From Stappia albiluteola (GTDB lineage Bacteria; Pseudomonadota; Alphaproteobacteria; Rhizobiales; Stappiaceae), in contig NZ_JACFXV010000062.1 in assembly GCF_014050225.1 (NCBI RefSeq), positions 1-64,000 on the forward strand: DNA of 64,000 bases, in the 5' to 3' direction. The position numbers and the translations under genes are program-made. This document shows, in pieces, positions 1 through 64,000 of the stretch (the stretch's first letter is position 1; each line of letters opens with the position of its first letter). The notes under the pieces were generated by a model, which searched no databases, was not told the origin of the DNA, and saw only the letters and a program-made list of their open reading frames with translations.

Positions 1-60
1 GCAAGGCGCGGCAGCGCTGCACCCAACTCAATTCGCAAGAGCGGCAAAGCCGCGCCTTGC
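1..60. repeat. 12-bp perfect inverted repeat at window edge
   Basis: Bases 1-12 (GCAAGGCGCGGC) are the exact reverse complement of bases 49-60, with a 36-nt spacer. It lies about 125 nt downstream of the stop of the minus-strand TRAP permease gene. It could be a transcript-end structure or the edge of a palindromic element that continues outside the window. There is no T-tract, so an intrinsic terminator is not supported. I see no gene between 61 and 186. Confidence 0.4.
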
Positions 61-186
61 CGCTTCCCAGGCCAAACCGCCGGCGCACACGAGCGTGCGG
101 CGATGTTCCTGCTCGCCCCGCGCGCCACGCTCCATCGTCACCCCGGCCCGCAATACGCGGACTTGGCCGCATATGGCGGTAATCCT

Positions 187-1554
187 CTACATGATCGCCG
201 GCAGGATCGTGATGATCGCCGGGAATGCGACCAGCAGGGCGATCGTCAGGACGTCTGCGACGAAGAACGGCGCGCAGCCGCGGAAGACTTCCTGCACGGG
301 AATGTCCGGGCGCACGCCCGACACCACGAAACAGTTCAGGCCTATGGGCGGCGTTATCAGACAGAGCTCCGCCATCTTCACCACCAGGATGCCGAACCAG
401 ATCGCGCAAAGTTCGCCCGACATGCCGAAGGCGCTGTCGGCCGCGCTCACCGTTTCGCCGCCATTGAGCGCCATCACCGCCGGATAGACGACCGGAAGCG
501 TCAGCACCAGCATGCCGATTGCGTCCATGAACATGCCGAGCACGGCATAGGCGCACAGGATGATGACAAGCGTCAGCCACGGACTGAAATGCAGCGACAC
601 GATGAAATCGCGGAAGGCGTCCGGAAGGCCGGCGAAACCCAGGAACCGCACATAGACGAGCACGCCCCAGATCAGGGTGAAGATCATCACCGTCAGCTTC
701 GCGGTTTCGTGCAGCGCCTGACCGAGCTGTTTGGTTCGCATGCCGTTGATGAAGGCGGCGATGAGCACCACGAAGGCGCCGAGCGCGCCGGCTTCCGTCG
801 GAGTGGCGATGCCGAAATAAAGCGAGCCGAAGATGATGGCGACGACGGCGAGGATCGGCAGCGTTCCCGGCACGGACTGGATGCGCTGGCTCCAGGTGAA
901 GCCCCGCACCGGCGGCGCGTCGCCGCGGAAGGCGGAGATCCCGACAATGATCAGGATGTAGATCAGCGCCGAGAAGAGGCCGGGCAGGAAGCCGGCGATC
1001 AGCAGTTTAGCCACCGACTGTTCGACGAGGATCGCATAGATGACGAGGATCGCCGACGGCGGAATGAGCGAGGCAAGCGTGCCGCCGGCCGCGACCACGG
1101 CAGCCGACAGGCGCTTGGAATAGCCGACGTCCAGCATTTCCGGAATTGCGACGCGGGCGAAGACGGCCGCTGTCGCGACGCTGGCGCCGGAGACGGCGGC
1201 GAAGCCCGCGGTGGCGAAGACGGTGCCGACCGCCATGCCGCCGGGCAGCCAGCCGAGCCAGCGCTTGGCGGCCTCGAAGAGCTGCCGGGTAAAGCCGGCG
1301 TAAAAGGCGAGAAAGCCGATCAGGATGAAGGTCGGCAGCACGGACAGCGAATAGGTGACAGACTTGGAATGGGGGATCGTGCCCGCCATTTTCAGCGCCG
1401 CCACGAACCCTTTCTCGAAGCCGAGCCGCATGGAGAAGATGGCGATGAGCCCGAGCGTGCCGACGAGGGCGGCGGCGAAGGCGACGCGCATGCCGATGAC
1501 CACGAGCACCAGCAGCAGGCCTGTCATCAGCAGGCCGATTTCAAATGGCGTCAT
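187..1554 (-). CDS. TRAP transporter large permease (DctM family)
   Basis: 455-residue, highly hydrophobic protein with about a dozen membrane segments throughout, starting MTPFEIGLLMTGLLLV, typical of the DctM/SiaM subunit that forms the ion-coupled translocation channel of TRAP carboxylate transporters in the inner membrane. Conserved patches such as GASVATAAVFARVAIPEM (near residue 125) and GMFMDAIGMLVLTLPVVYP (near 340) match the family. The length is slightly above the usual 425-430. The ATG at 1554 overlaps the last base of the small-permease gene, so the two are translationally coupled. The substrate cannot be read from this subunit; a carboxylate is inferred from the family. Confidence 0.95.
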   Translation of the reverse strand: MTPFEIGLLMTGLLLVLVVIGMRVAFAAALVGTLGLIAIFSMRLGFEKGFVAALKMAGTIPHSKSVTYSLSVLPTFILIGFLAFYAGFTRQLFEAAKRWLGWLPGGMAVGTVFATAGFAAVSGASVATAAVFARVAIPEMLDVGYSKRLSAAVVAAGGTLASLIPPSAILVIYAILVEQSVAKLLIAGFLPGLFSALIYILIIVGISAFRGDAPPVRGFTWSQRIQSVPGTLPILAVVAIIFGSLYFGIATPTEAGALGAFVVLIAAFINGMRTKQLGQALHETAKLTVMIFTLIWGVLVYVRFLGFAGLPDAFRDFIVSLHFSPWLTLVIILCAYAVLGMFMDAIGMLVLTLPVVYPAVMALNGGETVSAADSAFGMSGELCAIWFGILVVKMAELCLITPPIGLNCFVVSGVRPDIPVQEVFRGCAPFFVADVLTIALLVAFPAIITILPAIM

Positions 1555-2189
1555 TATGCGCGCCCTCCCTCGTTGGCGCCGTCTTCGCCGAATGCTTCCT
1601 CGATTTCATGCTGAGCGGCCGTCGTCACGTCCTCGATGACGGGAACCGCGATCGGCTCCGCGTCGGGATGCAGGACGAGGCGCAGGTAGCCGTAGATCTG
1701 CATGGAGAGCCGCAGCCAAAGGAGCGAGAGCGCCACGGGCACCAACAGCTTCGATGGCCATGTCGGCAGGCCGACGTCGATGGTGCTGTCGCCGATCTGG
1801 TACGAGCGTTCGAAATGGAACCACGAGCCGTAGATCAATGCCGCAACCACCAGCCAGATCAGCACGACGCCGACGAGTTCCGCGATCCAGAGCGCGCGGC
1901 CCTTGAAGCGGCCGAGCACGATCTCCATGCGGATATGGCCGCCGACGCGCTGGCAATAGGCGATGCCGCCGAAGGCGAAGGCCGCCATGGCCTGCTCGGT
2001 CAGGTCGATGAAGCCGGGAACGGGCGAGTTGAAGAAGGTGCGGCCGATGATCTGCACGACGGCGAGCAGCATGAGCGCGAGGATGCTGGCAGCGGCGATG
2101 AGATTGAACAGATTCTCGATCCTGCCGAGGGCGCCGTCGAACCGGATATAGGTTTCCGGCCGGCCGCTTGGGGCGGTCTGCGATGTCAT
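1554..2189 (-). CDS. TRAP transporter small permease (DctQ family)
   Basis: 211 residues beginning MTSQTAPSGRPETY, with four predicted membrane segments (for example NLIAAASILALMLLAVVQII and LVGVVLIWLVVAALIYG) and the family signature for a TRAP membrane subunit around the first two helices (QIIGRTFFNSPVPGFIDLTEQ). DctQ pairs with DctM in the inner membrane. An in-frame upstream start at 2246 exists but would add an Arg-rich leader without homology character, so I prefer 2189. It sits between the binding-protein gene and the large permease gene, the classic DctPQM order. Confidence 0.92.
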   Translation of the reverse strand: MTSQTAPSGRPETYIRFDGALGRIENLFNLIAAASILALMLLAVVQIIGRTFFNSPVPGFIDLTEQAMAAFAFGGIAYCQRVGGHIRMEIVLGRFKGRALWIAELVGVVLIWLVVAALIYGSWFHFERSYQIGDSTIDVGLPTWPSKLLVPVALSLLWLRLSMQIYGYLRLVLHPDAEPIAVPVIEDVTTAAQHEIEEAFGEDGANEGGRA

Positions 2190-2312
2190 GGCGGGTTTCC
2201 GTGCGGACAGTGGATGCGCCCGGTGCGCGCGCCGGCGGCCGGGCAAGAAATCCTGCGCTCCGTCCCGTGGGATCGCGGGACGGAGCGCGAGGTTTTCCGA
2301 TCGATGTCAGTC

Positions 2313-3329
2313 TCAGTTGAGCTTCGACTGGACCAGGTCAAGAAGTTCCTGGCCGGGAATGCCCTTGGCATTCATTTCTTCGACCCAGGCCTGCCAGAGC
2401 GGCTCACCGGCCTTATGCTTGAACGCGGTCAGCTCGTCCTTGTCGAAGGTCACCTGCTCGATCTTCATTTCGTCGAGCGTCTTGTACCACTGGTCGTAGA
2501 CCTTGTCGTATTCGGCAAGGTAGTGGTCGAGCGATTCCTTGACGGAGGAATCAAGCGCCTGCTTGTAGTCGTCCGGCAGGGCGTTGTAGGCGTCGATATT
2601 GATCACCACCGGGCAATTGACGGTGCCCGGATTGAGGTTGGTCGTCCACCAGTTCGAGGCTTCGTAGGTCTTGAACGACAGGTGGGCATGCGGCGCGAAG
2701 GACGCGGAGCGCACGGTGCCGGAATCGATCGCCTGGAAGGTTTCGGCCGCGGTCACGGTCGTCGGCACGGCGCCGATGGTCTCCATGGCCTTGCCGATAC
2801 CGCCGAGCGCGCGCACGCGCATGCCGGAGAAGTCCTCGACCTTCTTGGGCGCGTCGCCCTTGCCGACGAAGTTGTACTGCGGCATCGGCGAGGACATCAG
2901 CAGCTTGGCGTTCCAGCGGGCCAGGTCCTTCTGCACCGCCGGGTGATGGTAGAGCGCCTCGTCGACCTCGATCTGCGTCTTAAGGTCGGGCACGCCGAGG
3001 AAGGGAAGCTCCAGAACCGTAAGCGTCGGGTTCTTGTCCTCGTGATAGGAAGCGCAGATCTGCGCCATCTCGAAGGCGCCGATGGAGATGCCGTCAAGGT
3101 TCTCGCGCGACTTGGACAGCGCCTCGCCATAGGCGATGTTGAGCTTGAACTTTCCGTCGGTCTTCTGCGCCAGCAGTTCGTTCAGCTTTTCCAGATGCTC
3201 GGTAAAGGCGCGCCGCTTGCCCCAGACGGAAACGTTCCAGGTCACGTCCTGGGCGAATGCCTCGGCTGTAAAGGCGAAGCCGAGCGCGAGCGCGGTGGCC
3301 GCCGTCAGCAAGGTACGAGTGCGTTTCAT
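2313..3329 (-). CDS. TRAP transporter substrate-binding protein (DctP family)
   Basis: 338-residue periplasmic binding protein. A clear Sec signal runs from MKRTRTLLTAATALALGFAF to a cleavage site after AEAFA. The conserved DctP segment containing MRVRALGGIGKAMETIGAVP carries the Arg that usually pairs with the ligand carboxylate, and the later FQAIDSGTVRSASF region is also typical. The start at 3329 is preceded by a strong GGAGGAAGGGA ribosome site; an upstream in-frame start at 3356 would spoil the signal peptide. It is the first gene of the minus-strand PQM operon. The sequence suggests a carboxylate ligand but not which one. Confidence 0.94.
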   Translation of the reverse strand: MKRTRTLLTAATALALGFAFTAEAFAQDVTWNVSVWGKRRAFTEHLEKLNELLAQKTDGKFKLNIAYGEALSKSRENLDGISIGAFEMAQICASYHEDKNPTLTVLELPFLGVPDLKTQIEVDEALYHHPAVQKDLARWNAKLLMSSPMPQYNFVGKGDAPKKVEDFSGMRVRALGGIGKAMETIGAVPTTVTAAETFQAIDSGTVRSASFAPHAHLSFKTYEASNWWTTNLNPGTVNCPVVINIDAYNALPDDYKQALDSSVKESLDHYLAEYDKVYDQWYKTLDEMKIEQVTFDKDELTAFKHKAGEPLWQAWVEEMNAKGIPGQELLDLVQSKLN

Positions 3330-3673
3330 TCCCTTCCTCCCAAAGATATTAGCCAAACTTGTTGGCAGTCTTATCGTTACGGGTCGCTTGTTGAAGCCCG
3401 TTCTGCCGACGTCGCGCGACCGCAGGGCACGCTCGCCGGCAGAAGAAAGCGCAGCCTACGTTTTTACCCATACCCAACTCAACCCTGTTAAGCCGATGAC
3501 GTCGCGGCCTTCCTCAGCAAATTTACTTCACCGATGCGTGGGACGGGGAAACCAGGGTTTAAATTCAATCGGGAGGGCGTTTGGCCCCTTAGCCCTCGGG
3601 TGCAATGGACAGGCGCAACCTTCCGATCTAACGCTACCAACCGGAGCGTTTTTCGATTTCACGAGGCAGGCCT
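3330..3673. other. divergent intergenic region, TRAP operon / acyl-CoA dehydrogenase
   Basis: 344 bases separate the divergent starts. It must hold promoters for both directions, but I see no convincing -35/-10 pair, operator palindrome or coding sequence. A GAGGCAGG ribosome site lies just before 3674. Confidence 0.4.
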
Positions 3674-4828
3674 ATGGAATTCTCGCTGACAGAAGAAGAA
3701 ACCCTGATCCGCGAGACGGCGCGCAAGCTGGCGGCGGACCGCATCGCCCCGCTGGCACAGCGCCTCGACGAAGGGGAGGGGCGGCCGGAATTCCTCGCCA
3801 ATCTCAGGCTTCTGGCCGAAAACGGCTTCATGGCGCTCAATGTCGGCGCCGACTACGGCGGCACGGAAGCGGGCACCGTCGCCTTCGCCCTTTCGGTGGA
3901 AGAGATCGGACGCGCCTGCGCTTCCACCGGCGTGACGGTCTCGGTCACCAACATGGTGTGCGAGGTGATCCAGGCGGTGGGATCGAAGGAGCAGCGCGAG
4001 GCCTATCTGCCGAAACTCGCCGACGGCACCTATCCGGCCGGCGGCTTCTGCCTGACGGAAGCGGGGGCGGGCTCCGATCCGTCTTCCATGCGCACGCGGG
4101 CGGAGCGCGACGGCAACCATTATGTGCTGAACGGCTCGAAGCTCTACATCACCTCGGCCGAATATGCCGGTGTCTTCGTCGTCTGGGCGGTGACCGACCC
4201 GGACGCGCCGAAGGGCAAGGGCATTTCCTGCTTCCTGGTGGAACGGGAGACGGAAGGCCTCATCGTCGGCAAGGCCGAGAAGAAGATGGGCCAGCACGGC
4301 TCGGTCACCAACGAGGTGCACTTCGAGAATTGCCGGGTGCCGGCGACTGCGATGATGGGCGCGGAGAATGACGGCTTCCGCATTGCCGTGGGCGAGCTTG
4401 CGGGCGGGCGCATCGGCATCGCGTCGCTGGCGCTCGGCATCTCGCGGGCCGCGATGGACGCGGCCAAGGCCTATGTCAAGGAACGCAAGCAGTTCGGCAA
4501 GGCGATCGCCGACATGCAGGGTATCCAGTGGATGATCGCCGACCGTGAAACGGAGCTTGAGGCCGCGCGCCTTCTGATCCTGCAGGCGGCCTACCTGAAG
4601 GACCAGGGCCGGCCCTTCGCCCGCGAAGCCTCGATGGCAAAGCTCTTTGCCTCGGAAGCCGCGCAGCGTGCCACCTATACCGCGCTGCAGCTGCACGGCG
4701 GGGCGGGCTTTCTGCAGGACCTGCCGCTGGAGCGGTACGCGCGCGATGCCCGTATCACGACGATCTACGAGGGTACGTCGGAGGTACAGCGCCTGATCAT
4801 CGCCCGCGAGGTGATGAAGGCAATCTAG
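3674..4828 (+). CDS. acyl-CoA dehydrogenase
   Basis: 384-residue flavoenzyme of the acyl-CoA dehydrogenase family, catalysing FAD-dependent alpha,beta-dehydrogenation of an acyl-CoA with electrons passed to ETF. Family length is normal. Visible motifs are the FAD/substrate patch FCLTEAGAGSDPSS (residues 125-138), the arginine-containing RKQFGKAIADMQGIQ (271-285), QLHGGAGFLQDLPLERYARDARI (339-361) and IYEGTSEVQ (364-372) with E366 as the probable catalytic base. It stands alone on the plus strand with a GAGGCAGG ribosome site. Short/branched-chain substrates are plausible but not resolvable. Its stop overlaps that of the converging downstream gene by four bases. Confidence 0.95.
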   Translation: MEFSLTEEETLIRETARKLAADRIAPLAQRLDEGEGRPEFLANLRLLAENGFMALNVGADYGGTEAGTVAFALSVEEIGRACASTGVTVSVTNMVCEVIQAVGSKEQREAYLPKLADGTYPAGGFCLTEAGAGSDPSSMRTRAERDGNHYVLNGSKLYITSAEYAGVFVVWAVTDPDAPKGKGISCFLVERETEGLIVGKAEKKMGQHGSVTNEVHFENCRVPATAMMGAENDGFRIAVGELAGGRIGIASLALGISRAAMDAAKAYVKERKQFGKAIADMQGIQWMIADRETELEAARLLILQAAYLKDQGRPFAREASMAKLFASEAAQRATYTALQLHGGAGFLQDLPLERYARDARITTIYEGTSEVQRLIIAREVMKAI

Positions 4829-5448
4829 ACATTGCGTGCGCTCTCGTGCCAGGCGGGACGATAGCCGGCGGCAAGGACCGCCAGGATGGTGGGCGGCGTC
4901 AGCACATCCGCGATGCCCGATACGGGACGCGGAACGGGTTGGCCGTAGCCCTCGAAGCTCCAGGGCAACAGGGTCTCGCCCTTGATCGCGAATATATGGC
5001 CGTCGCGCAGAATCATGGCGCCGTCCGGCAGGGTGGAGATCTCAAGTCGATGCAGACGCTTGACCTTGCCGTCGAGGCGTTCGGCATGGAGGCAGCGGTC
5101 CATCTGCGGAGCGGAAGGCGGCGCATCGTGACCGCCGGCCGCGGCCCATGCGCCGACAAAGGCTTTCGCATCCTCGCGCCGGCATTCGAAACAGGGGCGG
5201 TGGCCTGCGGCAAGCGCTGTCACCTCGTCGAGGAAGAACAGCTCCGTATAGCCGGGACCCATCACCTCCCGTTGCCGTCCCTTGAAGGAGAGGCGGCAGC
5301 AGATCCATTGCCGGCTGGCAAATGCGCGCGTCCCGAGCAGCTTCGTTTCCGGGTCATGCAGCCGGCCGCCGCGATTGCCCATGAAGGCGCCGCGCTCCGG
5401 GCGGGCATGAATGGATCCGTCGGGGGCAACGCGGTTTTGCAGGGGCAT
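4825..5448 (-). CDS. conserved hypothetical protein with HRPCFECRR motif
   Basis: 207 residues; I do not recognise a characterised family. It has no signal peptide or membrane segment. The most distinctive element is [15 protein letters not shown] near residue 95, a His-Pro-Cys-x2-Cys arrangement that could bind a metal or resemble an Ada-type N-terminal patch, but this is only a similarity by eye. I chose ATG 5448 because a GGAA ribosome-like site lies seven bases upstream; an in-frame ATG at 5460 would add four residues. It converges on the acyl-CoA dehydrogenase gene and is divergent from purD, with only 80 bases between starts. Confidence 0.7.
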
Positions 5449-5528
5449 CGCAATTTCCAAACGTAGCGTTAGATGGTAGAGCGCGGCTATTCCATTGGAC
5501 AGGTCGCGATTTTACAGGGGTGCGGGCG

Positions 5529-6809
5529 ATGAACATTCTGCTGATCGGATCGGGCGGCCGCGAGCACGCCCTTGCCTGGGCAATAGCCAATTCTCCTCTG
5601 ACGACAAGGCTTTATGCTGCGCCCGGCAATGCCGGTATCGCCGGCGAGGCGGAACTGGTCGCCCTTGATACCACGGACCACGATGCGGTGATTTCATTTT
5701 GCCGAGATAAGGAGATCGGCTTTGTCGTCGTTGGCCCCGAAGCCCCCCTCGTCGCCGGCCTCGTGGACGACCTGACGGCTGCCGGCATCAAGGCCTTCGG
5801 GCCGTCGAAGCAGGCAGCGCGCCTTGAAGGCTCGAAGGGTTTCACCAAGGACCTCTGCGCCAGGGCGCATATCCCGACCGCCGCCTATCGCCGCTTCACC
5901 GATGCGTCGTCGGCCCGCGCCTATGTCGAGGTCAAGGGCGCGCCGATCGTCATCAAGGCGGACGGGCTCGCGGCGGGCAAGGGCGTGACGGTCGCCATGA
6001 CAAAGGAAGAGGCCTTTGCCGCCATCGACGCCTGTTTCAGCGGTGAATTCGGCGAGGCGGGCGCCGAACTGGTGGTCGAGGAATTTCTGACCGGCGAGGA
6101 AGCGAGCTTCTTCGTGCTGTGCGACGGCACACACGCGCTGCCGCTGGCCACGGCGCAGGACCACAAGCGCGTGCTCGACGGCGACAAGGGGCCGAATACC
6201 GGCGGGATGGGCGCCTATTCGCCGGCTCCGGTAATGAGCGACGACCTGATCGAGCGCACGATGCGCGAGATCATCATGCCGACGGTCAAGACGATGGCGG
6301 CGGAGGGAACGCCCTTCAAGGGCGTGCTCTACGCGGGACTGATGATCACCGGGGACGGGCCGAAGCTCATCGAATACAATACCCGCTTCGGCGACCCGGA
6401 AACCCAGGTGCTGATGATGCGGCTGAAGGACGACATCGTCCTGCTGATGCTGGCATCGGTCGACGGCACGCTCGACAAGATGAGCGCGCGCTGGCGCGAC
6501 GAGGTGGCGCTGACCGTCGTCATGGCCGCGAGGGGCTATCCCGGCGACTATGCCAAGGGGACGGAAATTCGTGGGCTTGAAGCCGCCGCGGAGGACCCGA
6601 TGGTGGAGATCTTCCATGCCGGTACCAAACAGGACGGCGACCGGCTGCTTGCCAATGGCGGGCGGGTGTTGAACGTGACGGCGCTGGGCAGCACCGTGGC
6701 CGAAGCGCAGGACCGGGCCTATGCGGCGATTGCCAGGATCGACTGGCCGGAAGGCTTCTGCCGTGCGGATATCGGCTGGCGTGCCGTGGAGCGCGAAAAA
6801 GCCTCCTGA
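5529..6809 (+). CDS. purD: phosphoribosylamine-glycine ligase (GARS)
   Basis: 426-residue ATP-grasp ligase that makes glycinamide ribonucleotide from phosphoribosylamine, glycine and ATP, step two of de novo purine synthesis in the cytosol. The N-terminal [19 protein letters not shown] is the hallmark GARS start; the central [13 protein letters not shown] and [12 protein letters not shown], and later [14 protein letters not shown], are canonical ATP-grasp motifs. I use ATG 5529, not the GTG at 5520, because the family starts at MNILL. Monocistronic in appearance, divergent from a hypothetical gene. Confidence 0.98.
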
Positions 6810-6869
6810 AGCCTTGCCCGGTCCACGCCCTTCGTTCCATGCTCCCGGCAACAACGGGAGGAGACGAAC

Positions 6870-7802
6870 TTGAGCACGGAAAACGGATTGCAGACCGATC
6901 TGCCGGAGCTTTTTCCAGGGTTCCGGGCCGGGCTTGTCGAGGGCGAAGGCGCGGAGATCTTCTGCCGCATCGGGGGCAGCGGTCCGCCGGTGCTGCTTCT
7001 GCACGGCTATCCGCAATCGCATGCCATGTGGCATCCGATCGCGGCGCGGCTTGCCGCAGAGTTCACGGTCGTGGCGGCCGATCTGCGCGGCTACGGTGCG
7101 TCATCCGCTCCGCGGGGCGACGACGGGCACGTTCTCTATTCCAAGCGCGCGATGGGCGCGGACATGGTCAGGATGATGGAACGCCTCGGGTTCCAGCGCT
7201 TTGCCGTGGTCGGCCACGACCGGGGCGGTCGGGTCGCCTACCGGATGGGCTTCGACCATCCGGATCGACTGACGCGGGTCGCCGTGCTCGATATCCTGCC
7301 GACCTATGCCTATTGGGCGCGGATGGACTGGCGCTACGGCATGCGCATGTATCACTGGATGTTCCTCGCCCAGCCGAAGCCAATGCCCGAGCGCCTGATT
7401 GCCGGCGACAGCATTGCCTATCTGGAACACACACTGGCAAGCTGGACGAAGGCCAAGGACCTCTCCGCCTTCGATCCGCGCGCGCTGGAGCATTACCGTG
7501 CCTTCTATCGCCAGGAAGCGAGAATCCATGCCGTCTGCGAGGATTATCGGGCCGGCGCCACGGTCGACATGGCGCAGGATACGGCCGATCGTGAGGCCGG
7601 CCGGAAGATCAAGGTGCCGCTCCTCTCGATCTACGGGGAGGCAGGTTTTGGCGGCGGCGAGCGTTCGCCGGCTGAAGTCTGGGGCGAATGGGCGCAAGAG
7701 GTCGAGGCTGTCGGCGTCGACGCGGGCCATTTCCTCATCGAGGAAGCCCCTCAGGCAACCTATGCGGCGCTGCGTCCGTTCCTCGCGAAAGATATCCAAT
7801 GA
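6870..7802 (+). CDS. alpha/beta hydrolase, fluoroacetate (haloacetate) dehalogenase-like
   Basis: 310-residue alpha/beta hydrolase. Every residue described for Rhodopseudomonas fluoroacetate dehalogenase has a counterpart at a constant +7 offset: nucleophile D117 and carboxylate-binding R118/R121 in GHDRGGR, halide-pocket H162/W163 in YHWMFLAQP, Y226 in CEDYRAG, and the catalytic H287 in AGHFL. HGYPQSHAMW (45-54) gives the oxyanion region. Defluorination or dehalogenation of haloacetates is therefore a reasonable inference, although natural substrates are unknown. The start is TTG 6870 behind a strong GGGAGGAG site. Its stop overlaps the next gene's ATG (ATGA), so the two are coupled. Confidence 0.9.
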   Translation: MSTENGLQTDLPELFPGFRAGLVEGEGAEIFCRIGGSGPPVLLLHGYPQSHAMWHPIAARLAAEFTVVAADLRGYGASSAPRGDDGHVLYSKRAMGADMVRMMERLGFQRFAVVGHDRGGRVAYRMGFDHPDRLTRVAVLDILPTYAYWARMDWRYGMRMYHWMFLAQPKPMPERLIAGDSIAYLEHTLASWTKAKDLSAFDPRALEHYRAFYRQEARIHAVCEDYRAGATVDMAQDTADREAGRKIKVPLLSIYGEAGFGGGERSPAEVWGEWAQEVEAVGVDAGHFLIEEAPQATYAALRPFLAKDIQ

Positions 7803-8884
7803 GTGGGACAATCGACAGGCAGGACGCTTTTTCCGGCACCAGGGAAGTGCCGCAAGCCCTTGCCTTCGACGCCGAAAGGCTGGCGGCTCATCTCGGTCGC
7901 CGGATCGACGGATTTGCCGGTCCGCTGCAGGTCCGCCAGTTCAAGGGCGGCCAGTCGAACCCGACCTATCTGCTGGACACGCCCGACAGGGCCTATGTGC
8001 TCAGGCGCAAGCCGCCGGGCACGCTCCTGCCTTCGGCGCACGCGATCGACCGGGAGTATCGGGTGATGTCGGCGCTTGGAAAGGCCGGCTTTCCGGTGCC
8101 GCGTACCTTTCTGCTCTGCGAGGACGAGGGTGTCATCGGCACGGCCTTCTACGTCATGGAAAAGGTCGAGGGCCGCATCTTCTGGGAGCCGTCGATCCCG
8201 ACCGTGGGCGGGCAGGAGCGGGGCGCAATCTATCGAGCGATGAACGCGACCATTTCACGGCTGCACGGTTTCGAACCTGAAGCGCTGGGGCTCTCCGATT
8301 TCGGCCGGGCGGAAGGCTATGTCGCGCGCCAGATTTCCCGCTGGGCCAAGCAGTATCGTGCGTCGGAAACCGAAGCGATCCCGGAGATGGACCGGTTGAT
8401 CGAGTGGCTGCCGGCTCAGGACGTTCCCGCCCATCCGCCGCGGATCGTGCATGGGGATTTCCGTCTCGACAACCTCATCGTCGCGCCAATAGGCCCGGAC
8501 GTGCTTGCCGTCCTCGACTGGGAGCTTTCGACGCTCGGCGATCCGGTTGCCGATTTCACCTATCACTGCATGCAATGGGTGATGCCGGCCATGCCGGACG
8601 GTTCCGGCATCGGCTCTCTGGACGGCCTCGACCTCGACGCGCTGGGTATTCCGGGGCTTGCCGACTATATCGCGCTCTATGAAGCAGCGACCGGCTTCGA
8701 GGTCGCGGAACGGCTCGACTTCTATTTCGCCTATAATTTCTTCCGCATCGCTGCGATCCTGCAGGGGATCGCGGGCCGGGTCCGGGACGGAACTGCGGCC
8801 AATGCCAATGCGGCTGCGATGATCCGTCAGATCCGCCCGCTGGCGGAGACGGCCTGGACATTCGCCAGGCAGGCGGGGGCGTGA
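7799..8884 (+). CDS. phosphotransferase family protein, ACAD10/11-type kinase domain
   Basis: 361-residue APH-fold (PF01636-type) kinase. It shows FKGGQSNPTYLL (48-59), YVLRRKPPGTLLPSAHAIDREYRV (66-89), the Brenner motif HGDFRLDN (218-225; D220 catalytic, N225) and VLDWELSTLGDP (238-249; D240 metal ligand). This pattern is that of the kinase domain of ACAD10/ACAD11 and the bacterial LvaA kinase, which phosphorylate 4-hydroxyacyl-CoAs, more than of antibiotic kinases. ATG 7799 overlaps the upstream hydrolase stop. An acyl-CoA dehydrogenase lies 3 kb upstream, but purD intervenes, so a shared pathway is only suggested. Confidence 0.88.
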   Translation: MSGTIDRQDAFSGTREVPQALAFDAERLAAHLGRRIDGFAGPLQVRQFKGGQSNPTYLLDTPDRAYVLRRKPPGTLLPSAHAIDREYRVMSALGKAGFPVPRTFLLCEDEGVIGTAFYVMEKVEGRIFWEPSIPTVGGQERGAIYRAMNATISRLHGFEPEALGLSDFGRAEGYVARQISRWAKQYRASETEAIPEMDRLIEWLPAQDVPAHPPRIVHGDFRLDNLIVAPIGPDVLAVLDWELSTLGDPVADFTYHCMQWVMPAMPDGSGIGSLDGLDLDALGIPGLADYIALYEAATGFEVAERLDFYFAYNFFRIAAILQGIAGRVRDGTAANANAAAMIRQIRPLAETAWTFARQAGA

Positions 8885-8923
8885 GGCCGCGACGTGGCGT
8901 TGCGGTGGAAAATTCGGGAAAGG

Positions 8924-9532
8924 TCAGTTCCTGGCGATGATCTCGTATTCGCCGCGGTGGACGAGTTGCCTTGCAGCCGGCGAGCCCGCCTTGCGCCGGC
9001 ACAGAAAACGCGGGCGGCGGTTGGTGAGCGCGGCGACGCGACGGCGGGCAGCGGAAATGCGCGGCGTGCCGGTCGGGGCCTGATCGTCGAGGACGCGGAT
9101 CGCGCCATTCGGTTCGACGGCGACCAGCGGCAGGCCAAGAAGGCTCGACCAGGAGCGCCAGTCCTCGGCCGCGGCTTCAATATCGGCGCCGGAAAAGAGC
9201 TCGACGCAAAGGCTCGGATCGCGGTGATGCAGGCCGATGCTGATTGAAAGTGCCGCGGAATTCGGCGCCGGCGTGACCCGCGCATAGACCCCGGTGAAGG
9301 TTCCGACCGGCAGGACGACGGTGAGGGGCAGGCCGGAAAGGCGCCGCTTCATGATGACCGTCTGCTGGTCGATATAGACGTTGAAGGCTTCGTTGCCGGT
9401 CGGCTCGCCCAGCGGGTCGGCCTTTGCGGTGAAGCGATGCGGGAGCCTTGCGGGATCGAGTCGCAGAGCGCGGCTCGATCCCGCGGCAGCGGCATCCTGG
9501 AGTGCTGTTTGACGCCTCAATTGCCTCTCCAT
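8924..9532 (-). CDS. DUF6101 family protein
   Basis: 202-residue soluble basic protein without signal or membrane segments, of a type recurrent in Hyphomicrobiales (DUF6101). It carries RLDPARLPHRFTAKADP followed by a beta-rich centre (YIDQQTVIMKRRLSGLPLTVVLP) and an Arg-rich C terminus (ARRRVAALTNRRPRFLCRRK). Function is unknown. I prefer ATG 9532 (MERQLRRQTALQD) over an in-frame start at 9601, because the extra 23 residues look unstructured; this choice is uncertain. It converges with the kinase gene and is divergent from pmbA. Confidence 0.75.
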   Translation of the reverse strand: MERQLRRQTALQDAAAAGSSRALRLDPARLPHRFTAKADPLGEPTGNEAFNVYIDQQTVIMKRRLSGLPLTVVLPVGTFTGVYARVTPAPNSAALSISIGLHHRDPSLCVELFSGADIEAAAEDWRSWSSLLGLPLVAVEPNGAIRVLDDQAPTGTPRISAARRRVAALTNRRPRFLCRRKAGSPAARQLVHRGEYEIIARN

Positions 9533-9786
9533 CGGACCCTTTGTTTTGTGGGCCTCTGATGGAACCAACTTAAGCGGGGGACGTACCGATCTGCTTAACA
9601 AGCACGGTTAAATTTCTCTGATTTTGAAGAGGGTTAGGGAAGAGTGACCAAAGTTGGTTGCCAGCAGGTTAGGAAATGGAGCGGCCGCGCGGGCGTCGGC
9701 CGGTGTTCCGCGCTGCTTGCCGAAGGGCGGGCGAATGCCTAAACACAGGGCTGACACGCTCCCGCAGCCGCAGCCATGGATGAACA

Positions 9787-11130
9787 ATGACGGAACTGGT
9801 CGATCAGGCAGTGCTTGAAAAGCGCGCCGCAGCGCTTGTCGAGGCGGCGAAGAAGGCGGGTGCGGATGCCGCCGACGCGGTCGCCGTTTCCGCCGTATCG
9901 CTCGGCGTCGACGTGCGTGAGGGGAAGGTCGAGGAGACCGAACGCGCCGAAGGCGACGATTTCACGCTGCGCGTCTTCGTGGGGCGCAAGGTGGCGAGCG
10001 TTTCCGCAAACAGCCTTGGCGATATCGCAGCACTTGCGGAGCGCGCGGTCGCGATGGCGAAAGTGGCGCCGGACGATCCCTATGCCGGGCTGGCCGATCC
10101 CGGCGACCTCATCCGCGACATGCCGGCTCTCGACCTGCTTGACGGGACCAGCGTCGATGCGGCTTTCCTCGGCGAGCGGGCGCGGGCGGCCGAAGCCGCC
10201 GGCCTTGATGTCGCAGGCGTCAGCAAATCGGGCGGTGCCAGTGCCTCCTGGCAGCTTGCGGGCCTGGTGCTTGCCGCCAGCAACGGCTTTTCCGGCTCCT
10301 ACCTTACCTCCCGCTTCGGCCTGTCGATGACGGCGGTGGCGGGCGAGGGCACGGGGATGGAGCGCGACTACGATTACGACTACCGCACCTATCTCTCCGA
10401 CATGGACCGGCCGGAAGATATCGGCCGCCGCGCCGGCGAGCGGGCAGTCAGGCGGCTCAACCCCCGCAAACTGTCAAGCCGTACGGCCGACGTGATCTAC
10501 GAGACCAGGGCAGCGCGCTCGCTGGTCGGCCATTTCGCCGGCGCGGTCAATGGCGCCGCGATCGCGCGCAAGACAAGTTTCCTGAAGGACAGGATGGGAA
10601 GCCGCGTCTTCGCCGAAGGCATTACAATCACCGACGATCCGAGGAAGCCGCGCTCCCCCGCCACCCGTCCGTTCGATGGCGAGGGGCTGGCCGCGCTGCC
10701 GCTTGCGATGGTCGAGGACGGCGTGCTGCGGCACTGGTTCCTCGATACGGCGACGGCACGCGAACTCGGCCTTGTCTCCAACGGGCGCGCCTCTCGCGGC
10801 GGCGCCGGGCCTTCGCCGAGCGCCACCAACCTTTGCCTCAGTCCCGGCAAGGAAAGCCCGGAGGCGATGATGAAGGCGATCGGCACCGGACTGCTGGTGA
10901 CGGACCTGATCGGCCATGGCGTCAACGGCGTGACGGGAGACTATTCCAGGGGCGCTTCGGGTTTCTGGATCGAGAATGGCGAAATCGTCTATCCGGTGAG
11001 CGAGATCACCCTGGCCGGCAACCTGACCGACATGTTCGCCCGCCTCGTGCCGGCCTCCGATCTCGACGACCGCTATTCGACCGCCGCACCCAGCATCCTG
11101 ATCGAGGGTATGACCATTGCAGGTCAGTGA
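9787..11130 (+). CDS. pmbA: TldD/PmbA family protein TldE
   Basis: 447-residue member of the TldD/TldE (PmbA) family. With TldD it forms the heterodimeric metalloprotease that in enterobacteria trims microcin B17 leader and degrades CcdA. The non-catalytic TldE partner lacks HExxxH, and none is visible here. Typical patches are GVDVREGKVEETERAEGDDFTLRVFVGRKVASVS near residue 37 and the C-terminal LIGHGVNGVTGDYSRGASGFWIENGEI. Its partner tldD is at 20.2-21.6 kb on the other strand. It appears to head the operon that continues into the lipid A genes. Confidence 0.92.
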   Translation: MTELVDQAVLEKRAAALVEAAKKAGADAADAVAVSAVSLGVDVREGKVEETERAEGDDFTLRVFVGRKVASVSANSLGDIAALAERAVAMAKVAPDDPYAGLADPGDLIRDMPALDLLDGTSVDAAFLGERARAAEAAGLDVAGVSKSGGASASWQLAGLVLAASNGFSGSYLTSRFGLSMTAVAGEGTGMERDYDYDYRTYLSDMDRPEDIGRRAGERAVRRLNPRKLSSRTADVIYETRAARSLVGHFAGAVNGAAIARKTSFLKDRMGSRVFAEGITITDDPRKPRSPATRPFDGEGLAALPLAMVEDGVLRHWFLDTATARELGLVSNGRASRGGAGPSPSATNLCLSPGKESPEAMMKAIGTGLLVTDLIGHGVNGVTGDYSRGASGFWIENGEIVYPVSEITLAGNLTDMFARLVPASDLDDRYSTAAPSILIEGMTIAGQ

Positions 11131-11914
11131 AATCGAAGACGCGCAATCCGACCTGGACCTGCTGGAGGCCGCCGCCCGCGAGGCGGGGCGCGTCGCGCTC
11201 GGCTTTTTCGGCTGCGATCCCAGGCGTTGGTCCAAGGAAGGGGACTCCCCGGTCTCCGAAGCCGATATCGCCGTCGACCGGGCGCTGCATGAGTTGCTGA
11301 CCTCGGCGCGGCCCGAATACGGCTGGCTTTCCGAAGAAACGACGGACGATGCCGCCCGCCTGTCGCGCCGCCGCATCTTCGTTGTCGATCCCATCGACGG
11401 CACACGGGCGTTCCTGTCCGGTGGCGACGAATGGACGGTGGCACTGGCCGTGGTGGAAGAAGGGCGGCCGATTTCGGCAGCCGTCTACCGGCCTGTCGGT
11501 GACGAGATGTACTTGGCGCGGACGGGCTCCGGAACGATGATGAACGGTGCGCGCGTGCGGGTATCGCGGAGGGACAGCCTGGAAGGTGCGACCTTCGCCG
11601 GCCCGAAGGCCGTTGCGGGGCGTTCGGACCTGAAGGCGCGCGGGCTGGAATATGCCGGTTACATCCCTTCGCTCGCCTATCGCCTGGCGCTGGTCGCCGC
11701 GGGGCGCATCGATATTGCGGCGGCGCGCGGGCGGGCCTGCGACTGGGACCTTGCGGCAGCCGATCTTTTGGTGCAGGAAGCGGGCGGCCGCCTGACCGAC
11801 CTTTCCGGCAGGACGGCACACTACAACAAGACGGATGTGCGCCATGGCGCGCTGATCGCCGGTCCGGCAAATCTGGTCGAGGATCTACGGCCGATGCTGG
11901 ACTTGGCGATGTAG
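11117..11914 (+). CDS. inositol monophosphatase family protein (CysQ-like 3'(2'),5'-bisphosphate nucleotidase)
   Basis: 265-residue lithium-sensitive phosphatase fold. Metal-binding motifs are visible in order: GDSPVSEADIAVD (42-54), SEETTDD (72-78), DPIDGTRAFLSG (91-102) and a late CDWDLAAADLLVQEAGG. Such enzymes dephosphorylate inositol phosphate, PAP or related compounds; the extended GDEWTVALAVVEEG after DPIDGT resembles CysQ, so PAP phosphatase is my preferred guess. The start is a TTG at 11117, inside the last five codons of pmbA, so translation is coupled. The next gene follows after 96 bases. Confidence 0.88.
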   Translation: MQVSEIEDAQSDLDLLEAAAREAGRVALGFFGCDPRRWSKEGDSPVSEADIAVDRALHELLTSARPEYGWLSEETTDDAARLSRRRIFVVDPIDGTRAFLSGGDEWTVALAVVEEGRPISAAVYRPVGDEMYLARTGSGTMMNGARVRVSRRDSLEGATFAGPKAVAGRSDLKARGLEYAGYIPSLAYRLALVAAGRIDIAAARGRACDWDLAAADLLVQEAGGRLTDLSGRTAHYNKTDVRHGALIAGPANLVEDLRPMLDLAM

Positions 11915-12010
11915 CGGCCGCCGATTTGGCCCGATCGCACCCCCCGATCGCATCCTGCGAACAACGCCCGGCAACCGGGTTTCGAACATGTGCACTGATG
12001 GAGAGCAGGA

Positions 12011-12259
12011 ATGACTGGGAAAGACCAGCCCAAGCAGCTTCTTCACCTCGTATTCGGCGGCGAACTTGAGAAGGTCGACGAGCTGACCTTCCGCGACCTT
12101 TCAGATCTCGACATCGTCGGGATCTATCCGAATTACGCAACGGCCTATACCGCGTGGAAGGAAAAGGCGCAGGCTTCCGTCGATAACGCCCACATGCGCT
12201 ATTTTATCGTCCACATGCATCGCCTGTTCGATCCGGAAACCGACAAGCACCCGTCGTGA
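12011..12259 (+). CDS. DUF4170 family protein
   Basis: 82-residue soluble protein (MTGKDQPKQLLHLVFGGELE), matching the small DUF4170 family of Hyphomicrobiales, found next to lipid A/KDO genes. The DLSDLDIVGIYPNYATAYTAWKEKAQ core is the family signature. Function is unknown. A GGAGAGCAGGA ribosome site precedes the ATG. Its position between the phosphatase and the acyltransferase/waaA/lpxK genes suggests co-transcription with the lipid A block. Confidence 0.88.
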   Translation: MTGKDQPKQLLHLVFGGELEKVDELTFRDLSDLDIVGIYPNYATAYTAWKEKAQASVDNAHMRYFIVHMHRLFDPETDKHPS

Positions 12260-12308
12260 ACCGGATCTTCCTGTCACTCGCCTCGCCGCGGGCAGGGGGG
12301 ATCCTGCC

Positions 12309-13001
12309 TTGCTGAAGAGCCTTGGCCGTCATCCGATGGTGCTCAACGCCATTGGTTCGATGCTTGCCGGCTACCTGCTTGCCGTGCGCAAGACGAGTTC
12401 GCTTGTCGTCGATCCGCCGGATTTCTACGAGAAGGTCCTGCCGGACCTGCCGATGATCGTTGCCATGTGGCACGGCCAGCATTTTCTGATGCCCTTCGCG
12501 CGGCCCGACGGCTGGGATGTTCGCGCCATGATCTCCCGTTCGGCGGATGGCGAGATCAATGCCATCGCCGCGCGAAAGCTGGGTCTCGGCCTCATCCGCG
12601 CGTCCGGTGCGCAGAAGGCGCATCAGGTGACCAAGCGCGGCGGCATGCGCGGCTTCATCGAGGCGATGCGCGCGCTCAGGGAAGGCGGCACTGTTGCGCT
12701 CACCGCCGATGTTCCGAAGGGGCCCGCGCGTGTTGCGGGGCTCGGCATCGTGCAGCTTGCCAAGCATTCCGGCCGGCCAATCGTTCCCATGGCCTTTGCG
12801 ACCAGCCGGCATATCGATCTGAACTCCTGGGACAAGGCCTCGATAAACCTGCCCTTCAGCCGCGCGGCGCTGGCAATCGGTGATATGATCCATGTGGACG
12901 CGGATGCCGGGGAAGAGGCTTTGGAAGTGGCGAGGAAAAAGGTCGAGGACGGCCTGAACGAGGCGACGGAACGTGCCTACAGGCTGGTGAAGGCTCGATG
13001 A
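12309..13001 (+). CDS. lysophospholipid acyltransferase family protein (DUF374)
   Basis: 230-residue DUF374/LPLAT-type protein. The N-terminal segment PMVLNAIGSMLAGYLLAVRKTS anchors it to the inner membrane; MWHGQHFLMPFA (57-68) carries the conserved His, and GGTVALTADVPKGPARVAGLGIVQLA is the second family motif. DUF374 proteins encoded just before waaA are thought to act on lipid A or phospholipid; acyl transfer is inferred. The start is TTG 12309 behind an AGGGGGG site. It ends in an ATGA overlap with waaA (12998), so the two are coupled. Confidence 0.9.
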   Translation: MLKSLGRHPMVLNAIGSMLAGYLLAVRKTSSLVVDPPDFYEKVLPDLPMIVAMWHGQHFLMPFARPDGWDVRAMISRSADGEINAIAARKLGLGLIRASGAQKAHQVTKRGGMRGFIEAMRALREGGTVALTADVPKGPARVAGLGIVQLAKHSGRPIVPMAFATSRHIDLNSWDKASINLPFSRAALAIGDMIHVDADAGEEALEVARKKVEDGLNEATERAYRLVKAR

Positions 13002-14317
13002 CGGCTTCGCGCCCTCCGGCCGGTACGCTTTCGCGCGCCGCCGCGTTGGCGCTTCTTTCCCTCTATGACGGGGTGGGGCATATCGCCTACCCGGTCCTTT
13101 CCCTTCTCCATCGGCGGCGGGCAAGGCTCGGCAAGGAAGATCCGGCCCGGCGCGGCGAGCGTTTCGGCGCAGCGAGCCAGCCGCGCCCCGAAGGCGACCT
13201 CGTCTGGGTGCATGCGGCGAGCGTCGGCGAGACCAATGCGGTCATGCCGGTGGTTCGCGCGCTGACGGATCGCGGCCTGAAAGTGGTGCTGACTTCGGGG
13301 ACGGTGACGTCGGCCAAGACGGCGGCGGAGCGCCTGCCGGACGGCGCGCTGCATCAATATGTGCCCTACGATCTCTCCGGCGGCGTGGCGGCGTTCCTCG
13401 ACTATTGGCGACCGGCGGTTGTCATGCTGGTGGAGTCCGAGATCTGGCCGGCGACTTTTCGGGCAGTTAAACGGCGCGGTCTGCCGCTTGCGATCCTTAA
13501 CGGCCGGATGTCGCCGAAATCCACGTCCGGGTGGCTGAAGGCGCGCGCGCTGGCGCAGACCCTGTTTGGCCTCGTGGATGTCTGCCTCGCCCGATCGGAA
13601 GAAGACGCGGAAAACTACCGCAGCCTTGGCGTTCGCGATGTTCGCGTGGTTGGCGACCTCAAGTTCGAGAGCCCGGTTCCGGATGCCGATCCGGCGGCCT
13701 TGGAAGACTTTCGCCGATGGATCGACGGCAGGCCGATCTGGCTTGCAGCGAGCACGCATCCCGGCGAGGAGGAAGTGGTGGCGGAGGTCCATCGCCGCCT
13801 GCGCGACGAACATCCGGGACTTCTGACACTGCTGGCGCCCCGCCATCCCAACCGCAGCGGTGAGATCCGCGTGGTGCTGGAAGGGCGGGGGCTCAATGTC
13901 GCCGTCCGCAGCCGTCATGACCTTCCCGGGCCGGAGACGGACGTCTATCTTGCCGATACGATCGGCGAGATGGGGCTCTTCTATCGGCTGTCGCCGATCG
14001 TCTTCATGGGCGGTTCTTTCATGTCGGCCGGCGGACACAATCCTCTGGAGCCGGCATTCTGCGGTGCCGCGATCCTGACCGGGCCCGGTTTCGCCAATCA
14101 GCAGGACGTGTACGATCGCCTGATTGCCGAGAAGGGGACGCTGGTCGTGCATGGGGCGGAAGATCTCGCGGAAACCCTGAGCGAACTCCTGCACAATCCG
14201 CGGCACGCGGCTGAAGTGGCCGCCGCGGCGGGCCGGACCGCGCATGATGGCCAGGGGGCGGTGTCGCGGACGATGGATGCCCTGTCCGCGTTGCTTCCCC
14301 GAAACGGTGCTGCCTGA
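12998..14317 (+). CDS. waaA: 3-deoxy-D-manno-octulosonic acid transferase (KDO transferase)
   Basis: 439-residue inner-membrane-associated glycosyltransferase that adds KDO from CMP-KDO to lipid IVA. An N-terminal hydrophobic anchor (AALALLSLYDGVGHIAYPVLSLL) is followed by RRGERFG with the catalytic Glu, then VWVHAASVGETNAVMPV, VESEIWPATFRAVKRRGLPLAILNGRMSPKS and a C-terminal CMP-binding EPAFCGAAILTGP region. All are typical of WaaA/KdtA. The start overlaps the acyltransferase stop (ATGA). lpxK begins two bases after its stop, so lipid A-KDO assembly steps are co-expressed. Confidence 0.97.
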   Translation: MTASRPPAGTLSRAAALALLSLYDGVGHIAYPVLSLLHRRRARLGKEDPARRGERFGAASQPRPEGDLVWVHAASVGETNAVMPVVRALTDRGLKVVLTSGTVTSAKTAAERLPDGALHQYVPYDLSGGVAAFLDYWRPAVVMLVESEIWPATFRAVKRRGLPLAILNGRMSPKSTSGWLKARALAQTLFGLVDVCLARSEEDAENYRSLGVRDVRVVGDLKFESPVPDADPAALEDFRRWIDGRPIWLAASTHPGEEEVVAEVHRRLRDEHPGLLTLLAPRHPNRSGEIRVVLEGRGLNVAVRSRHDLPGPETDVYLADTIGEMGLFYRLSPIVFMGGSFMSAGGHNPLEPAFCGAAILTGPGFANQQDVYDRLIAEKGTLVVHGAEDLAETLSELLHNPRHAAEVAAAAGRTAHDGQGAVSRTMDALSALLPRNGAA

Positions 14318-14319
14318 CC

Positions 14320-15339
14320 ATGGCGCTCTTCGGCCGGGCACCGGCGTTCTGGTGGCAGCCGCAGCCGAGCCTGCAGGCGCTGGCGCTATGGCCGATCGGC
14401 GCCTTCTACGGAGCGGTTACGGCGAGCCGCATGCTCGGCGCTCCGTCCGGCAAGGTCGATACAGGTGTCGTTTGCATCGGCAATTTCGTTGCCGGAGGCA
14501 CGGGAAAGACGCCCTTCAGCCTCGCTTTTTACGAGCATCTGGCGCGGCGCGGCAGGAAACCGGTGTTTCTGTTGCGGGGCCACGGAGGCGCTCAGGCGGG
14601 GCCGTTGCTGGTCGATCCGCTGCAACATCGCTCGGAAGATGTCGGTGACGAAGCACTGCTTCTTGCCGAGAGGGGACCTACCGTTGTGTCCCGCAACCGG
14701 CTTGCTGGCGCCGAACTGGCGGCGCGCCATGGGGACATGATCCTGATGGATGACGGCTGGCAGAACCCGAGCCTTGCAAAAGACTTTTCCTTTGCGCTCG
14801 TCGATGCGGCGACGGGCGTGGGCAACGGCTTCTGCCTCCCGGCAGGACCGCTGCGCGCGCCGGTCGGGAAACAGATCGTCGCCGCCTCCGCGCTAGTCGT
14901 CGTGGGCGAGGGGAACGCCGCCGACCCGGTCATCCGGTTCGCCGCCCGCAAAGGGTTGCCGATCTTCCACGCGCGGCTCGAAGCGAGGATCGACGATGAC
15001 TTGCGCGGCAGCAGGGTGCTGGCCTTCGCCGGTATCGGCCGGCCGGCGAAGTTCTTCGACAGCCTGAGGGACAGCGGCGTTGACGTTGTCGCGGAAAGGG
15101 CCTTCGCCGATCATCAGCCCTATAGCCGTCAGGACGCGGAAAGCCTGCTGATGGAGGCGGAGGAAAAAGGCCTGGAACTTGTAACGACGACCAAGGACAT
15201 GGTGCGGCTCAAGACGGGAGACGGCGAGGTCCTGCGATGGCTGGCCGCGCGTGCGCGGGTGGTCGAGGCCGAAATGCGGATCGACGACGCAGGCCGCATG
15301 GTCGATCTGGTGCTAGGGACGCTCCGCCGGAAGGCGTGA
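14320..15339 (+). CDS. lpxK: tetraacyldisaccharide 4'-kinase
   Basis: 339-residue inner-membrane P-loop kinase that phosphorylates the 4' position of the lipid A disaccharide, giving lipid IVA. Visible are the N-terminal membrane helix and SFYGAV-like region, the Walker A GNFVAGGTGKTPF (54-66), and LMDDGWQNPSLAKDFSFALVDA, the LpxK DDG(F/W)Q motif with Gln-Asn replacing the common Gln-His. ATG 14320 lies two bases after the waaA stop. It is the last plus-strand gene of the lipid A block, facing a convergent DUF2093 gene 9 bases away. Confidence 0.96.
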   Translation: MALFGRAPAFWWQPQPSLQALALWPIGAFYGAVTASRMLGAPSGKVDTGVVCIGNFVAGGTGKTPFSLAFYEHLARRGRKPVFLLRGHGGAQAGPLLVDPLQHRSEDVGDEALLLAERGPTVVSRNRLAGAELAARHGDMILMDDGWQNPSLAKDFSFALVDAATGVGNGFCLPAGPLRAPVGKQIVAASALVVVGEGNAADPVIRFAARKGLPIFHARLEARIDDDLRGSRVLAFAGIGRPAKFFDSLRDSGVDVVAERAFADHQPYSRQDAESLLMEAEEKGLELVTTTKDMVRLKTGDGEVLRWLAARARVVEAEMRIDDAGRMVDLVLGTLRRKA

Positions 15340-15348
15340 GCATTGCAG

Positions 15349-15570
15349 TCAGGGGAGGTTGCCGGCTTCCTGGAAGCGTTTCAGGGCCGCCGCCGCATCT
15401 ACGTAAGCCTCCTGGCGCGATACGCTCCAGTATTTCAGCTCGTCGATCGGGATTGCCTGGCCGGTCACCGCGCAGCGTACGAAAGTGCCCGGCGCCTCGA
15501 TCTGGAAATCGCCGTCGAGAAAACGGACGCGCGCCTCGCTCGGCATTCTGGGCTTTTCGAAACGGTTCAT
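15349..15570 (-). CDS. DUF2093 family protein
   Basis: 73-residue protein starting MNRFEKPRMPSEARVRFLDG, matching DUF2093, a short protein commonly next to lpxK in rhizobia. The RCAVTGQAIPIDELKYWSV core is conserved; one Cys is present and there is no membrane segment. Function is unknown. Upstream in-frame sequence to 15744 adds an Arg-rich shadow and is not part of the gene. It is convergent with lpxK. Confidence 0.88.
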   Translation of the reverse strand: MNRFEKPRMPSEARVRFLDGDFQIEAPGTFVRCAVTGQAIPIDELKYWSVSRQEAYVDAAAALKRFQEAGNLP

Positions 15571-15673
15571 TCTCTGCGCTCGCCGACTGTCAGCTGATGG
15601 GCCTTGATAACGCCTGCCGCCCGGCTTGACCAGCCCGTTGCCCCTTGCCGAGCGACCGCGCGCCGATCTCAAT

Positions 15674-16093
15674 TCACTTGTCCTCCGGGTGAGAGCTCGC
15701 TCCCAGCGTCTCCAGAATACGGCAGGACGAGACATCCTCGCCATCGCATCTTTCGATCATGCCGGAAAGCGCCGATCGAAGCGCCTGGAGCCTGGCGATC
15801 TTGCGGTCGACTTCCGCCAGCTGACATCGCGCCATGCGGTCCACCGGTTCGCAAGGCTTGCCGGAAACGGACGACAGGTCAATCATCTCGGCGATATCCG
15901 GCAGCGAGAAGCCCATCTCCCGCGCATGGCGAATAAAGAGAAGGCGGGTGCGGTGGTCGTCGGTATAGCGGCGCTGTCCGCCATCCGAGCGCGGAGGCTT
16001 CGGCAGAAGGCCGCGTGCCTCGTAGTAGCGCACCGTCTGGACGCTGGTGCCCGTGTCGCGGGCAATCTCGCCGATGGAAGAAATCCCGGTCAT
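15674..16093 (-). CDS. MerR family transcriptional regulator
   Basis: 139-residue MerR-type regulator. The N-terminal winged helix-turn-helix IGEIARDTGTSVQTVRYYEARGLLPKP (residues 7-33) is canonical, followed by RYTDDHRTRLLFIRHAREMGFSL and a dimerisation coiled coil. Cysteines in GKPCEPVDRMARCQ and RCDGEDVSSC resemble the metal sites of ZntR/CadR-like members, so a soft-metal effector is likely. It is divergent from a cation transporter whose promoter has the 19-bp MerR spacer. It probably represses and, with metal, activates that gene. Confidence 0.92.
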   Translation of the reverse strand: MTGISSIGEIARDTGTSVQTVRYYEARGLLPKPPRSDGGQRRYTDDHRTRLLFIRHAREMGFSLPDIAEMIDLSSVSGKPCEPVDRMARCQLAEVDRKIARLQALRSALSGMIERCDGEDVSSCRILETLGASSHPEDK

Positions 16094-16108
16094 GCCTCAA
16101 CAAGCCTC

Positions 16109-16139
16109 TTGAAGCTACAATTGCTATAGGGATTAGGGT
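16109..16139 (+). promoter_or_regulatory. MerR-type promoter/operator for the cation transporter
   Basis: TTGAAG (16109-16114) and TAGGGT (16134-16139) are separated by 19 bases, the over-long spacer that MerR proteins untwist. Inside the spacer lies an imperfect dyad, CTACA (16115-16119)/TATAG (16125-16129). It points at the transporter gene at 16177 and sits between the divergent merR-like gene and the transporter. Confidence 0.65.
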
Positions 16140-16176
16140 CGCCGGGCTGGAATTCAAGATGCGGAGAAGACGGCCA

Positions 16177-16842
16177 ATGGCTGGATGCTGTTCCCATGAG
16201 GCCCGTTTCGAGGGCATGAGCAAAGCCTACAAGCGGTCGCTGGTCGCGGTCATCGTCATCAATGCGGCGATGTTCCTGGTCGAACTGACGGGTAGTGCCG
16301 TTGCCGGCTCGCAGGCGTTGCAGGCCGATTCGCTCGATTTCTTCGCCGATACGATGACCTATGCGATCAGCCTCGCCGTGATCGGCCGGCCGCTGCGCAT
16401 TCGCTCGCTTGCCGCGCTGGCGAAGGGCGTCAGCCTCTGCTTCATGGGCTTCTTCGTATTCGGCGCGACGATCTGGCGGGTTTTCTTTCTTGGAGTGCCA
16501 GATGCTCCGATCATGGGCGGCATCGGGATGCTGGCTCTTGCTGCAAACCTTGCCAGCGTCCTGATCCTGCTGCGCTATCGGGACGGCGACGCGAATGTGC
16601 GTTCCGTCTGGCTGTGCAGCCGCAACGACGCGATCGGCAATCTGGTCGTCGTGGCGGCGGCGGGCGGGGTGTTTGCATCCGGGACTGGCTGGCCGGACGT
16701 CGCGGTTGCCGGCCTGATGGCCGGGCTCTTCCTGTGGTCGTCCGTCTCCATCCTTCGCCAGGCGATCGGCGAATGGCAGCATGGACTATTGCATCGGCTC
16801 GAGCATGAAGACGCGAAAAGTCATGGAAGTGCGGCCAGTTGA
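16177..16842 (+). CDS. cation transporter (CDF-like)
   Basis: 221-residue inner-membrane protein with about six membrane segments. After a short MAGCCSHEARFEG Cys/His leader, AVIVINAAMFLVELTGSAVAGSQALQADSLDFFADT resembles the first two helices of cation diffusion facilitators, including the Asp-rich metal site DSLDFFAD; helix V has RNDAIGNLVVV instead of the usual HxxxD, so His is replaced by Asn-Asp. Such rhizobial small transporters accompany MerR regulators and likely export a divalent metal. I chose ATG 16177 because GGAGAAG lies seven bases before it; an ATG at 16159 is possible. Confidence 0.85.
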   Translation: MAGCCSHEARFEGMSKAYKRSLVAVIVINAAMFLVELTGSAVAGSQALQADSLDFFADTMTYAISLAVIGRPLRIRSLAALAKGVSLCFMGFFVFGATIWRVFFLGVPDAPIMGGIGMLALAANLASVLILLRYRDGDANVRSVWLCSRNDAIGNLVVVAAAGGVFASGTGWPDVAVAGLMAGLFLWSSVSILRQAIGEWQHGLLHRLEHEDAKSHGSAAS

Positions 16843-16858
16843 GCCACAGATGCCCGGA

Positions 16859-18655
16859 TCAGTCGTCGGACCCACCTTCGCCGCCTGCGTCCCGTGTTCG
16901 CGGTGTTACCTGATGCAGCCGGTCGGCGCCTGCAAAGAGCCCTTCCTTGAGTTGAAGCTCGAGCCGTTCCTTGTCCCGCCGCCGGACATCCGTTTCGATC
17001 TCGATGATCCTCTCGCCTTCTATGCCGAGTGCGTCGAGGGCGGCGCGGCCGAACGCAATGCCGGACTCGAAGGTTTCGCGGATCTGGAAATCCACGCCGC
17101 GTTTCGTCAGGTCTAGGGCGTGGGCCCGGTCCGTCGCGCGGCAATAGAGCTTTGCAGTGGGAAAATGGGCGCGGATGACGTCGATGGCCCGGGCCATCAC
17201 CTGTTCGTTTTCGATGCAAAGGGCGATGAGGACCGCGTCGCCGGCTCCCGCGTGGGTCAGAATGTCGGCCCTTGTCGCGTCGCCATAATAAACCTTGTAG
17301 CCAAGCTTGCGCGCATAGCGGATCCGGTCCGGATGCAGGTCGATCGCCGTGATCGCCACGGCGTCGGACGTCAGCATTTGCGCCACCACCATGCCGAAAC
17401 GGCCGAAGCCGACGACCAGCACCGTCGGTTTGGCGGCGCTGAATTCCTCGATGACGGTGGTATCCGCGCCGCGTCGCTGCATGCGGGTGGCGACAAGGTC
17501 GTGTGCCGTACACGCTAGCGGCGTGCACAGCATGGTGAGGATGACGATCGCAATCAGCAGGGTAGTCTCGGGCCGGTCGAATATTCCGGCGACCGTAGCC
17601 GAGGTGAACAGGACGAAGGCGAATTCGCCGCCTTGCGGCAGCGTGACGGCGATCTTCAGTGCATCGGAATTCGAAGACCCGAACAGGCGCGAGATCAGCC
17701 AGAGCAGCACGCCCTTCACCCCCATTACCAGGAGGACGCCGGCCGCGACGAGCCAGATGTTGTTCAGGAGCAGGCCGATATCCAGCACCATGCCGATGGA
17801 GATGAAAAAGAGGCCCATGAAGAGGGAGCGGAAGGGCTCGATATCCGCTTCCAGCGTTGGGCGGAAGCTCGATTCGGCGAGCATGACGCCGGCCAGGAAC
17901 GCACCAAGCGCCATGGACAGGCCTGCGGCATGCATGACGCCGGCGCTTCCCAATGCGACCAGCAGGGCGGCGGCCAGCATCACCTCCCGGGCGCGCGAGG
18001 CTGCCAGGAAGGAAAAGATCGGGGTGAGCAGGTATCGACCGGCGAAGATCACGCCGGCCACCGCTGCCGCCGTGATCCCGATCTCGTTGAATATTCCCGA
18101 CACTGAGGTTGGTGTCTGCGATGGCGCCAACATGGGGACGAGCGCCAGAAGCGGTACGATGGCCATGTCCTGCAGCAGCAGGATGCCGAAGGCGCGCTGG
18201 CCGTAATTGGTGGAAAGCTGGCCGCGCTCCTGCAGGATCTGCAAGGCGAAGGCTGTCGATGAAAGGGCCAGCCCGAAGCCGCCGATCACCGCTTTTTCGG
18301 CAGTGCCGCCGGCCAGCAGCAGGCACGCGGTGAGGGCAGCGCCGCAAGCCAGTACCTGCGTGGTGCCAAGGCCGAATATGTCGCCCTTCATGCGCCAGAG
18401 CCGCGCGGGCTCCAGTTCCAGGCCAATGACGAAGAGAAGGAGAACGACACCGATCTCGGCAACGGAAAGGATTTCGCCCGGGTCGGGGATCACGTCGAAG
18501 CCGAAAGGGCCGATCGCGATGCCGGCGGCCAGGAACCCCACCACCGAGCCGAGCCCCAGCCGCTTGAAAAGCGGTACGGCGATGACCGCAGCCGAAAGGA
18601 AGACGATAGCCTCGGTAAAAATCGGCGGGGCGGCTTCGGCGGCCATGAATCGCAT
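16859..18655 (-). CDS. monovalent cation:proton antiporter-2 (CPA2) family, Kef-type
   Basis: 598-residue CPA2 antiporter. The N-terminal two thirds hold about twelve membrane helices (SVVGFLAAGIAIGPFGFDVI near residue 37; FGILLLQDMAIVPLLALVP near 157), followed by a cytoplasmic RCK/TrkA-N domain with the nucleotide motif VLVVGFGRFGMVVAQML near residue 415. KefB/KefC-like proteins export K+ in exchange for H+, gated by glutathione adducts or nucleotides. No separate KefF/KefG partner is encoded nearby. The C terminus is short and basic-acidic without a clear TrkA-C domain. The start at 18655 lacks a strong ribosome site; ATG 18646 is an alternative. Confidence 0.9.
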   Translation of the reverse strand: MRFMAAEAAPPIFTEAIVFLSAAVIAVPLFKRLGLGSVVGFLAAGIAIGPFGFDVIPDPGEILSVAEIGVVLLLFVIGLELEPARLWRMKGDIFGLGTTQVLACGAALTACLLLAGGTAEKAVIGGFGLALSSTAFALQILQERGQLSTNYGQRAFGILLLQDMAIVPLLALVPMLAPSQTPTSVSGIFNEIGITAAAVAGVIFAGRYLLTPIFSFLAASRAREVMLAAALLVALGSAGVMHAAGLSMALGAFLAGVMLAESSFRPTLEADIEPFRSLFMGLFFISIGMVLDIGLLLNNIWLVAAGVLLVMGVKGVLLWLISRLFGSSNSDALKIAVTLPQGGEFAFVLFTSATVAGIFDRPETTLLIAIVILTMLCTPLACTAHDLVATRMQRRGADTTVIEEFSAAKPTVLVVGFGRFGMVVAQMLTSDAVAITAIDLHPDRIRYARKLGYKVYYGDATRADILTHAGAGDAVLIALCIENEQVMARAIDVIRAHFPTAKLYCRATDRAHALDLTKRGVDFQIRETFESGIAFGRAALDALGIEGERIIEIETDVRRRDKERLELQLKEGLFAGADRLHQVTPRTRDAGGEGGSDD

Positions 18656-18717
18656 CCGGTGGCGTTGTTGCGGCGATCCAGCCTAGTCGCTGTTCGGTCC
18701 AGGTCAAACCGGCTTCG

Positions 18718-19434
18718 TCAAATGCCGATAATCCGTCGCATCGCCTTGAAATGGGCAATCGCCTGCACTTCGAAGACCTGCATGAACTGGCGGGCGGTCT
18801 CGCGGGCGACCTGGTCCGGGATGATCCTGAGTGGCTTGCCGGTCGAAAGCGCGAGCACGTGCTGGCGACAGGCGCGTTCCAGGTAGTAGAGGTCGTCGAA
18901 GGCATGGGCGACGCTGGGGCCGCCCACGACGACGCCGTGGTTCGCGAGGAAGATCACGTCGGCCGAGGGATCGTCCTTGGCGCGCTGGGCAATCCGCCGG
19001 CCCTCTTCCTCGTCGAGCGCAATGCCGCCGAACTCGTCGTCATAGGCAAGGCGGCCATAGAAACGGCAGGCGGTCTGGTGCGCCATTTCCAGGCGTCCGT
19101 TCTCCAGCATGGTGAGCGAGGTCGCGTAGGGCATGTGGGTATGCAGCACGCAGACATGGCGCGGGTTGGCGCGGTGGCTGGCGATGTGGATGTTGCGCGC
19201 GGTCGCCTCCACTTCGCCGTCGCCCTCCAGGATCTGGCCGTCGCCGTCGATCATGACCAGGTCGTCCGGGCGCATCTCGGACCAGTGAATGCCGTATGGA
19301 TTGATGAGATAGCGCTCGCCGTCGCCGGGCAGGACGACGGAAAAATGATTGCAGATGCCTTCGTTCAGGTCGAAATGTGCGGCAAGGCGCAGGACGGCGG
19401 CAAGCTCGCGGCGATACTCGGCCACAATCGACAT
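18718..19434 (-). CDS. class II aldolase/adducin family protein
   Basis: 238-residue member of the class II aldolase/adducin fold, cytosolic, zinc dependent. The CVLHTHMPYATSL stretch (residues near 95) holds two zinc His ligands and FLANHGVVVGG (near 161) a third. NHFSVVLPGDGERYLINPYG near residue 29 is the substrate phosphate loop in relatives. Substrate unknown; aldolase, epimerase or non-enzymatic roles occur in this family. It is a single minus-strand gene between the antiporter and the HAD protein. Confidence 0.88.
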   Translation of the reverse strand: MSIVAEYRRELAAVLRLAAHFDLNEGICNHFSVVLPGDGERYLINPYGIHWSEMRPDDLVMIDGDGQILEGDGEVEATARNIHIASHRANPRHVCVLHTHMPYATSLTMLENGRLEMAHQTACRFYGRLAYDDEFGGIALDEEEGRRIAQRAKDDPSADVIFLANHGVVVGGPSVAHAFDDLYYLERACRQHVLALSTGKPLRIIPDQVARETARQFMQVFEVQAIAHFKAMRRIIGI

Positions 19435-19522
19435 TGGAAGGCACCTCTTTTTGTAATACGAATAGCCTTTGTTTATCCAATCCCTTTATCGAGGGAAAGA
19501 GGCTCCGTATCGAGTCGGCGAG

Positions 19523-20134
19523 CTAAAGAATCCCGCAGGAGTGCAGGGCCGACTTGAGGGAGCCGGCGTCCGTGTAGAGATGCGCCTGCAGACCGGCGGC
19601 TTCCGCCCCGCGCACATTGGTTTGGCTATCGTCGATGAAGAGCGTTTCCGAAGGCTTGTGCCCGTAGCGTTCGCAAATCCTGAGATAGCAGGCAACATCC
19701 GGCTTGCGGGCGCCGAACTCGGCCGAAACATGTGCCGACTCGCCGAAGATCTCGATCGCCTCCGGCGCACAGAAGGGGAGTGCCTCCTTCAGCATCATGC
19801 CGTTGTTGGTCAGCAGTGCGGTGTCGACCTCTTCCGATACCGCGCTGGCGACCGCAAGCGTTTGCGGGCGCGGGCGCATCATTGCCTTTTGCACGGAAAT
19901 CCAGGTCTGCCGGTCGATCCTGTGGTTGAGGCGTCGGGAAAGGGCGGCGAGATAGGCGTCGCCCGTTGGCGGATCGCCCGCTTCCGCGCGTTCCTCGAAC
20001 TCGGATCCGTAGATCAGGCGGTCGATGTCCTCCCCGGAAAGGCCTGTCAGCCTTTCCAGCGCGCCAAGGCGGATATCCGTGTCCCAGTCGTAGAGGACAC
20101 CGGCCATGTCGAAGATGACGAAGGAGATCGTCAT
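19523..20134 (-). CDS. HAD family hydrolase (subfamily IA)
   Basis: 203-residue haloacid-dehalogenase-fold protein. The nucleophile motif is FVIFDMAGVLYD: D9 is present, but the usual second Asp (+2) is Ala (A11), as in some sugar phosphatase-like or phosphonatase-like relatives. Later motifs are ALLTNNG (motif II, near 107), FGARKPD (motif III Lys) and FIDDSQTNV (motif IV Asp pair). A YihX-like phosphatase is the nearest general guess. Substrate unknown. It sits between the aldolase-family gene and tldD on the same strand, but a 24-base gap and no overlap give no firm coupling. Confidence 0.85.
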   Translation of the reverse strand: MTISFVIFDMAGVLYDWDTDIRLGALERLTGLSGEDIDRLIYGSEFEERAEAGDPPTGDAYLAALSRRLNHRIDRQTWISVQKAMMRPRPQTLAVASAVSEEVDTALLTNNGMMLKEALPFCAPEAIEIFGESAHVSAEFGARKPDVACYLRICERYGHKPSETLFIDDSQTNVRGAEAAGLQAHLYTDAGSLKSALHSCGIL

Positions 20135-20158
20135 CGTGCTGTTCCTATCCGTTCGCGT

Positions 20159-21583
20159 TCAAAGCGCGGTACCGCCGATGGTCATGCCGTCGATGCGGAG
20201 CGTCGGCTGGCCGACGCCGACCGGCACGCCTTGACCCTGCTTGCCGCAGGTGCCGATACCCGGGTCGAGCTGCATGTCGTTGCCGATCATCGCCACCCGC
20301 GTCAGCGCATCGGGGCCGTTGCCGATCAGCATGGCTCCCTTGATCGGCTGGCCCACCTTGCCGCCTTGCACACGGTAGGCCTCGGTGCAGGAAAACACGA
20401 ACTTGCCGGAGGTGATGTCGACCTGGCCGCCGCCGAAGGAAACGGCATAGATGCCATCCTCGACGCTTGCCAGGATTTCGGCCGGGTCGCGGTCACCGGC
20501 CATCATGACCGTGTTGGTCATGCGCGGCATCGGGATATGGGCGAAGGACTGGCGGCGGCCATTGCCCGTCGGCTTCACGCCCATCAGTCGTGCATTCTGC
20601 CGGTCCTGCATGTAGCCGACCAGAATGCCGTCTTCGATCAGTACCGTGCGGTTCGTCGGCGTGCCTTCGTCGTCGACCGTCAGCGAGCCGCGCCGGTCGG
20701 GGATCGTGCCGTCGTCGACGATGGTCACGCCCTTGGAGGCGACCCGCTCTCCCATGAGGCCGGCAAAGGCGGACGTCTTCTTGCGGTTGAAGTCGCCCTC
20801 GAGGCCATGACCGACGGCTTCGTGCAACAGGATGCCCGGCCAGCCGGGGCCAAGCACCACGTCGAAGCTGCCGGCGGGAGCCGGAACCGCGGAGAGGTTG
20901 ACGACAGCCTGGCGCAGGGCCTCGTCGACCGCCGCCTGCCAGCGGGCCTCGGCGACGAATTCACCGAAACCGGCGCGGCCGCCGAAACCGTAGGAGCCCG
21001 ATTCCTGCCGGTCGCCTTCGCCGACGACGATGGAAACGTTGAAACGCACCAGCGGGCGAATATCGCGCACGCGGTGCCCGTCGGCGCGCAGGATGTCGAC
21101 CACCTGCCATGTGCCGGCAATCGACACGCTGACCTGCCGCACGCGCGGATCGCGAGCGCGCGCGAAGGCGTCGACCTCCTGCAGCAGGCGCACCTTCTCT
21201 TCGAATGATGGTTGGCCAAGCGGATTTTCATCCACGTAAAGATGGCGGTTCGTGCGCTGGGGCGCTGCGGCATAGGTGCCCGAGCGCCCGCTCGCAACTG
21301 CCGACACCGCATCCGCCGCACGCTTCAGGGCGGCTTTCGAGATTTCGCCGGAATGGGCGTATCCAGCCGCCTCGCCGGCAACCGCACGCAGGCCGAAGCC
21401 CTGGGTCGTATCGAAGTTCGCGCCCTTCAGGCGGCCATTGTCGAAGACGAGGCTTTCGGACTGGCGGTATTCCAGGAAAAGCTCGCCGTCATCAGCGCCC
21501 GCAAGCGCACCTGCCGTGATAGCCCGTGCCGTTTCCTCGTCCAGGTCGGACAGGGCCAGAAGGTCGATGGTGCTGTCGGTCAT
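20159..21583 (-). CDS. tldD: metalloprotease TldD
   Basis: 474-residue TldD, the zinc-bearing half of the TldD/TldE protease. The HExxxH motif lies at HEAVGHGLEGDF (H254, E255, H259) and the third ligand Cys is probably C446 in GTCGKQGQGVPVG. Family length is right for a start at ATG 21583 (MTDSTIDLLALSDLD), and the 76 residues that could be added upstream have no homology character. Cytosolic. The partner pmbA/tldE lies 9 kb away on the opposite strand. Confidence 0.95.
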   Translation of the reverse strand: MTDSTIDLLALSDLDEETARAITAGALAGADDGELFLEYRQSESLVFDNGRLKGANFDTTQGFGLRAVAGEAAGYAHSGEISKAALKRAADAVSAVASGRSGTYAAAPQRTNRHLYVDENPLGQPSFEEKVRLLQEVDAFARARDPRVRQVSVSIAGTWQVVDILRADGHRVRDIRPLVRFNVSIVVGEGDRQESGSYGFGGRAGFGEFVAEARWQAAVDEALRQAVVNLSAVPAPAGSFDVVLGPGWPGILLHEAVGHGLEGDFNRKKTSAFAGLMGERVASKGVTIVDDGTIPDRRGSLTVDDEGTPTNRTVLIEDGILVGYMQDRQNARLMGVKPTGNGRRQSFAHIPMPRMTNTVMMAGDRDPAEILASVEDGIYAVSFGGGQVDITSGKFVFSCTEAYRVQGGKVGQPIKGAMLIGNGPDALTRVAMIGNDMQLDPGIGTCGKQGQGVPVGVGQPTLRIDGMTIGGTAL

Positions 21584-21692
21584 TGTGGGCTCGGTATCCT
21601 GAACGAATTTGAATTGGGCCGGCCGTCTTGCCCGGCCACCCGATAAGATAGGGTTGCGATCCAGCAATTGCAGGCCGGCATTCGCCGTGGCG

Positions 21693-22277
21693 TCAGGGCA
21701 GTGCCGCGAAACCTTCCTTGAAACCCTTGAGCGAGATCGGAATGCCGATACCTTCCTCGGGCGTCTGGAAGATGACGAAGGTGGCGGTCTCGCCCGTCTC
21801 GAACTTGGCAATCAGGTCGTCCTGGAGCACGGCTTCCGAAATGCAGCCGGTCGGCAGGCAACGCACGAATGTCGCATTTCCTATGTCGTCGCCGTCTACC
21901 CTGAGACCAAGGCCGGTCGGGATCAGCACTCCAAGCGGGGCTAGTACGCGCAACAGACGTGTCTTCTTGTCCGCCGTTTTCAGGACGATGACCGAAAGGC
22001 CGACGTTTTCGCGATCCTCGGCGGTGACATTCTGGATGAGCGCGCATTGCTCCTCCTTGGCACCGGGGGGCGTATCGCAACGCATCTGCCAGTCGCCATG
22101 GACGGTGCGGACTTCGCCTTGCGCCTTTGCGACTGGAGCGCCGCCCGACGCGGCCAGGGCCAGGGCGACGAGGGCCGTTGCCGCATGCCTGGCAAGGCAC
22201 GCTCTCAGATCGCGAGCATCCCGCCTGGCCGTTGAATAGATTTTCCAGGGCACGGTCTTTTCTCCGTCCTCGACCAT
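21693..22277 (-). CDS. invasion associated locus B (IalB) family protein
   Basis: 194-residue secreted protein. A hydrophobic stretch AATALVALALAASGGAPVAKA (residues 32-52) after a long basic N-terminus looks like a Sec signal with a late cleavage site. The mature domain EVRTVHGDWQMRCDTPPGAKEEQCALIQNV and C-terminal cysteines (RCLPTGC) are typical of the IalB family, named after the Bartonella invasion factor; in free-living Hyphomicrobiales the role is unclear. ATG 22277 has a weak GAGAGA site; translation from an upstream ATG at 22430 would put a long leader before the signal. Confidence 0.85.
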   Translation of the reverse strand: MVEDGEKTVPWKIYSTARRDARDLRACLARHAATALVALALAASGGAPVAKAQGEVRTVHGDWQMRCDTPPGAKEEQCALIQNVTAEDRENVGLSVIVLKTADKKTRLLRVLAPLGVLIPTGLGLRVDGDDIGNATFVRCLPTGCISEAVLQDDLIAKFETGETATFVIFQTPEEGIGIPISLKGFKEGFAALP

Positions 22278-22793
22278 TTTCGGTCTCTCGTGCGGTCTGC
22301 GATTGTCGCCCTTGCCGAACGGGGCCGATCCGGGCGATTCGCAAAAAAGGGTTACAGCCCCATGGTTTTCCGATGCGCGCGCGTTCTTTTCAAGGCGAAA
22401 GCGGGATTCGGTCCTCGAAAGCCCCAACACTGACGGCGGACGGTCTGGAAATGCGGCCCGGGCATCCCTTCTGTCGGCGATACGCCGCGGCGCGGCGATA
22501 TTCTGGGTAGCGCTGCCAGAACCTTATTGCGGTCGAGGCCGGCTTGTGGTTTCACATGCGCGACTATGATCTCGATCAAGCGGGGCTGCGGCGTTTCGCC
22601 GCTGGTCGCTGCTTTCGATCATGCAGTATGTGGCTGTTTGCGTATTATACTGCGTCGAATTTATGGTCATTCCGGCATGAGGTCTACCGCGCGCCATCAA
22701 GAAGGCGCGCTGGCCGCCAGGCTGGACGACCACGTTTTGGTGAAGGACCCGGCCGCAAAACGGGGGCTGAGGGTCAGGGAAGGGAGCGTAGAC
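22278..22793. other. intergenic region upstream of the cox operon
   Basis: 516 bases between the divergent IalB-family and coxB genes. I see no convincing coding sequence. A 7-bp perfect inverted repeat GCAGTAT (22623-22629) / ATACTGC (22647-22653), spaced by 17 bases, contains a TATACT-like hexamer and is the best regulatory candidate. The region should hold promoters for both genes. Confidence 0.4.
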
Positions 22794-23702
22794 GTGACGA
22801 ATACGGTCAAGCGTCTTACAGCGGGAATTGCCGGCGTCGCCGGATTTGCGGGCCAGGCAGCCGCGTCGCAGCCTGTGCCGTGGCAGACTGGCCTTCAGCC
22901 GTCCGTCACGAGCGTTATGGATGACATTCACTGGTTCAACGGCTTCACGTTGGCCATCATCACGGTCATCACGCTTTTCGTTTTGGCGCTTCTGATTGTC
23001 TGCATCACGCGCTTCAGCGCCAAGGCCAATCCGCAGCCGTCCCGCACCTCCCACAATACACTCATAGAGGTGCTGTGGACCGTGGTGCCGATCCTGATTC
23101 TGGTCGTGATCGCGGTGCCGTCCTTCCGCCTGCTGTTCAAGCAGCTTGAAATCCCGTCCTATGACATGACGGTCAAGGCGACCGGCTATCAGTGGTACTG
23201 GGGCTACGAGTACACTGACGAGAACATGGATGGCCTCTCCTTCGAGGCCTACATGCTGCAGGATGACGGGCGCGAGGAGCGCGCTTCCCAGCAGGGCGTT
23301 TCCGTTGATCAGTTTCCGCGCCTCCTTGCCGCCGACAACGAGCTCGTTGTGCCGGTGGGCAAGACGGTCCGCGTGCAGGTCACGGCCAACGACGTCATCC
23401 ATGCCTTCGCCATGCCGGCCTTCGGCGTGAAAGTGGACGCCGTTCCGGGGCGCCTGAACGAGACCTGGTTCCGCGCCGACCAGACCGGCGTGTATTACGG
23501 CCAGTGTTCCGAGCTCTGCGGCAAGGATCATGCCTTCATGCCGATCGCCGTTCGCGTTGTGACCGAGGAGCAGTTTTCGGCCTGGGCCGAGGCCGCGAAA
23601 TCCGACCTGGAGCAGGCGAACAAGGATCTTTGGGCTGCGATCGCGGCGGAAAAGAAGACGGCCCAAAAGGCTGTCACGCCGATTGCCGTGGCCAACCGCT
23701 GA
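22794..23702 (+). CDS. coxB: cytochrome c oxidase subunit II
   Basis: 302-residue periplasm-facing CuA subunit of cytochrome c oxidase. A signal-like N-terminus to about residue 25, then two helices (LAIITVITLFVLALLIVCIT at 53-72 and VVPILILVVIAVPSFRLL near 97-114). The cupredoxin domain has the aromatic GYQWYWGYEY electron-entry patch (131-140) and all CuA ligands: H203, C238, E240, C242, H246 and M249 (CSELCGKDHAFM). The start is GTG 22794 behind AGGGAAGGGAG; an ATG at 22527 would add 89 residues with no homology. First gene of the operon. Confidence 0.95.
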   Translation: MTNTVKRLTAGIAGVAGFAGQAAASQPVPWQTGLQPSVTSVMDDIHWFNGFTLAIITVITLFVLALLIVCITRFSAKANPQPSRTSHNTLIEVLWTVVPILILVVIAVPSFRLLFKQLEIPSYDMTVKATGYQWYWGYEYTDENMDGLSFEAYMLQDDGREERASQQGVSVDQFPRLLAADNELVVPVGKTVRVQVTANDVIHAFAMPAFGVKVDAVPGRLNETWFRADQTGVYYGQCSELCGKDHAFMPIAVRVVTEEQFSAWAEAAKSDLEQANKDLWAAIAAEKKTAQKAVTPIAVANR

Positions 23703-25376
<1,674 letters not shown>

Positions 25377-25382
25377 CAGGCA

Positions 25383-25411
25383 GGCGGCGCGCGGGATTGC
25401 CGTGCGCCGCC
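25383..25411 (+). repeat. strong stem-loop between coxA and ctaB
   Basis: GGCGGCGCGCGG (25383-25394) pairs with CCGTGCGCCGCC (25400-25411), 12 bp with one G-U pair and a 5-nt loop, seven bases after the coxA stop. No T-tract follows. It resembles the hairpins after coxB and coxC. Confidence 0.6.
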
Positions 25412-25484
25412 CGCAGATCTCGGGAATATCGCGCCATCGGTCGCACGACATGGACGGCGCGTGGAATTCAAGGGAAGTCGAAGG

Positions 25485-26429
25485 ATGTCATTGGCGGAAG
25501 TCCGGGAAGAGATGGTCGACGAAGCCTGGGCCGGCGGGCAGGGCGGCGTTGGCGACTATCTCGCTCTGCTGAAGCCGCGCGTCATGTCGCTCGTCATCTT
25601 CACCGCATTGGTGGGAATTGCGATCGCACCAGGCGGCATTCATCCGGTTCTCGGCTTCACGGCACTGCTATGCATCGCAATCGGCGCCGGAGCGTCGGGT
25701 GCGCTGAATATGTGGTACGACGCGGATATCGACCGGGTGATGTCCCGCACCCGTAACCGGCCGATCCCGGCCGGCAAGGTGACGCGGAGCGAGGCGCTGG
25801 CCTTCGGCATGACGCTCGCGGTGCTCTCGGTCCTCGTGCTCGGCCTGCTGGTGAACTGGCTTTCGGCCGGACTGCTCGCCTTCACGATTTTCTTCTATGT
25901 CGTCATCTACACGATGTGGCTGAAGCGCTCGACGCCGCAAAACATCGTCATCGGCGGTGCCGCGGGAGCATTCCCGCCAATGGTTGGCTGGGCAGCGGTA
26001 ACCGGCAGCGTGAGTCTTGAGAGCATTGTCCTGTTCCTCATCATCTTCATGTGGACGCCGCCGCATTTCTGGGCGCTGGCGCTGTTCAAGTCGAGCGACT
26101 ACGAAGCGGCCGGCGTGCCCATGATGCCGGTGGTGGCGGGAGATGCCTCTACCCGGAACCAGATCCTGCTCTACTCGCTGATTCTGGCGCCTGTCGGTGT
26201 GCTCCCCTATGCGCTCGGCTTCGGCGGCCTGGTCTACGGCGTCACGTCTGGCGTGCTCGGCGCGGCGTTCCTGTTGCTCGCCTACCGGGTCTGGCGGAAC
26301 CGGGAGGGGGATGAGGCGCGCCGTTCGGCGATCCGTCTGTTCTCTTTCTCGATCCTCTATCTCTTCCTGCTCTTTGCCGTCCTGCTGGGTGAGCACCTGG
26401 CGGTCTCGCTGCTAACCGGTGTCGCATGA
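25485..26429 (+). CDS. ctaB: protoheme IX farnesyltransferase (heme O synthase)
   Basis: 314-residue UbiA-type prenyltransferase, polytopic, converting heme b to heme o, the step before heme a. The hallmark Asp-rich motifs are [21 protein letters not shown] and a second loop, [15 protein letters not shown] 25485 is preceded by AGGGAAG; a GTG at 25461 is less likely. Ends with an ATGA overlap into the small coxF-like gene. Confidence 0.95.
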
Positions 26430-26584
26430 TGGCTGAGGAAGGTATCCGGCTGACGGCGGAGCAGAAGAAGCGGCGGCGGGCGCGGAACATTGCCATCGCC
26501 GCGGCAATCGGAGCGCTCGTGGTGCTGTTTTACGTCGTCACGATCGTGAAGCTCGGGCCGGGCGTGTTGAACCGGCCGATCTGA
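26426..26584 (+). CDS. CoxF-like small membrane protein
   Basis: 52-residue protein encoded from ATG 26426, overlapping the ctaB stop. The N-terminal half is polar and basic ([11 protein letters not shown]) and the C-terminal half has one hydrophobic helix ([20 protein letters not shown]). A short protein occupies this exact place between ctaB and ctaG in many alphaproteobacterial cox operons (CoxF); a role in oxidase assembly is assumed by context only. Confidence 0.75.
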
Positions 26585-26610
26585 GGAAAGAGTGTGAAAG
26601 TAGTGGCAGC

Positions 26611-27228
26611 ATGAGCGAAGCCCCGGAAAAGACGCGTGAAGAGACAGCGCTGAACCGCAGCAATCGCAAGATCGCGCTCGCGGTAGGAGGCGTCTTTTTC
26701 GCGATGGTCGGCGTCGCCTATGCGTCCGTTCCACTCTATGAGCTTTTTTGCCGGGTCACCGGCTACGGCGGGACGACGCAGCGCTCCGACGCCGGGGCCG
26801 ACACGATCATCGATCGCGAGATCACAATTCGCTTCGACGCGAACGTGAATTCGCGGCTCGGTTGGGAATTCAGGCCGCTGCAGCGGACGATAACGCTGAA
26901 GATGGGTGAGACGGCGCAGGTCGCCTATTACGCCGCCAATCTCGGCGCCGCCGACAGCATCGGAACGTCCGTCTTCAACGTCACGCCCTTCGAGGCTGGC
27001 GCCTATTTCAACAAGATCGAGTGCTTCTGCTTCACCGAACAGGAACTGGCGAGCGGGGAATCGGTCGAGATGCCGGTGGTGTTCTTTGTCGATCCGGAAA
27101 TGGACAAGGACGAAGACCTGAAGCACGTGAGGGAGATTACGCTCTCCTACACGTTCTTTCCGGCTGCGGATGCGGAAAAGCCGGTGGCGTCAGCGCCGCG
27201 ATCCGGCTTGACCAAGGATAATCTTTGA
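26611..27228 (+). CDS. ctaG: cytochrome c oxidase assembly protein CtaG/Cox11
   Basis: 205-residue copper chaperone that inserts CuB into subunit I. One N-terminal membrane helix (IALAVGGVFFAMVGVAYASV, residues 18-37) anchors a periplasmic domain with the copper motif IECFCFTEQEL near residue 136 and an ELFCRVTGYGG segment after the helix. Spacing from the preceding gene is 26 bases. The family name CtaG here means Cox11, not the unrelated Bacillus CtaG. Confidence 0.95.
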   Translation: MSEAPEKTREETALNRSNRKIALAVGGVFFAMVGVAYASVPLYELFCRVTGYGGTTQRSDAGADTIIDREITIRFDANVNSRLGWEFRPLQRTITLKMGETAQVAYYAANLGAADSIGTSVFNVTPFEAGAYFNKIECFCFTEQELASGESVEMPVVFFVDPEMDKDEDLKHVREITLSYTFFPAADAEKPVASAPRSGLTKDNL

Positions 27229-27276
27229 TTGCGGCGGCATAGCCGACGCTTGGTGTAAAATCGGGGGAAGCCACCC

Positions 27277-28149
27277 ATGGCCCATACCAAGAACCATGAC
27301 TACCATCTTGTCGATCCGAGCCCGTGGCCGTTTATCGGCGCCATTGGTGCGCTGCTTACCGCACTCGGCGCCATCGGCTGGATGAAATCGGCGCAGGGCG
27401 TCTCTTTCGACATTTTCGGCATCGACCTGACGGGTTGGGGGCTCTTCGCCGTCGGCATGCTGATCGTGCTCTACACGATGTTCGGCTGGTGGCGCGATAC
27501 CATCCGCGAATCCATCAAGGGCGACCATACGCCGGTCGTGCAGCTTCATCTGCGCTACGGCATGCTGCTGTTCATCGCGTCGGAAGTGATGTTCTTCGTG
27601 GCGTGGTTCTGGGCTTTCTTCGATGCATCGCTCTTCGCGGGCGAGGCGCAGCAATTCGGCCGTATCGAGGCAACCGGCGGCGTCTGGCCGCCCCACGGCA
27701 TCGAGACCTTCGATCCCTGGCACCTGCCGCTTCTCAACACGCTGATCCTGCTCACCTCCGGCACCACGGTTACCTGGGCGCATCACGCGCTGCTGCACAA
27801 CGACCGGCAGGGTCTGAAGTGGGGCCTCGCTCTGACGGTGATCCTGGGCGTGCTCTTCACCGCGACCCAGGCCTACGAATACGCCCATGCGGCCTTCGAC
27901 TTCTCCGGCAACATCTATGGTGCGACATTCTTCATGGCGACGGGCTTCCACGGCTTCCATGTGATCGTCGGCACGATCTTTCTTGCCGTGTGCCTGATCC
28001 GCGCTGCGATCGGCCAGTTCACGGTAGAGAAGCATTTCGGCTTCGAGGCGGCTGCCTGGTACTGGCACTTCGTTGACGTGGTGTGGCTGTTCCTCTTCGC
28101 CGCCATCTATATCTGGGGTGGCGGGTCGCACTTCCACAACACGTACTGA
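27277..28149 (+). CDS. coxC: cytochrome c oxidase subunit III
   Basis: 290-residue subunit III with seven membrane helices. Canonical stretches are [31 protein letters not shown] (residues 1-31) and [22 protein letters not shown] near the C terminus. It stabilises the subunit I proton uptake path. ATG 27277 follows the CtaG gene by 48 bases. A 7-bp stem-loop follows its stop. Confidence 0.97.
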
Positions 28150-28153
28150 GCGG

Positions 28154-28172
28154 TTGGCGCAGGGAGCGCCAA
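28154..28172 (+). repeat. stem-loop after coxC
   Basis: TTGGCGC (28154-28160) and GCGCCAA (28166-28172) form a perfect 7-bp stem with a 5-nt loop, just past the coxC stop, without a T-tract. It is the third such hairpin behind a cox structural gene. Confidence 0.5.
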
Positions 28173-28289
28173 TGCGTTCCCGCCGGTACGTTCGGCCGCT
28201 GAGCCATGAACCTTGGAGAGGCCGCTCACGACAGGATCGTGGCGGCCTTTGCGCTATTCGGCCGAATGCTTGCGAGCGAGGGAGAGCCG

Positions 28290-28682
28290 ATGAGTAATCA
28301 GCATCCGATGGACAAGGCATTGTATCCGCCGCTCAGTCCGCTGAGCACGGGCTGGAGGGGGCGTTGCCCCCGCTGCGGGCAGGGGCGGCTCTTCAAGGGC
28401 TTCATCACGCCCGTCGAACGATGCTCGAACTGCGGGCTCGACCTCAATTTTGCGGATTCCGGTGACGGGCCGGCGGTCTTCATCATCATGATCGTCGGCT
28501 TCATCATTGTCGGCCTGGCGCTTGCGATGGAGTTCACGCTCGCGCCGCCGATCTGGGTGCACATGATCATCTGGCTGCCGCTGACGGTCGGCCTGGCGCT
28601 TGGCATGCTTCGCCCGCTGAAAGGACTGATGATCGCCCAGCAATATCGGCACAGCGCCCAGGAGGGCCGCCTTGACGATTGA
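28290..28682 (+). CDS. DUF983 family membrane protein
   Basis: 130-residue protein with a double CxxC zinc-ribbon-like head (C26/C29 and C45/C48 in RCPRCG and RCSNCG) followed by two membrane helices (VFIIMIVGFIIVGLALAMEF and HMIIWLPLTVGLALGML). DUF983 genes are standard members of alphaproteobacterial cox operons between coxC and surf1; a role in oxidase biogenesis is inferred. I take ATG 28290 with GGAGAGCC upstream, not an in-frame start at 28206. The last bases overlap the surf1 start. Confidence 0.85.
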   Translation: MSNQHPMDKALYPPLSPLSTGWRGRCPRCGQGRLFKGFITPVERCSNCGLDLNFADSGDGPAVFIIMIVGFIIVGLALAMEFTLAPPIWVHMIIWLPLTVGLALGMLRPLKGLMIAQQYRHSAQEGRLDD

Positions 28683-29460
28683 GGGTGCTGACTTGCCTCG
28701 CGCATCAAGACCGGTCTGGCGCATCCTGCTTTGGCCGACCATAGCGGCGGCACTTGGCTTTGCCGTTCTTCTCAGCCTCGGTATCTGGCAGGTGCAACGG
28801 CTTGCCTGGAAGGAAAGCCTGATCGCGCGGGTGAACGAGCGGCTCGACCTGGCACCCGTCGCCTTGCCCGGCCCCGGCCAATGGGCGGAGTTCGATACCG
28901 ACCGGTGGGATTACCGTGCCGTGGCGGCGGAAGGCCGGTTCCTGCCGGGCGAACTCTACTACTACATTGCGCTCGGCAAGGCGAACGGACCGCTGAACGG
29001 ACCGGGCTACTTCGTCTATTCGCCTTTCGAGACGGAGCAGGGCTTCGTCGTGATGGTCAATCGCGGCTTCGTGCCGGACGGCCAGCGCCTGCCCGAGGCC
29101 AGGCCGGGCAGCGACGCCCCGTCGGGCGAAGTGCGCATATCCGGACTGCTGCGGCGTGCCGAGGTGCCGAACTACCTGTCAGTGGAACCCGATCTGGCCA
29201 AGCGGATATGGTTCGTGCGCGAGCCGGAGAGAATGGCCGACAGCCTTGGAGTCTCGGGGTTGGCCGTGGCGCCCTACGCGGTCGATCTCGGCGCCGATGC
29301 GACGCTTAGCGGAGGGTTGCCGCAGGCGGGCGAAACGATCGTGTCCTTCACGAACAATCATCTGCAATATGCGGGAACCTGGTTCGGCCTGGCTGCCGTG
29401 CTTCTTGTGATGTATGCGCTTTTCGTACGTTCGCGGCTGTCTGTCAGGAAGGCCGAGTAG
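28672..29460 (+). CDS. SURF1 family cytochrome oxidase biogenesis protein
   Basis: 262-residue SURF1/Shy1 homologue. N-terminal helix ILLWPTIAAALGFAVLLSLGIWQ and a C-terminal helix LAAVLLVMYALFV flank a periplasmic domain; YIALGKANGPLNGPGYFVYSPFE is typical. SURF1 aids heme a insertion into CoxA. The start is TTG 28672 with an AGGAGG site inside the DUF983 gene, so translation is coupled. Last gene of the cox operon; a terminator lies 20 bases beyond. Confidence 0.92.
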   Translation: MTIEGADLPRASRPVWRILLWPTIAAALGFAVLLSLGIWQVQRLAWKESLIARVNERLDLAPVALPGPGQWAEFDTDRWDYRAVAAEGRFLPGELYYYIALGKANGPLNGPGYFVYSPFETEQGFVVMVNRGFVPDGQRLPEARPGSDAPSGEVRISGLLRRAEVPNYLSVEPDLAKRIWFVREPERMADSLGVSGLAVAPYAVDLGADATLSGGLPQAGETIVSFTNNHLQYAGTWFGLAAVLLVMYALFVRSRLSVRKAE

Positions 29461-29480
29461 CGGTTCCGGCCGGAATGAAA

Positions 29481-29507
29481 AAGCCCGCCGGAGGGCGGGC
29501 TTGATAG
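29481..29507 (-). terminator. intrinsic terminator for the peroxiredoxin gene
   Basis: AAGCCCGCC (29481-29489) and GGCGGGCTT (29494-29502) form a perfect 9-bp stem with a GGAG loop. Read on the minus strand, the stem is followed by TTTTT; on the plus strand only TT. It therefore mainly terminates the peroxiredoxin transcript and probably also stops readthrough from surf1. Confidence 0.75.
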
Positions 29508-29525
29508 GCGCTTTAAATGTAGCGA

Positions 29526-30011
29526 TCAAAGCGCTTCAAGTATCGCAGCAGCCCCCGAAACGGTCGCCTGCCCCGGTGCATCCTCGACGTTGAGCGCGGT
29601 CACGACACCGTCCTTGACGATCATGGAGTAGCGCTTCGAGCGGATACCGAGGCCGCCGGCAGTGGCGTCCAGCTCCAGGCCGATCGCCTTGGCGAAATTC
29701 GCGCTGCCATCGGCAAGAAAGGTGATTCTGCCTTCACCACCTGTCGATTTCGCCCAGGCATCCATCACGAAGACATCATTGACGCTGACAACGGCGATCG
29801 TTTCGACGCCCTTGGCCTTGATTGCCCGTTCGTTTTCCAGAAACCCAGGCAGGTGGTTGCGATGGCATGTCGGCGTGAAGGCGCCGGGTACGGCAAAGAG
29901 CACCACGGTCCGGCCGCTGAAGATATCTGCGGTCGTGACCTCGGCCGGACCGTCGGCGGTCATGATCTTGAACGAGGCTTCGGGAAGACGATCGCCAACC
30001 TTGATGCTCAT
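29526..30011 (-). CDS. peroxiredoxin (Prx5/AhpC-TSA type)
   Basis: 161-residue cytosolic peroxiredoxin. The peroxidatic motif is VPGAFTPTCHRNHLPGF with C49 the attacking Cys; the fold and length match the Prx5-like branch (glutathione or thioredoxin-dependent). A second Cys is absent, suggesting a 1-Cys mechanism. The ATG at 30011 follows AAGGAGGGAG. It is convergent with the surf1 gene. Removes peroxides near the oxidase operon, though no functional link is shown. Confidence 0.92.
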   Translation of the reverse strand: MSIKVGDRLPEASFKIMTADGPAEVTTADIFSGRTVVLFAVPGAFTPTCHRNHLPGFLENERAIKAKGVETIAVVSVNDVFVMDAWAKSTGGEGRITFLADGSANFAKAIGLELDATAGGLGIRSKRYSMIVKDGVVTALNVEDAPGQATVSGAAAILEAL

Positions 30012-30144
30012 GAAACTCCCTCCTTGAAAGATGCCGGCGTGTTCGCACTCTGACTTCGGGCGCGCATCGCCTGCCTGCGGTGATAGGGCGGCCAGGGGCC
30101 GCCGTCGAGAGCGATCTGCATCAGGCGACCGGAATTAGCCCCGA

Positions 30145-30981
30145 TCAGTTACCGGCGGAGAGCGGAATTTCGGTTCGATATTCCACCGCTGCGTCTCCGT
30201 GCGTCAGCACCAGGAGAAGCGGTGCCTTGTCTCCGTTCGGCAGAAGGCCGTCCGTCGAAAGCTCGAATACCGCGCTTTTTCCGGATGCCTCCACGAGGCG
30301 TGGAACCTCGATATAGGAGCCCGGTGCCCCTTCCGCGAAAAGATCGAAAGGCGTCGAGCCGTCGGCAAGTTCGACCGATATTCGAAGCATCTTGCCGGCG
30401 CCGGGGCCGGTGATGGATGCGATGCGCGGCGCGGCGTCGTTTTGCGGCTTCGGCAACGCCTTCGACGCGGCGTCGAGCTTCGCCCGCATTTCCTCGTCCG
30501 CCGCGGTTTCCGGAGACAGGATGAGCGACAGTTCGGCCTGTGCCGGCACGCAGATTTCCCGGCAGATGCCGAAGCGCACATCGGCGCTGAGCGTGACCGG
30601 CCTTGTCTTGTCCTCGGCCTCCAGCCGGACCGGCAGGACCACCTGGTCGTGATAGACTATCGCGGTTGAATAGCCGTCGTAGAAGCGCTCGGGGGCGGGA
30701 AACAGCAGGGTTGCCGCCGCAAGATTCGTCGAAGCCTGGAAATCAGCTTCCGTCGGCACGCCGGATTCGCCCGGGAAGCGCCAGTAGATATGCCAGCCCG
30801 GCTCTAGCTCGAATTCGAGACCGGCGTCGTAGGCGCCGTTATCTCCGCCTGCCGCAATGAGGCGTACCCGTCCGCCCATGACATCGGTCCAGTCCGTCAC
30901 GGCCGCCGCCGCCGGCTGCGCCACCATCGACGCAAGGGCAAGGAAGCATGCAATAAGGTAGGAAGCGGAAGAATTGCGCAT
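30145..30981 (-). CDS. DsbD N-terminal-domain protein (periplasmic thiol-disulfide relay)
   Basis: 278-residue secreted protein. A Sec signal (SYLIACFLALASMVAQPAAA) is followed by a domain like the first, periplasmic domain of DsbD, including RFGICREICVPAQAELSL with a CxxxC pair. The usual DsbD transmembrane and thioredoxin domains are absent, so it would need a separate reductant donor. It is a stand-alone version seen in alphaproteobacteria. Start ATG 30981; divergent from yqgE. Confidence 0.82.
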   Translation of the reverse strand: MRNSSASYLIACFLALASMVAQPAAAAVTDWTDVMGGRVRLIAAGGDNGAYDAGLEFELEPGWHIYWRFPGESGVPTEADFQASTNLAAATLLFPAPERFYDGYSTAIVYHDQVVLPVRLEAEDKTRPVTLSADVRFGICREICVPAQAELSLILSPETAADEEMRAKLDAASKALPKPQNDAAPRIASITGPGAGKMLRISVELADGSTPFDLFAEGAPGSYIEVPRLVEASGKSAVFELSTDGLLPNGDKAPLLLVLTHGDAAVEYRTEIPLSAGN

Positions 30982-31186
30982 GGTGAACAACGATCTCGGC
31001 CCGTCCCTTAGATGGTCTGTCTGGCGGAAGCCTAACCGATTTCAGGTGAACCTGCCTCAACCCCGCGCCGGCAAGGCCGTCAGTTCTCCGTGAAGTCGCG
31101 AAATGGAGGGGTGTGGCCAAGGATCAAGGGTCGTCCGGCGGCACTGGTCCACGAAAGTGAGCGGGTATGGACTGGCAAAGTGGCGA

Positions 31187-31228
31187 GCGATTAACAATAA
31201 TATTGTGTAAATGTAAGTGTGATTCACA
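31187..31228. promoter_or_regulatory. AT-rich palindromic region upstream of yqgE
   Basis: An AT-rich patch unusual for this genome contains CAATA-A-TATTG (31195-31205) and TGTGA-T-TCACA (31218-31228), both odd-centred inverted repeats. It lies within the divergent region between the DsbD-domain gene and yqgE. A promoter or operator is inferred; no -35 could be fixed. Confidence 0.35.
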
Positions 31229-31268
31229 TGATGTTGGGTCATGCGGCCGATTGCGGCAACGTGTGAGG

Positions 31269-31859
31269 ATGGAGATGGAGCGCGGGTATCTTGATGGCCA
31301 GTTCCTGATCGCCATGCCAAGCATGGAGGACGGACGGTTTGCGCACAGCGTCGTCTATGTCTGCGCCCATTCCGAAGAAGGGGCCATGGGAATTATCCTC
31401 AACCAGTCGGCCTCGAACCTGACCTTTGCCGACCTTCTGCAGCAGCTCGACATCATCGAGGAGGGCGATCCCATCCGCCTGCCGTCTCCCGCAGACCGCA
31501 TGCTGGTGCATCGTGGCGGACCGGTTGAAACAGGGCGCGGCTTCGTCTTGCACACGGACGACTTCTTCATCGAAAGCTCCACACTGCCGATCGATGACGG
31601 CATTTGCCTGACCGCCACCTTGGAGATCCTGAAGGCGATCGCCGAGGGGCGCGGCCCCGAACAGGCGCTTCTTGCGCTCGGTTATGCCGGCTGGGCGCCG
31701 GGCCAGCTTGAAAGCGAGATCCAGTCGAATGGCTGGCTCACCGCGCCGGCCGACCCGCTGATCATCTTCGATCGGGACAACGCGACGAAATGGGAGCGGG
31801 CACTGGCGCTCATCGGTATCGACGCCGGGATGCTTTCCAGCGACATAGGCCATGCCTGA
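31269..31859 (+). CDS. YqgE/AlgH family protein
   Basis: 196-residue protein of the YqgE/AlgH family (DUF179). The start [30 protein letters not shown] and the internal [13 protein letters not shown] are highly characteristic. Function unresolved; AlgH was named for an effect on alginate. ATG 31269 (MEMERGY) and 31275 are both possible; the family starts near here, and earlier in-frame residues form a Cys-rich shadow. Confidence 0.92.
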
Positions 31860-32045
31860 ATATCATGGCGGCGGGTTCGGCTTGCTGAATTCGGGCAACA
31901 ATCCTGACTGACGCGCTTGTCGCCGATTGCGCGGGGCGATAGGGTGCGCGCTTGGCTCGTCGCAACGCCGTTGCTGTTATGACGCGGTGCAATGCGGCCA
32001 GTCTGGCAAGCGGTAATCCTGCGTGACAAGCAGGGACGGATCAAC

Positions 32046-32072
32046 CCGCGCGCAGCGCCCCGCAGCGCGCGG
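32046..32072 (+). repeat. GC-rich hairpin upstream of thrC
   Basis: CCGCGCGC (32046-32053) and GCGCGCGG (32065-32072) form an 8-bp stem with an 11-nt loop, ending about 40 bases before the thrC start. It may be part of the thrC leader. No leader peptide is evident. Confidence 0.3.
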
Positions 32073-32113
32073 ATAGGCCGTGTGTGACGCGGCAACGGAG
32101 GAAGGCTGCAGTC

Positions 32114-33520
32114 GTGAAATATGTGAGTACGCGAGGCGAGGCACCGGTTCTTGATTTTGCCGAAGTGTTGTTGACCGGGCTTGCGCGCGACGGGGGGCTC
32201 TATGTTCCTGAGACATGGCCCCGGCTCGATGAAACGACGATTGCAGGCTTTGCCGGCAAATCCTATTCGGACGTGGCTCTTGCGGTGATCGAGCCCTTCG
32301 TTGGCTCCGCCATAGCCCGGGAGGATCTGGCGAAGCTGATTTCGGGCGCCTATTCATCCTTCGGCCATCCGGCTGTGACGCCGCTCGTGCAGATCGCGCC
32401 CAACCGCTTTGTACTCGAACTCTTCCACGGTCCGACGCTCGCCTTCAAGGACGTGGCGATGCAGCTCCTCGGCCGGCTGATGGACCACGTGCTGGAAGCG
32501 CGTGGCGAACGGGCGACGATCGTCGGCGCGACATCCGGCGATACGGGCGGTGCGGCGATCGAGGCCTTCCGCGGACGCGATCGCACCGATGTCTTCATCC
32601 TCTTTCCCGATGGCCGCGTTTCACCTGTGCAGCGGCGGCAGATGACGACGCCGAAGGAAGCGAATGTTCATTCGCTTGCGGTGTCCGGCAATTTCGACGA
32701 TTGCCAGTCGATCCTGAAGGGGATGTTCAATCATTTCTCTTTCCGCGACCAGGTCCGCCTTGCGGGGGTCAATTCCATCAACTGGGCGCGCATCGTCGCG
32801 CAGGTCGTCTACTATTTCGTCGCGGGCGTCGCACTCGGTGCCCCGCATCGTGCGGTGTCCTTTACGGTGCCGACGGGCAACTTCGGCGATATCTTCGCCG
32901 GCTTTGTCGCCAAGCGGATAGGATTGCCGATCGACAGGCTGGTGATCGCCACCAATGCCAACGATATCCTCGCCCGCACCTTCGCGACCGGCAGCTATGC
33001 GATGGCAGGTGTCAGCCCCACCATGTCGCCATCGATGGACATTCAGATCTCCTCCAATTTCGAGCGACTGCTGTTTGAGGCCTATGATCGGGACGGCGCG
33101 GCGGTACGCCGCCTGATGCAGGGGCTTGGACAGTCCGGGTCTTTCCAGATCGGGTCCGCCGAGATGGCGGCGATGCGGTCGGAATTCAGCGCCGGCCGCT
33201 GCGGTGAGGACGATACGGCGGCCACGATCCGCGAGACGCTGGCCGAGACCGGCTATCTGGTCGACCCTCACACGGCCACCGGTGTCAAGGTGGCGAAGGA
33301 GCAGGGTGAAAGTGCCGTTCCGATGGTTGTACTCGGTACCGCTCATCCGGCAAAATTCCCCGATGCGGTGGAGAAGGCCTGCGGCGTGCGTCCCGGGCTC
33401 CCTGCCAGGCTTGAGCACATCCTGACGGACGAGGAGCGCATGACGGTTCTGCCGGCGGACCAGGGAGTGATCGAGGACCATGTCGCCCGCTTCGCCAGAG
33501 CCGTGCGTCAGGGAGCCTGA
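32114..33520 (+). CDS. thrC: threonine synthase
   Basis: 468-residue PLP enzyme that converts O-phosphohomoserine to threonine. The PLP lysine is K112 in HGPTLAFKDVAMQLLG, with GATSGDTGGAAIEAF as the phosphate loop and NFGDIFAGFVAKRIGLPIDRL later. Length and starting MKYVSTRGEAP match the alphaproteobacterial enzyme. The start is GTG 32114 behind GGAGGAAGG. Operonic with the M16 peptidase (gap four bases). Homoserine kinase thrB is also in the window at 42.4 kb. Confidence 0.96.
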   Translation: MKYVSTRGEAPVLDFAEVLLTGLARDGGLYVPETWPRLDETTIAGFAGKSYSDVALAVIEPFVGSAIAREDLAKLISGAYSSFGHPAVTPLVQIAPNRFVLELFHGPTLAFKDVAMQLLGRLMDHVLEARGERATIVGATSGDTGGAAIEAFRGRDRTDVFILFPDGRVSPVQRRQMTTPKEANVHSLAVSGNFDDCQSILKGMFNHFSFRDQVRLAGVNSINWARIVAQVVYYFVAGVALGAPHRAVSFTVPTGNFGDIFAGFVAKRIGLPIDRLVIATNANDILARTFATGSYAMAGVSPTMSPSMDIQISSNFERLLFEAYDRDGAAVRRLMQGLGQSGSFQIGSAEMAAMRSEFSAGRCGEDDTAATIRETLAETGYLVDPHTATGVKVAKEQGESAVPMVVLGTAHPAKFPDAVEKACGVRPGLPARLEHILTDEERMTVLPADQGVIEDHVARFARAVRQGA

Positions 33521-33524
33521 GAAC

Positions 33525-34814
33525 ATGACTGTCGAGATTACCAGGCTTGCCAACGGACTGACGGTCGTAACCGACACCATGCCGCATCTGGCGACAGCCG
33601 CTCTCGGCGTTTGGGTGCATGGCGGTTCCCGGTCCGAACAGCCGTCGCAAAACGGGATCACCCATCTTCTGGAGCATATGGCTTTCAAGGGGACGGCCCG
33701 GCGCAGCGCCCGCCAGATTGCCGAGGAAATAGAGGCTGTCGGCGGCGAGCTCAATGCGGCGACCAGCGTCGAGCATACCAACTACTATGCCCGCGTTCTG
33801 GCCGAGGACGTTCCTTTGGCCATCGACATCCTGTCCGACATCCTTCTTAATTCGACCTTCGACGCCGAGGAGCTTGCCCGCGAGAAGCATGTAATCTTGC
33901 AGGAGATCGGTGCCGCCCACGATAGTCCGGACGACAAGGTATTCGATCTCTTTCAGGAGATGGCCTGGGCCCGGCAGGCGATCGGCCGGCCGATCCTCGG
34001 CACGCCGGAACGGGTGATGTCCTTCACGCCCGACGACCTCAAGAGCTATCTGTCCACACACTACCGCGGGCCGCAGATGGTGCTGGCCGCTGCGGGGAAG
34101 GTCGATCACCGGCAGATCGTCGCGTTGGCTGAGGAGCGCTTTTCGGGTGTTCCGGGGGACGCGGCGCCGGTGGACGCCGACGCCAGCTACACGGGCGGCT
34201 CGAACCGGCTCGAGCGCGATCTGATGGAAGTCCAGTTCCTGCTCGGCTTCGAGGGCAAACCCTACAAGGCGGACGATTACTACGCTATCCAGGTTCTTGC
34301 CTCGGTCATGGGTGGCGGCATGTCCTCGCGCCTGTTCCAGGAAGTACGGGAAGCGCGCGGGCTGTGCTATGCGATCTATTCCTTCCACTGGGCCTTTCGC
34401 GACACCGGACTGTTCGGCGTTCACGCGGCAACCGGCCAGGAGGATGTGGAAGAACTGATTCCCGTGATCCTCGGCGAGTTGTCGCGCGCAAGCCTCGATA
34501 TTTCTCAGGAGGAAATCGAACGTTCAAAGGCGCAGATCCGTGCCGGGCTGTTGATGTCCCTGGAAAGTCCCGCGGCGCGTGCCGGGCAGATTGCCCGTCA
34601 GATCATGATCCACGGCCGGGTGCTGACGCTCGATGAGATCGAAGGGAAGATCGGAGCTGTCGATGCCGACCAGGTTCGCCGGCTTGCCGCTGATACCTTC
34701 ACCGGCGCGGACCCTACCATGGCGGCAATCGGGCCGCTCGATCGCGTCATGTCGCTGGACAGCCTTTCCGCCCGCCTCGGCTCACCCTTGCGGCGCGCGG
34801 CCGGTATATCGTGA
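33525..34814 (+). CDS. M16 family metallopeptidase (processing peptidase-like)
   Basis: 429-residue M16B peptidase. The inverted zinc motif is HLLEH (H47, E50, H51) and the distal Glu lies in AREKHVILQEI. A single catalytic plus C-terminal fold of this length resembles mitochondrial processing peptidase beta-like proteins of alphaproteobacteria. Cytosolic by lack of signal. ATG 33525 (MTVEITRLANGL) is four bases after the thrC stop, a conserved thrC-mpp order in rhizobia. Confidence 0.95.
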   Translation: MTVEITRLANGLTVVTDTMPHLATAALGVWVHGGSRSEQPSQNGITHLLEHMAFKGTARRSARQIAEEIEAVGGELNAATSVEHTNYYARVLAEDVPLAIDILSDILLNSTFDAEELAREKHVILQEIGAAHDSPDDKVFDLFQEMAWARQAIGRPILGTPERVMSFTPDDLKSYLSTHYRGPQMVLAAAGKVDHRQIVALAEERFSGVPGDAAPVDADASYTGGSNRLERDLMEVQFLLGFEGKPYKADDYYAIQVLASVMGGGMSSRLFQEVREARGLCYAIYSFHWAFRDTGLFGVHAATGQEDVEELIPVILGELSRASLDISQEEIERSKAQIRAGLLMSLESPAARAGQIARQIMIHGRVLTLDEIEGKIGAVDADQVRRLAADTFTGADPTMAAIGPLDRVMSLDSLSARLGSPLRRAAGIS

Positions 34815-34829
34815 GCGGGAGCGGCGGCG

Positions 34830-35486
34830 ATGGTCTTCCTGCGGTCCGTCGGCTTCCCCGAGCGTGAGAGCATCCTGGCGGGCCGCAGGATTTATCTGAG
34901 GGCGCCCGCCGCCCACGACTATGTCCCATGGGCGGCGCTTCGCGAGGAAAGCCGCAGCTTCCTGAAACCCTGGGAGCCTCGCTGGCCGGAGGACGACCTG
35001 AGCCGGGCCTCCTTTCGCCGCCGCCTCAGGCGATACGCGCGGGAGATGCGCGAAGACAAGGCCTATCCCTTCTTTCTTTTCAAGGCGGATGACGGATGCC
35101 TCGTCGGCGGGGCGACGCTTTCCAACATTCGCCGTGGCGTCGCGCAATCCTGCTCGCTGGGCTACTGGATGGGCGCACCCTTCGCCGGCCAGGGTTTCAT
35201 GAGCGAAGCCGTGCGCCTTCTGGTGCCGCATGCATTCAGCCGGCTTCGGCTCCATCGGGTGGAGGCTGCCTGCCTGCCACACAACGCCGCCTCCATTACC
35301 CTCCTTCAAAATGCCGGATTTCAACGCGAGGGCTACGCCCGCCGATATCTGTGCATCGACGGGCGCTGGGAGGATCACGTCCTTTTCGCCCGCATCTCGG
35401 ACGATCCGGATCCCGACCTGATTCCGGCCGAGGCGCTGAATGCCGAAGATCCTGGTTCGGGGATACGAGAAAAAGAAGCCTTGTGA
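34830..35486 (+). CDS. GNAT family N-acetyltransferase (RimJ/RimL-like)
   Basis: 218-residue GNAT enzyme. Acetyl-CoA loop motifs LGYWMGAPFAGQGFMSEAVRLL (about 110-131) and HNAASITLLQNAGFQREGYARRYLCIDGRWEDHVLFA (about 151-187) identify the RimJ/RimL branch, which acetylates protein N-termini such as ribosomal S5 or L12. The substrate here is inferred only. ATG 34830 follows GGGAGCGG; 15 bases after the peptidase stop. The next gene begins close to or within its end. Confidence 0.93.
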   Translation: MVFLRSVGFPERESILAGRRIYLRAPAAHDYVPWAALREESRSFLKPWEPRWPEDDLSRASFRRRLRRYAREMREDKAYPFFLFKADDGCLVGGATLSNIRRGVAQSCSLGYWMGAPFAGQGFMSEAVRLLVPHAFSRLRLHRVEAACLPHNAASITLLQNAGFQREGYARRYLCIDGRWEDHVLFARISDDPDPDLIPAEALNAEDPGSGIREKEAL

Positions 35487-35487
35487 C

Positions 35488-38418
35488 ATGCCGGCCAAGC
35501 CGATACTCCTGCCCGGCATCACCCTTACGCGCACGGGAGCCATCTTGCGATCCTTCGTCATTCTGCTTTCGACGCTGATCGTTCTCCTGGCGGGCGGATT
35601 GTCAGCCCTGGCGCTTGAGGCGATTCCCGTGCCGCTCGACGCGGAAGCGCTCGACCTGACGAATTCGATCGAACGCTACCCGAATGTGGGGCCCGGCCTG
35701 CAGGTCTCCACCGCGCCGGGAGCGGATGGCATCGTGCGGCGCATCGAGGTGAATTCCCGCAACGACGAGAACTCGAGCTGGGCCGTCTTTGCGCTTTCCA
35801 ACCCGAGCGACGAACAGATCGATCGCCTTATCGTGGCTCCGTTCTTTCGTCTGGTCGGCTCCCAGGTGGTGTGGCCTGATCTCGGCTCATCGCGCATCGT
35901 TTCCATGACGCCCAGCCAGGGATTTTCACCCGAACGCCAGAAGAGCCAGGAGGCGGATGTCTTTCTGATTACGCTCGACCCGGGTGCCGTCGTCACATTC
36001 GTCCTGGAGCTTCGCACGACGACGTTGCCGCAGATCCGCCTCTGGCAGCCGGAGGTCTACAAGGAGACGGTCAACGCCTACACGCTCTACCGCGGCATCA
36101 TTCTGGGCATTTCCGGCCTGCTCGCCCTGTTTTTGACCATCCTTTTCGTGGTCAAGGGGACGGTGATGTTTCCCGCGACCGCGATCCTCGCCTGGTCGGT
36201 TCTTGCTTACCTGTGCATCGACTTCGGCTTCTGGAACCGGGTTTTCCAGCTCATTCCGGGTGACGACCAACTGTATCGCGCGTCTGCCGAGGTGGCGCTG
36301 GCTGCAAGCCTGATCGTCTTCCTCTACGCCTATCTCAACCTCAATCGCTGGCACATCCGATACAGCCATCTGGTGCTGGGCACCCTGATCCTGGTGCTGG
36401 GGCTGCTGGGGGTTGCGGTCTGGGATCCATCGGTTGCCGCCGGCATAGCCCGCATGTCGCTCGGCGTCATCGCCATCCTCGGATTCGTCGTCATCTCGGT
36501 GCTCGCGTTCCAGGGCTACGACCGGGCGATCATGCTGGTGCCGACCTGGGTCCTGCTGATTGCCTGGATGATCGGCGCCGCCATGACAATCACCGGGGCG
36601 CTTGCCAATGACATCGTCCAGCCGGCGCTTGCCGGCGGACTCGTGCTGATCGTCTTGCTGATTGGCTTCACGGTGATGCAGCACGCATTTGCGGGCGGCG
36701 CGATCGTCCAGGGATTGATTTCCGATGTTGAACGACGGGCCCTGGCCCTTACTGGATCGGGCGACATCATCTGGGACTGGGACGTCGACCGCGACCGCAT
36801 TACCACCGGCAACGAGGTGGAAGACCTGCTTGGCATGAAGCGCGGCGTTCTTGACGGCCCGGCCCGCGACTGGCTCGATTTTCTCCATCCACAGGACCGC
36901 GATCGGTTCAGGGCGACCCTGGACGCGGTCGTTGATCAGCGCAGGGGCAGGATCTCTCAGGTTTTCCGCCTGCGTGCAGAAGACGGGCATTTCCGCTGGC
37001 TCAGGCTCCGGGCACGGCCGATCGTCGGTTCCGATGGCGAGGTGATCCGGTGCGTCGGCACGCTGCTGGATGTCACCGAGCAGAAGATTGCCGAAGAACG
37101 GCTCCTGCACGATGCGGTGCATGACAATCTCACCGGACTGCCCAACCGCGAGATCTTCATGGATCGCGTGGATGCCGCGGTTGCCAGGGCGAAGGCGGAA
37201 GGCAACGGCCGTCCCACAGTGCTGATCATCAATCTCGATCGCTTCAAGCAGGTCAATGACACGATCGGTCTCTCGGCGGGCGACAGCATCCTGCTGACTG
37301 TCGCGCGCCGTCTCGGACGGCAATTGAAGCCGCTCGATTCCGTCGCGCGTATCTCCGGCGATACCTATGGCCTGCTGCTCTTGTCGGAACAGGCCGCGGA
37401 TCGTATCGCAACCTTCGCCGATACATTGCGCAAGGCGCTGCGGTCGCCGATCACCTTCGGCGATCGCGAGGTTTTCCTCACGGCCTCCATCGGCGTTTCT
37501 ATTTTCGAGAGCGGTCAGGTTCGCCCGGATGAACTCATTGGCGACGCCGAAATCGCGATGAACCACGCCAAGCGCCTGGGTGGCGACCGGGTTGAGATTT
37601 ATCGCCCGACCCTGCGTTCGGCGTCCGTCCATACGGTGGAACTGGAGGCGGATCTTCGCAAAGCCCTGGAAACCGACGGCATTTCGGTCTCCTATCAACC
37701 GATCGTTCGCCTCGTCGACCGGGCGATCGCCGGTTTCGAAGTCTTGGCGCGCTGGAACCATCCGGTACGCGGGCCGATTTCCCCAAGCGAATTCATTCCC
37801 GTCGCCGAGCAGTCCGGTCTCATCAACGATCTCGGCCTTTTCGTGCTGGAGCGCGGCGCCAGGCAACTCGCCGAATGGCAGCAGAAATTCCGGGCGCCGG
37901 CACCACTCTTCATTTCCGTCAATATTTCGTCCCGTCAGCTCCTGCGGCAGGATCTGATCAACGACGTCAAGGCGATCCTGTCGCGCTCTCTGCTTTCGCC
38001 GGGCACGCTGAAACTCGAACTCACCGAATCGATGGTGATGAGCAATCCGGAATATTCCGCCAAAGTGCTGGAGAGGCTGCGCGAGCTTGGCGCCGGCCTG
38101 TCCCTCGATGATTTCGGGACCGGCTATTCAAGCCTGAGCTATCTGCAGCGCTTCCGCTTCGACACGATCAAGATCGACCAGTCTTTCGTCAGGCCGAACG
38201 GGCGCAGCGCGAGGCCGGTCATTCTGCGGTCCATCGTGGCGCTTGGCCATGATCTCGGCATGCAGGTGGTCGCGGAAGGGGCGGAGACGGAGTCGGATGC
38301 GCTCGAACTCTACCAACTCGGATGCGAATATGCGCAGGGCTTCCTTTTCGGCCAGCCCATGCCGCCGGCGGAAGCGACCAAGCTGCTGCAGTCGGAAACG
38401 CGGCTCGAGCACGCGTGA
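35488..38418 (+). CDS. PAS-GGDEF-EAL membrane protein, probable c-di-GMP phosphodiesterase
   Basis: 976 residues from ATG 35488. A signal-anchor (residues 20-43) leads to a periplasmic domain (45-200) and about seven helices (200-405), then PAS (420-530), GGDEF (545-705) and EAL (720-965). The GGDEF motif is degenerate (SGDTY, 623-627), so cyclase activity is unlikely. The EAL domain has EVLARW, ELTES, DDFGTGYSS, IKIDQ and VAEGAE, so cleavage of c-di-GMP is likely. An earlier ATG at 35440, with an AGGCG site, would overlap the GNAT gene by 47 bases; the true start is uncertain. Confidence 0.9.
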   Translation: MPAKPILLPGITLTRTGAILRSFVILLSTLIVLLAGGLSALALEAIPVPLDAEALDLTNSIERYPNVGPGLQVSTAPGADGIVRRIEVNSRNDENSSWAVFALSNPSDEQIDRLIVAPFFRLVGSQVVWPDLGSSRIVSMTPSQGFSPERQKSQEADVFLITLDPGAVVTFVLELRTTTLPQIRLWQPEVYKETVNAYTLYRGIILGISGLLALFLTILFVVKGTVMFPATAILAWSVLAYLCIDFGFWNRVFQLIPGDDQLYRASAEVALAASLIVFLYAYLNLNRWHIRYSHLVLGTLILVLGLLGVAVWDPSVAAGIARMSLGVIAILGFVVISVLAFQGYDRAIMLVPTWVLLIAWMIGAAMTITGALANDIVQPALAGGLVLIVLLIGFTVMQHAFAGGAIVQGLISDVERRALALTGSGDIIWDWDVDRDRITTGNEVEDLLGMKRGVLDGPARDWLDFLHPQDRDRFRATLDAVVDQRRGRISQVFRLRAEDGHFRWLRLRARPIVGSDGEVIRCVGTLLDVTEQKIAEERLLHDAVHDNLTGLPNREIFMDRVDAAVARAKAEGNGRPTVLIINLDRFKQVNDTIGLSAGDSILLTVARRLGRQLKPLDSVARISGDTYGLLLLSEQAADRIATFADTLRKALRSPITFGDREVFLTASIGVSIFESGQVRPDELIGDAEIAMNHAKRLGGDRVEIYRPTLRSASVHTVELEADLRKALETDGISVSYQPIVRLVDRAIAGFEVLARWNHPVRGPISPSEFIPVAEQSGLINDLGLFVLERGARQLAEWQQKFRAPAPLFISVNISSRQLLRQDLINDVKAILSRSLLSPGTLKLELTESMVMSNPEYSAKVLERLRELGAGLSLDDFGTGYSSLSYLQRFRFDTIKIDQSFVRPNGRSARPVILRSIVALGHDLGMQVVAEGAETESDALELYQLGCEYAQGFLFGQPMPPAEATKLLQSETRLEHA

Positions 38419-38483
38419 TTTGACACTCCGGCGCCCATTCGCGCAGGTGGCGAAGATCGTGCTCCCTTCCGATTGCGGATGAC

Positions 38484-39575
38484 ATGAACGTAGATACGCT
38501 GATCGTCGGCGGCGGACTTTCGGGTCTTGCGCTCGCCAACCTGCTCGAAGCGCGGGGCCATGCCTATCATCTGGTCGAGGCTCGCAATCGCTTCGGCGGA
38601 CGTGTTCTCAGCCATCGCGCGGATGAGCAGGCGGGGGCACCGGGCTTCGACCTCGGGCCGGCGTGGTTCTGGCCGCATCAGCCGCGCATGCTGCGCCTGA
38701 CGGGTGATCTGGGGCTGCGCGTCTTCGAGCAATATTCGTCGGGCCGGCTGGTCCTGGAAGAGGCGGACGGTTCGGTTCGCCGTGACCTCGATTTCTCCAC
38801 AATGGCCGGTTCCTTGCGGCTCGCGGGCGGTATCGCAGAACTGACCGACCGGCTGGCGGCGTCGCTTCCTGCCGGGAGAAGATCGAACCGCAGCCGCGTC
38901 GTCTCCATCGAAAGAATGGACGGCGGTCTCGTCTCGACGATTGCCAACAAGGGCGAGGATATCCGGAAGATCGTCAGCAGGCAGGTAGTGCTGTGCCTTC
39001 CCACCCGGCTCGCCGCCGATACCATCCGCTTCATTCCGGAACTCGGGGCTGCGGAAATGCGTGCCATGGCGGATGTCCTGACCTGGATGGGCGGGCAGGC
39101 GAAGGTGGTCGCCTTGTACGACACGCCATTCTGGCGCGGGATCGGCTTGTCCGGCGACGGCATGAGCCGGCGCGGGCCCATGGTGGAAATCCATGACCTG
39201 TCGCCGCCGGAGGGCGGACCCTATGCCCTATTCGGCTTTGTCGGTGTGCCGGCCCATATCCGGCAAGGCCGGGAAGCGGAGCTGAGGGAAGCGGCAAGGC
39301 AACAGCTGGAGCGTATGTTCGGACCTGAAGCCGGGAAGCCTATCGATATTCAGCTCAAGGACTGGGCCTTTGACGGGTTGACGTCGACCGAGGCCGATCA
39401 CGTGCCGGCCGGCGAACATCCCGCCTACGGGATGCCGCACCCGCTGCGAAATCTCTGGGACGGTCGTCTTGTCTTCGCCTCGTCGGAGATGGCCGTCGAG
39501 CACGGCGGGTACCTGGAAGGCGCCCTTGAGGCGGCCGAAGCCGCGGCCGATCGGATAGTGTCCCCGGTCGCCTGA
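38484..39575 (+). CDS. flavin monoamine oxidase-like FAD-dependent oxidoreductase
   Basis: 363-residue cytosolic flavoprotein. The N-terminal dinucleotide motif LIVGGGLSGLALANLLEARG (7-26), EARNRFGGRV and the C-terminal LVFASSEMAVEHGGYLEGALEAAEAAA (FAD-binding end) place it in the amine oxidase/phytoene desaturase superfamily. It is shorter than typical amine oxidases (about 450) and the substrate is unknown. Plus strand, 65 bases after the EAL gene; a mosaic repeat follows the stop by 15 bases. Confidence 0.88.
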   Translation: MNVDTLIVGGGLSGLALANLLEARGHAYHLVEARNRFGGRVLSHRADEQAGAPGFDLGPAWFWPHQPRMLRLTGDLGLRVFEQYSSGRLVLEEADGSVRRDLDFSTMAGSLRLAGGIAELTDRLAASLPAGRRSNRSRVVSIERMDGGLVSTIANKGEDIRKIVSRQVVLCLPTRLAADTIRFIPELGAAEMRAMADVLTWMGGQAKVVALYDTPFWRGIGLSGDGMSRRGPMVEIHDLSPPEGGPYALFGFVGVPAHIRQGREAELREAARQQLERMFGPEAGKPIDIQLKDWAFDGLTSTEADHVPAGEHPAYGMPHPLRNLWDGRLVFASSEMAVEHGGYLEGALEAAEAAADRIVSPVA

Positions 39576-39590
39576 CAGCGATACGCGACC

Positions 39591-39708
39591 TAGAGCGCTT
39601 TCCACGAAAGCGGGATCGCTTTCGTGGATCAAGAAATCGCTCCAGGATCAATGCTTTGAGCATATCCTTATCGCCAAATCCGATTCAGATTTGGCGGGAT
39701 ATGCTCTA
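39591..39708 (+). repeat. rhizobial-type mosaic palindromic element, copy 1
   Basis: 118-bp element with two large palindromes: CCACGAAAGCG/CGCTTTCGTGG (39602-39627 region) and CGCCAAATC/GATTTGGCG (39672-39695 region). A second copy in opposite orientation lies at 51974-52089 and differs by about five substitutions and a two-base indel. The architecture is that of RIME-type intergenic repeats of rhizobia. The last three bases (39706-39708) are the stop codon TAG of the adjacent minus-strand gene. Confidence 0.85.
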
Positions 39709-40884
39709 GCTGACGCTGCGCAGCCTGTCCTTGGCTAACTTGTGGGTTCCGGCCGGCGACTTGAATACTCTCTCGCCGCTCTTGTCGGTGGCAACCGAGA
39801 CCACCTTGTTGCGGCCGCTTTCCTTTGCCCGGTAGAGGGCGGCATCGGCTTCCTCGATCAGGCTGGCAAGCGATGCCGTTCCATGGGACGAAGACATCGA
39901 CGCAACGCCGGCACTGATGGTGATGCGGATTTCGGCACCTGGAAGGCTTATCGTCGTCGCTTCGATCAGCCTGCGGATCCGGTCCGCGCATTGCAGGGCC
40001 TGATGCGCCTTGGCGCCGAGCATCAAAACCGCATATTCCTCGCCGCCGTAACGGATCACCTCGTCTTCACGGCGTGCCATTTCCCGGATGATTTCCGCTA
40101 CCCGCGCAATAACCTTGTCGCCGGCGGCATGGCCATGCATATCGTTCACCCGTTTGAAGAAGTCGATATCGAACAGGGCGACTGCGAAGGATGCGTCGTC
40201 TCCCTTCAGGCGGCCTCGCAGGCTTTTTTCGACATCTTCCAGGCGGCGCCGATTGGAGAGTTGCGTCAGCCAGTCCGTCTGCGCGGCAATTTGGGCATTC
40301 TGCATCAACATCGAGCGCTTTTCTTCCCAGCGCAGGAAGAGGCCGACGATGAAGACACCGGCCAGGTTGATCGCACCCAGCGGAAAAGCGAAGCGCTCGA
40401 TGATCGTCCAGGCGAGGTCGCCGGGCAGGGCGAGAAGGCCAAGGATCTGAAACAGCGCGGCATTGGCGCCGTAGAGCGCCAGATGGGTGAGGTTTCGACC
40501 TCCCGGAAAGATGCGCGACCAGAAAATACCGGCGACAGTGGCTCCCACGATGCCGAGAGAGCCGGCAATGACGCCGGTCCCGCCTTCCGAAATGCGGAAC
40601 AAGGCCGCCATGCTGCCTGCAATGACGGCGGCAATCCAACCGCCGAAGGGGGCGGCGAGCGTCACCATGACGCCACGGGCGTCGATCAGCAGGCCCGGAG
40701 CGAATACGATCGGATTGAGCATTGAAGCGATTGCGGCGCCGCCAAAGAGAATTCCGGCAAGCAGGATTTTCAGCCTGCCATGCAGGCTCGGCCGAATGAC
40801 GAGGCTGTAGGTCAGGGCAACGAGCGCCGCCAGCCCCAGGCTGCCTATCATCTGCGCTATGACGCCGGATTGTAGATACTGCAT
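39706..40884 (-). CDS. GGDEF diguanylate cyclase with 5TM sensor domain
   Basis: 392 residues. The N-terminal half has about five or six helices of the 5TMR-LYT type, followed by a GGDEF domain. The active motif is GGEEY in EVIRYGGEEYAVLML, with intact A-site residues and, five residues upstream, an RRED sequence that fits the RxxD inhibitory I-site, so product inhibition is expected. Activity: synthesis of c-di-GMP. The stop codon is the terminal TAG of the mosaic repeat at 39591-39708. It is convergent with the FAD gene. Confidence 0.92.
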   Translation of the reverse strand: MQYLQSGVIAQMIGSLGLAALVALTYSLVIRPSLHGRLKILLAGILFGGAAIASMLNPIVFAPGLLIDARGVMVTLAAPFGGWIAAVIAGSMAALFRISEGGTGVIAGSLGIVGATVAGIFWSRIFPGGRNLTHLALYGANAALFQILGLLALPGDLAWTIIERFAFPLGAINLAGVFIVGLFLRWEEKRSMLMQNAQIAAQTDWLTQLSNRRRLEDVEKSLRGRLKGDDASFAVALFDIDFFKRVNDMHGHAAGDKVIARVAEIIREMARREDEVIRYGGEEYAVLMLGAKAHQALQCADRIRRLIEATTISLPGAEIRITISAGVASMSSSHGTASLASLIEEADAALYRAKESGRNKVVSVATDKSGERVFKSPAGTHKLAKDRLRSVS

Positions 40885-40950
40885 ATGGTTTGCCGTTCTC
40901 GCCTGCAGGCTATTATGACTTTTCTATTATTAACGATTGAATATACACGC

Positions 40951-40966
40951 CGTGATAGAGATCACG
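40951..40966. promoter_or_regulatory. CRP/FNR-like operator upstream of the diguanylate cyclase
   Basis: CGTGAT-AGAG-ATCACG is a perfect palindrome containing GTGA-N6-TCAC, the core of CRP/FNR family sites. It lies about 67 bases upstream of the diguanylate cyclase start (40884) on its 5' side. Regulator unknown; the flanking bases lack the outer T/A. Confidence 0.5.
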
Positions 40967-41036
40967 CTTTGATCGCTACTGGATGCGACATGTAGACGCG
41001 CTTATACACGCATTTCACGAATATTGGTGCAAATAC

Positions 41037-41951
41037 TCAGAAATTCGGTCGCGGAACGATGAAAGGGATTGACTCGCCACCGGATTCGATCAGTAGCGGG
41101 GTTGTGGCGAAAGGATCGCCATCGATCTGTGCGGCCACCGGCTCTTCGGCCGTAATTTCCACACGGTTGGCGGCAAAGCAACGAACGCCGCGCATCTTGT
41201 GAAGGCGCCGGAAGGCGAGGGCGAGGCCGGCCCGCAGAAGAAAGGGTGCGTCGTCGCGTTCGAGCGCAATCAGATGCAGTCCGCTTCGGGTTACCGATGC
41301 ATCGGGGCAGATGACGAAAGCTCCGCCATAGCAACGGCCGTTGGTTACGACCGCAAGCCGGGCGGATATCGTTTTTTCCGAAGTCTTTATGGTGAGCGGG
41401 GCTTTTGGGCGTCTTGCGGCAAACCTTTTCAAGGCCGTCGCGACATAAGACAGCTTGCCGTAGCGTCGCTTCATCGCGAGCGGCACCGCATGCACCACCT
41501 CCGCATCGAAACCGGCCGATGCCATCAGCACGAAGGGACGCCCGTTGGCGAGGCCGTGATGGAGCGGCACGCGACGGTCGTCGAGGATCATCTCGGCAAT
41601 CGCGTGGGCCTTGAACGGAAGGCGCAGTTCCTGCGCCAATACGTTGGCGGTGCCGAAGGGAATGACGGCAAGCGCCGGTGGGGCGGCGTGCAGGACCAGA
41701 CCGCCGAGCGCTTCGTTGACGGAGCCGTCGCCGCCCGCCACGACGATTATGCCGGCCGATAGCGAGGGCTCGGCGCAGATCGCGCCAATCTCCCCCGCGC
41801 GCTGGGTCAGATGCAGCCTGACCGACCGGCCGCTTTCCGTCAGCAGGCGGGACACGGCCTCCAGAAGCCTTGCATCGAACGACCCCGCAGTCGGATTGGC
41901 GAGAATGAGGATTTCGGCAGGTTCCCCGGATGGGGCGGCGTTGCCGGTCAC
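41037..41951 (-). CDS. diacylglycerol/lipid kinase family protein
   Basis: 304 residues of the diacylglycerol kinase catalytic superfamily. The nucleotide motif [15 protein letters not shown] lies near 68-82, followed by [13 protein letters not shown], a conserved metal/substrate patch, and a later [10 protein letters not shown]. The lipid substrate is unknown (diacylglycerol or sphingoid/ceramide type). The start is GTG 41951, overlapping the rnhA stop by four bases (GTGA), so the two are coupled. Confidence 0.9.
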
Positions 41952-42406
41952 GCCGACGCCCCGTTGCGGCCCTTCTGGAAGGGTTTCATGCCGCGGCGCG
42001 CCAGTTCGTCGGCCTTCTCGTTCTCGGGATGGCCGGCATGACCCTTCACCCAGTGCCAGTCGACCTGGTGGCGCTGGCGGGCCTGATCGAGCGCCTGCCA
42101 TAGATCGGCGTTCTTCACCGGCTTCCTGTCGGCGGTGCGCCAGTTGTTGCGCTTCCAGTTGAAGAGCCACTGGGTGATGCCGTTCTTCACGTAGGCGCTG
42201 TCGGTATAGAGGTCGACCGAGCACGGTCGCTTGAGCGAATTCAGCGCCTCGATCGCCGCCGTGAGTTCCATGCGGTTGTTGGTGGTCTCGCTTTCGCCGC
42301 CGCAAAGTTCCTTTTCGTGCTCGCCAAAGCGCAGCAATACGCCCCAGCCACCGGGACCCGGATTGCCGGAGCAGGCGCCATCGGTATAGGCGGTGACGCG
42401 GGACAT
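41948..42406 (-). CDS. rnhA: ribonuclease HI
   Basis: 152-residue RNase HI that degrades RNA in RNA-DNA hybrids. Catalytic acidic residues are visible in [41 protein letters not shown] and [31 protein letters not shown] is the family end. ATG 42406 ([10 protein letters not shown]) avoids overlap with thrB; an ATG at 42427 would overlap by 17. The order ispH-thrB-rnhA is conserved in rhizobia. Confidence 0.96.
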
Positions 42407-42410
42407 GGCG

Positions 42411-43376
42411 CTATCCGTCGAGGCCATAGGCACTCACCGATTGGGCGTCGCGATGGAACCGCAGTTTCTTCAGATATTCCTTTGGATCCTTCGGCGTCAC
42501 CAGCGCCCCCTCGGGCACGTTCAGCCAGTCGTGCAGCCGCGTCAGCAGGAAGCGCAAGGCCGCTCCGCGTGCAAGGATCGGCAGCGTCGCGAATTCCGCG
42601 TCGGTGAAATCGCGCACCGAGCGGTAGCCGTTCAGGAGCGCGCGGGCCTTCGTCACGTTGAAGGAAAGATCGGCCTCGAAGCACCAGGCGTTGAGACAGA
42701 TCGCGACGTCATAGGCCAGGAAATCGGTGCAGGCGAAATAGAAGTCGATCAGGCCCGAGAGGTCTTCGCCGAGAAAGAAGACATTGTCCGGAAAAAGGTC
42801 GGCATGGATCACTCCGGTGGGAAGATTACCGGGCCACGCAGCCTCGAGATAGGCGAGTTCCTCGGAAAGCTCGGCGCCGAGCCCCGGCGCGACCTCGTCG
42901 GCGCGGGCAAGCGATCCCTCCAGAAGCGGCCGCCAACCCGTCACCGAAAGTGCATTCCGGCGGACCATCGTGAAATCGGCACCTGCAAGATGGAAGCGCG
43001 CCAGCGCTTCGCCAAGGGCGGCGCAATGCACAGTGCGCGGACGCCTGATCCACATGCCGTCGAGAAAGGTGACCATTGCCGCGGGCCGCCCGGCGAGCGT
43101 GCCGAGCATTTCCCCGTCATTGGCGACGAGCGGCGTCGGGCAGGTGATCCCCTTGCCGGCGAGGTGCCGCATCAACTCGAGGAAGAACGGCAGGTCCTTC
43201 GGGTCGACGCGCTTCTCGTAGAGCGTCAGGATGAAATAGCCGGCTTCCGTATGGACGAGAAAGTTCGAGTTCTCCACGCCCTCGGCAATGCCCTTGAAAG
43301 ACAGCAGCTTGCCGATATCGTAGCGGGCGACAAAAGCGGCGAGCTCTTCGTCGGCGACGTCGGTATAGACGGCCAC
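42411..43376 (-). CDS. thrB: homoserine kinase
   Basis: 321-residue homoserine kinase of the APH-fold type (ThrB of alphaproteobacteria), phosphorylating homoserine for threonine synthesis. Diagnostic are [22 protein letters not shown] at the start, [29 protein letters not shown] (Brenner motif with Asp and Asn ligands), and [20 protein letters not shown]. The start is 5 bases after the ispH stop (43382). thrC is at 32.1 kb, so the pair is not adjacent. Confidence 0.96.
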
Positions 43377-43381
43377 GGGCG

Positions 43382-44377
43382 CTACTCCGCGGCCTGTTCG
43401 CGCAAGGCGCGCGGCAGATTGAAGGCCGTGGTTTCCTTGGCCGTCCGCACCGTCTCGACGTTGACGTCATAGCGATCCGCGAACGCGCCGATGATCTCCT
43501 CGACCAGCACCTCCGGTGCCGAAGCCCCGGCGGTGATGCCGAGCCGCGAGATGCCTTCAAAGGTTCCCCAAGGGATTTCCGATGCGCGTTGAACGAGCAC
43601 GGCGACCGGACAACCGGCGCGCTCGGCCACTTCGCGCAGGCGCTGCGAATTGGAGGAGTTCGGAGCTCCGACCACAAGCATCGCATCGACCAGCGGAGCG
43701 ACGCTCTTCACGGCTTCCTGGCGGTTGGTAGTGGCGTAGCAGATGTCGTCCTTGTGCGGGGCCACGATATCGGGAAAGCGCTCGCGCAGGATGTCGACGA
43801 TAGCCTTGGTGTCGTCGACCGAAAGGGTCGTCTGGGTGATCCATGCCAGCGGCCTGTCGCCGGCGGGTTGGAAAGTGCGGGCATCGTCTTCCGTTTCGAC
43901 GAGCCGCACGGCCCCTTCCGGCAACTGGCCCATCGTGCCGATCACTTCCGGGTGGCCGGCATGGCCGATCAGCACGATCTCGCGTCCCTTGCGATAGTGG
44001 ATCTCGGCTTCCTTGTGCACCTTGGAAACGAGCGGGCAGGTGGCATCGAGGTAGAACATGTTGCGGGCCTGCGCTTCCGCGGGGACCGATTTCGCCACGC
44101 CATGCGCGGAGAAGATCACCGGCCGCTCGCGCTCGGCATCGGGGATCTCGGCCAGTTCCTCCACGAAGACGGCGCCCTTCGCCTTCAGGCTTTCCACGAC
44201 ATATTTGTTATGGACGATCTCGTGGCGGACATAGACGGGCGCGCCGAAGCGTTCGATGGCCAGTTCGACGATCTGCACGGCGCGGTCGACGCCGGCGCAG
44301 AAGCCGCGCGGGGCGCAAAGCGAAATGTCGAGGCGAGGCTTGCTGTTCGCCGGTGCCGCGATCCCTGTCGCCGTCAT
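43382..44377 (-). CDS. ispH: 4-hydroxy-3-methylbut-2-enyl diphosphate reductase
   Basis: 331-residue IspH (LytB), the last MEP-pathway enzyme, reducing HMBPP to IPP and DMAPP with a [4Fe-4S] cluster. The three cluster Cys lie in [12 protein letters not shown] (C27), LDATCPLV and [20 protein letters not shown] and [11 protein letters not shown] are further signatures. ATG 44377 (MTATGIAAP) follows GAGGTATTC. Some upstream in-frame translation exists to 44773 but is a shadow of another gene. Confidence 0.96.
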
Positions 44378-44558
44378 GAATACCTCGATTGATCTTGCAA
44401 GCCGCTGCGTTAGCCTTTGAGGACGGCTATTGGGGGGCAATAGAGGTAAGCGCGGGGCGACTGTCAAGGGCAGGTGGCGAGACCGGCCCCCGCTCGCCAA
44501 AGCCCGCCTCACCTGATATAGACGTGCCCGCGATTTTGACAAAACAGTCGGGTACGGG

Positions 44559-45161
44559 ATGTCGCTCAGGAAGAATGCCGGCTTCAAGCCGCTTTGTCGC
44601 GCCGCCATGGTCGTTGCTGCCGCCTCGGGCCTTGCGGCCTGCAATATCCCTGGCGAAGGGATCGGCAAGCAGATCGTCACGGGCGGCGGCGCCGGCAAGA
44701 GCGTGGCGGACGTCTCGCCCGATGCTTTTGTCGCTCCGCCCTGGTGCCCGCCGATCAGTGTCGAACGGAACAAGTTTCTCGTGATGAACTACGAGCGCGG
44801 CAAGGATGGCGACGCCAGCGCGCTCATCTATCAGGCATCCATCGAGAAATGGGCGGTGGGCTGCAAGCGCGTCAACGGCCAGACCCAGGTGACGGTCGGC
44901 GTTTCGGGACGGATTACGCCCGGCCCGGTCTGGAAGGGTGGCGAGGTGCTCCTGCCGGTCCATGTCAACCTGATCGAAAGCGGCGAGGCCGAAGCCGAGG
45001 ACAAGAAGACCGAAAACGTCTTCACCGTCCCGGTCACGCTTGGCGAAGGCGCGCCGGCGGAACTTTGGAACCTCGTTGAGAGCAGCATCACGATCCCGCC
45101 GGACGCGCGGCCCAAGATCACGATCGCCCTCGATGAGGCGGGCAAGTCCGCCAGGCGGTAA
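44559..45161 (+). CDS. hypothetical lipoprotein
   Basis: 200 residues with a lipoprotein signal: [29 protein letters not shown], lipobox GLAAC, lipidated Cys at 28. The mature part has no recognised domain; it is rich in short beta-like segments and ends in [24 protein letters not shown] do not recognise the family. It is divergent from ispH, 181 bases apart, and stands 193 bases upstream of the glycine riboswitch. A perfect 7-bp hairpin (CACGTTT/AAACGTG, 45166-45185) follows its stop. Confidence 0.7.
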
Positions 45162-45354
45162 CCGCCACGTTTGCGAAGAAACGTGTGCGGGGTGTCAATT
45201 GGCGATTGCAAGATGGCGCGCTTTGGTGTTCTAGAAGCCCTGAATTCAGGCATCCGGAAGAATTGACTCGGCCAAGGCAAGCGTCGATTATTCCGGCCCG
45301 TATGGCGTCGCCGTTGCGCGCCTTATGGGAGGAGGGAGCGATCCCTCGCAAAGT

Positions 45355-45543
45355 TCTGCGGGAGAGGCCAGCGGAAGAGCTGGCGCCGAAGGAGCAACCG
45401 CCCCGGAAACTCTCAGGCAAAAGGACCGCTGAACAAGCAACGCTCTGGAAAGAAGCCGGGTGGATTTCCGCCTGGCTCGCCGAAGGAGTAACCGGCGCGG
45501 GTTCGTCCTGCCGGGAAATCTCTCAGGCCCGCAGGACAGAGGG
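45355..45543 (+). ncRNA. tandem glycine riboswitch upstream of gcvT
   Basis: Two aptamer-like units follow one another. In the first, a GAGAGGCC start at about 45362, the GAAGGAGCAACC core at 45388-45399 and CTCTCAGGCAAAAGGACC at 45411-45428 are canonical. In the second, GGAAAGAAGCC, GAAGGAGTAACC (45483-45494) and CTCTCAGGCCCGCAGGAC (45521-45538) repeat the scheme. The pair lies just upstream of gcvT and should activate the operon when glycine is high. Boundaries are approximate. Confidence 0.93.
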
Positions 45544-45603
45544 GGCGCGGATGGGCTAGCCATGCCCGGTCCGTGTCATGTCTCTTGTCTGGGTGCCTTT
45601 GCG

Positions 45604-46752
45604 ATGAGCGATGCTGCCGACGGTCCGTTGCTGGACACTCCCCTTTCCGATCTCCACCGCGAGCTTGGCGCCCGTATGGTTCCTTTCGCGGGCTATGCCA
45701 TGCCGGTGCAATATCCGGCCGGCATCATTGCCGAGCACAACTGGACGCGCGAGTCGGCCGGCCTTTTCGACGTCTCGCATATGGGCCAGGCCTTTCTGGT
45801 CGGCCCGGATCACGAAACGACGGCGCGGGCGCTGGAGCGGATGGTCCCCTCCGATATCGTCGGCCTGAAGCCCGGCCGCCAGCGCTATAGCGTGCTGCTC
45901 AACGAGGCCGGCGGCATCATCGACGACCTGATGGTGACGCGCTCGATCTCTCCCGATGATGACGGCAGGCTCTTCCTCGTCGTCAATGCATCGCGGAAGG
46001 CCGTGGACTACGACGTGATCCGCGCGGGGCTGCCTGCCGATGTGCGCCTTGACCCGGTCGAGGACCGCGCTCTGGTTGCCTTGCAGGGCCCGAAGGCGGC
46101 CGAGGTGATGGCGTTGCACGCGCCGGCTGCCGCCGACCTCGATTTCATGACCGCCGCTTCCATGGAATTCGATGGCATCGACTGCCACGTCTCGCGTTCA
46201 GGCTATTCGGGCGAGGATGGCTACGAGATTTCCGTTAAGGCGGGTGCAGCCGAAGCGCTCGTGAAAGCGCTGCTGGCCGACGAGCGGGTGAAGCCGGTCG
46301 GGCTTGGCGCGCGCGACTCGCTGCGTCTTGAGGCGGGGCTTTGCCTCTATGGCCACGATATCGACGAGACGACGTCGCCGGTCGAGGGCGCGATTGCCTT
46401 CGTGCTGCAGAAGCGTCGTCGCGAAGCCGCCGATTTTCCCGGCGCGGCCCGTATTCTTTCCGAATTCGGCGGAAACGTCTCCCGGCTGCGCGTCGGGCTG
46501 AAGCTGGAAGGCCGTGCCCCGGCCCGTGAAGGCGCGGAAATCCGCAATGAAAGCGGCGAGACCGTTGGCGTGGTGACATCGGGCGGCTTCGCGCCGACCC
46601 TCGGCGCGCCGATTGCCATGGGCTACATGGCGAAGGATTTCGCCACGCCGGGCACGAAGCTTGAGATCGTCGTGCGCGGCAAGGGGCTGGCGGCGACTGT
46701 GGCCGAGCTCCCCTTCGTTCAGCAGCGCTATTACCGCAAGCCAAAATCCTGA
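45604..46752 (+). CDS. gcvT: aminomethyltransferase (glycine cleavage T protein)
   Basis: 382-residue T protein transferring the methylene group from the lipoyl aminomethyl arm to tetrahydrofolate. MVPFAGYAMPVQYPAGIIAEHNWTRESAGLFDVSHMGQ (near residue 24) is typical, as are GLGARDSLRLEAGLCLYGHDIDE and the C-terminal EIRNESGETVGVVTSGGFAPTLGAPIAMGYM. ATG 45604 is preferred; an ATG at 45562 is also in frame. It is the first gene behind the riboswitch. Confidence 0.96.
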   Translation: MSDAADGPLLDTPLSDLHRELGARMVPFAGYAMPVQYPAGIIAEHNWTRESAGLFDVSHMGQAFLVGPDHETTARALERMVPSDIVGLKPGRQRYSVLLNEAGGIIDDLMVTRSISPDDDGRLFLVVNASRKAVDYDVIRAGLPADVRLDPVEDRALVALQGPKAAEVMALHAPAAADLDFMTAASMEFDGIDCHVSRSGYSGEDGYEISVKAGAAEALVKALLADERVKPVGLGARDSLRLEAGLCLYGHDIDETTSPVEGAIAFVLQKRRREAADFPGAARILSEFGGNVSRLRVGLKLEGRAPAREGAEIRNESGETVGVVTSGGFAPTLGAPIAMGYMAKDFATPGTKLEIVVRGKGLAATVAELPFVQQRYYRKPKS

Positions 46753-46806
46753 CTTCTAAAACGATCCTTGGCCGGAAAACCGGCCTCTTTTCGGGGAACA
46801 AGCAAC

Positions 46807-47178
46807 ATGAACATCCGCTACACCGAAGACCATGAATGGATTTCCGTCGACGGCGACGTTGCCACGATCGGTATCACCGACTATGCGCAGAGCCAGCTTG
46901 GCGATGTCGTCTTCGTGGAACTGCCCGATGTCGGCAAGAAGCTGGCCAAGGGCGATGAAGCGGCGGTCGTCGAATCCGTGAAGGCAGCCTCGGAAGTCTA
47001 TGCGCCGGTCGACGGCGAAGTGGTCGAGGTCAACGGCGCGATCGTCGACGAGCCGGCCAAGGTCAACGAGGATCCGACCGGCGCGGCCTGGTTCGTGAAG
47101 GTGAAGCTCTCCAACGCCTCCCAGCTTGACGACCTGATGGACGAGACCGCCTACAAGGCTCACGTCGACGCGCTCTGA
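46807..47178 (+). CDS. gcvH: glycine cleavage system H protein
   Basis: 123-residue lipoyl carrier protein. The lipoyl-lysine is K59 in [16 protein letters not shown], and the start [12 protein letters not shown] is standard. It shuttles the aminomethyl group among P, T and L proteins. ATG 46807 is 54 bases after gcvT. The OsmC gene follows after three bases. Confidence 0.97.
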
Positions 47179-47181
47179 GCC

Positions 47182-47670
47182 ATGGCAAGCCATCTCCACC
47201 GTGCGGATGTGATCTGGCATCGCGAGGGCGACTTCGCGGCGAACCGGTATTCGCGCGGCCATCGCTGGCGTTTCGACGGCGGCGTGGAGGTGGCGGCTTC
47301 GTCGTCGCCCTCCGTCGTGCCGCTGCCCCATTCCGTCGAGGCTGCGGTTGACCCCGAAGAAGCCTTCATCGCCGCGATCTCGAGCTGCCATATGCTGTGG
47401 TTCCTCGATTTCGCGCGCCGGGAAGGTCTCCTCGTCGAAGCCTATGAGGACAGGGCAGAAGGGGAGATGGCGCGCGTGGCGCCGGGCAGGCTTGCCATAA
47501 CCAGGGTCACGCTGCGCCCGGAGATCACCTTTTCAGGCGACAGGCTGCCGGAGCGCAGCTTCGTCGACGACCTTCACCACAAGGCGCATGAGGCCTGCTT
47601 CATCGCCAATTCCGTATTGACCGAGATCGTGGTGGCGGGCCTGCCGCCACGGCTTGCAACGACCCGATAG
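47182..47670 (+). CDS. OsmC family protein
   Basis: 162-residue OsmC/Ohr-fold protein. The two conserved Cys lie in AAISSCHMLWFLDF and AHEACFIANSV. Members are thiol peroxidases of organic hydroperoxides, but some rhizobial versions inside gcv operons have unknown roles. Its position between gcvH and gcvPA, with 3 and 12-base gaps, shows it is a true operon member. No signal peptide. Confidence 0.9.
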   Translation: MASHLHRADVIWHREGDFAANRYSRGHRWRFDGGVEVAASSSPSVVPLPHSVEAAVDPEEAFIAAISSCHMLWFLDFARREGLLVEAYEDRAEGEMARVAPGRLAITRVTLRPEITFSGDRLPERSFVDDLHHKAHEACFIANSVLTEIVVAGLPPRLATTR

Positions 47671-47682
47671 GGAGCCGTTTTC

Positions 47683-49029
47683 ATGCGGTATCTTCCGCTT
47701 TCCGATAGCGACCGCGCCGACATGCTGGCGCGCGTCGGCGTATCGTCGGTAGACGAGATCTTTTCCGATATTCCCGAGAAGGCGCGCATCGACGGTCTCG
47801 TCGATCTGCCGCGCCGCCAGGGCGAAATGGCGGTGGAGCGCGATCTCGGCCGTATGGCTGCGCGCAACATTCCGGCATCTTCCGTGCCGTTTTTCGTCGG
47901 GGCGGGTGCCTACAAGCACCATGTGCCGGCGACGGTGGATCACCTGATCCAGCGCTCCGAGTTCCTGACCTCCTATACGCCGTATCAGCCGGAGATCACC
48001 CAGGGAACGCTGCAGTATCTCTTCGAGTTCCAGACCCAGGTCGCCGAACTCACCGGCATGGATGTTGCCAATGCCTCCATGTATGACGGGTCGACGGGAA
48101 CGGCGGAAGCGGTGCTGATGGCTCACCGCGTCACGCGGCGCAACAAGGCGGTGCTGTCCGGCGGTCTCCACCCGCAATATCGCGCTGTGGTCGAGGGTCT
48201 GTCCGGTCTTGCCGGCGACGCGGTGGAAAGCCTGCCGGCCGATCCGACCGGCACCGAGGATATCCTGTCGCGGATCGACGACGAAACGTCCTGCGTCGTA
48301 GTGCAGTCTCCGTCCTTCTATGGCGAGTTGATCGACCTGAAGCCGATCGCCGACAAGGCGCATCAGCACGGCGCGCTGCTCATTGCCGTCTTCACGGAAG
48401 TGGTCTCGCTCGGCCTCGTCGAATCTCCGGGCGCGCAGGGGGCGGATATCGTCGTCGGGGAAGGCCAGTCGATCGGCAATCCGCTCACCTTCGGCGGACC
48501 CTATGTCGGCCTTTTCGCCACGAAGCAGAAATATATCCGCCAGATGCCGGGTCGCCTCTGCGGCGAGACTGTGGACGCGGAAGGCAAACGCGGCTTCGTG
48601 CTGACGCTCTCCACCCGCGAGCAACATATCCGCCGCGACAAGGCGACCTCGAATATCTGCACCAATTCCGGCCTCTGCTGCCTTGCCTTCACCATTCATA
48701 TGACGCTTCTGGGCGGCACCGGCCTTTCGCGGCTTGCCCGCATCAATCACGCAAACGCGGTGAAGCTGAAGAAGCTGCTTGCGGCTGTGCCGGGCGTGGA
48801 AGTGCTCAACCGCGCCTATTTCAACGAGTTCACCCTGCGACTTCCCAAGCCCGCCCACGACGTGGTGGAGGCACTGGTCGCCAAGGGCATCCTCGGCGGC
48901 GTTCCGGTGTCGCGCCTGGAACCGGGCATTGCCGGCCTGGAAAACCTGCTCGTCGTCGCCTCGACGGAAGTGAACACGGATGAAGACCGCGCGGCATTCG
49001 CGGCGGCGCTGAAGGAGGTGCTGGCATGA
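47683..49029 (+). CDS. gcvPA: glycine dehydrogenase (decarboxylating) subunit 1
   Basis: 448-residue N-terminal half of the P protein, the split-type Gcv[71 protein letters not shown] and [18 protein letters not shown] are characteristic. It has no PLP lysine, which is in GcvPB. ATG 47683 follows AGGGAG. Ends with an ATGA overlap into gcvPB. Confidence 0.97.
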
Positions 49030-50615
49030 GCATGAACACGCAAGGCCGGCCCACGTCTCCCGGCGAAGCGGGCGAGGGCGCGCACAAGACCTTTACCGGC
49101 AACAAGGGGCTGGCGATGGAAGAGGCGCTCCTCTTCGAAATCGGCCGCACCGACATTACCGGCGTCGACCTTGATGAGCCGGACGAATTCGAGCCGGAAC
49201 TGGGCAGCCTCGCCCGCAAGGATCCGGTTGAGCTTGCGGCCCTTTCCGAACCCGAGGCGATGCGCCACTACGTGCGGCTCTCGACCAAGAACTACGCGAT
49301 CGATTCCGGGCTCTATCCGCTCGGCTCCTGCACGATGAAGCACAACCCGCGCCTCAACGAAAAAGCGGCGCGGCTGCCCGGCTTCGGCGATATTCATCCG
49401 CTGCAGCCGCTTTCGACCGTTCCCGGCGCAGTCGATCTTATCAGCGAACTCGGCCACTGGCTGATGGTGCTGACCGGAATGAGCGCCGTCGCCATGAGCC
49501 CGAAGGCCGGCGCGCATGGCGAGCTTTGCGGCATGATGGCGATCAAGGCGGCGCATATCGCGGCCGGTCGGGATCCGAAGATCGTGCTCGTCCCGGAATC
49601 GGCGCACGGCACCAATCCCGCTACGGCTGCCCTGCTCGGCTATCAGGTGGTCGCCGTGGATGCGCGCGAGGACGGCACGGTCGATCCTGGCGAAGTCCAG
49701 GCCAGGATTGCCGAGCATGCCGGCAACGTGGCCGCGATCATGCTGACGAACCCGAATACGTGCGGCATCTTCGAGCGCGATATCATCGAGATCGCCGCCG
49801 CGGTGCATGAGGCCGACGCCTATTTCTACTGCGACGGCGCGAACTTCAACGCCATCGTCGGTAAGGCGAAGCCGGGCGACCTCGGCGTCGACGCCATGCA
49901 CATCAACCTGCACAAGACCTTTTCCACGCCGCATGGCGGTGGCGGTCCGGGCGCAGGTCCGGTGGTGCTGTCCGACCGCCTTGCGCCTTTCGCGCCTCTG
50001 CCCTTCATTCGGGCTGGCAAGGATGGTCCGGTGCTGGTGGAGACGGAAGCCGGCACCGAGGGCGGCGAGAAGCCCTTCGGCCGCATGACCGCCTTCCACG
50101 GCCAGATGGGCATGTTCGTGCGGGCGCTGGCTTACATGAAGAGCCACGGGTCCGACGGCCTGAAGCAGGCGTCCGAGGACGCGGTGCTCAACGCGAACTA
50201 CGTCCGCGTCGGCCTTGAGGATCTGATGAGCCTGCCCTTCGGGTCGCGCTGGTGCATGCACGAGGTTCTCTTCGACGATACCTTCCTGAAAGATACCGGC
50301 GTCTCGACGCTCGACTTCGCCAAGGCGATGATCGACGAGGGCTATCACCCGATGACCATGTATTTCCCACTGGTCGTGCACGGGGCGATGCTGATCGAGC
50401 CGACGGAATCCGAAAGCCGGGCCTCGCTCGATCTCTTCGTCGCGACGCTGCGCGATCTCGTCATGAGTGCCAAACGTGGCGAGACCGAACGTTTCAGCGG
50501 CGCGCCGTATCTGGCACCGCGCCGCCGTCTCGATGAAACCCGGGCTGCCCGCAAGCCGATCCTGAAATGGGAAAGGCCGGCGCCGCAGTCCGTGCAGCCG
50601 GAAGCGGCGGAATAG
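49026..50615 (+). CDS. gcvPB: glycine dehydrogenase (decarboxylating) subunit 2
   Basis: 529-residue C-terminal half of the P protein carrying PLP at K297 in [43 protein letters not shown] and the final VTLY-less C-terminus with [18 protein letters not shown] match the split-type subunit. With GcvPA it decarboxylates glycine and loads the methylamine on GcvH. The start is within the gcvPA stop (ATGA), so stoichiometric expression is expected. A strong bidirectional terminator follows. Confidence 0.97.
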
Positions 50616-50631
50616 CTGACGCGCTCGCAAG

Positions 50632-50662
50632 AAAAATGCCCGGCTCATCGCCGGGCATTTTT
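50632..50662. terminator. bidirectional intrinsic terminator, gcv operon / GST gene
   Basis: AAAAATGCCCGGC (50632-50644) and GCCGGGCATTTTT (50650-50662) form a perfect 13-bp stem-and-tract with a 5-nt loop. A-tract and T-tract make it active on both strands between two converging genes. Confidence 0.9.
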
Positions 50663-50682
50663 GTATTCGCCTATGCCGTGCG

Positions 50683-51345
50683 TCAGGCCGCGAGGCGGCC
50701 GAGATAGCTGGGACGGCGACGCAGGAAGTCGCGCAGCAGGTCCGGATAGTCCTCGCCGACCGCGTTCTTTACCGAATCGCGTTCGGCCAGCGCCTTGCGC
50801 CACGCGGCAACCTTTTCGAGCCCCTGCAGGATGCCGAAGTCGTCGACTCGGTCGAAGACGTCGAAATAGCGGAAGATCGGTCCGAAGACCGCATCGACCA
50901 GCGTGAATTTCCCGCCGGCAAAATACGGCCCGTCCTTCAGTTCTTCCTCGATGCGCTCGAAGCGCTGGCGCAATTCACCGGCCTTGGCGCGGAAGGCGGC
51001 CTCGTCCGGAGCGTTGTAGAGCCCGGCGATGCCGTTCAGAATGTTCGAGCCCATCTCCATATAGGCGCGGTGCCTGGCGCGCGTCACCGCATTCTCGGGG
51101 TGGAGCGGGTTCGGGTAGGCATCCTCGAGATATTCGACGATCGCTGCCGATTCAAAGAGCGATTCCTCGCCTACCTTGAGCACCGGAACCTTGCCGAGCG
51201 GCGAGATCTGCTTGAACCAGTCCGGCTTGTCGGACAGGTCGACATAGACGCGCTGGAAAGGGACGCCCTTCTCGGCGAAGGCGATTGCCGCGCGCTGGAC
51301 ATAGGGGCAAAGCGTGTGGCTGACGAGAACAGGTTTGTCGGTCAT
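50683..51345 (-). CDS. glutathione S-transferase family protein
   Basis: 220-residue cytosolic GST. The N-terminal thioredoxin-like domain has LVSHTLCPYVQRAAIAFAEKG with a Cys/Ser active-site region and SPLGKVPVL (cis-Pro), then EESLFESAAIVEYLED (GSH-binding Glu-Ser). The CPYVQR arrangement resembles omega or Ure2-like GSTs rather than Tyr-type. ATG 51345 follows AAGGAGCGG. It is divergent from a MarR regulator with paired operators between them, and its expression is probably MarR-controlled. Confidence 0.93.
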   Translation of the reverse strand: MTDKPVLVSHTLCPYVQRAAIAFAEKGVPFQRVYVDLSDKPDWFKQISPLGKVPVLKVGEESLFESAAIVEYLEDAYPNPLHPENAVTRARHRAYMEMGSNILNGIAGLYNAPDEAAFRAKAGELRQRFERIEEELKDGPYFAGGKFTLVDAVFGPIFRYFDVFDRVDDFGILQGLEKVAAWRKALAERDSVKNAVGEDYPDLLRDFLRRRPSYLGRLAA

Positions 51346-51363
51346 GGACCGCTCCTTATATAA

Positions 51364-51395
51364 ATGCACTTGCATCTATAATGGTGCAATTGCAA
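51364..51395. promoter_or_regulatory. paired MarR-type operators
   Basis: Two palindromes, ATGCA-CT-TGCAT (51364-51375) and TGCAATTGCA (51385-51394), share TGCA half-sites and have centres 20 bases apart, about two helical turns. They lie between the divergent GST and MarR genes, with TATAAT at 51377-51382 between them. Repression of both genes by a MarR dimer pair is likely. Confidence 0.7.
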
Positions 51396-51437
51396 TAAAA
51401 CTGCAAGGTTGATGGCCTGACACGAAGCTGATAGCGA

Positions 51438-51917
51438 ATGCGCATGGAAATGGACGTCCTGCCTTCACAAGACATCCAGAAAGCCTGGGCGAGGCTCGTA
51501 AGGGCCGCGGAATTCGCGCGCGCCTCGGTCGAGCGCGATCTGAAGGATGCGGGCTTTCCGCCGCTAGCCTGGTATGACGTGCTGCTGGAACTCGACCGCG
51601 AGCCGGAGGGGGGCTTGCGTCCGCTCGAGATCGAAAGACGCATCCTCATGGCGCAGTACAACATGTCCCGGCTGATAGACCGGCTGGTGCGGGAAGGCCT
51701 CGTCTCGCGCGAGCCTTGCGCGGAGGACGGTCGCGGTTCCGTCATCCGCATTACCCGCAAGGGCAGGGACCTGCGTGGGGCCATGTGGCCCGTCTACGCG
51801 GCAGCCATTCAGCGTCATGTCGGCGACAAACTCGGCGAAGCCCAGGCTGAAGGCCTGGCGGACCTTCTCGTCTGCCTCATGCCGGCCGATCAGAAAAAGC
51901 CGATCCCGCTGAGATAG
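51438..51917 (+). CDS. MarR family transcriptional regulator
   Basis: 159-residue winged-helix regulator. LTRAAEF-like dimerisation at the N-terminus, then the helix-turn-helix LEIERRILMAQYNMSRLIDRLVREGLVSREPCAEDGRGSVIRITRKGRDL (residues about 68-115), diagnostic of MarR. The ligand is unknown; one Cys (EPCAED) could be redox-sensing. Divergent from the GST gene, with shared operators. A perfect 12-bp terminator follows. Confidence 0.92.
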   Translation: MRMEMDVLPSQDIQKAWARLVRAAEFARASVERDLKDAGFPPLAWYDVLLELDREPEGGLRPLEIERRILMAQYNMSRLIDRLVREGLVSREPCAEDGRGSVIRITRKGRDLRGAMWPVYAAAIQRHVGDKLGEAQAEGLADLLVCLMPADQKKPIPLR

Positions 51918-51922
51918 ACAAA

Positions 51923-51954
51923 GCCTCCGGGCGGGAACCGCCCGGAGGCCTTTT
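51923..51954 (+). terminator. intrinsic terminator after the MarR gene
   Basis: GCCTCCGGGCGG (51923-51934) and CCGCCCGGAGGC (51938-51949) form a perfect 12-bp stem with a GAA loop, followed by CTTTT. It starts 5 bases past the MarR stop. Confidence 0.85.
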
Positions 51955-51973
51955 GGCTCGCGGGGAAGAGCGC

Positions 51974-52089
51974 TGGAGCATACCCCGCCAAATCTGAATC
52001 GGATTTGGCGACAAGGATATGCTCAAAGCATCGATTCTGGAGCGATTTCTTGTCACGAAAGCGATCCCGCTTTCGTGGAAAGCGCTCTA
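51974..52089 (-). repeat. rhizobial-type mosaic palindromic element, copy 2
   Basis: 116-bp near copy, in inverted orientation, of the element at 39591-39708. Both palindromes (CGCCAAATC/GATTTGGCG and CACGAAAGCG/CGCTTTCGTG) are kept. It ends two bases before the stop codon of the minus-strand ccrM gene, in the MarR-ccrM convergent gap. Confidence 0.85.
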
Positions 52090-52091
52090 AG

Positions 52092-53293
<1,202 letters not shown>

Positions 53294-53440
53294 GCCCCGG
53301 GAGTGATTTTTCTTTTGGAATCAGTAGTTTGTTTACGTTTATGAAGATCGGAGTCAATCTTGCGTCGCTTTGTTAACGGCTCCCGGGGCCTCTGGCAGGA
53401 CAGCCGAATGCGGCAAGCGCCTTGCGGGACTCGGCTTTTT
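53294..53440 (+). ncRNA. candidate structured RNA ending in an intrinsic terminator
   Basis: GCCCCGGGAG (53294-53303) is the exact complement of CTCCCGGGGC (53380-53389). It is followed by AGCCGA (53402-53407) ... GCAAG-CGC-CTTGC (53413-53425) ... TCGGCT (53431-53436) and T5, a nested terminator stem. No gene precedes it on this strand, so a small RNA or an attenuated amn leader is possible. No promoter was identified. Confidence 0.35.
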
Positions 53441-53705
53441 GGCCGCTCCGGGCTTCGGCCTCATGCAATTTGCAAGGTTAAGAACTTGCGGCCGTTAACG
53501 CTGAAAGTCCGGCAAAATTTTTTTGCGCGATCCGTCAAATCGCGCCCGGAAAAACTTTGCGGCGCCTGAAATATTTTCCGGAACCGGATCGTGCATGCTT
53601 GACCGCGATCCCTGCGTCGGCGCAGGCTTGGTCGCACCATGAGACCGATTTGGGTTGAGGCGGTGAACGCGTTGCCTCTCCACACGGTTCCTGCAAGAGG
53701 TGTGC

Positions 53706-55223
53706 ATGCCCGACAACGACCATGTGACCCGCGGCAACAAGAGAGCGGGCCGCCTGTTTCATTCCCCCGAGCCGGCGCCGCACGAGCCCTTCCGCGATGC
53801 CGGGCGGGCAGTCGACCGTCTCTGCGAGCTGTTCGAACGCAATACCGCGTATCTGCGAGAGGCTTTCGCCAGAGTGGGCAGGGGAGACCTGCCGGACGGC
53901 CGGGTGAGGGCGTTCTATCCGGAAGTCAGACTGCGCACCGCCACCCATGGCCGGCTGGACAGCCGCCTTTCCTACGGCTTCGTCTCGGGGCCGGGCGACT
54001 ATTCCACGACGGTGACGCGGCCGGATCTCTTTGCGGGGTATCTGCGCGAACAGATGTCGCAGCTCATCCGCAATCATGATGTGCCGGTGGAGATCGGCGA
54101 AAGCACGCTGCCGATCCCGCTGCATTTCGCCTATTACGACGGGCGGCATGTCGAAAGCACGATAGCCGGACGGTTGGAACGGCCGCTTGCCGATGTCTTC
54201 GACCTGCCGGACCTCTCGGTGATGGACGATGCGATCGCCAACGGGACCTATGAGGCGCCGGCGGGCACGCCGGAGCCGCTCGCGCCGTTCACCGCGCCGC
54301 GTATCGACTATTCGCTGCATCGCCTGCAGCATTACACCGCCACGGCGCCGGAGCATTTCCAGAACTTTGTGATCTTCACCAACTATCAGTTCTATATGGA
54401 CGAATTCTGCCGGCTCGCCCGTGCGCTGCTCGCGTCGCCCGCCAGCGGCTATCGCGCATTCGTCGAGCCGGGCAACGTCATCACGCTTGCCGGGGATGCG
54501 TCGGCCTGTGCCGGCGAAAGCCCGCTGCGCCTGCCGCAAATGCCCGCCTATCATCTCGTGCGGGACGACCATTCCGGCATTACGATGGTCAATATCGGCG
54601 TCGGGCCATCGAATGCCAAGACGATAACCGACCATATCGCGGTGCTTCGGCCCCATGCCTGGCTGATGCTCGGTCATTGCGCCGGGCTGAGGAACAGCCA
54701 GACGCTCGGCGACTACGTGCTTGCCCATGGTTATGTGCGCGAGGACCATGTCCTGGACGCCGACCTGCCGACCTGGGTGCCGATACCCCCGCTTGCCGAA
54801 GTGCAGGTCGCTCTGGAGCAGGCGGTCGCCGAAGTCACCGGCTATCAGGGTTACGAGTTGAAGCGCGTCATGCGGACCGGCACGGTCGCCTCCATCGACA
54901 ATCGCAACTGGGAACTCCGCGACCACCGCGAGCCGGTCCAGCGCTTTTCGCAATCGCGGGCGATCGCGCTGGACATGGAATCGGCGACGATCGCCGCCAA
55001 CGGCTTCCGCTTCCGCGTGCCCTACGGAACGCTGCTCTGCGTTTCCGACAAACCGCTGCACGGCGAATTGAAGCTTCCGGGCATGGCGACGGATTTCTAC
55101 AAGCGGCAGGTGAGCCAGCACCTGGAGATCGGCATTCTGGCGATGGAGAAACTGCGGGCGATGCCGCGCGAAAGACTCCATTCGCGCAAGCTGCGCAGCT
55201 TCGCGGAAACGGCATTCCAGTAG
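53706..55223 (+). CDS. amn: AMP nucleosidase
   Basis: 505-residue enzyme hydrolysing AMP to adenine and ribose-5-phosphate. The N-terminal regulatory domain is followed by a PNP/UDP phosphorylase-type catalytic domain (about 290-480). The conserved patches MVNIGVGPSNAKTITDHIAVLRPHAWLMLGHCAGLR, YVLAHGYVREDHVLD and ALDMESATIAANGFRFRVPYGTLLCVSDKPLHGELK match the family; the DMES Glu contacts ribose. ATG 53706 follows AAGAGG. It is divergent from ccrM and converges with mutY, ten bases apart. Confidence 0.96.
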   Translation: MPDNDHVTRGNKRAGRLFHSPEPAPHEPFRDAGRAVDRLCELFERNTAYLREAFARVGRGDLPDGRVRAFYPEVRLRTATHGRLDSRLSYGFVSGPGDYSTTVTRPDLFAGYLREQMSQLIRNHDVPVEIGESTLPIPLHFAYYDGRHVESTIAGRLERPLADVFDLPDLSVMDDAIANGTYEAPAGTPEPLAPFTAPRIDYSLHRLQHYTATAPEHFQNFVIFTNYQFYMDEFCRLARALLASPASGYRAFVEPGNVITLAGDASACAGESPLRLPQMPAYHLVRDDHSGITMVNIGVGPSNAKTITDHIAVLRPHAWLMLGHCAGLRNSQTLGDYVLAHGYVREDHVLDADLPTWVPIPPLAEVQVALEQAVAEVTGYQGYELKRVMRTGTVASIDNRNWELRDHREPVQRFSQSRAIALDMESATIAANGFRFRVPYGTLLCVSDKPLHGELKLPGMATDFYKRQVSQHLEIGILAMEKLRAMPRERLHSRKLRSFAETAFQ

Positions 55224-55232
55224 TCGTGTTGA

Positions 55233-56312
55233 CTACCTTGCCTTGGCGGCGGGTTTGCCGATGCCTTCCGCCAGCGCCTTTCGCATGACCGTGGGAAGGG
55301 CTTCGCCGTCGAGGTCGGCAGGCGGCGACCACCAATGGCCGTCCGGCGCAGCGGTGTCTGACGGCGCCTTGGCCCGCCACACCGCCATCTCGAGGTGGAA
55401 GTGGGTGAAGGTGTGGCGCACGTCGGCCGCCGAGCGCTGCCATTCGAGCGGAAGCGGCGCATGGCCGAGGTTGTCCGTCTCCGCTTCCTCGGACCAGGGA
55501 GTGGTCGGCGGTTCGCTCATGCCGCCGAGCAGCCCCCTGGGTGGGCGGCGGCGCAGAAGCACTGCTCCATCCTCGCGAATGGCGACGAATGCCATGCCCT
55601 TGCGGGTCGGCTTTTCCGCCTTGGGAGCCTTGCGAGGAAGGCTTTCGGCGATGCCCTGCTTGCGCCCGGCGCAATGCGAAGTCCACGGACAAAGCGCGCA
55701 GGCAGGCTTTCTCGGCGTGCAAATCGTTGCCCCGAGATCCATCATCGCCTGCGCGAAGTCGCCAGGCCTTCCTTCAGGCGTCAACTTTTCGACCAACGCC
55801 CGGATTTGAGGCTTGGCCTGCGGCAGCGGCGTCTCCAGCGCAGCGAGACGGGTCATCACCCTTTCGATATTGCCGTCGACGACGGCGGCCTTGCGGTCGA
55901 AGGCGATGGCTGCGATGGCCGCCGCCGTATAGGGACCGACGCCAGGAAGCTGCCGCAAGCCGTCCTCGTCGTCCGGAAAGCGTCCTCCGAAATCATCGGC
56001 GACCGTTTCGGCGCATTTCTTCAGGTTGCGGGCGCGCGAGTAGTAACCCAGTCCCGCCCAGGCCTTCATGACGTCTTCTTCGGCGGCCCGCGCCAGCGCC
56101 TTCACCGTCGGCCACTTTTTCGTGAAGGCCTCGAAATAGGACCTCACGGCCGCGACCGTTGTCTGCTGCAGCATGACTTCCGACAACCACACCCGATAGG
56201 GATCGGGGACGACGCCGTGCGCGCGATCTTCCGGCGGAACGCGCCAGGGAAGCCGTCGGGCATGGCGGTCGTACCAGGTCAGGAGTTCGGCCGGGTTGGC
56301 GGTGATATTCAT
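55233..56312 (-). CDS. mutY: A/G-specific adenine glycosylase
   Basis: 359-residue DNA repair glycosylase that removes adenine opposite 8-oxoguanine. The catalytic E45 is in WLSEVMLQQT and D146 in VVDGN; the helix-hairpin-helix is LPGVGPYTAAAI (122-133). The [4Fe-4S] cluster Cys follow the C-x6-C-x2-C-x5-C rule (C198, C205, C208, C214). The C-terminal NUDIX-like domain begins near 230. ATG 56312 (MNITANPAELL). Converges with amn and is divergent from the DUF721 gene. Confidence 0.96.
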   Translation of the reverse strand: MNITANPAELLTWYDRHARRLPWRVPPEDRAHGVVPDPYRVWLSEVMLQQTTVAAVRSYFEAFTKKWPTVKALARAAEEDVMKAWAGLGYYSRARNLKKCAETVADDFGGRFPDDEDGLRQLPGVGPYTAAAIAAIAFDRKAAVVDGNIERVMTRLAALETPLPQAKPQIRALVEKLTPEGRPGDFAQAMMDLGATICTPRKPACALCPWTSHCAGRKQGIAESLPRKAPKAEKPTRKGMAFVAIREDGAVLLRRRPPRGLLGGMSEPPTTPWSEEAETDNLGHAPLPLEWQRSAADVRHTFTHFHLEMAVWRAKAPSDTAAPDGHWWSPPADLDGEALPTVMRKALAEGIGKPAAKAR

Positions 56313-56626
56313 GCGGTCAACGGCTTGTCCGAGCATCGTGTCGATAGCGTTAGTTCCTGCACCCGGCTGCCGTCAAATCCCTGCATTGCCTGTGCAGGAC
56401 CGGTGGAAATCGATTCGGCGTGAATGAGATTTGACGCGCCCGGCCCGGATTCGCCAACAAAACCTTGCCCTTCTGCAGTACAAGCAATGCGAATCACCCT
56501 AACAGTCTTGTGGATAGCAGGGCACGGGACATCGTTTCGTCTCAAACCACTGTTGGACTCAAGACAAGCGGACGGCGTGTAGTTTCGAGTATCGATCCAT
56601 CCGGCTGTAACGGAAGCGACGGAAAC

Positions 56627-57157
56627 TTGCAGAACCAGGCCACCAGTCACCCTGCACGGCGAGCGAAGGCAAGATCGGCAAGACCAATTGCAGATCTCAT
56701 CGGCCCGGGTCTTTCCGCGGCCTGCCGCAAGCGCGGCTTTGCGAGTGCCGACCTGCTGACCGCCTGGCCGGATATCGTCGGCGATCGCTATGCGGAAAAG
56801 GTGCAGCCCGAAAGGCTCGTCTGGCCGCGAGGCCGCGGCGCCGGCGGCGAGGACGAAGTGCTCGAGCCGGCGGTCCTCACCGTGCACACGGACGGAGCGA
56901 CGGCGTTGTTTCTCAGCTACGAACTGCCGGTGGTGATCGAGCGGATCAACGCCTTTTTCGGTTGGGCGGCGGTTGGACGCATAAAGATCGTTCAACGGCC
57001 GATCACGGCGCGAAAACGGCAACGTCCGCCTCGGCTGCGCGATCTGACGGCCGAGGAAGAAAGCGAACTCGCCGGCAAGGTCGGCGCGGTCGCAAATCCG
57101 AAGCTGCGTCAGGCGCTGGAGCAGCTTGGCCGCGCGGTGATCGCCAAAAACCGCTGA
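56627..57157 (+). CDS. DUF721 (DciA-like) family protein
   Basis: 176 residues if started at TTG 56627. The core LIGPGLSAACRKRGFASADLLTAWPDIVGDRYAEKVQPERLVWPRG is the DUF721/DciA signature; DciA proteins help load the replicative helicase. Homologues begin near here; in-frame sequence back to an ATG at 56465 has no family character, so the start is uncertain. C-terminal RKRQRPPRLRDLTAEEESELAGKVGAV is basic and probably flexible. Between mutY and an outer-membrane lipoprotein gene. Confidence 0.82.
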   Translation: MQNQATSHPARRAKARSARPIADLIGPGLSAACRKRGFASADLLTAWPDIVGDRYAEKVQPERLVWPRGRGAGGEDEVLEPAVLTVHTDGATALFLSYELPVVIERINAFFGWAAVGRIKIVQRPITARKRQRPPRLRDLTAEEESELAGKVGAVANPKLRQALEQLGRAVIAKNR

Positions 57158-57166
57158 TCTTGCGGC

Positions 57167-57682
57167 TCAGCGGCTGACGACCAGCTCCGGTCCATCCACC
57201 ATGTAACCTGTCAGCAGATCCGGCCTGTCGACATAGAGGAAGGCGACGGGCGTCCCGCTTGCCGAAAACAGCTCGATGCGGTCTCCCGCCCCGCGCCAGC
57301 TGGAAACTTCCGCGAGTTGGCTCGTCGGGCAATGGCGCGCGCTGGCTGCGGCGATACCGTTCGCGGCCGGATGATCGAAGCGCAACTGGCAACCGCTTGC
57401 CGCGCCGCCCGCCACCTTCCAGGAGCCTTGCGCGAGATCGACCCAGGACTGCCCGTCGCCTGCCGGCGCCGGATAGTCACCGGCGTCCGGCAGGAAGGGG
57501 TCCGCCCCATTCGCCGCGCTGTCGAGCACCAGCGGCCCGTCACCGGAAATGTCGCCTTCCGCGTTCGCAGGCTGCACAGCCGAAATCGCCGCAGGAGAGG
57601 GCGTATAGGCCGGCGGAGACTGGTCCGCCTGGCAGGCGGCAAGCAGGATTGCGGCAAGGGGTGCGACCAGGCGGTGAGACAT
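57167..57682 (-). CDS. AprI/Inh-type protease inhibitor lipoprotein (Omp19-like)
   Basis: 171 residues. A lipoprotein signal (MSHRLVAPLAAILLAACQ, lipobox LLAAC, Cys17) precedes a low-complexity Ala/Pro linker and a C-terminal beta-barrel domain with GSWKVAGGAASGCQLRF, resembling the alkaline protease inhibitor/Omp19 family of Brucella and rhizobia. Outer membrane, periplasmic face. Inhibition of proteases is inferred. Minus strand, convergent with the DUF721 gene. Confidence 0.82.
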   Translation of the reverse strand: MSHRLVAPLAAILLAACQADQSPPAYTPSPAAISAVQPANAEGDISGDGPLVLDSAANGADPFLPDAGDYPAPAGDGQSWVDLAQGSWKVAGGAASGCQLRFDHPAANGIAAASARHCPTSQLAEVSSWRGAGDRIELFSASGTPVAFLYVDRPDLLTGYMVDGPELVVSR

Positions 57683-58004
57683 GATAACCCGAGAGCATTG
57701 AAATCGTTCGATCCCTTTCGGAAAGGCGGAACCGAGTTGCAGGAAACTAGCGGATCGATCGCGGGTCTGCTCGTCAAAATACCGGTTATCAAGAGCTAGT
57801 TCGTGGTTCCGGTTTCATGAGGTCCTCACCTCTCATTGATGCCATAATTTCTGTGTCCCGTTGACGCGCGGCACCGCCGCCTACACATTCTGTCGCAGAC
57901 GCGCGAGAGGTGAGGTCCGTCAAGCGGAAGGCTCGCTTTATTCAGGCGCATGCACCAAAGGCGGCACATTCCGCTTCCACGCCAATCCGGATGGGAAATT
58001 CAAC
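57683..58004. other. divergent intergenic region, lipoprotein / DsbA-like gene
   Basis: 322 bases between divergent starts. It contains a short palindrome GAGGT-CCTC-ACCTC near 57820-57833 and CATAAT near 57843, possibly part of a promoter, but I cannot pair it with a -35. No coding sequence is supported. Confidence 0.35.
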
Positions 58005-58643
58005 GTGACTTTGAACCGCAGACAGTTTCTGGAACGCACCGCCTGCACGCTCGTCGCCGCCGGCTTTGCCCTGTCGGCCGCGCCCGCCTTCGCCGAGACG
58101 GTCGACGTGGACGCCCTGATGCAGCCTGGAGCGCTGTCCGACATGGTGCTGGGCGATCCGAATGCCGGCGTGACGATCGTCGAATATGCGTCGATGACCT
58201 GCGGCCATTGCGCCAATTTCCACAAGAACACCTACCCACATCTCAAGAAGGAATATATCGACACGGGTAAGGTGCGGTTCGTTTTCCGCGAATTCCCGCT
58301 CGATCCGGTCGCCACGGCCGCCTTCATGCTGGCGCGCTGCGCGCCGCAGGAGAAGTATTTCGATATCGTGGAAACCATGTTCCACGAGCAGCGCTCCTGG
58401 GCTTTCACCAACGATCCGTATAATTCTCTGTTGAATTTCGCCAAGCAGGTCGGTTTTACGCAGGAAAGCTTTGACACCTGCCTGAAGAATCAGGAACTCC
58501 TGAACAATGTAAATGCCGTTCGGGAGCGTGCCTCGACGGAATTCGGCGTGAATTCGACGCCGACCTTCTTCTTCAACGGCACGCGGGTGAATGGAGCCAT
58601 CACGGTTGACGAGCTTGAAAAGGCCCTCGAACCGCTTCTTTGA
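58005..58643 (+). CDS. DsbA-family thiol-disulfide oxidoreductase, Tat-type signal
   Basis: 212 residues if begun at GTG 58005. The signal NRRQFLERTACTLVAAGFALSAAPAFA (residues 4-30) has a twin-arginine pattern. The thioredoxin domain follows with active site CGHC (66-69) in YASMTCGHCANFHKNTYPHL and cis-Pro loop VNSTPTFFFNGTRVNGA. It resembles alphaproteobacterial DsbA/DSBA-like (PF13462) proteins that oxidise or reshuffle periplasmic disulfides. Upstream in-frame start at 57861 lacks homology. Precedes smc by 78 bases. Confidence 0.88.
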   Translation: MTLNRRQFLERTACTLVAAGFALSAAPAFAETVDVDALMQPGALSDMVLGDPNAGVTIVEYASMTCGHCANFHKNTYPHLKKEYIDTGKVRFVFREFPLDPVATAAFMLARCAPQEKYFDIVETMFHEQRSWAFTNDPYNSLLNFAKQVGFTQESFDTCLKNQELLNNVNAVRERASTEFGVNSTPTFFFNGTRVNGAITVDELEKALEPLL

Positions 58644-58721
58644 CGCAGTGGCGCGCGGCGCTTGTCGCCGCGCCCTGCTTGCCGGAAGGTATGATGGCAT
58701 GGCCGGAGGAGGCGTCCGGCC

Positions 58722-61700
58722 GTGAAATTCAACAAGCTTCGCGTTCTCGGGTTCAAATCCTTCGTCGAGCCGATGGAATTCGTCATCGGCGATGGCCTGA
58801 CGGGCGTCGTCGGGCCGAACGGTTGCGGCAAATCCAATCTCGTCGAGGCCCTGCGCTGGGTGATGGGCGAGAATTCCTACAAGAATATGCGCGCTTCCGG
58901 CATGGACGACGTCATATTCTCCGGCAGCCTCAACCGTCCCTCGCGCAATACCGCCGAAGTGACGCTGTTTCTCGACAATTCGGCCCGCACCGCGCCGACC
59001 GGCTTCAATGACGGCGACACCCTGGAGGTGACGCGGCGGATCGAACGGGAGTCGGGCTCCCTCTACAAGATCAACGGCAAGGACGTTCGCGCCCGCGACG
59101 TGCAGTTGCTCTTTGCGGATGCTTCGACGGGCGCCCGCTCGCCGGCGCTTGTCCGTCAGGGCCAGATCGGCGAGCTGATCGCCGCCAAGCCGACCTCGCG
59201 GCGCATGATCCTGGAAGAAGCGGCCGGCATTTCAGGCCTTCACTCGCGGCGCCATGAAGCAGAACTTCGCCTCAGGGCCGCCGAGCAGAACCTGGATCGT
59301 CTCGAAGACGTGCTGGTGCAGATCGACAGCCGGCTCGACGGTCTGCGGCGCCAGGCGCGTCAGGCCAGCCGCTACCGCAACCTTTCGTCGGAGATTCGCG
59401 AGACCGAAGCCGCGCTGCTCTATCTGCGCTGGGCCGAGGGCAGGGCTCAGCTTGAGGAGGCGGAGGCCGATGCAATCGCCGCCGACGCGCGGCTGGCCGA
59501 GGCGGCAAGCCGGCAGGGCGAGGCTGCCAGGCAGCAGGCGATCGCCGCCCATCAGCTGCCGCAGGTGCGCGATCAGGCCGCGCGCGCGGGTGCCGTGCTG
59601 CAGCGGCTGGTAATCGCGCGCAACGAACTGGACGCGGAAGAGCGCCGCGTGAAGGAGCGCCTGTCGGACCTGACGGCGCGCCTCCAGCACCTTGCGCAGG
59701 ATCTTGCCCGCGAGGAGCAGATGATCGCCGAGAACGGCGAGCATTTGCTGATCCTGCAGGAGGAAGAGGAAACTCTCAGGCTTGAGAACGAGGCTGACGG
59801 CGAACGCGCCGAGGAAGCGCGCGTTGTTGTGGAAACCGCCGCCGAGGCGGTCGCCCGCCGCGAAGGCAAGCTGGCGGAACTGACCGAGGAGCAGGCGCGC
59901 GTTCTGGCGCGCCGCCAGCAGCTCGAACGTGTAGTTCAGGACACCAGGGCGCGGGCGGACCGGCTTTCGCGCCAGATGAGCGAGGCTGAAGCGGAACTTG
60001 CCGGGATTGCCGCGGAGATTGCCGCCGTCGAAGGTCCCGCCCTGATGCGCGAGGAGCTGGAAAGCGCCGAATCGCACCTTCTGGAATCAGAAGAAACGGT
60101 TGCGGCGGCCGAAGAGGCAACGATTTCTGCACGGGAGGCTCTTGATTCCGCCCGCCCGCCGCTGACGGAGGCACAGGCCCGGCTGTCTCGTCTGGAAGCT
60201 GAGGCCGAAACGCTCGCCAAGGTGCTGAATGTCGGTCAAACCGGCGATTTCGAAGCCGTGATCGAGGCAGTTCGCGTGGCTGGCGGCTTCGAGACGGCGC
60301 TGGGCGCGGCACTGGGCGAGGATCTGGACGCGCCGACAGACGCCAGGGCGCCCGTGCATTGGACGCAATCCTCGGCGGGCGACGGCGATCCGCCCTTGCC
60401 GCAAGGTGTGCGGTCGCTGACCGAAGTGGTCGAGGCGCCGCCCGCGCTTGCTCGCCGCCTCGCCCAGATTGGCGTGGTTGAACGAGAGCAGGGGGCGGCG
60501 CTTCAGCCGCGGCTCAAGCCCGGCCAAAGGCTGGTCAGCAAGGACGGCGATCTCTGGCGCTGGGACGGCTTCACCGTCGCGGCCGAAGCACCGACGCCGG
60601 CCGCGCAGCGGTTGGTCCAGAAGAACCGGCTTGCCGCACTGGAAGACGAGATTGTCGCTGCTCGCGAGGAGCTGCGCGCGCGCGAGGATGCTCTCGCCGA
60701 AGCTGCCGAGCGCGTCGCTCTGGCCAATGGCACGGTGGAGGCGGCGCGCGTTCGCCTTCGCGATGCGCAGCGCAAGGTCGCCGGCGCGCGCGACAGCCTG
60801 GCGCAGGCGGAAAAGACGCTTGCGCAGTCGGTCACGCGGCAGCAGGCCTTGCAGGATGCGGTAATGCGGCTTGAAGCCGATATCGCCGAGGTTCGCGAGG
60901 CGCTGCTGGAAGCCGAAGCCAATCTGCAGGAGCTTCCGTCCGGCGATGGTATTGCAGAGACCCTCGCCGCACTGAGGGCGGAACTGGCCGATGCGCGGGC
61001 AACCCTGGCCGAGGCGAGGGCGGCGGCGGACAGCGTCGCGCGCGAGCGCCAGCTGCGCGACCGCCGTATCGAGGCGATCGCGCGCGAACGGGCAAGCTGG
61101 CACAATCGCGCGTCGGGCGCGCGCGCCCAGATCGAAATTCTTGCTCAACGCCGCGAGGAAGCCGAGGAAGAGCGCCAGATTCTGCTGGAGGCGCCCGAGG
61201 ATATCGAGATCAAGCGGCGAGAGCTCTTCGCCGAAATCGCCAAGGCCGAAGAGGCACGACGGAGTGCGGACGACGCGCTGGTAATCGCCGAATCGGAGCT
61301 GAGCCGGCTCGACCAGCTTGCAAGAGAGGCACTGGAGGCATTGTCGGCCGCGCGCGAGCAGAAAGTGCGTACGGAAGAGCGGCTGGTCGCGGCCCGGCGC
61401 CGCAAGGGCGAAATCGAGGCGCGAATCGACGAGGTGCTTGAAGTTCCTGCGGCTGCGCTGCTGCAGATCGCCGGGCTGTCCGAGAATGCTCCCCTGCCGC
61501 AGCAGGATGCCATGGAGCGCAAGCTTGAAAGGCTCAAGGCGGAACGCGAGCGTCTTGGCGGCGTCAACCTCCGCGCCGAGGAAGAATTGAAGGAAATCGA
61601 CGAGCAGCGGGGCACGCTGGCCGCCGAGCGCGATGATCTCGTGGAAGCCATCAAGCGGCTGAGGACGGGGATCTCCAACCTCAACCGCGAGGCCCGCGAG

Positions 61701-62180
61701 CGTCTGCTGGCGGCTTTCGACACGGTGAATGGCCATTTCCAGGGGCTTTTCACCCACCTTTTCGGCGGTGGCACGGCGGAACTGCAGCTCGTCGACGCGG
61801 AGGACCCGCTGGAAGCCGGACTTGAGATCATCGCCCGCCCCCCCGGCAAGAAGCCGCAGACGATGACGCTTCTTTCGGGCGGCGAGCAGGCGCTGACGGC
61901 GATGGCGCTGATCTTTGCCGTCTTCCTGACGAATCCCGCGCCGATCTGCGTGCTGGACGAGGTGGACGCACCGCTCGACGATGCCAATGTCGAGCGTTAC
62001 TGCGACCTCCTGGACGATATGGCCGGACGCACCGAGACCCGGTTCGTGGTGATTACCCACAATCCGATCACCATGGCGCGGATGAATCGCCTTTTCGGCG
62101 TGACAATGGCCGAAAGGGGGGTCTCCCAGCTCGTTTCGGTGGACCTCCAGACGGCGGAACGCTTCCTGGAAGCCGTGTGA
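58722..62180 (+). CDS. smc: chromosome segregation protein SMC
   Basis: 1152-residue SMC ATPase that compacts and segregates chromosomes as a ring. Head parts: Walker A GPNGCGKSNL (31-40), signature LLSGGEQALTAMALIFA and Walker B ICVLDEVDAPLDDANVERY near the C terminus. Two long coiled coils (about 165-490 and 640-980) flank a hinge at about 500-630. Length is typical. The start is GTG 58722. No ScpA/ScpB gene is adjacent. Confidence 0.98.
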   Translation: MKFNKLRVLGFKSFVEPMEFVIGDGLTGVVGPNGCGKSNLVEALRWVMGENSYKNMRASGMDDVIFSGSLNRPSRNTAEVTLFLDNSARTAPTGFNDGDTLEVTRRIERESGSLYKINGKDVRARDVQLLFADASTGARSPALVRQGQIGELIAAKPTSRRMILEEAAGISGLHSRRHEAELRLRAAEQNLDRLEDVLVQIDSRLDGLRRQARQASRYRNLSSEIRETEAALLYLRWAEGRAQLEEAEADAIAADARLAEAASRQGEAARQQAIAAHQLPQVRDQAARAGAVLQRLVIARNELDAEERRVKERLSDLTARLQHLAQDLAREEQMIAENGEHLLILQEEEETLRLENEADGERAEEARVVVETAAEAVARREGKLAELTEEQARVLARRQQLERVVQDTRARADRLSRQMSEAEAELAGIAAEIAAVEGPALMREELESAESHLLESEETVAAAEEATISAREALDSARPPLTEAQARLSRLEAEAETLAKVLNVGQTGDFEAVIEAVRVAGGFETALGAALGEDLDAPTDARAPVHWTQSSAGDGDPPLPQGVRSLTEVVEAPPALARRLAQIGVVEREQGAALQPRLKPGQRLVSKDGDLWRWDGFTVAAEAPTPAAQRLVQKNRLAALEDEIVAAREELRAREDALAEAAERVALANGTVEAARVRLRDAQRKVAGARDSLAQAEKTLAQSVTRQQALQDAVMRLEADIAEVREALLEAEANLQELPSGDGIAETLAALRAELADARATLAEARAAADSVARERQLRDRRIEAIARERASWHNRASGARAQIEILAQRREEAEEERQILLEAPEDIEIKRRELFAEIAKAEEARRSADDALVIAESELSRLDQLAREALEALSAAREQKVRTEERLVAARRRKGEIEARIDEVLEVPAAALLQIAGLSENAPLPQQDAMERKLERLKAERERLGGVNLRAEEELKEIDEQRGTLAAERDDLVEAIKRLRTGISNLNREARERLLAAFDTVNGHFQGLFTHLFGGGTAELQLVDAEDPLEAGLEIIARPPGKKPQTMTLLSGGEQALTAMALIFAVFLTNPAPICVLDEVDAPLDDANVERYCDLLDDMAGRTETRFVVITHNPITMARMNRLFGVTMAERGVSQLVSVDLQTAERFLEAV

Positions 62181-62296
62181 TTGCTGCAACGGCGAACGAT
62201 GTCGTTGCGAGGCGCATGTGAAAAGCGCTTTCCCGAACCTTCTCCAAAAGTCGAAGATCCATATTTTTCAATATCTTAGTTCCATCCAGCGCCGCC

Positions 62297-62325
62297 TTGA
62301 CAGGGCATGGGGTGCCGACTATGGT
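62297..62325 (+). promoter_or_regulatory. sigma-70-type promoter for the atp operon
   Basis: TTGACA (62297-62302), a perfect consensus -35, is followed by a 17-base spacer and TATGGT (62320-62325). The atpI start is 65 bases downstream. This is the clearest vegetative promoter in the window. Confidence 0.75.
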
Positions 62326-62389
62326 GCGCCCGGCTTTAGGGGGTCGATTTCCAAGCCGAATTTCTGGCCTGAGCCTGGGAGGGAACCTG

Positions 62390-62761
62390 ATGGTGTCTCC
62401 GCGTGATCCGGGGCAGGAAGAAGGCAAGGCCGGCCCGCCCGATGCCGGGCTGTCCAAGCGAATGGAACAGCTCAGCCGCTCGCTTGACGCGAAGCGCCAG
62501 ACGGATGAGCGGAACGCTTCATCCGGGCGGCGGCGCGAGAGCGATGCCAGGGGATTTGCGCTCGCCATGCGCCTGTCGACGGAGTTCGTCGCGGGCGTTC
62601 TGGTCGGAGGCGGAATTGGCTGGTTGTTCGACGCCGGACTGGGCACGTCGCCCTGGGGGCTGATCGTGTTCCTGTTGCTGGGGTTCGTGGCCGGTGTGCT
62701 GAACGTCCTGCGGTCCGCCGGCAAACTGGCGGATCCGCTCGATCGGGAGCGCGGCGGGTAA
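62390..62761 (+). CDS. atpI: ATP synthase protein I (AtpI)
   Basis: 123-residue membrane protein associated with c-ring assembly or Mg2+ uptake. An N-terminal polar/charged region (LSKRMEQLSRSLDAKRQTDE) is followed by two helices (TEFVAGVLVGGGIGWLFDAGLG and WGLIVFLLLGFVAGVLNVLR). ATG 62390 is preceded by GGGAGGGAACC; an earlier start is possible in frame but lacks a site. Heads the F0 operon; a large hairpin separates it from atpB. Confidence 0.9.
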   Translation: MVSPRDPGQEEGKAGPPDAGLSKRMEQLSRSLDAKRQTDERNASSGRRRESDARGFALAMRLSTEFVAGVLVGGGIGWLFDAGLGTSPWGLIVFLLLGFVAGVLNVLRSAGKLADPLDRERGG

Positions 62762-62788
62762 GGGATGCCGGGCCGATACGGAATTTCG

Positions 62789-62829
62789 GGCCCGCCTTTC
62801 CTCGGATTTTTCCGAAGGAGGGGCGGGCC
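62789..62829 (+). repeat. large stem-loop between atpI and atpB
   Basis: GGCCCGCCTTTCCTCGGA (62789-62806) pairs with 62811-62829, about 18 bp with two G-U pairs and a one-base bulge, around a TTTT loop. No T-tract follows. Probably a processing/stability element that separates atpI expression from the F0 genes. Confidence 0.65.
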
Positions 62830-62939
62830 TCTCAAGACTGCCGGTGCTTTCCGCCGCGTTTAACGCCAAGGCGGTCGTTCCGGAAACCAACCCAGGGGCG
62901 CTTTGCGCGTGAGCGAGAACAGGAAGAGGGGCTGAGCCG

Positions 62940-63698
62940 GTGGCGAACGATCCGATCCATCAGTTCCATATCAACAAGATCATCCCGATCGAGGTCGGCG
63001 GCCTTGATCTGTCCTTTACCAATGCTTCGCTCTTCATGGTCGCGACGGTCGCCGTGACGGCACTGTTCCTGATCATGTCGACGAGCGGTCGCGGCCTGGT
63101 GCCGACCCGCTGGCAGTCGATGGCGGAGATGAGCTACGAATTCGTCGCAAGTACCTTGCGAAGTTCGGCCGGCAACGAGGGGATGCGGTTCTTTCCCTTC
63201 GTCTTCTCGCTGTTCATGTTCGTGCTGATTGCCAACCTGATCGGCATGTTCCCGTATTTCTTCACCGTCACCAGCCAGATCATCGTCACCTTCGCGCTGG
63301 CGATGCTGGTCATCGGCACGGTCATCGTCTACGGCTTCGCCAAGCATGGCATGAAGTTCCTCGGACTTTTCGTGCCGCACGGCGTGCCGGGGGTTCTCGT
63401 GCCGCTGGTGACGATGATCGAGGTCATCTCGTTCCTGTCCCGTCCGATCAGCCTCTCCGTTCGTCTTTTCGCGAACATGCTGGCCGGCCACATCACGCTG
63501 AAGGTCTTCGCCGGCTTCGTCATTTCGCTCGCCGCCAGCGAAAGCCTCGGCCTTTTCGGTCCGGTTACCTCGGTGCTGCCGCTGATCATGACGGTCGCGC
63601 TGACGGGCCTGGAATTCCTGGTCGCCTTCCTGCAGGCCTATGTCTTCACCGTCTTGACCTGCATGTACCTCAACGACGCTCTGCATCCGAGCCATTGA
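62940..63698 (+). CDS. atpB: F0F1 ATP synthase subunit a
   Basis: 252-residue inner-membrane subunit a, forming the proton half-channels. [43 protein letters not shown] (with the essential stator Arg in SVRLFANM) and the C-terminal [20 protein letters not shown] are canonical. The start is GTG 62940 after AGGAAGAGGGG. atpE follows 71 bases later. Confidence 0.97.
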
Positions 63699-63710
63699 GG
63701 GCAACCCATT

Positions 63711-63731
63711 GGCTCCGCATGTCGCGGAGCC
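63711..63731 (+). repeat. stem-loop between atpB and atpE
   Basis: GGCTCCGC (63711-63718) and GCGGAGCC (63724-63731) form a perfect 8-bp stem with an ATGTC loop, 38 bases before the atpE start. It may raise atpE expression by protecting the mRNA, since c subunits are needed in excess. Confidence 0.55.
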
Positions 63732-63769
63732 GGACGTAACAGCTTGAATCCCACGAAGGAGCATTTGTC

Positions 63770-63997
63770 ATGGAAGCTGAAGCAGCAAAGTTGATCGGTG
63801 CCGGTATTGCCTGCCTTGGCATGGGCGGCGCGGCTATCGGCCTCGGCAGCATTTTCGGTAACTACCTCGCCGGCGCACTGCGCAACCCGTCGGCCGCCGA
63901 CGGCCAGTTCGGCCGCCTGATCTTCGGCTTCGCCGTTACCGAAGCTCTCGGCATCTTCTCGCTTCTCGTTGCCCTTCTCCTCCTCTTCGCCGTCTGA
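63770..63997 (+). CDS. atpE: F0F1 ATP synthase subunit c
   Basis: 75-residue c-ring subunit. Two helices; the glycine-rich helix 1 ([21 protein letters not shown]) and the essential carboxylate E58 in [20 protein letters not shown]. The polar loop RNPSAADGQ lies between. ATG 63770 follows AAGGAG. Complete, ending three bases before the window edge; the b and b' genes are expected next. Confidence 0.97.
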
Positions 63998-64000
63998 TCA

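Follow-up and report, generated by a model that had tools for sequence, protein, structure and literature searches.

The repeat and the cyclase gene

The window analyzed here is a 64,000-nt stretch of a contig of Stappia albiluteola, whose genome (G000) has a size of 4.36 Mb. In this window a diguanylate cyclase gene and a flavin amine oxidase gene converge on a short, hairpin-rich repeat. The features of the region, together with another copy of the repeat further along the window, are listed below.

38484–39575, + strand: flavin amine oxidase, convergent neighbor (ORF, domain scan)
39590–39709, + strand: 120-nt two-hairpin repeat, MITE-like (sequence, genome search, folding)
39591–39592, no strand: the other TA of the repeat (sequence)
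39602–39627, + strand: hairpin 1, inner stem CCACGAAAGCG / CGCTTTCGTGG (folding, copy alignment)
39658–39706, + strand: hairpin 2, GAGCATATCC...GGATATGCTC, inner stem CGCCAAATC / GATTTGGCG (folding, copy alignment)
39706–39708, − strand: cyclase TAG stop codon (sequence)
39706–40884, − strand: diguanylate cyclase, 392 aa, 5TM-5TMR_LYT + GGDEF (201–360) (ORF, domain scan)
51972–52092 (about), − strand: second copy of the repeat, 93% identical (sequence search)

The repeat begins with CTAGAGCG, ends with GCTCTAG and carries CTAG at each end; its ends are inverted relative to each other (CTAGAGCG / CTAGAGCA). The cyclase stop codon TAG is the reverse complement of 39706–39708 and comes from the CTAG at the repeat end. 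A sequence-only reading of this DNA had claimed that the terminal bases of the repeat supply the stop of the cyclase, and indeed the gene at 39706–40884 (−) ends in the TAG of the repeat. The first and last bases of the segment indicated in that reading (39591–39708) fall on the two TA dinucleotides of the repeat. The tail codons of the cyclase that precede the stop lie outside the element, except for the third base of the last sense codon, which belongs to the terminal CTAG. The GGDEF domain is complete (residues 201–360 of 392). On the other side, the flavin amine oxidase gene stops 14 nt before the repeat. This gene, which lies between a gene for an EAL protein and the cyclase gene, is missing at the corresponding place in genome G001 (L002).

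For each strand, folding of the window repeat was stronger than that of all 200 shuffled sequences (z −8.1 and −9.45), and it produced the two-palindrome layout that is one of the hallmarks of RIME. In an alignment of 59 copies the two-hairpin structure was paired in 92.9% of the cells, and both partners had changed in 21 pairs vs 11.0 in shuffles. Much of the double-change share of helix 3 was due to one alternative inner stem, present in ca. 8–10 copies; this fits a module swap, in keeping with the word mosaic of the repeat. The inner stem of hairpin 1 has an alternative palindromic version (CCGACCGGATG type) in other copies, and in a copy from genome G007 the outer stems are kept while the inner stems are different. 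An Rfam scan of the window gave no family at gathering score on the repeat; the only family that reached its own threshold was the glycine riboswitch (RF00504) at 45349–45438 on the + strand.

Copy number and distribution

Searching the genome with the repeat revealed 41 distinct places in G000, derived from 68 matches that include hairpin self-matches. The window copy grouped with four other G000 copies at 99–100% identity, a similarity that would suggest recent spread. The end of the second window copy (ca. 51972–52092) is not used as a stop by any called gene. Both other genomes of the genus, G001 and G002, also have copies, and in a family-wide search 4 of 87 genomes gave a match at 1e-10, three of them belonging to this genus. 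A search at the peptide level returned 40 (G001) and 71 (G002) matches with E up to 0.1.

We examined 95 non-redundant copies (97 rows with two duplicates), of which 46 were from G000, 24 from G001 and 25 from G002; those from G001 and G002 are mostly the best-scoring of at least 44 and at least 47 matches, a sample in which well-kept copies are favored. Of the 61 complete copies, 17 lay at stop codons and 33 between genes, while an ORF spanned 7 and overlapped part of the other 4. The repeat shows the traits of a MITE in being short (118–120 nt), multicopy, bordered by inverted ends and without a transposase gene. A half element with a single hairpin and a CTAG start (G000:C43:214388, in L280) was left uncounted; by eye it directly follows an apparent gene end, in phase TAG.

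Genes that end on the repeat

Genes were called with our own codon model trained on the window, and annotation was not used. There were 71 genes that face an element and stop in the range between 127 nt ahead of its end and 118 nt into it. Exactly on element bases 2–4 stopped 20 of the 71 (19 with TAG and one with TAA), every other single offset was found in at most three facing genes, and four genes stop elsewhere within the element. Sharing of stop codons between the repeat and genes exceeds chance.

For 16 of these 20 genes the ends were compared with those of orthologues; L054 and L169 were omitted on account of paralogues, and for L037 and L148 a close orthologue was lacking. At least one orthologue ended no more than two residues from the same position in 14 of the 16 genes, and for 13 of those 14 an element match was missing from the fetched orthologous loci (E 1e-3). 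In the case of L147, a weak element match lies 15 nt beyond the stop of the sole orthologue. Some further orthologues of these genes ended up to 9 residues away (for instance L162/L247 and L145/L263), and the stop codons of orthologues were TGA, TAA or TAG. The two exceptions were the cyclase and L036, whose orthologues are ca. 11 residues longer (unaligned tail of 3 vs 14 residues), and judged from this difference in length a truncation of L036 by the element is possible.

The only orthologue of the cyclase found in 41 whole genomes was that of G001, which is full-length with 54% identity and has no element at its end. The tail that does not align comprises 29 residues in the window cyclase vs 10 in the G001 protein, which is 19 shorter there. 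A contig scan for relatives gave 75 loci, mainly with matches to the GGDEF part, and none was taken as an orthologue. Because the tail of the sole orthologue does not align, neither truncation nor an unchanged end is directly demonstrable for the cyclase; its protein end was probably left unchanged by the repeat. The sequence-only reading had further proposed that the element inserted at the gene end and replaced or extended the C-terminus. Insertion is borne out by a multicopy element for which both occupied and unoccupied sites were found. Replacement or extension finds no support in the family, where 14 of 16 orthologue ends match: the comparison with repeat-free orthologues that had been suggested as a check returned the same end at the family level and was uninformative for the cyclase itself. 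Truncation of the cyclase by the element likewise finds no support in the orthologue ends of the family.

Unoccupied sites and target duplication

To see the sites without the element, 21 of them were compared with relatives in 35 pairs, and both flanks were obtained in 31 pairs. The flanks with their terminal 4-mers overlapped by exactly 4 in the element-free relative in 14 of the 31 projections, representing 10 of the 21 sites. At these 10 sites the four terminal bases thus occur once in the relative and twice at the occupied site, which is the duplication that characterizes a MITE. The other 17 projections had an overlap other than 4, mostly beside intergenic sides. In only 3 of the 14 gap-free projections did the relative show TA at the target (CTAA, ATAG and CTAC). 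Divergence, at ca. 70–90% identity, can explain the differing letters in the remaining gap-free relatives, and since these letters differ the pre-insertion target is mostly not directly visible. Further relatives have a stop at the same place, for instance reading CTAG (L162/L246), GTAG (L034/L233 and L234) or TTAG (L183/L255).

The length of the duplication alone cannot separate TA from CTAG as the duplicated unit. In the 61 complete copies the outer bases departed from C/G in 15 of 122 cases and the inner bases in 2 of 122 (Fisher P 0.0017). Variable outer and near-constant inner bases would favor TA as the unit, although the conservation of the inner bases could instead reflect their location in a stem. 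The TA positions are at present the most altered end positions (46/244), and CTAG is read today at 31 of 61 left ends and 32 of 61 right ends.

The supply of CTAG sites was determined in 464 kb of G000, consisting of the window and twenty hand-chosen 20-kb stretches with element copies masked. This sample contained 57 coding, 42 intergenic and 20 stop-codon CTAG sites, such that outside gene interiors 20 of 62 (32%) were stops. For TA sites of all kinds there were 1326 intergenic ones and 113 at stops (113/1439); TAG accounted for 73 of the 394 stops in the sample. The copies were at stops in 17 of 50 cases (34%) for complete copies and in 20 of 81 (25%) for all copies, where the spanned or partly overlapped copies (11 of 61 complete, 14 of 95 in all) and the 57 coding CTAG sites were set aside. 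This stop share was higher than that of all TA sites (P 1.3e-7 for complete copies and 3.4e-6 for all) and did not differ from that of CTAG (P 0.76 and 0.16), with the baseline taken from G000 only and the copies from three genomes. With G000 copies alone, 9 of 22 were at stops (P 2e-5 vs all TA and 0.37 vs CTAG). Since CTAG sites are often natural TAG stops, about one third of them outside gene interiors in this sample, no special targeting is needed to account for insertion at stops. Dedicated targeting of stop codons was rejected as an explanation, as the CTAG supply suffices.

Copies inside genes

The seven complete copies spanned by an ORF were all of 118 nt, lay in the phase expected from CTA-G, occurred in both directions and added 38 codons. 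Pfam, run on six of the seven, backed a real gene in each: a heparinase-like protein (L060, Hepar_II_III), a NicO-type transporter (L160), a murE-murF fusion (L172, Mur ligases), a GNAT protein (L185), cobD (L191) and a methyltransferase with the copy near its start (L044). The ORF of the seventh (L158) is doubtful, for which reason it was omitted from the second joined search. For L060, L160, L172, L185 and L191 the alignment with the orthologues runs to the insert and picks up again behind it, in the adjoining DNA. An exact 4-base overlap was found at L060, L172, L185, L191 and L044, and not at L160, where a loop is variable. The repeat thus occurs in frame in conserved genes (L060, L160, L172, L185 and L191) and is absent from their orthologues, as is a mark of Rickettsia palindromic elements (RPEs), and it is not confined to intergenic DNA in the manner of RIME.

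In phase CTA-G, 44 of the 61 complete copies were open in the forward direction and 37 of 61 in reverse, whereas the other phase gave 8 and 10 open copies; the copies share ancestry, so these counts are no test of selection. As 118-nt copies in phase CTA-G are often open both ways, they can be retained within genes. With its 120 nt, the window copy belongs to the longer type, whose net 116 nt would shift a reading frame. At two loci of G002 (L190 and L194) third-phase copies bring in a TGA 38 nt into the element, at which the ORF ends, and from their reading frames such copies may truncate genes.

Search for a mobilizing element and related sequences

With end patterns allowing at most one mismatch, no paired ends more than 276 nt apart were found in G000 that would mark a full-length partner. 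The IS630 transposase domain DDE_3 (PF13358) was found in none of the three genomes of the genus (G000–G002) and gave one match in G007; no IS630 partner thus came to light in the genus. An insertion sequence of G001 (L292, 1411–2264) encodes DUF4096, a domain of the IS5 type, and has CTAG at both ends. It is doubtful as a partner: its CTAG ends agree, but its terminal repeat is unlike that of the repeat. Two DUF4096 matches in G000 are located near contig ends.

Among 72,556 plasmid records the repeat had no match at E 1e-5, and at E up to 10 there were partial, weak matches in 26 records. In Rhizobium ruizarguesonis pRL12, a stretch between ehuB and ehuC (L143) has hairpins and an end CTCTAG located 14 nt before ehuC, features that make it a possible distant relative of the repeat. 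In the literature searched, which included PMC2573895, PMC1273637, PMC2873474, PMC5896051, PMC6471742 and PMC10969869, no title or abstract opening describes this repeat family.

Interpretation

We consider it highly probable that the repeat is a non-autonomous, hairpin-rich, MITE-like element that inserts at TA, mostly in CTAG, with duplication of the target, and that regenerates TAG at stop codons. An element of ca. 118–120 nt would enter at a TA, mostly within CTAG, and duplicate this TA. With a core that starts with G and ends with C, each side would read (N)TAG inward. Insertion at a TAG or TAA stop would accordingly restore TAG at the same codon and leave the protein unchanged, and a 118-nt copy in phase CTA-G would add 114 nt or 38 codons, often open in either direction. 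For the cyclase stop at 39706–39708, read in the orientation of the gene, TA would represent one of the two target copies, and the core of the element would start at G. The outer base C39590 of the window repeat is G in the cyclase orientation, and together with TA it predicts that the cyclase codon was TAG before insertion. We infer that TA, rather than CTAG, is the duplicated unit and that transposition occurred by a transposase acting in trans. The repeat belongs to an already known class of mobile repeats, and the simple reason for its sharing of stops is well supported.

Other explanations fit parts of the data. The element might carry the stop itself and have landed inside the cyclase gene, truncating it or swapping its end. 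The stop bases are part of the repeated unit, the sole cyclase orthologue has a different tail, L036 is ca. 11 residues shorter than its orthologues, and the pre-insertion target letters are not preserved in most relatives. This explanation is nevertheless improbable: 14 of the 16 compared genes have an orthologue whose end differs by at most two residues, the stops of only four among the 71 facing genes fall elsewhere within the element vs 20 at its end codon, and the cyclase is longer than its orthologue, not shorter. Still less credible is an element that targets stop codons or gene ends by recognizing 3′ gene ends or terminators. The 20 of 71 facing genes that stop on the end codon agree with it, as do several convergent gene pairs with little beyond the element between them (such as L036, L061, L161, L163 and L183), but the stop share of the copies (17/50 and 20/81) is not above the CTAG share (20/62), and the remaining copies lie between or within genes.

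A role of the repeat at gene ends, where it would be kept as a 3′ hairpin of the mRNA or as a block to transcription, is unlikely too, if somewhat less so than these two. It would account for the strong folding on both strands and for the compensatory changes (21 pairs vs 11.0). Many of the double changes in helix 3, however, represent one stem in ca. 8–10 copies and hence few events, the placement of copies tracks the CTAG supply, and inspection by eye showed no T-run behind the hairpins of the window copy. The insertion of a MITE-like element at CTAG provides a simple, testable rule for repeats that sit exactly on stop codons, namely that the target sequence is often itself a stop. For annotators it means that a stop inside a repeat should not be taken for a truncated gene.

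Comparison with known systems

IS630-type MITEs duplicate TA and prefer CTAG. The repeat resembles them in its inverted ends, its lack of coding capacity and, probably, its TA/CTAG target, and differs in that none of the three genomes of the genus matched the IS630 domain DDE_3. IS870 of Agrobacterium vitis reportedly also uses a CTAG target, and its junction with that target completes a stop codon. By description only, the repeat is alike in target and junction stop, whereas in IS870 the target completes the ORF of the element itself and here the stop of the host gene is kept. RIME (Rhizobium-specific intergenic mosaic elements) have a mosaic layout with two palindromes, as does the repeat, which in contrast is not restricted to intergenic DNA and had only weak plasmid matches (E up to 10). 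RIME are named among intergenic repeats in the consulted part of PMC2573895.

According to excerpts of PMC5896051, QMITE2 of Coxiella is a MITE at the 3′ end of a gene that alters the translation stop, in one strain with extension of the protein. The likeness, as far as these excerpts go, is that a MITE located where a gene ends bears on the position at which translation stops; the difference is that the extension concerns one Coxiella strain, while here the protein end is generally unchanged. RPEs are presented in excerpts of PMC10969869 as short, dispersed palindromic repeats, some of them in frame in unrelated genes with a conserved peptide. Measured against that partial description, the repeat is likewise short, palindromic, dispersed and partly in frame inside genes, whereas most of its copies are intergenic or at stops and it measures 118–120 nt vs about 150; the comparison is by description only. 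The genus adds a case in which one repeat family both preserves gene ends and occurs as in-frame insertions within genes. The in-frame copies are the more interesting part of the finding and offer a route to asking how mobile repeats create new protein segments. We give an even chance to the broader reading that this is a gene-sparing mobile repeat outside Rickettsia: landing in CTAG would be tolerable in two of three phases, with TAG regenerated in one and 38 open codons in either direction in CTA-G, and the repeat could hence spread through coding-dense DNA and would have seeded peptide inserts in proteins such as CobD and MurE-MurF.
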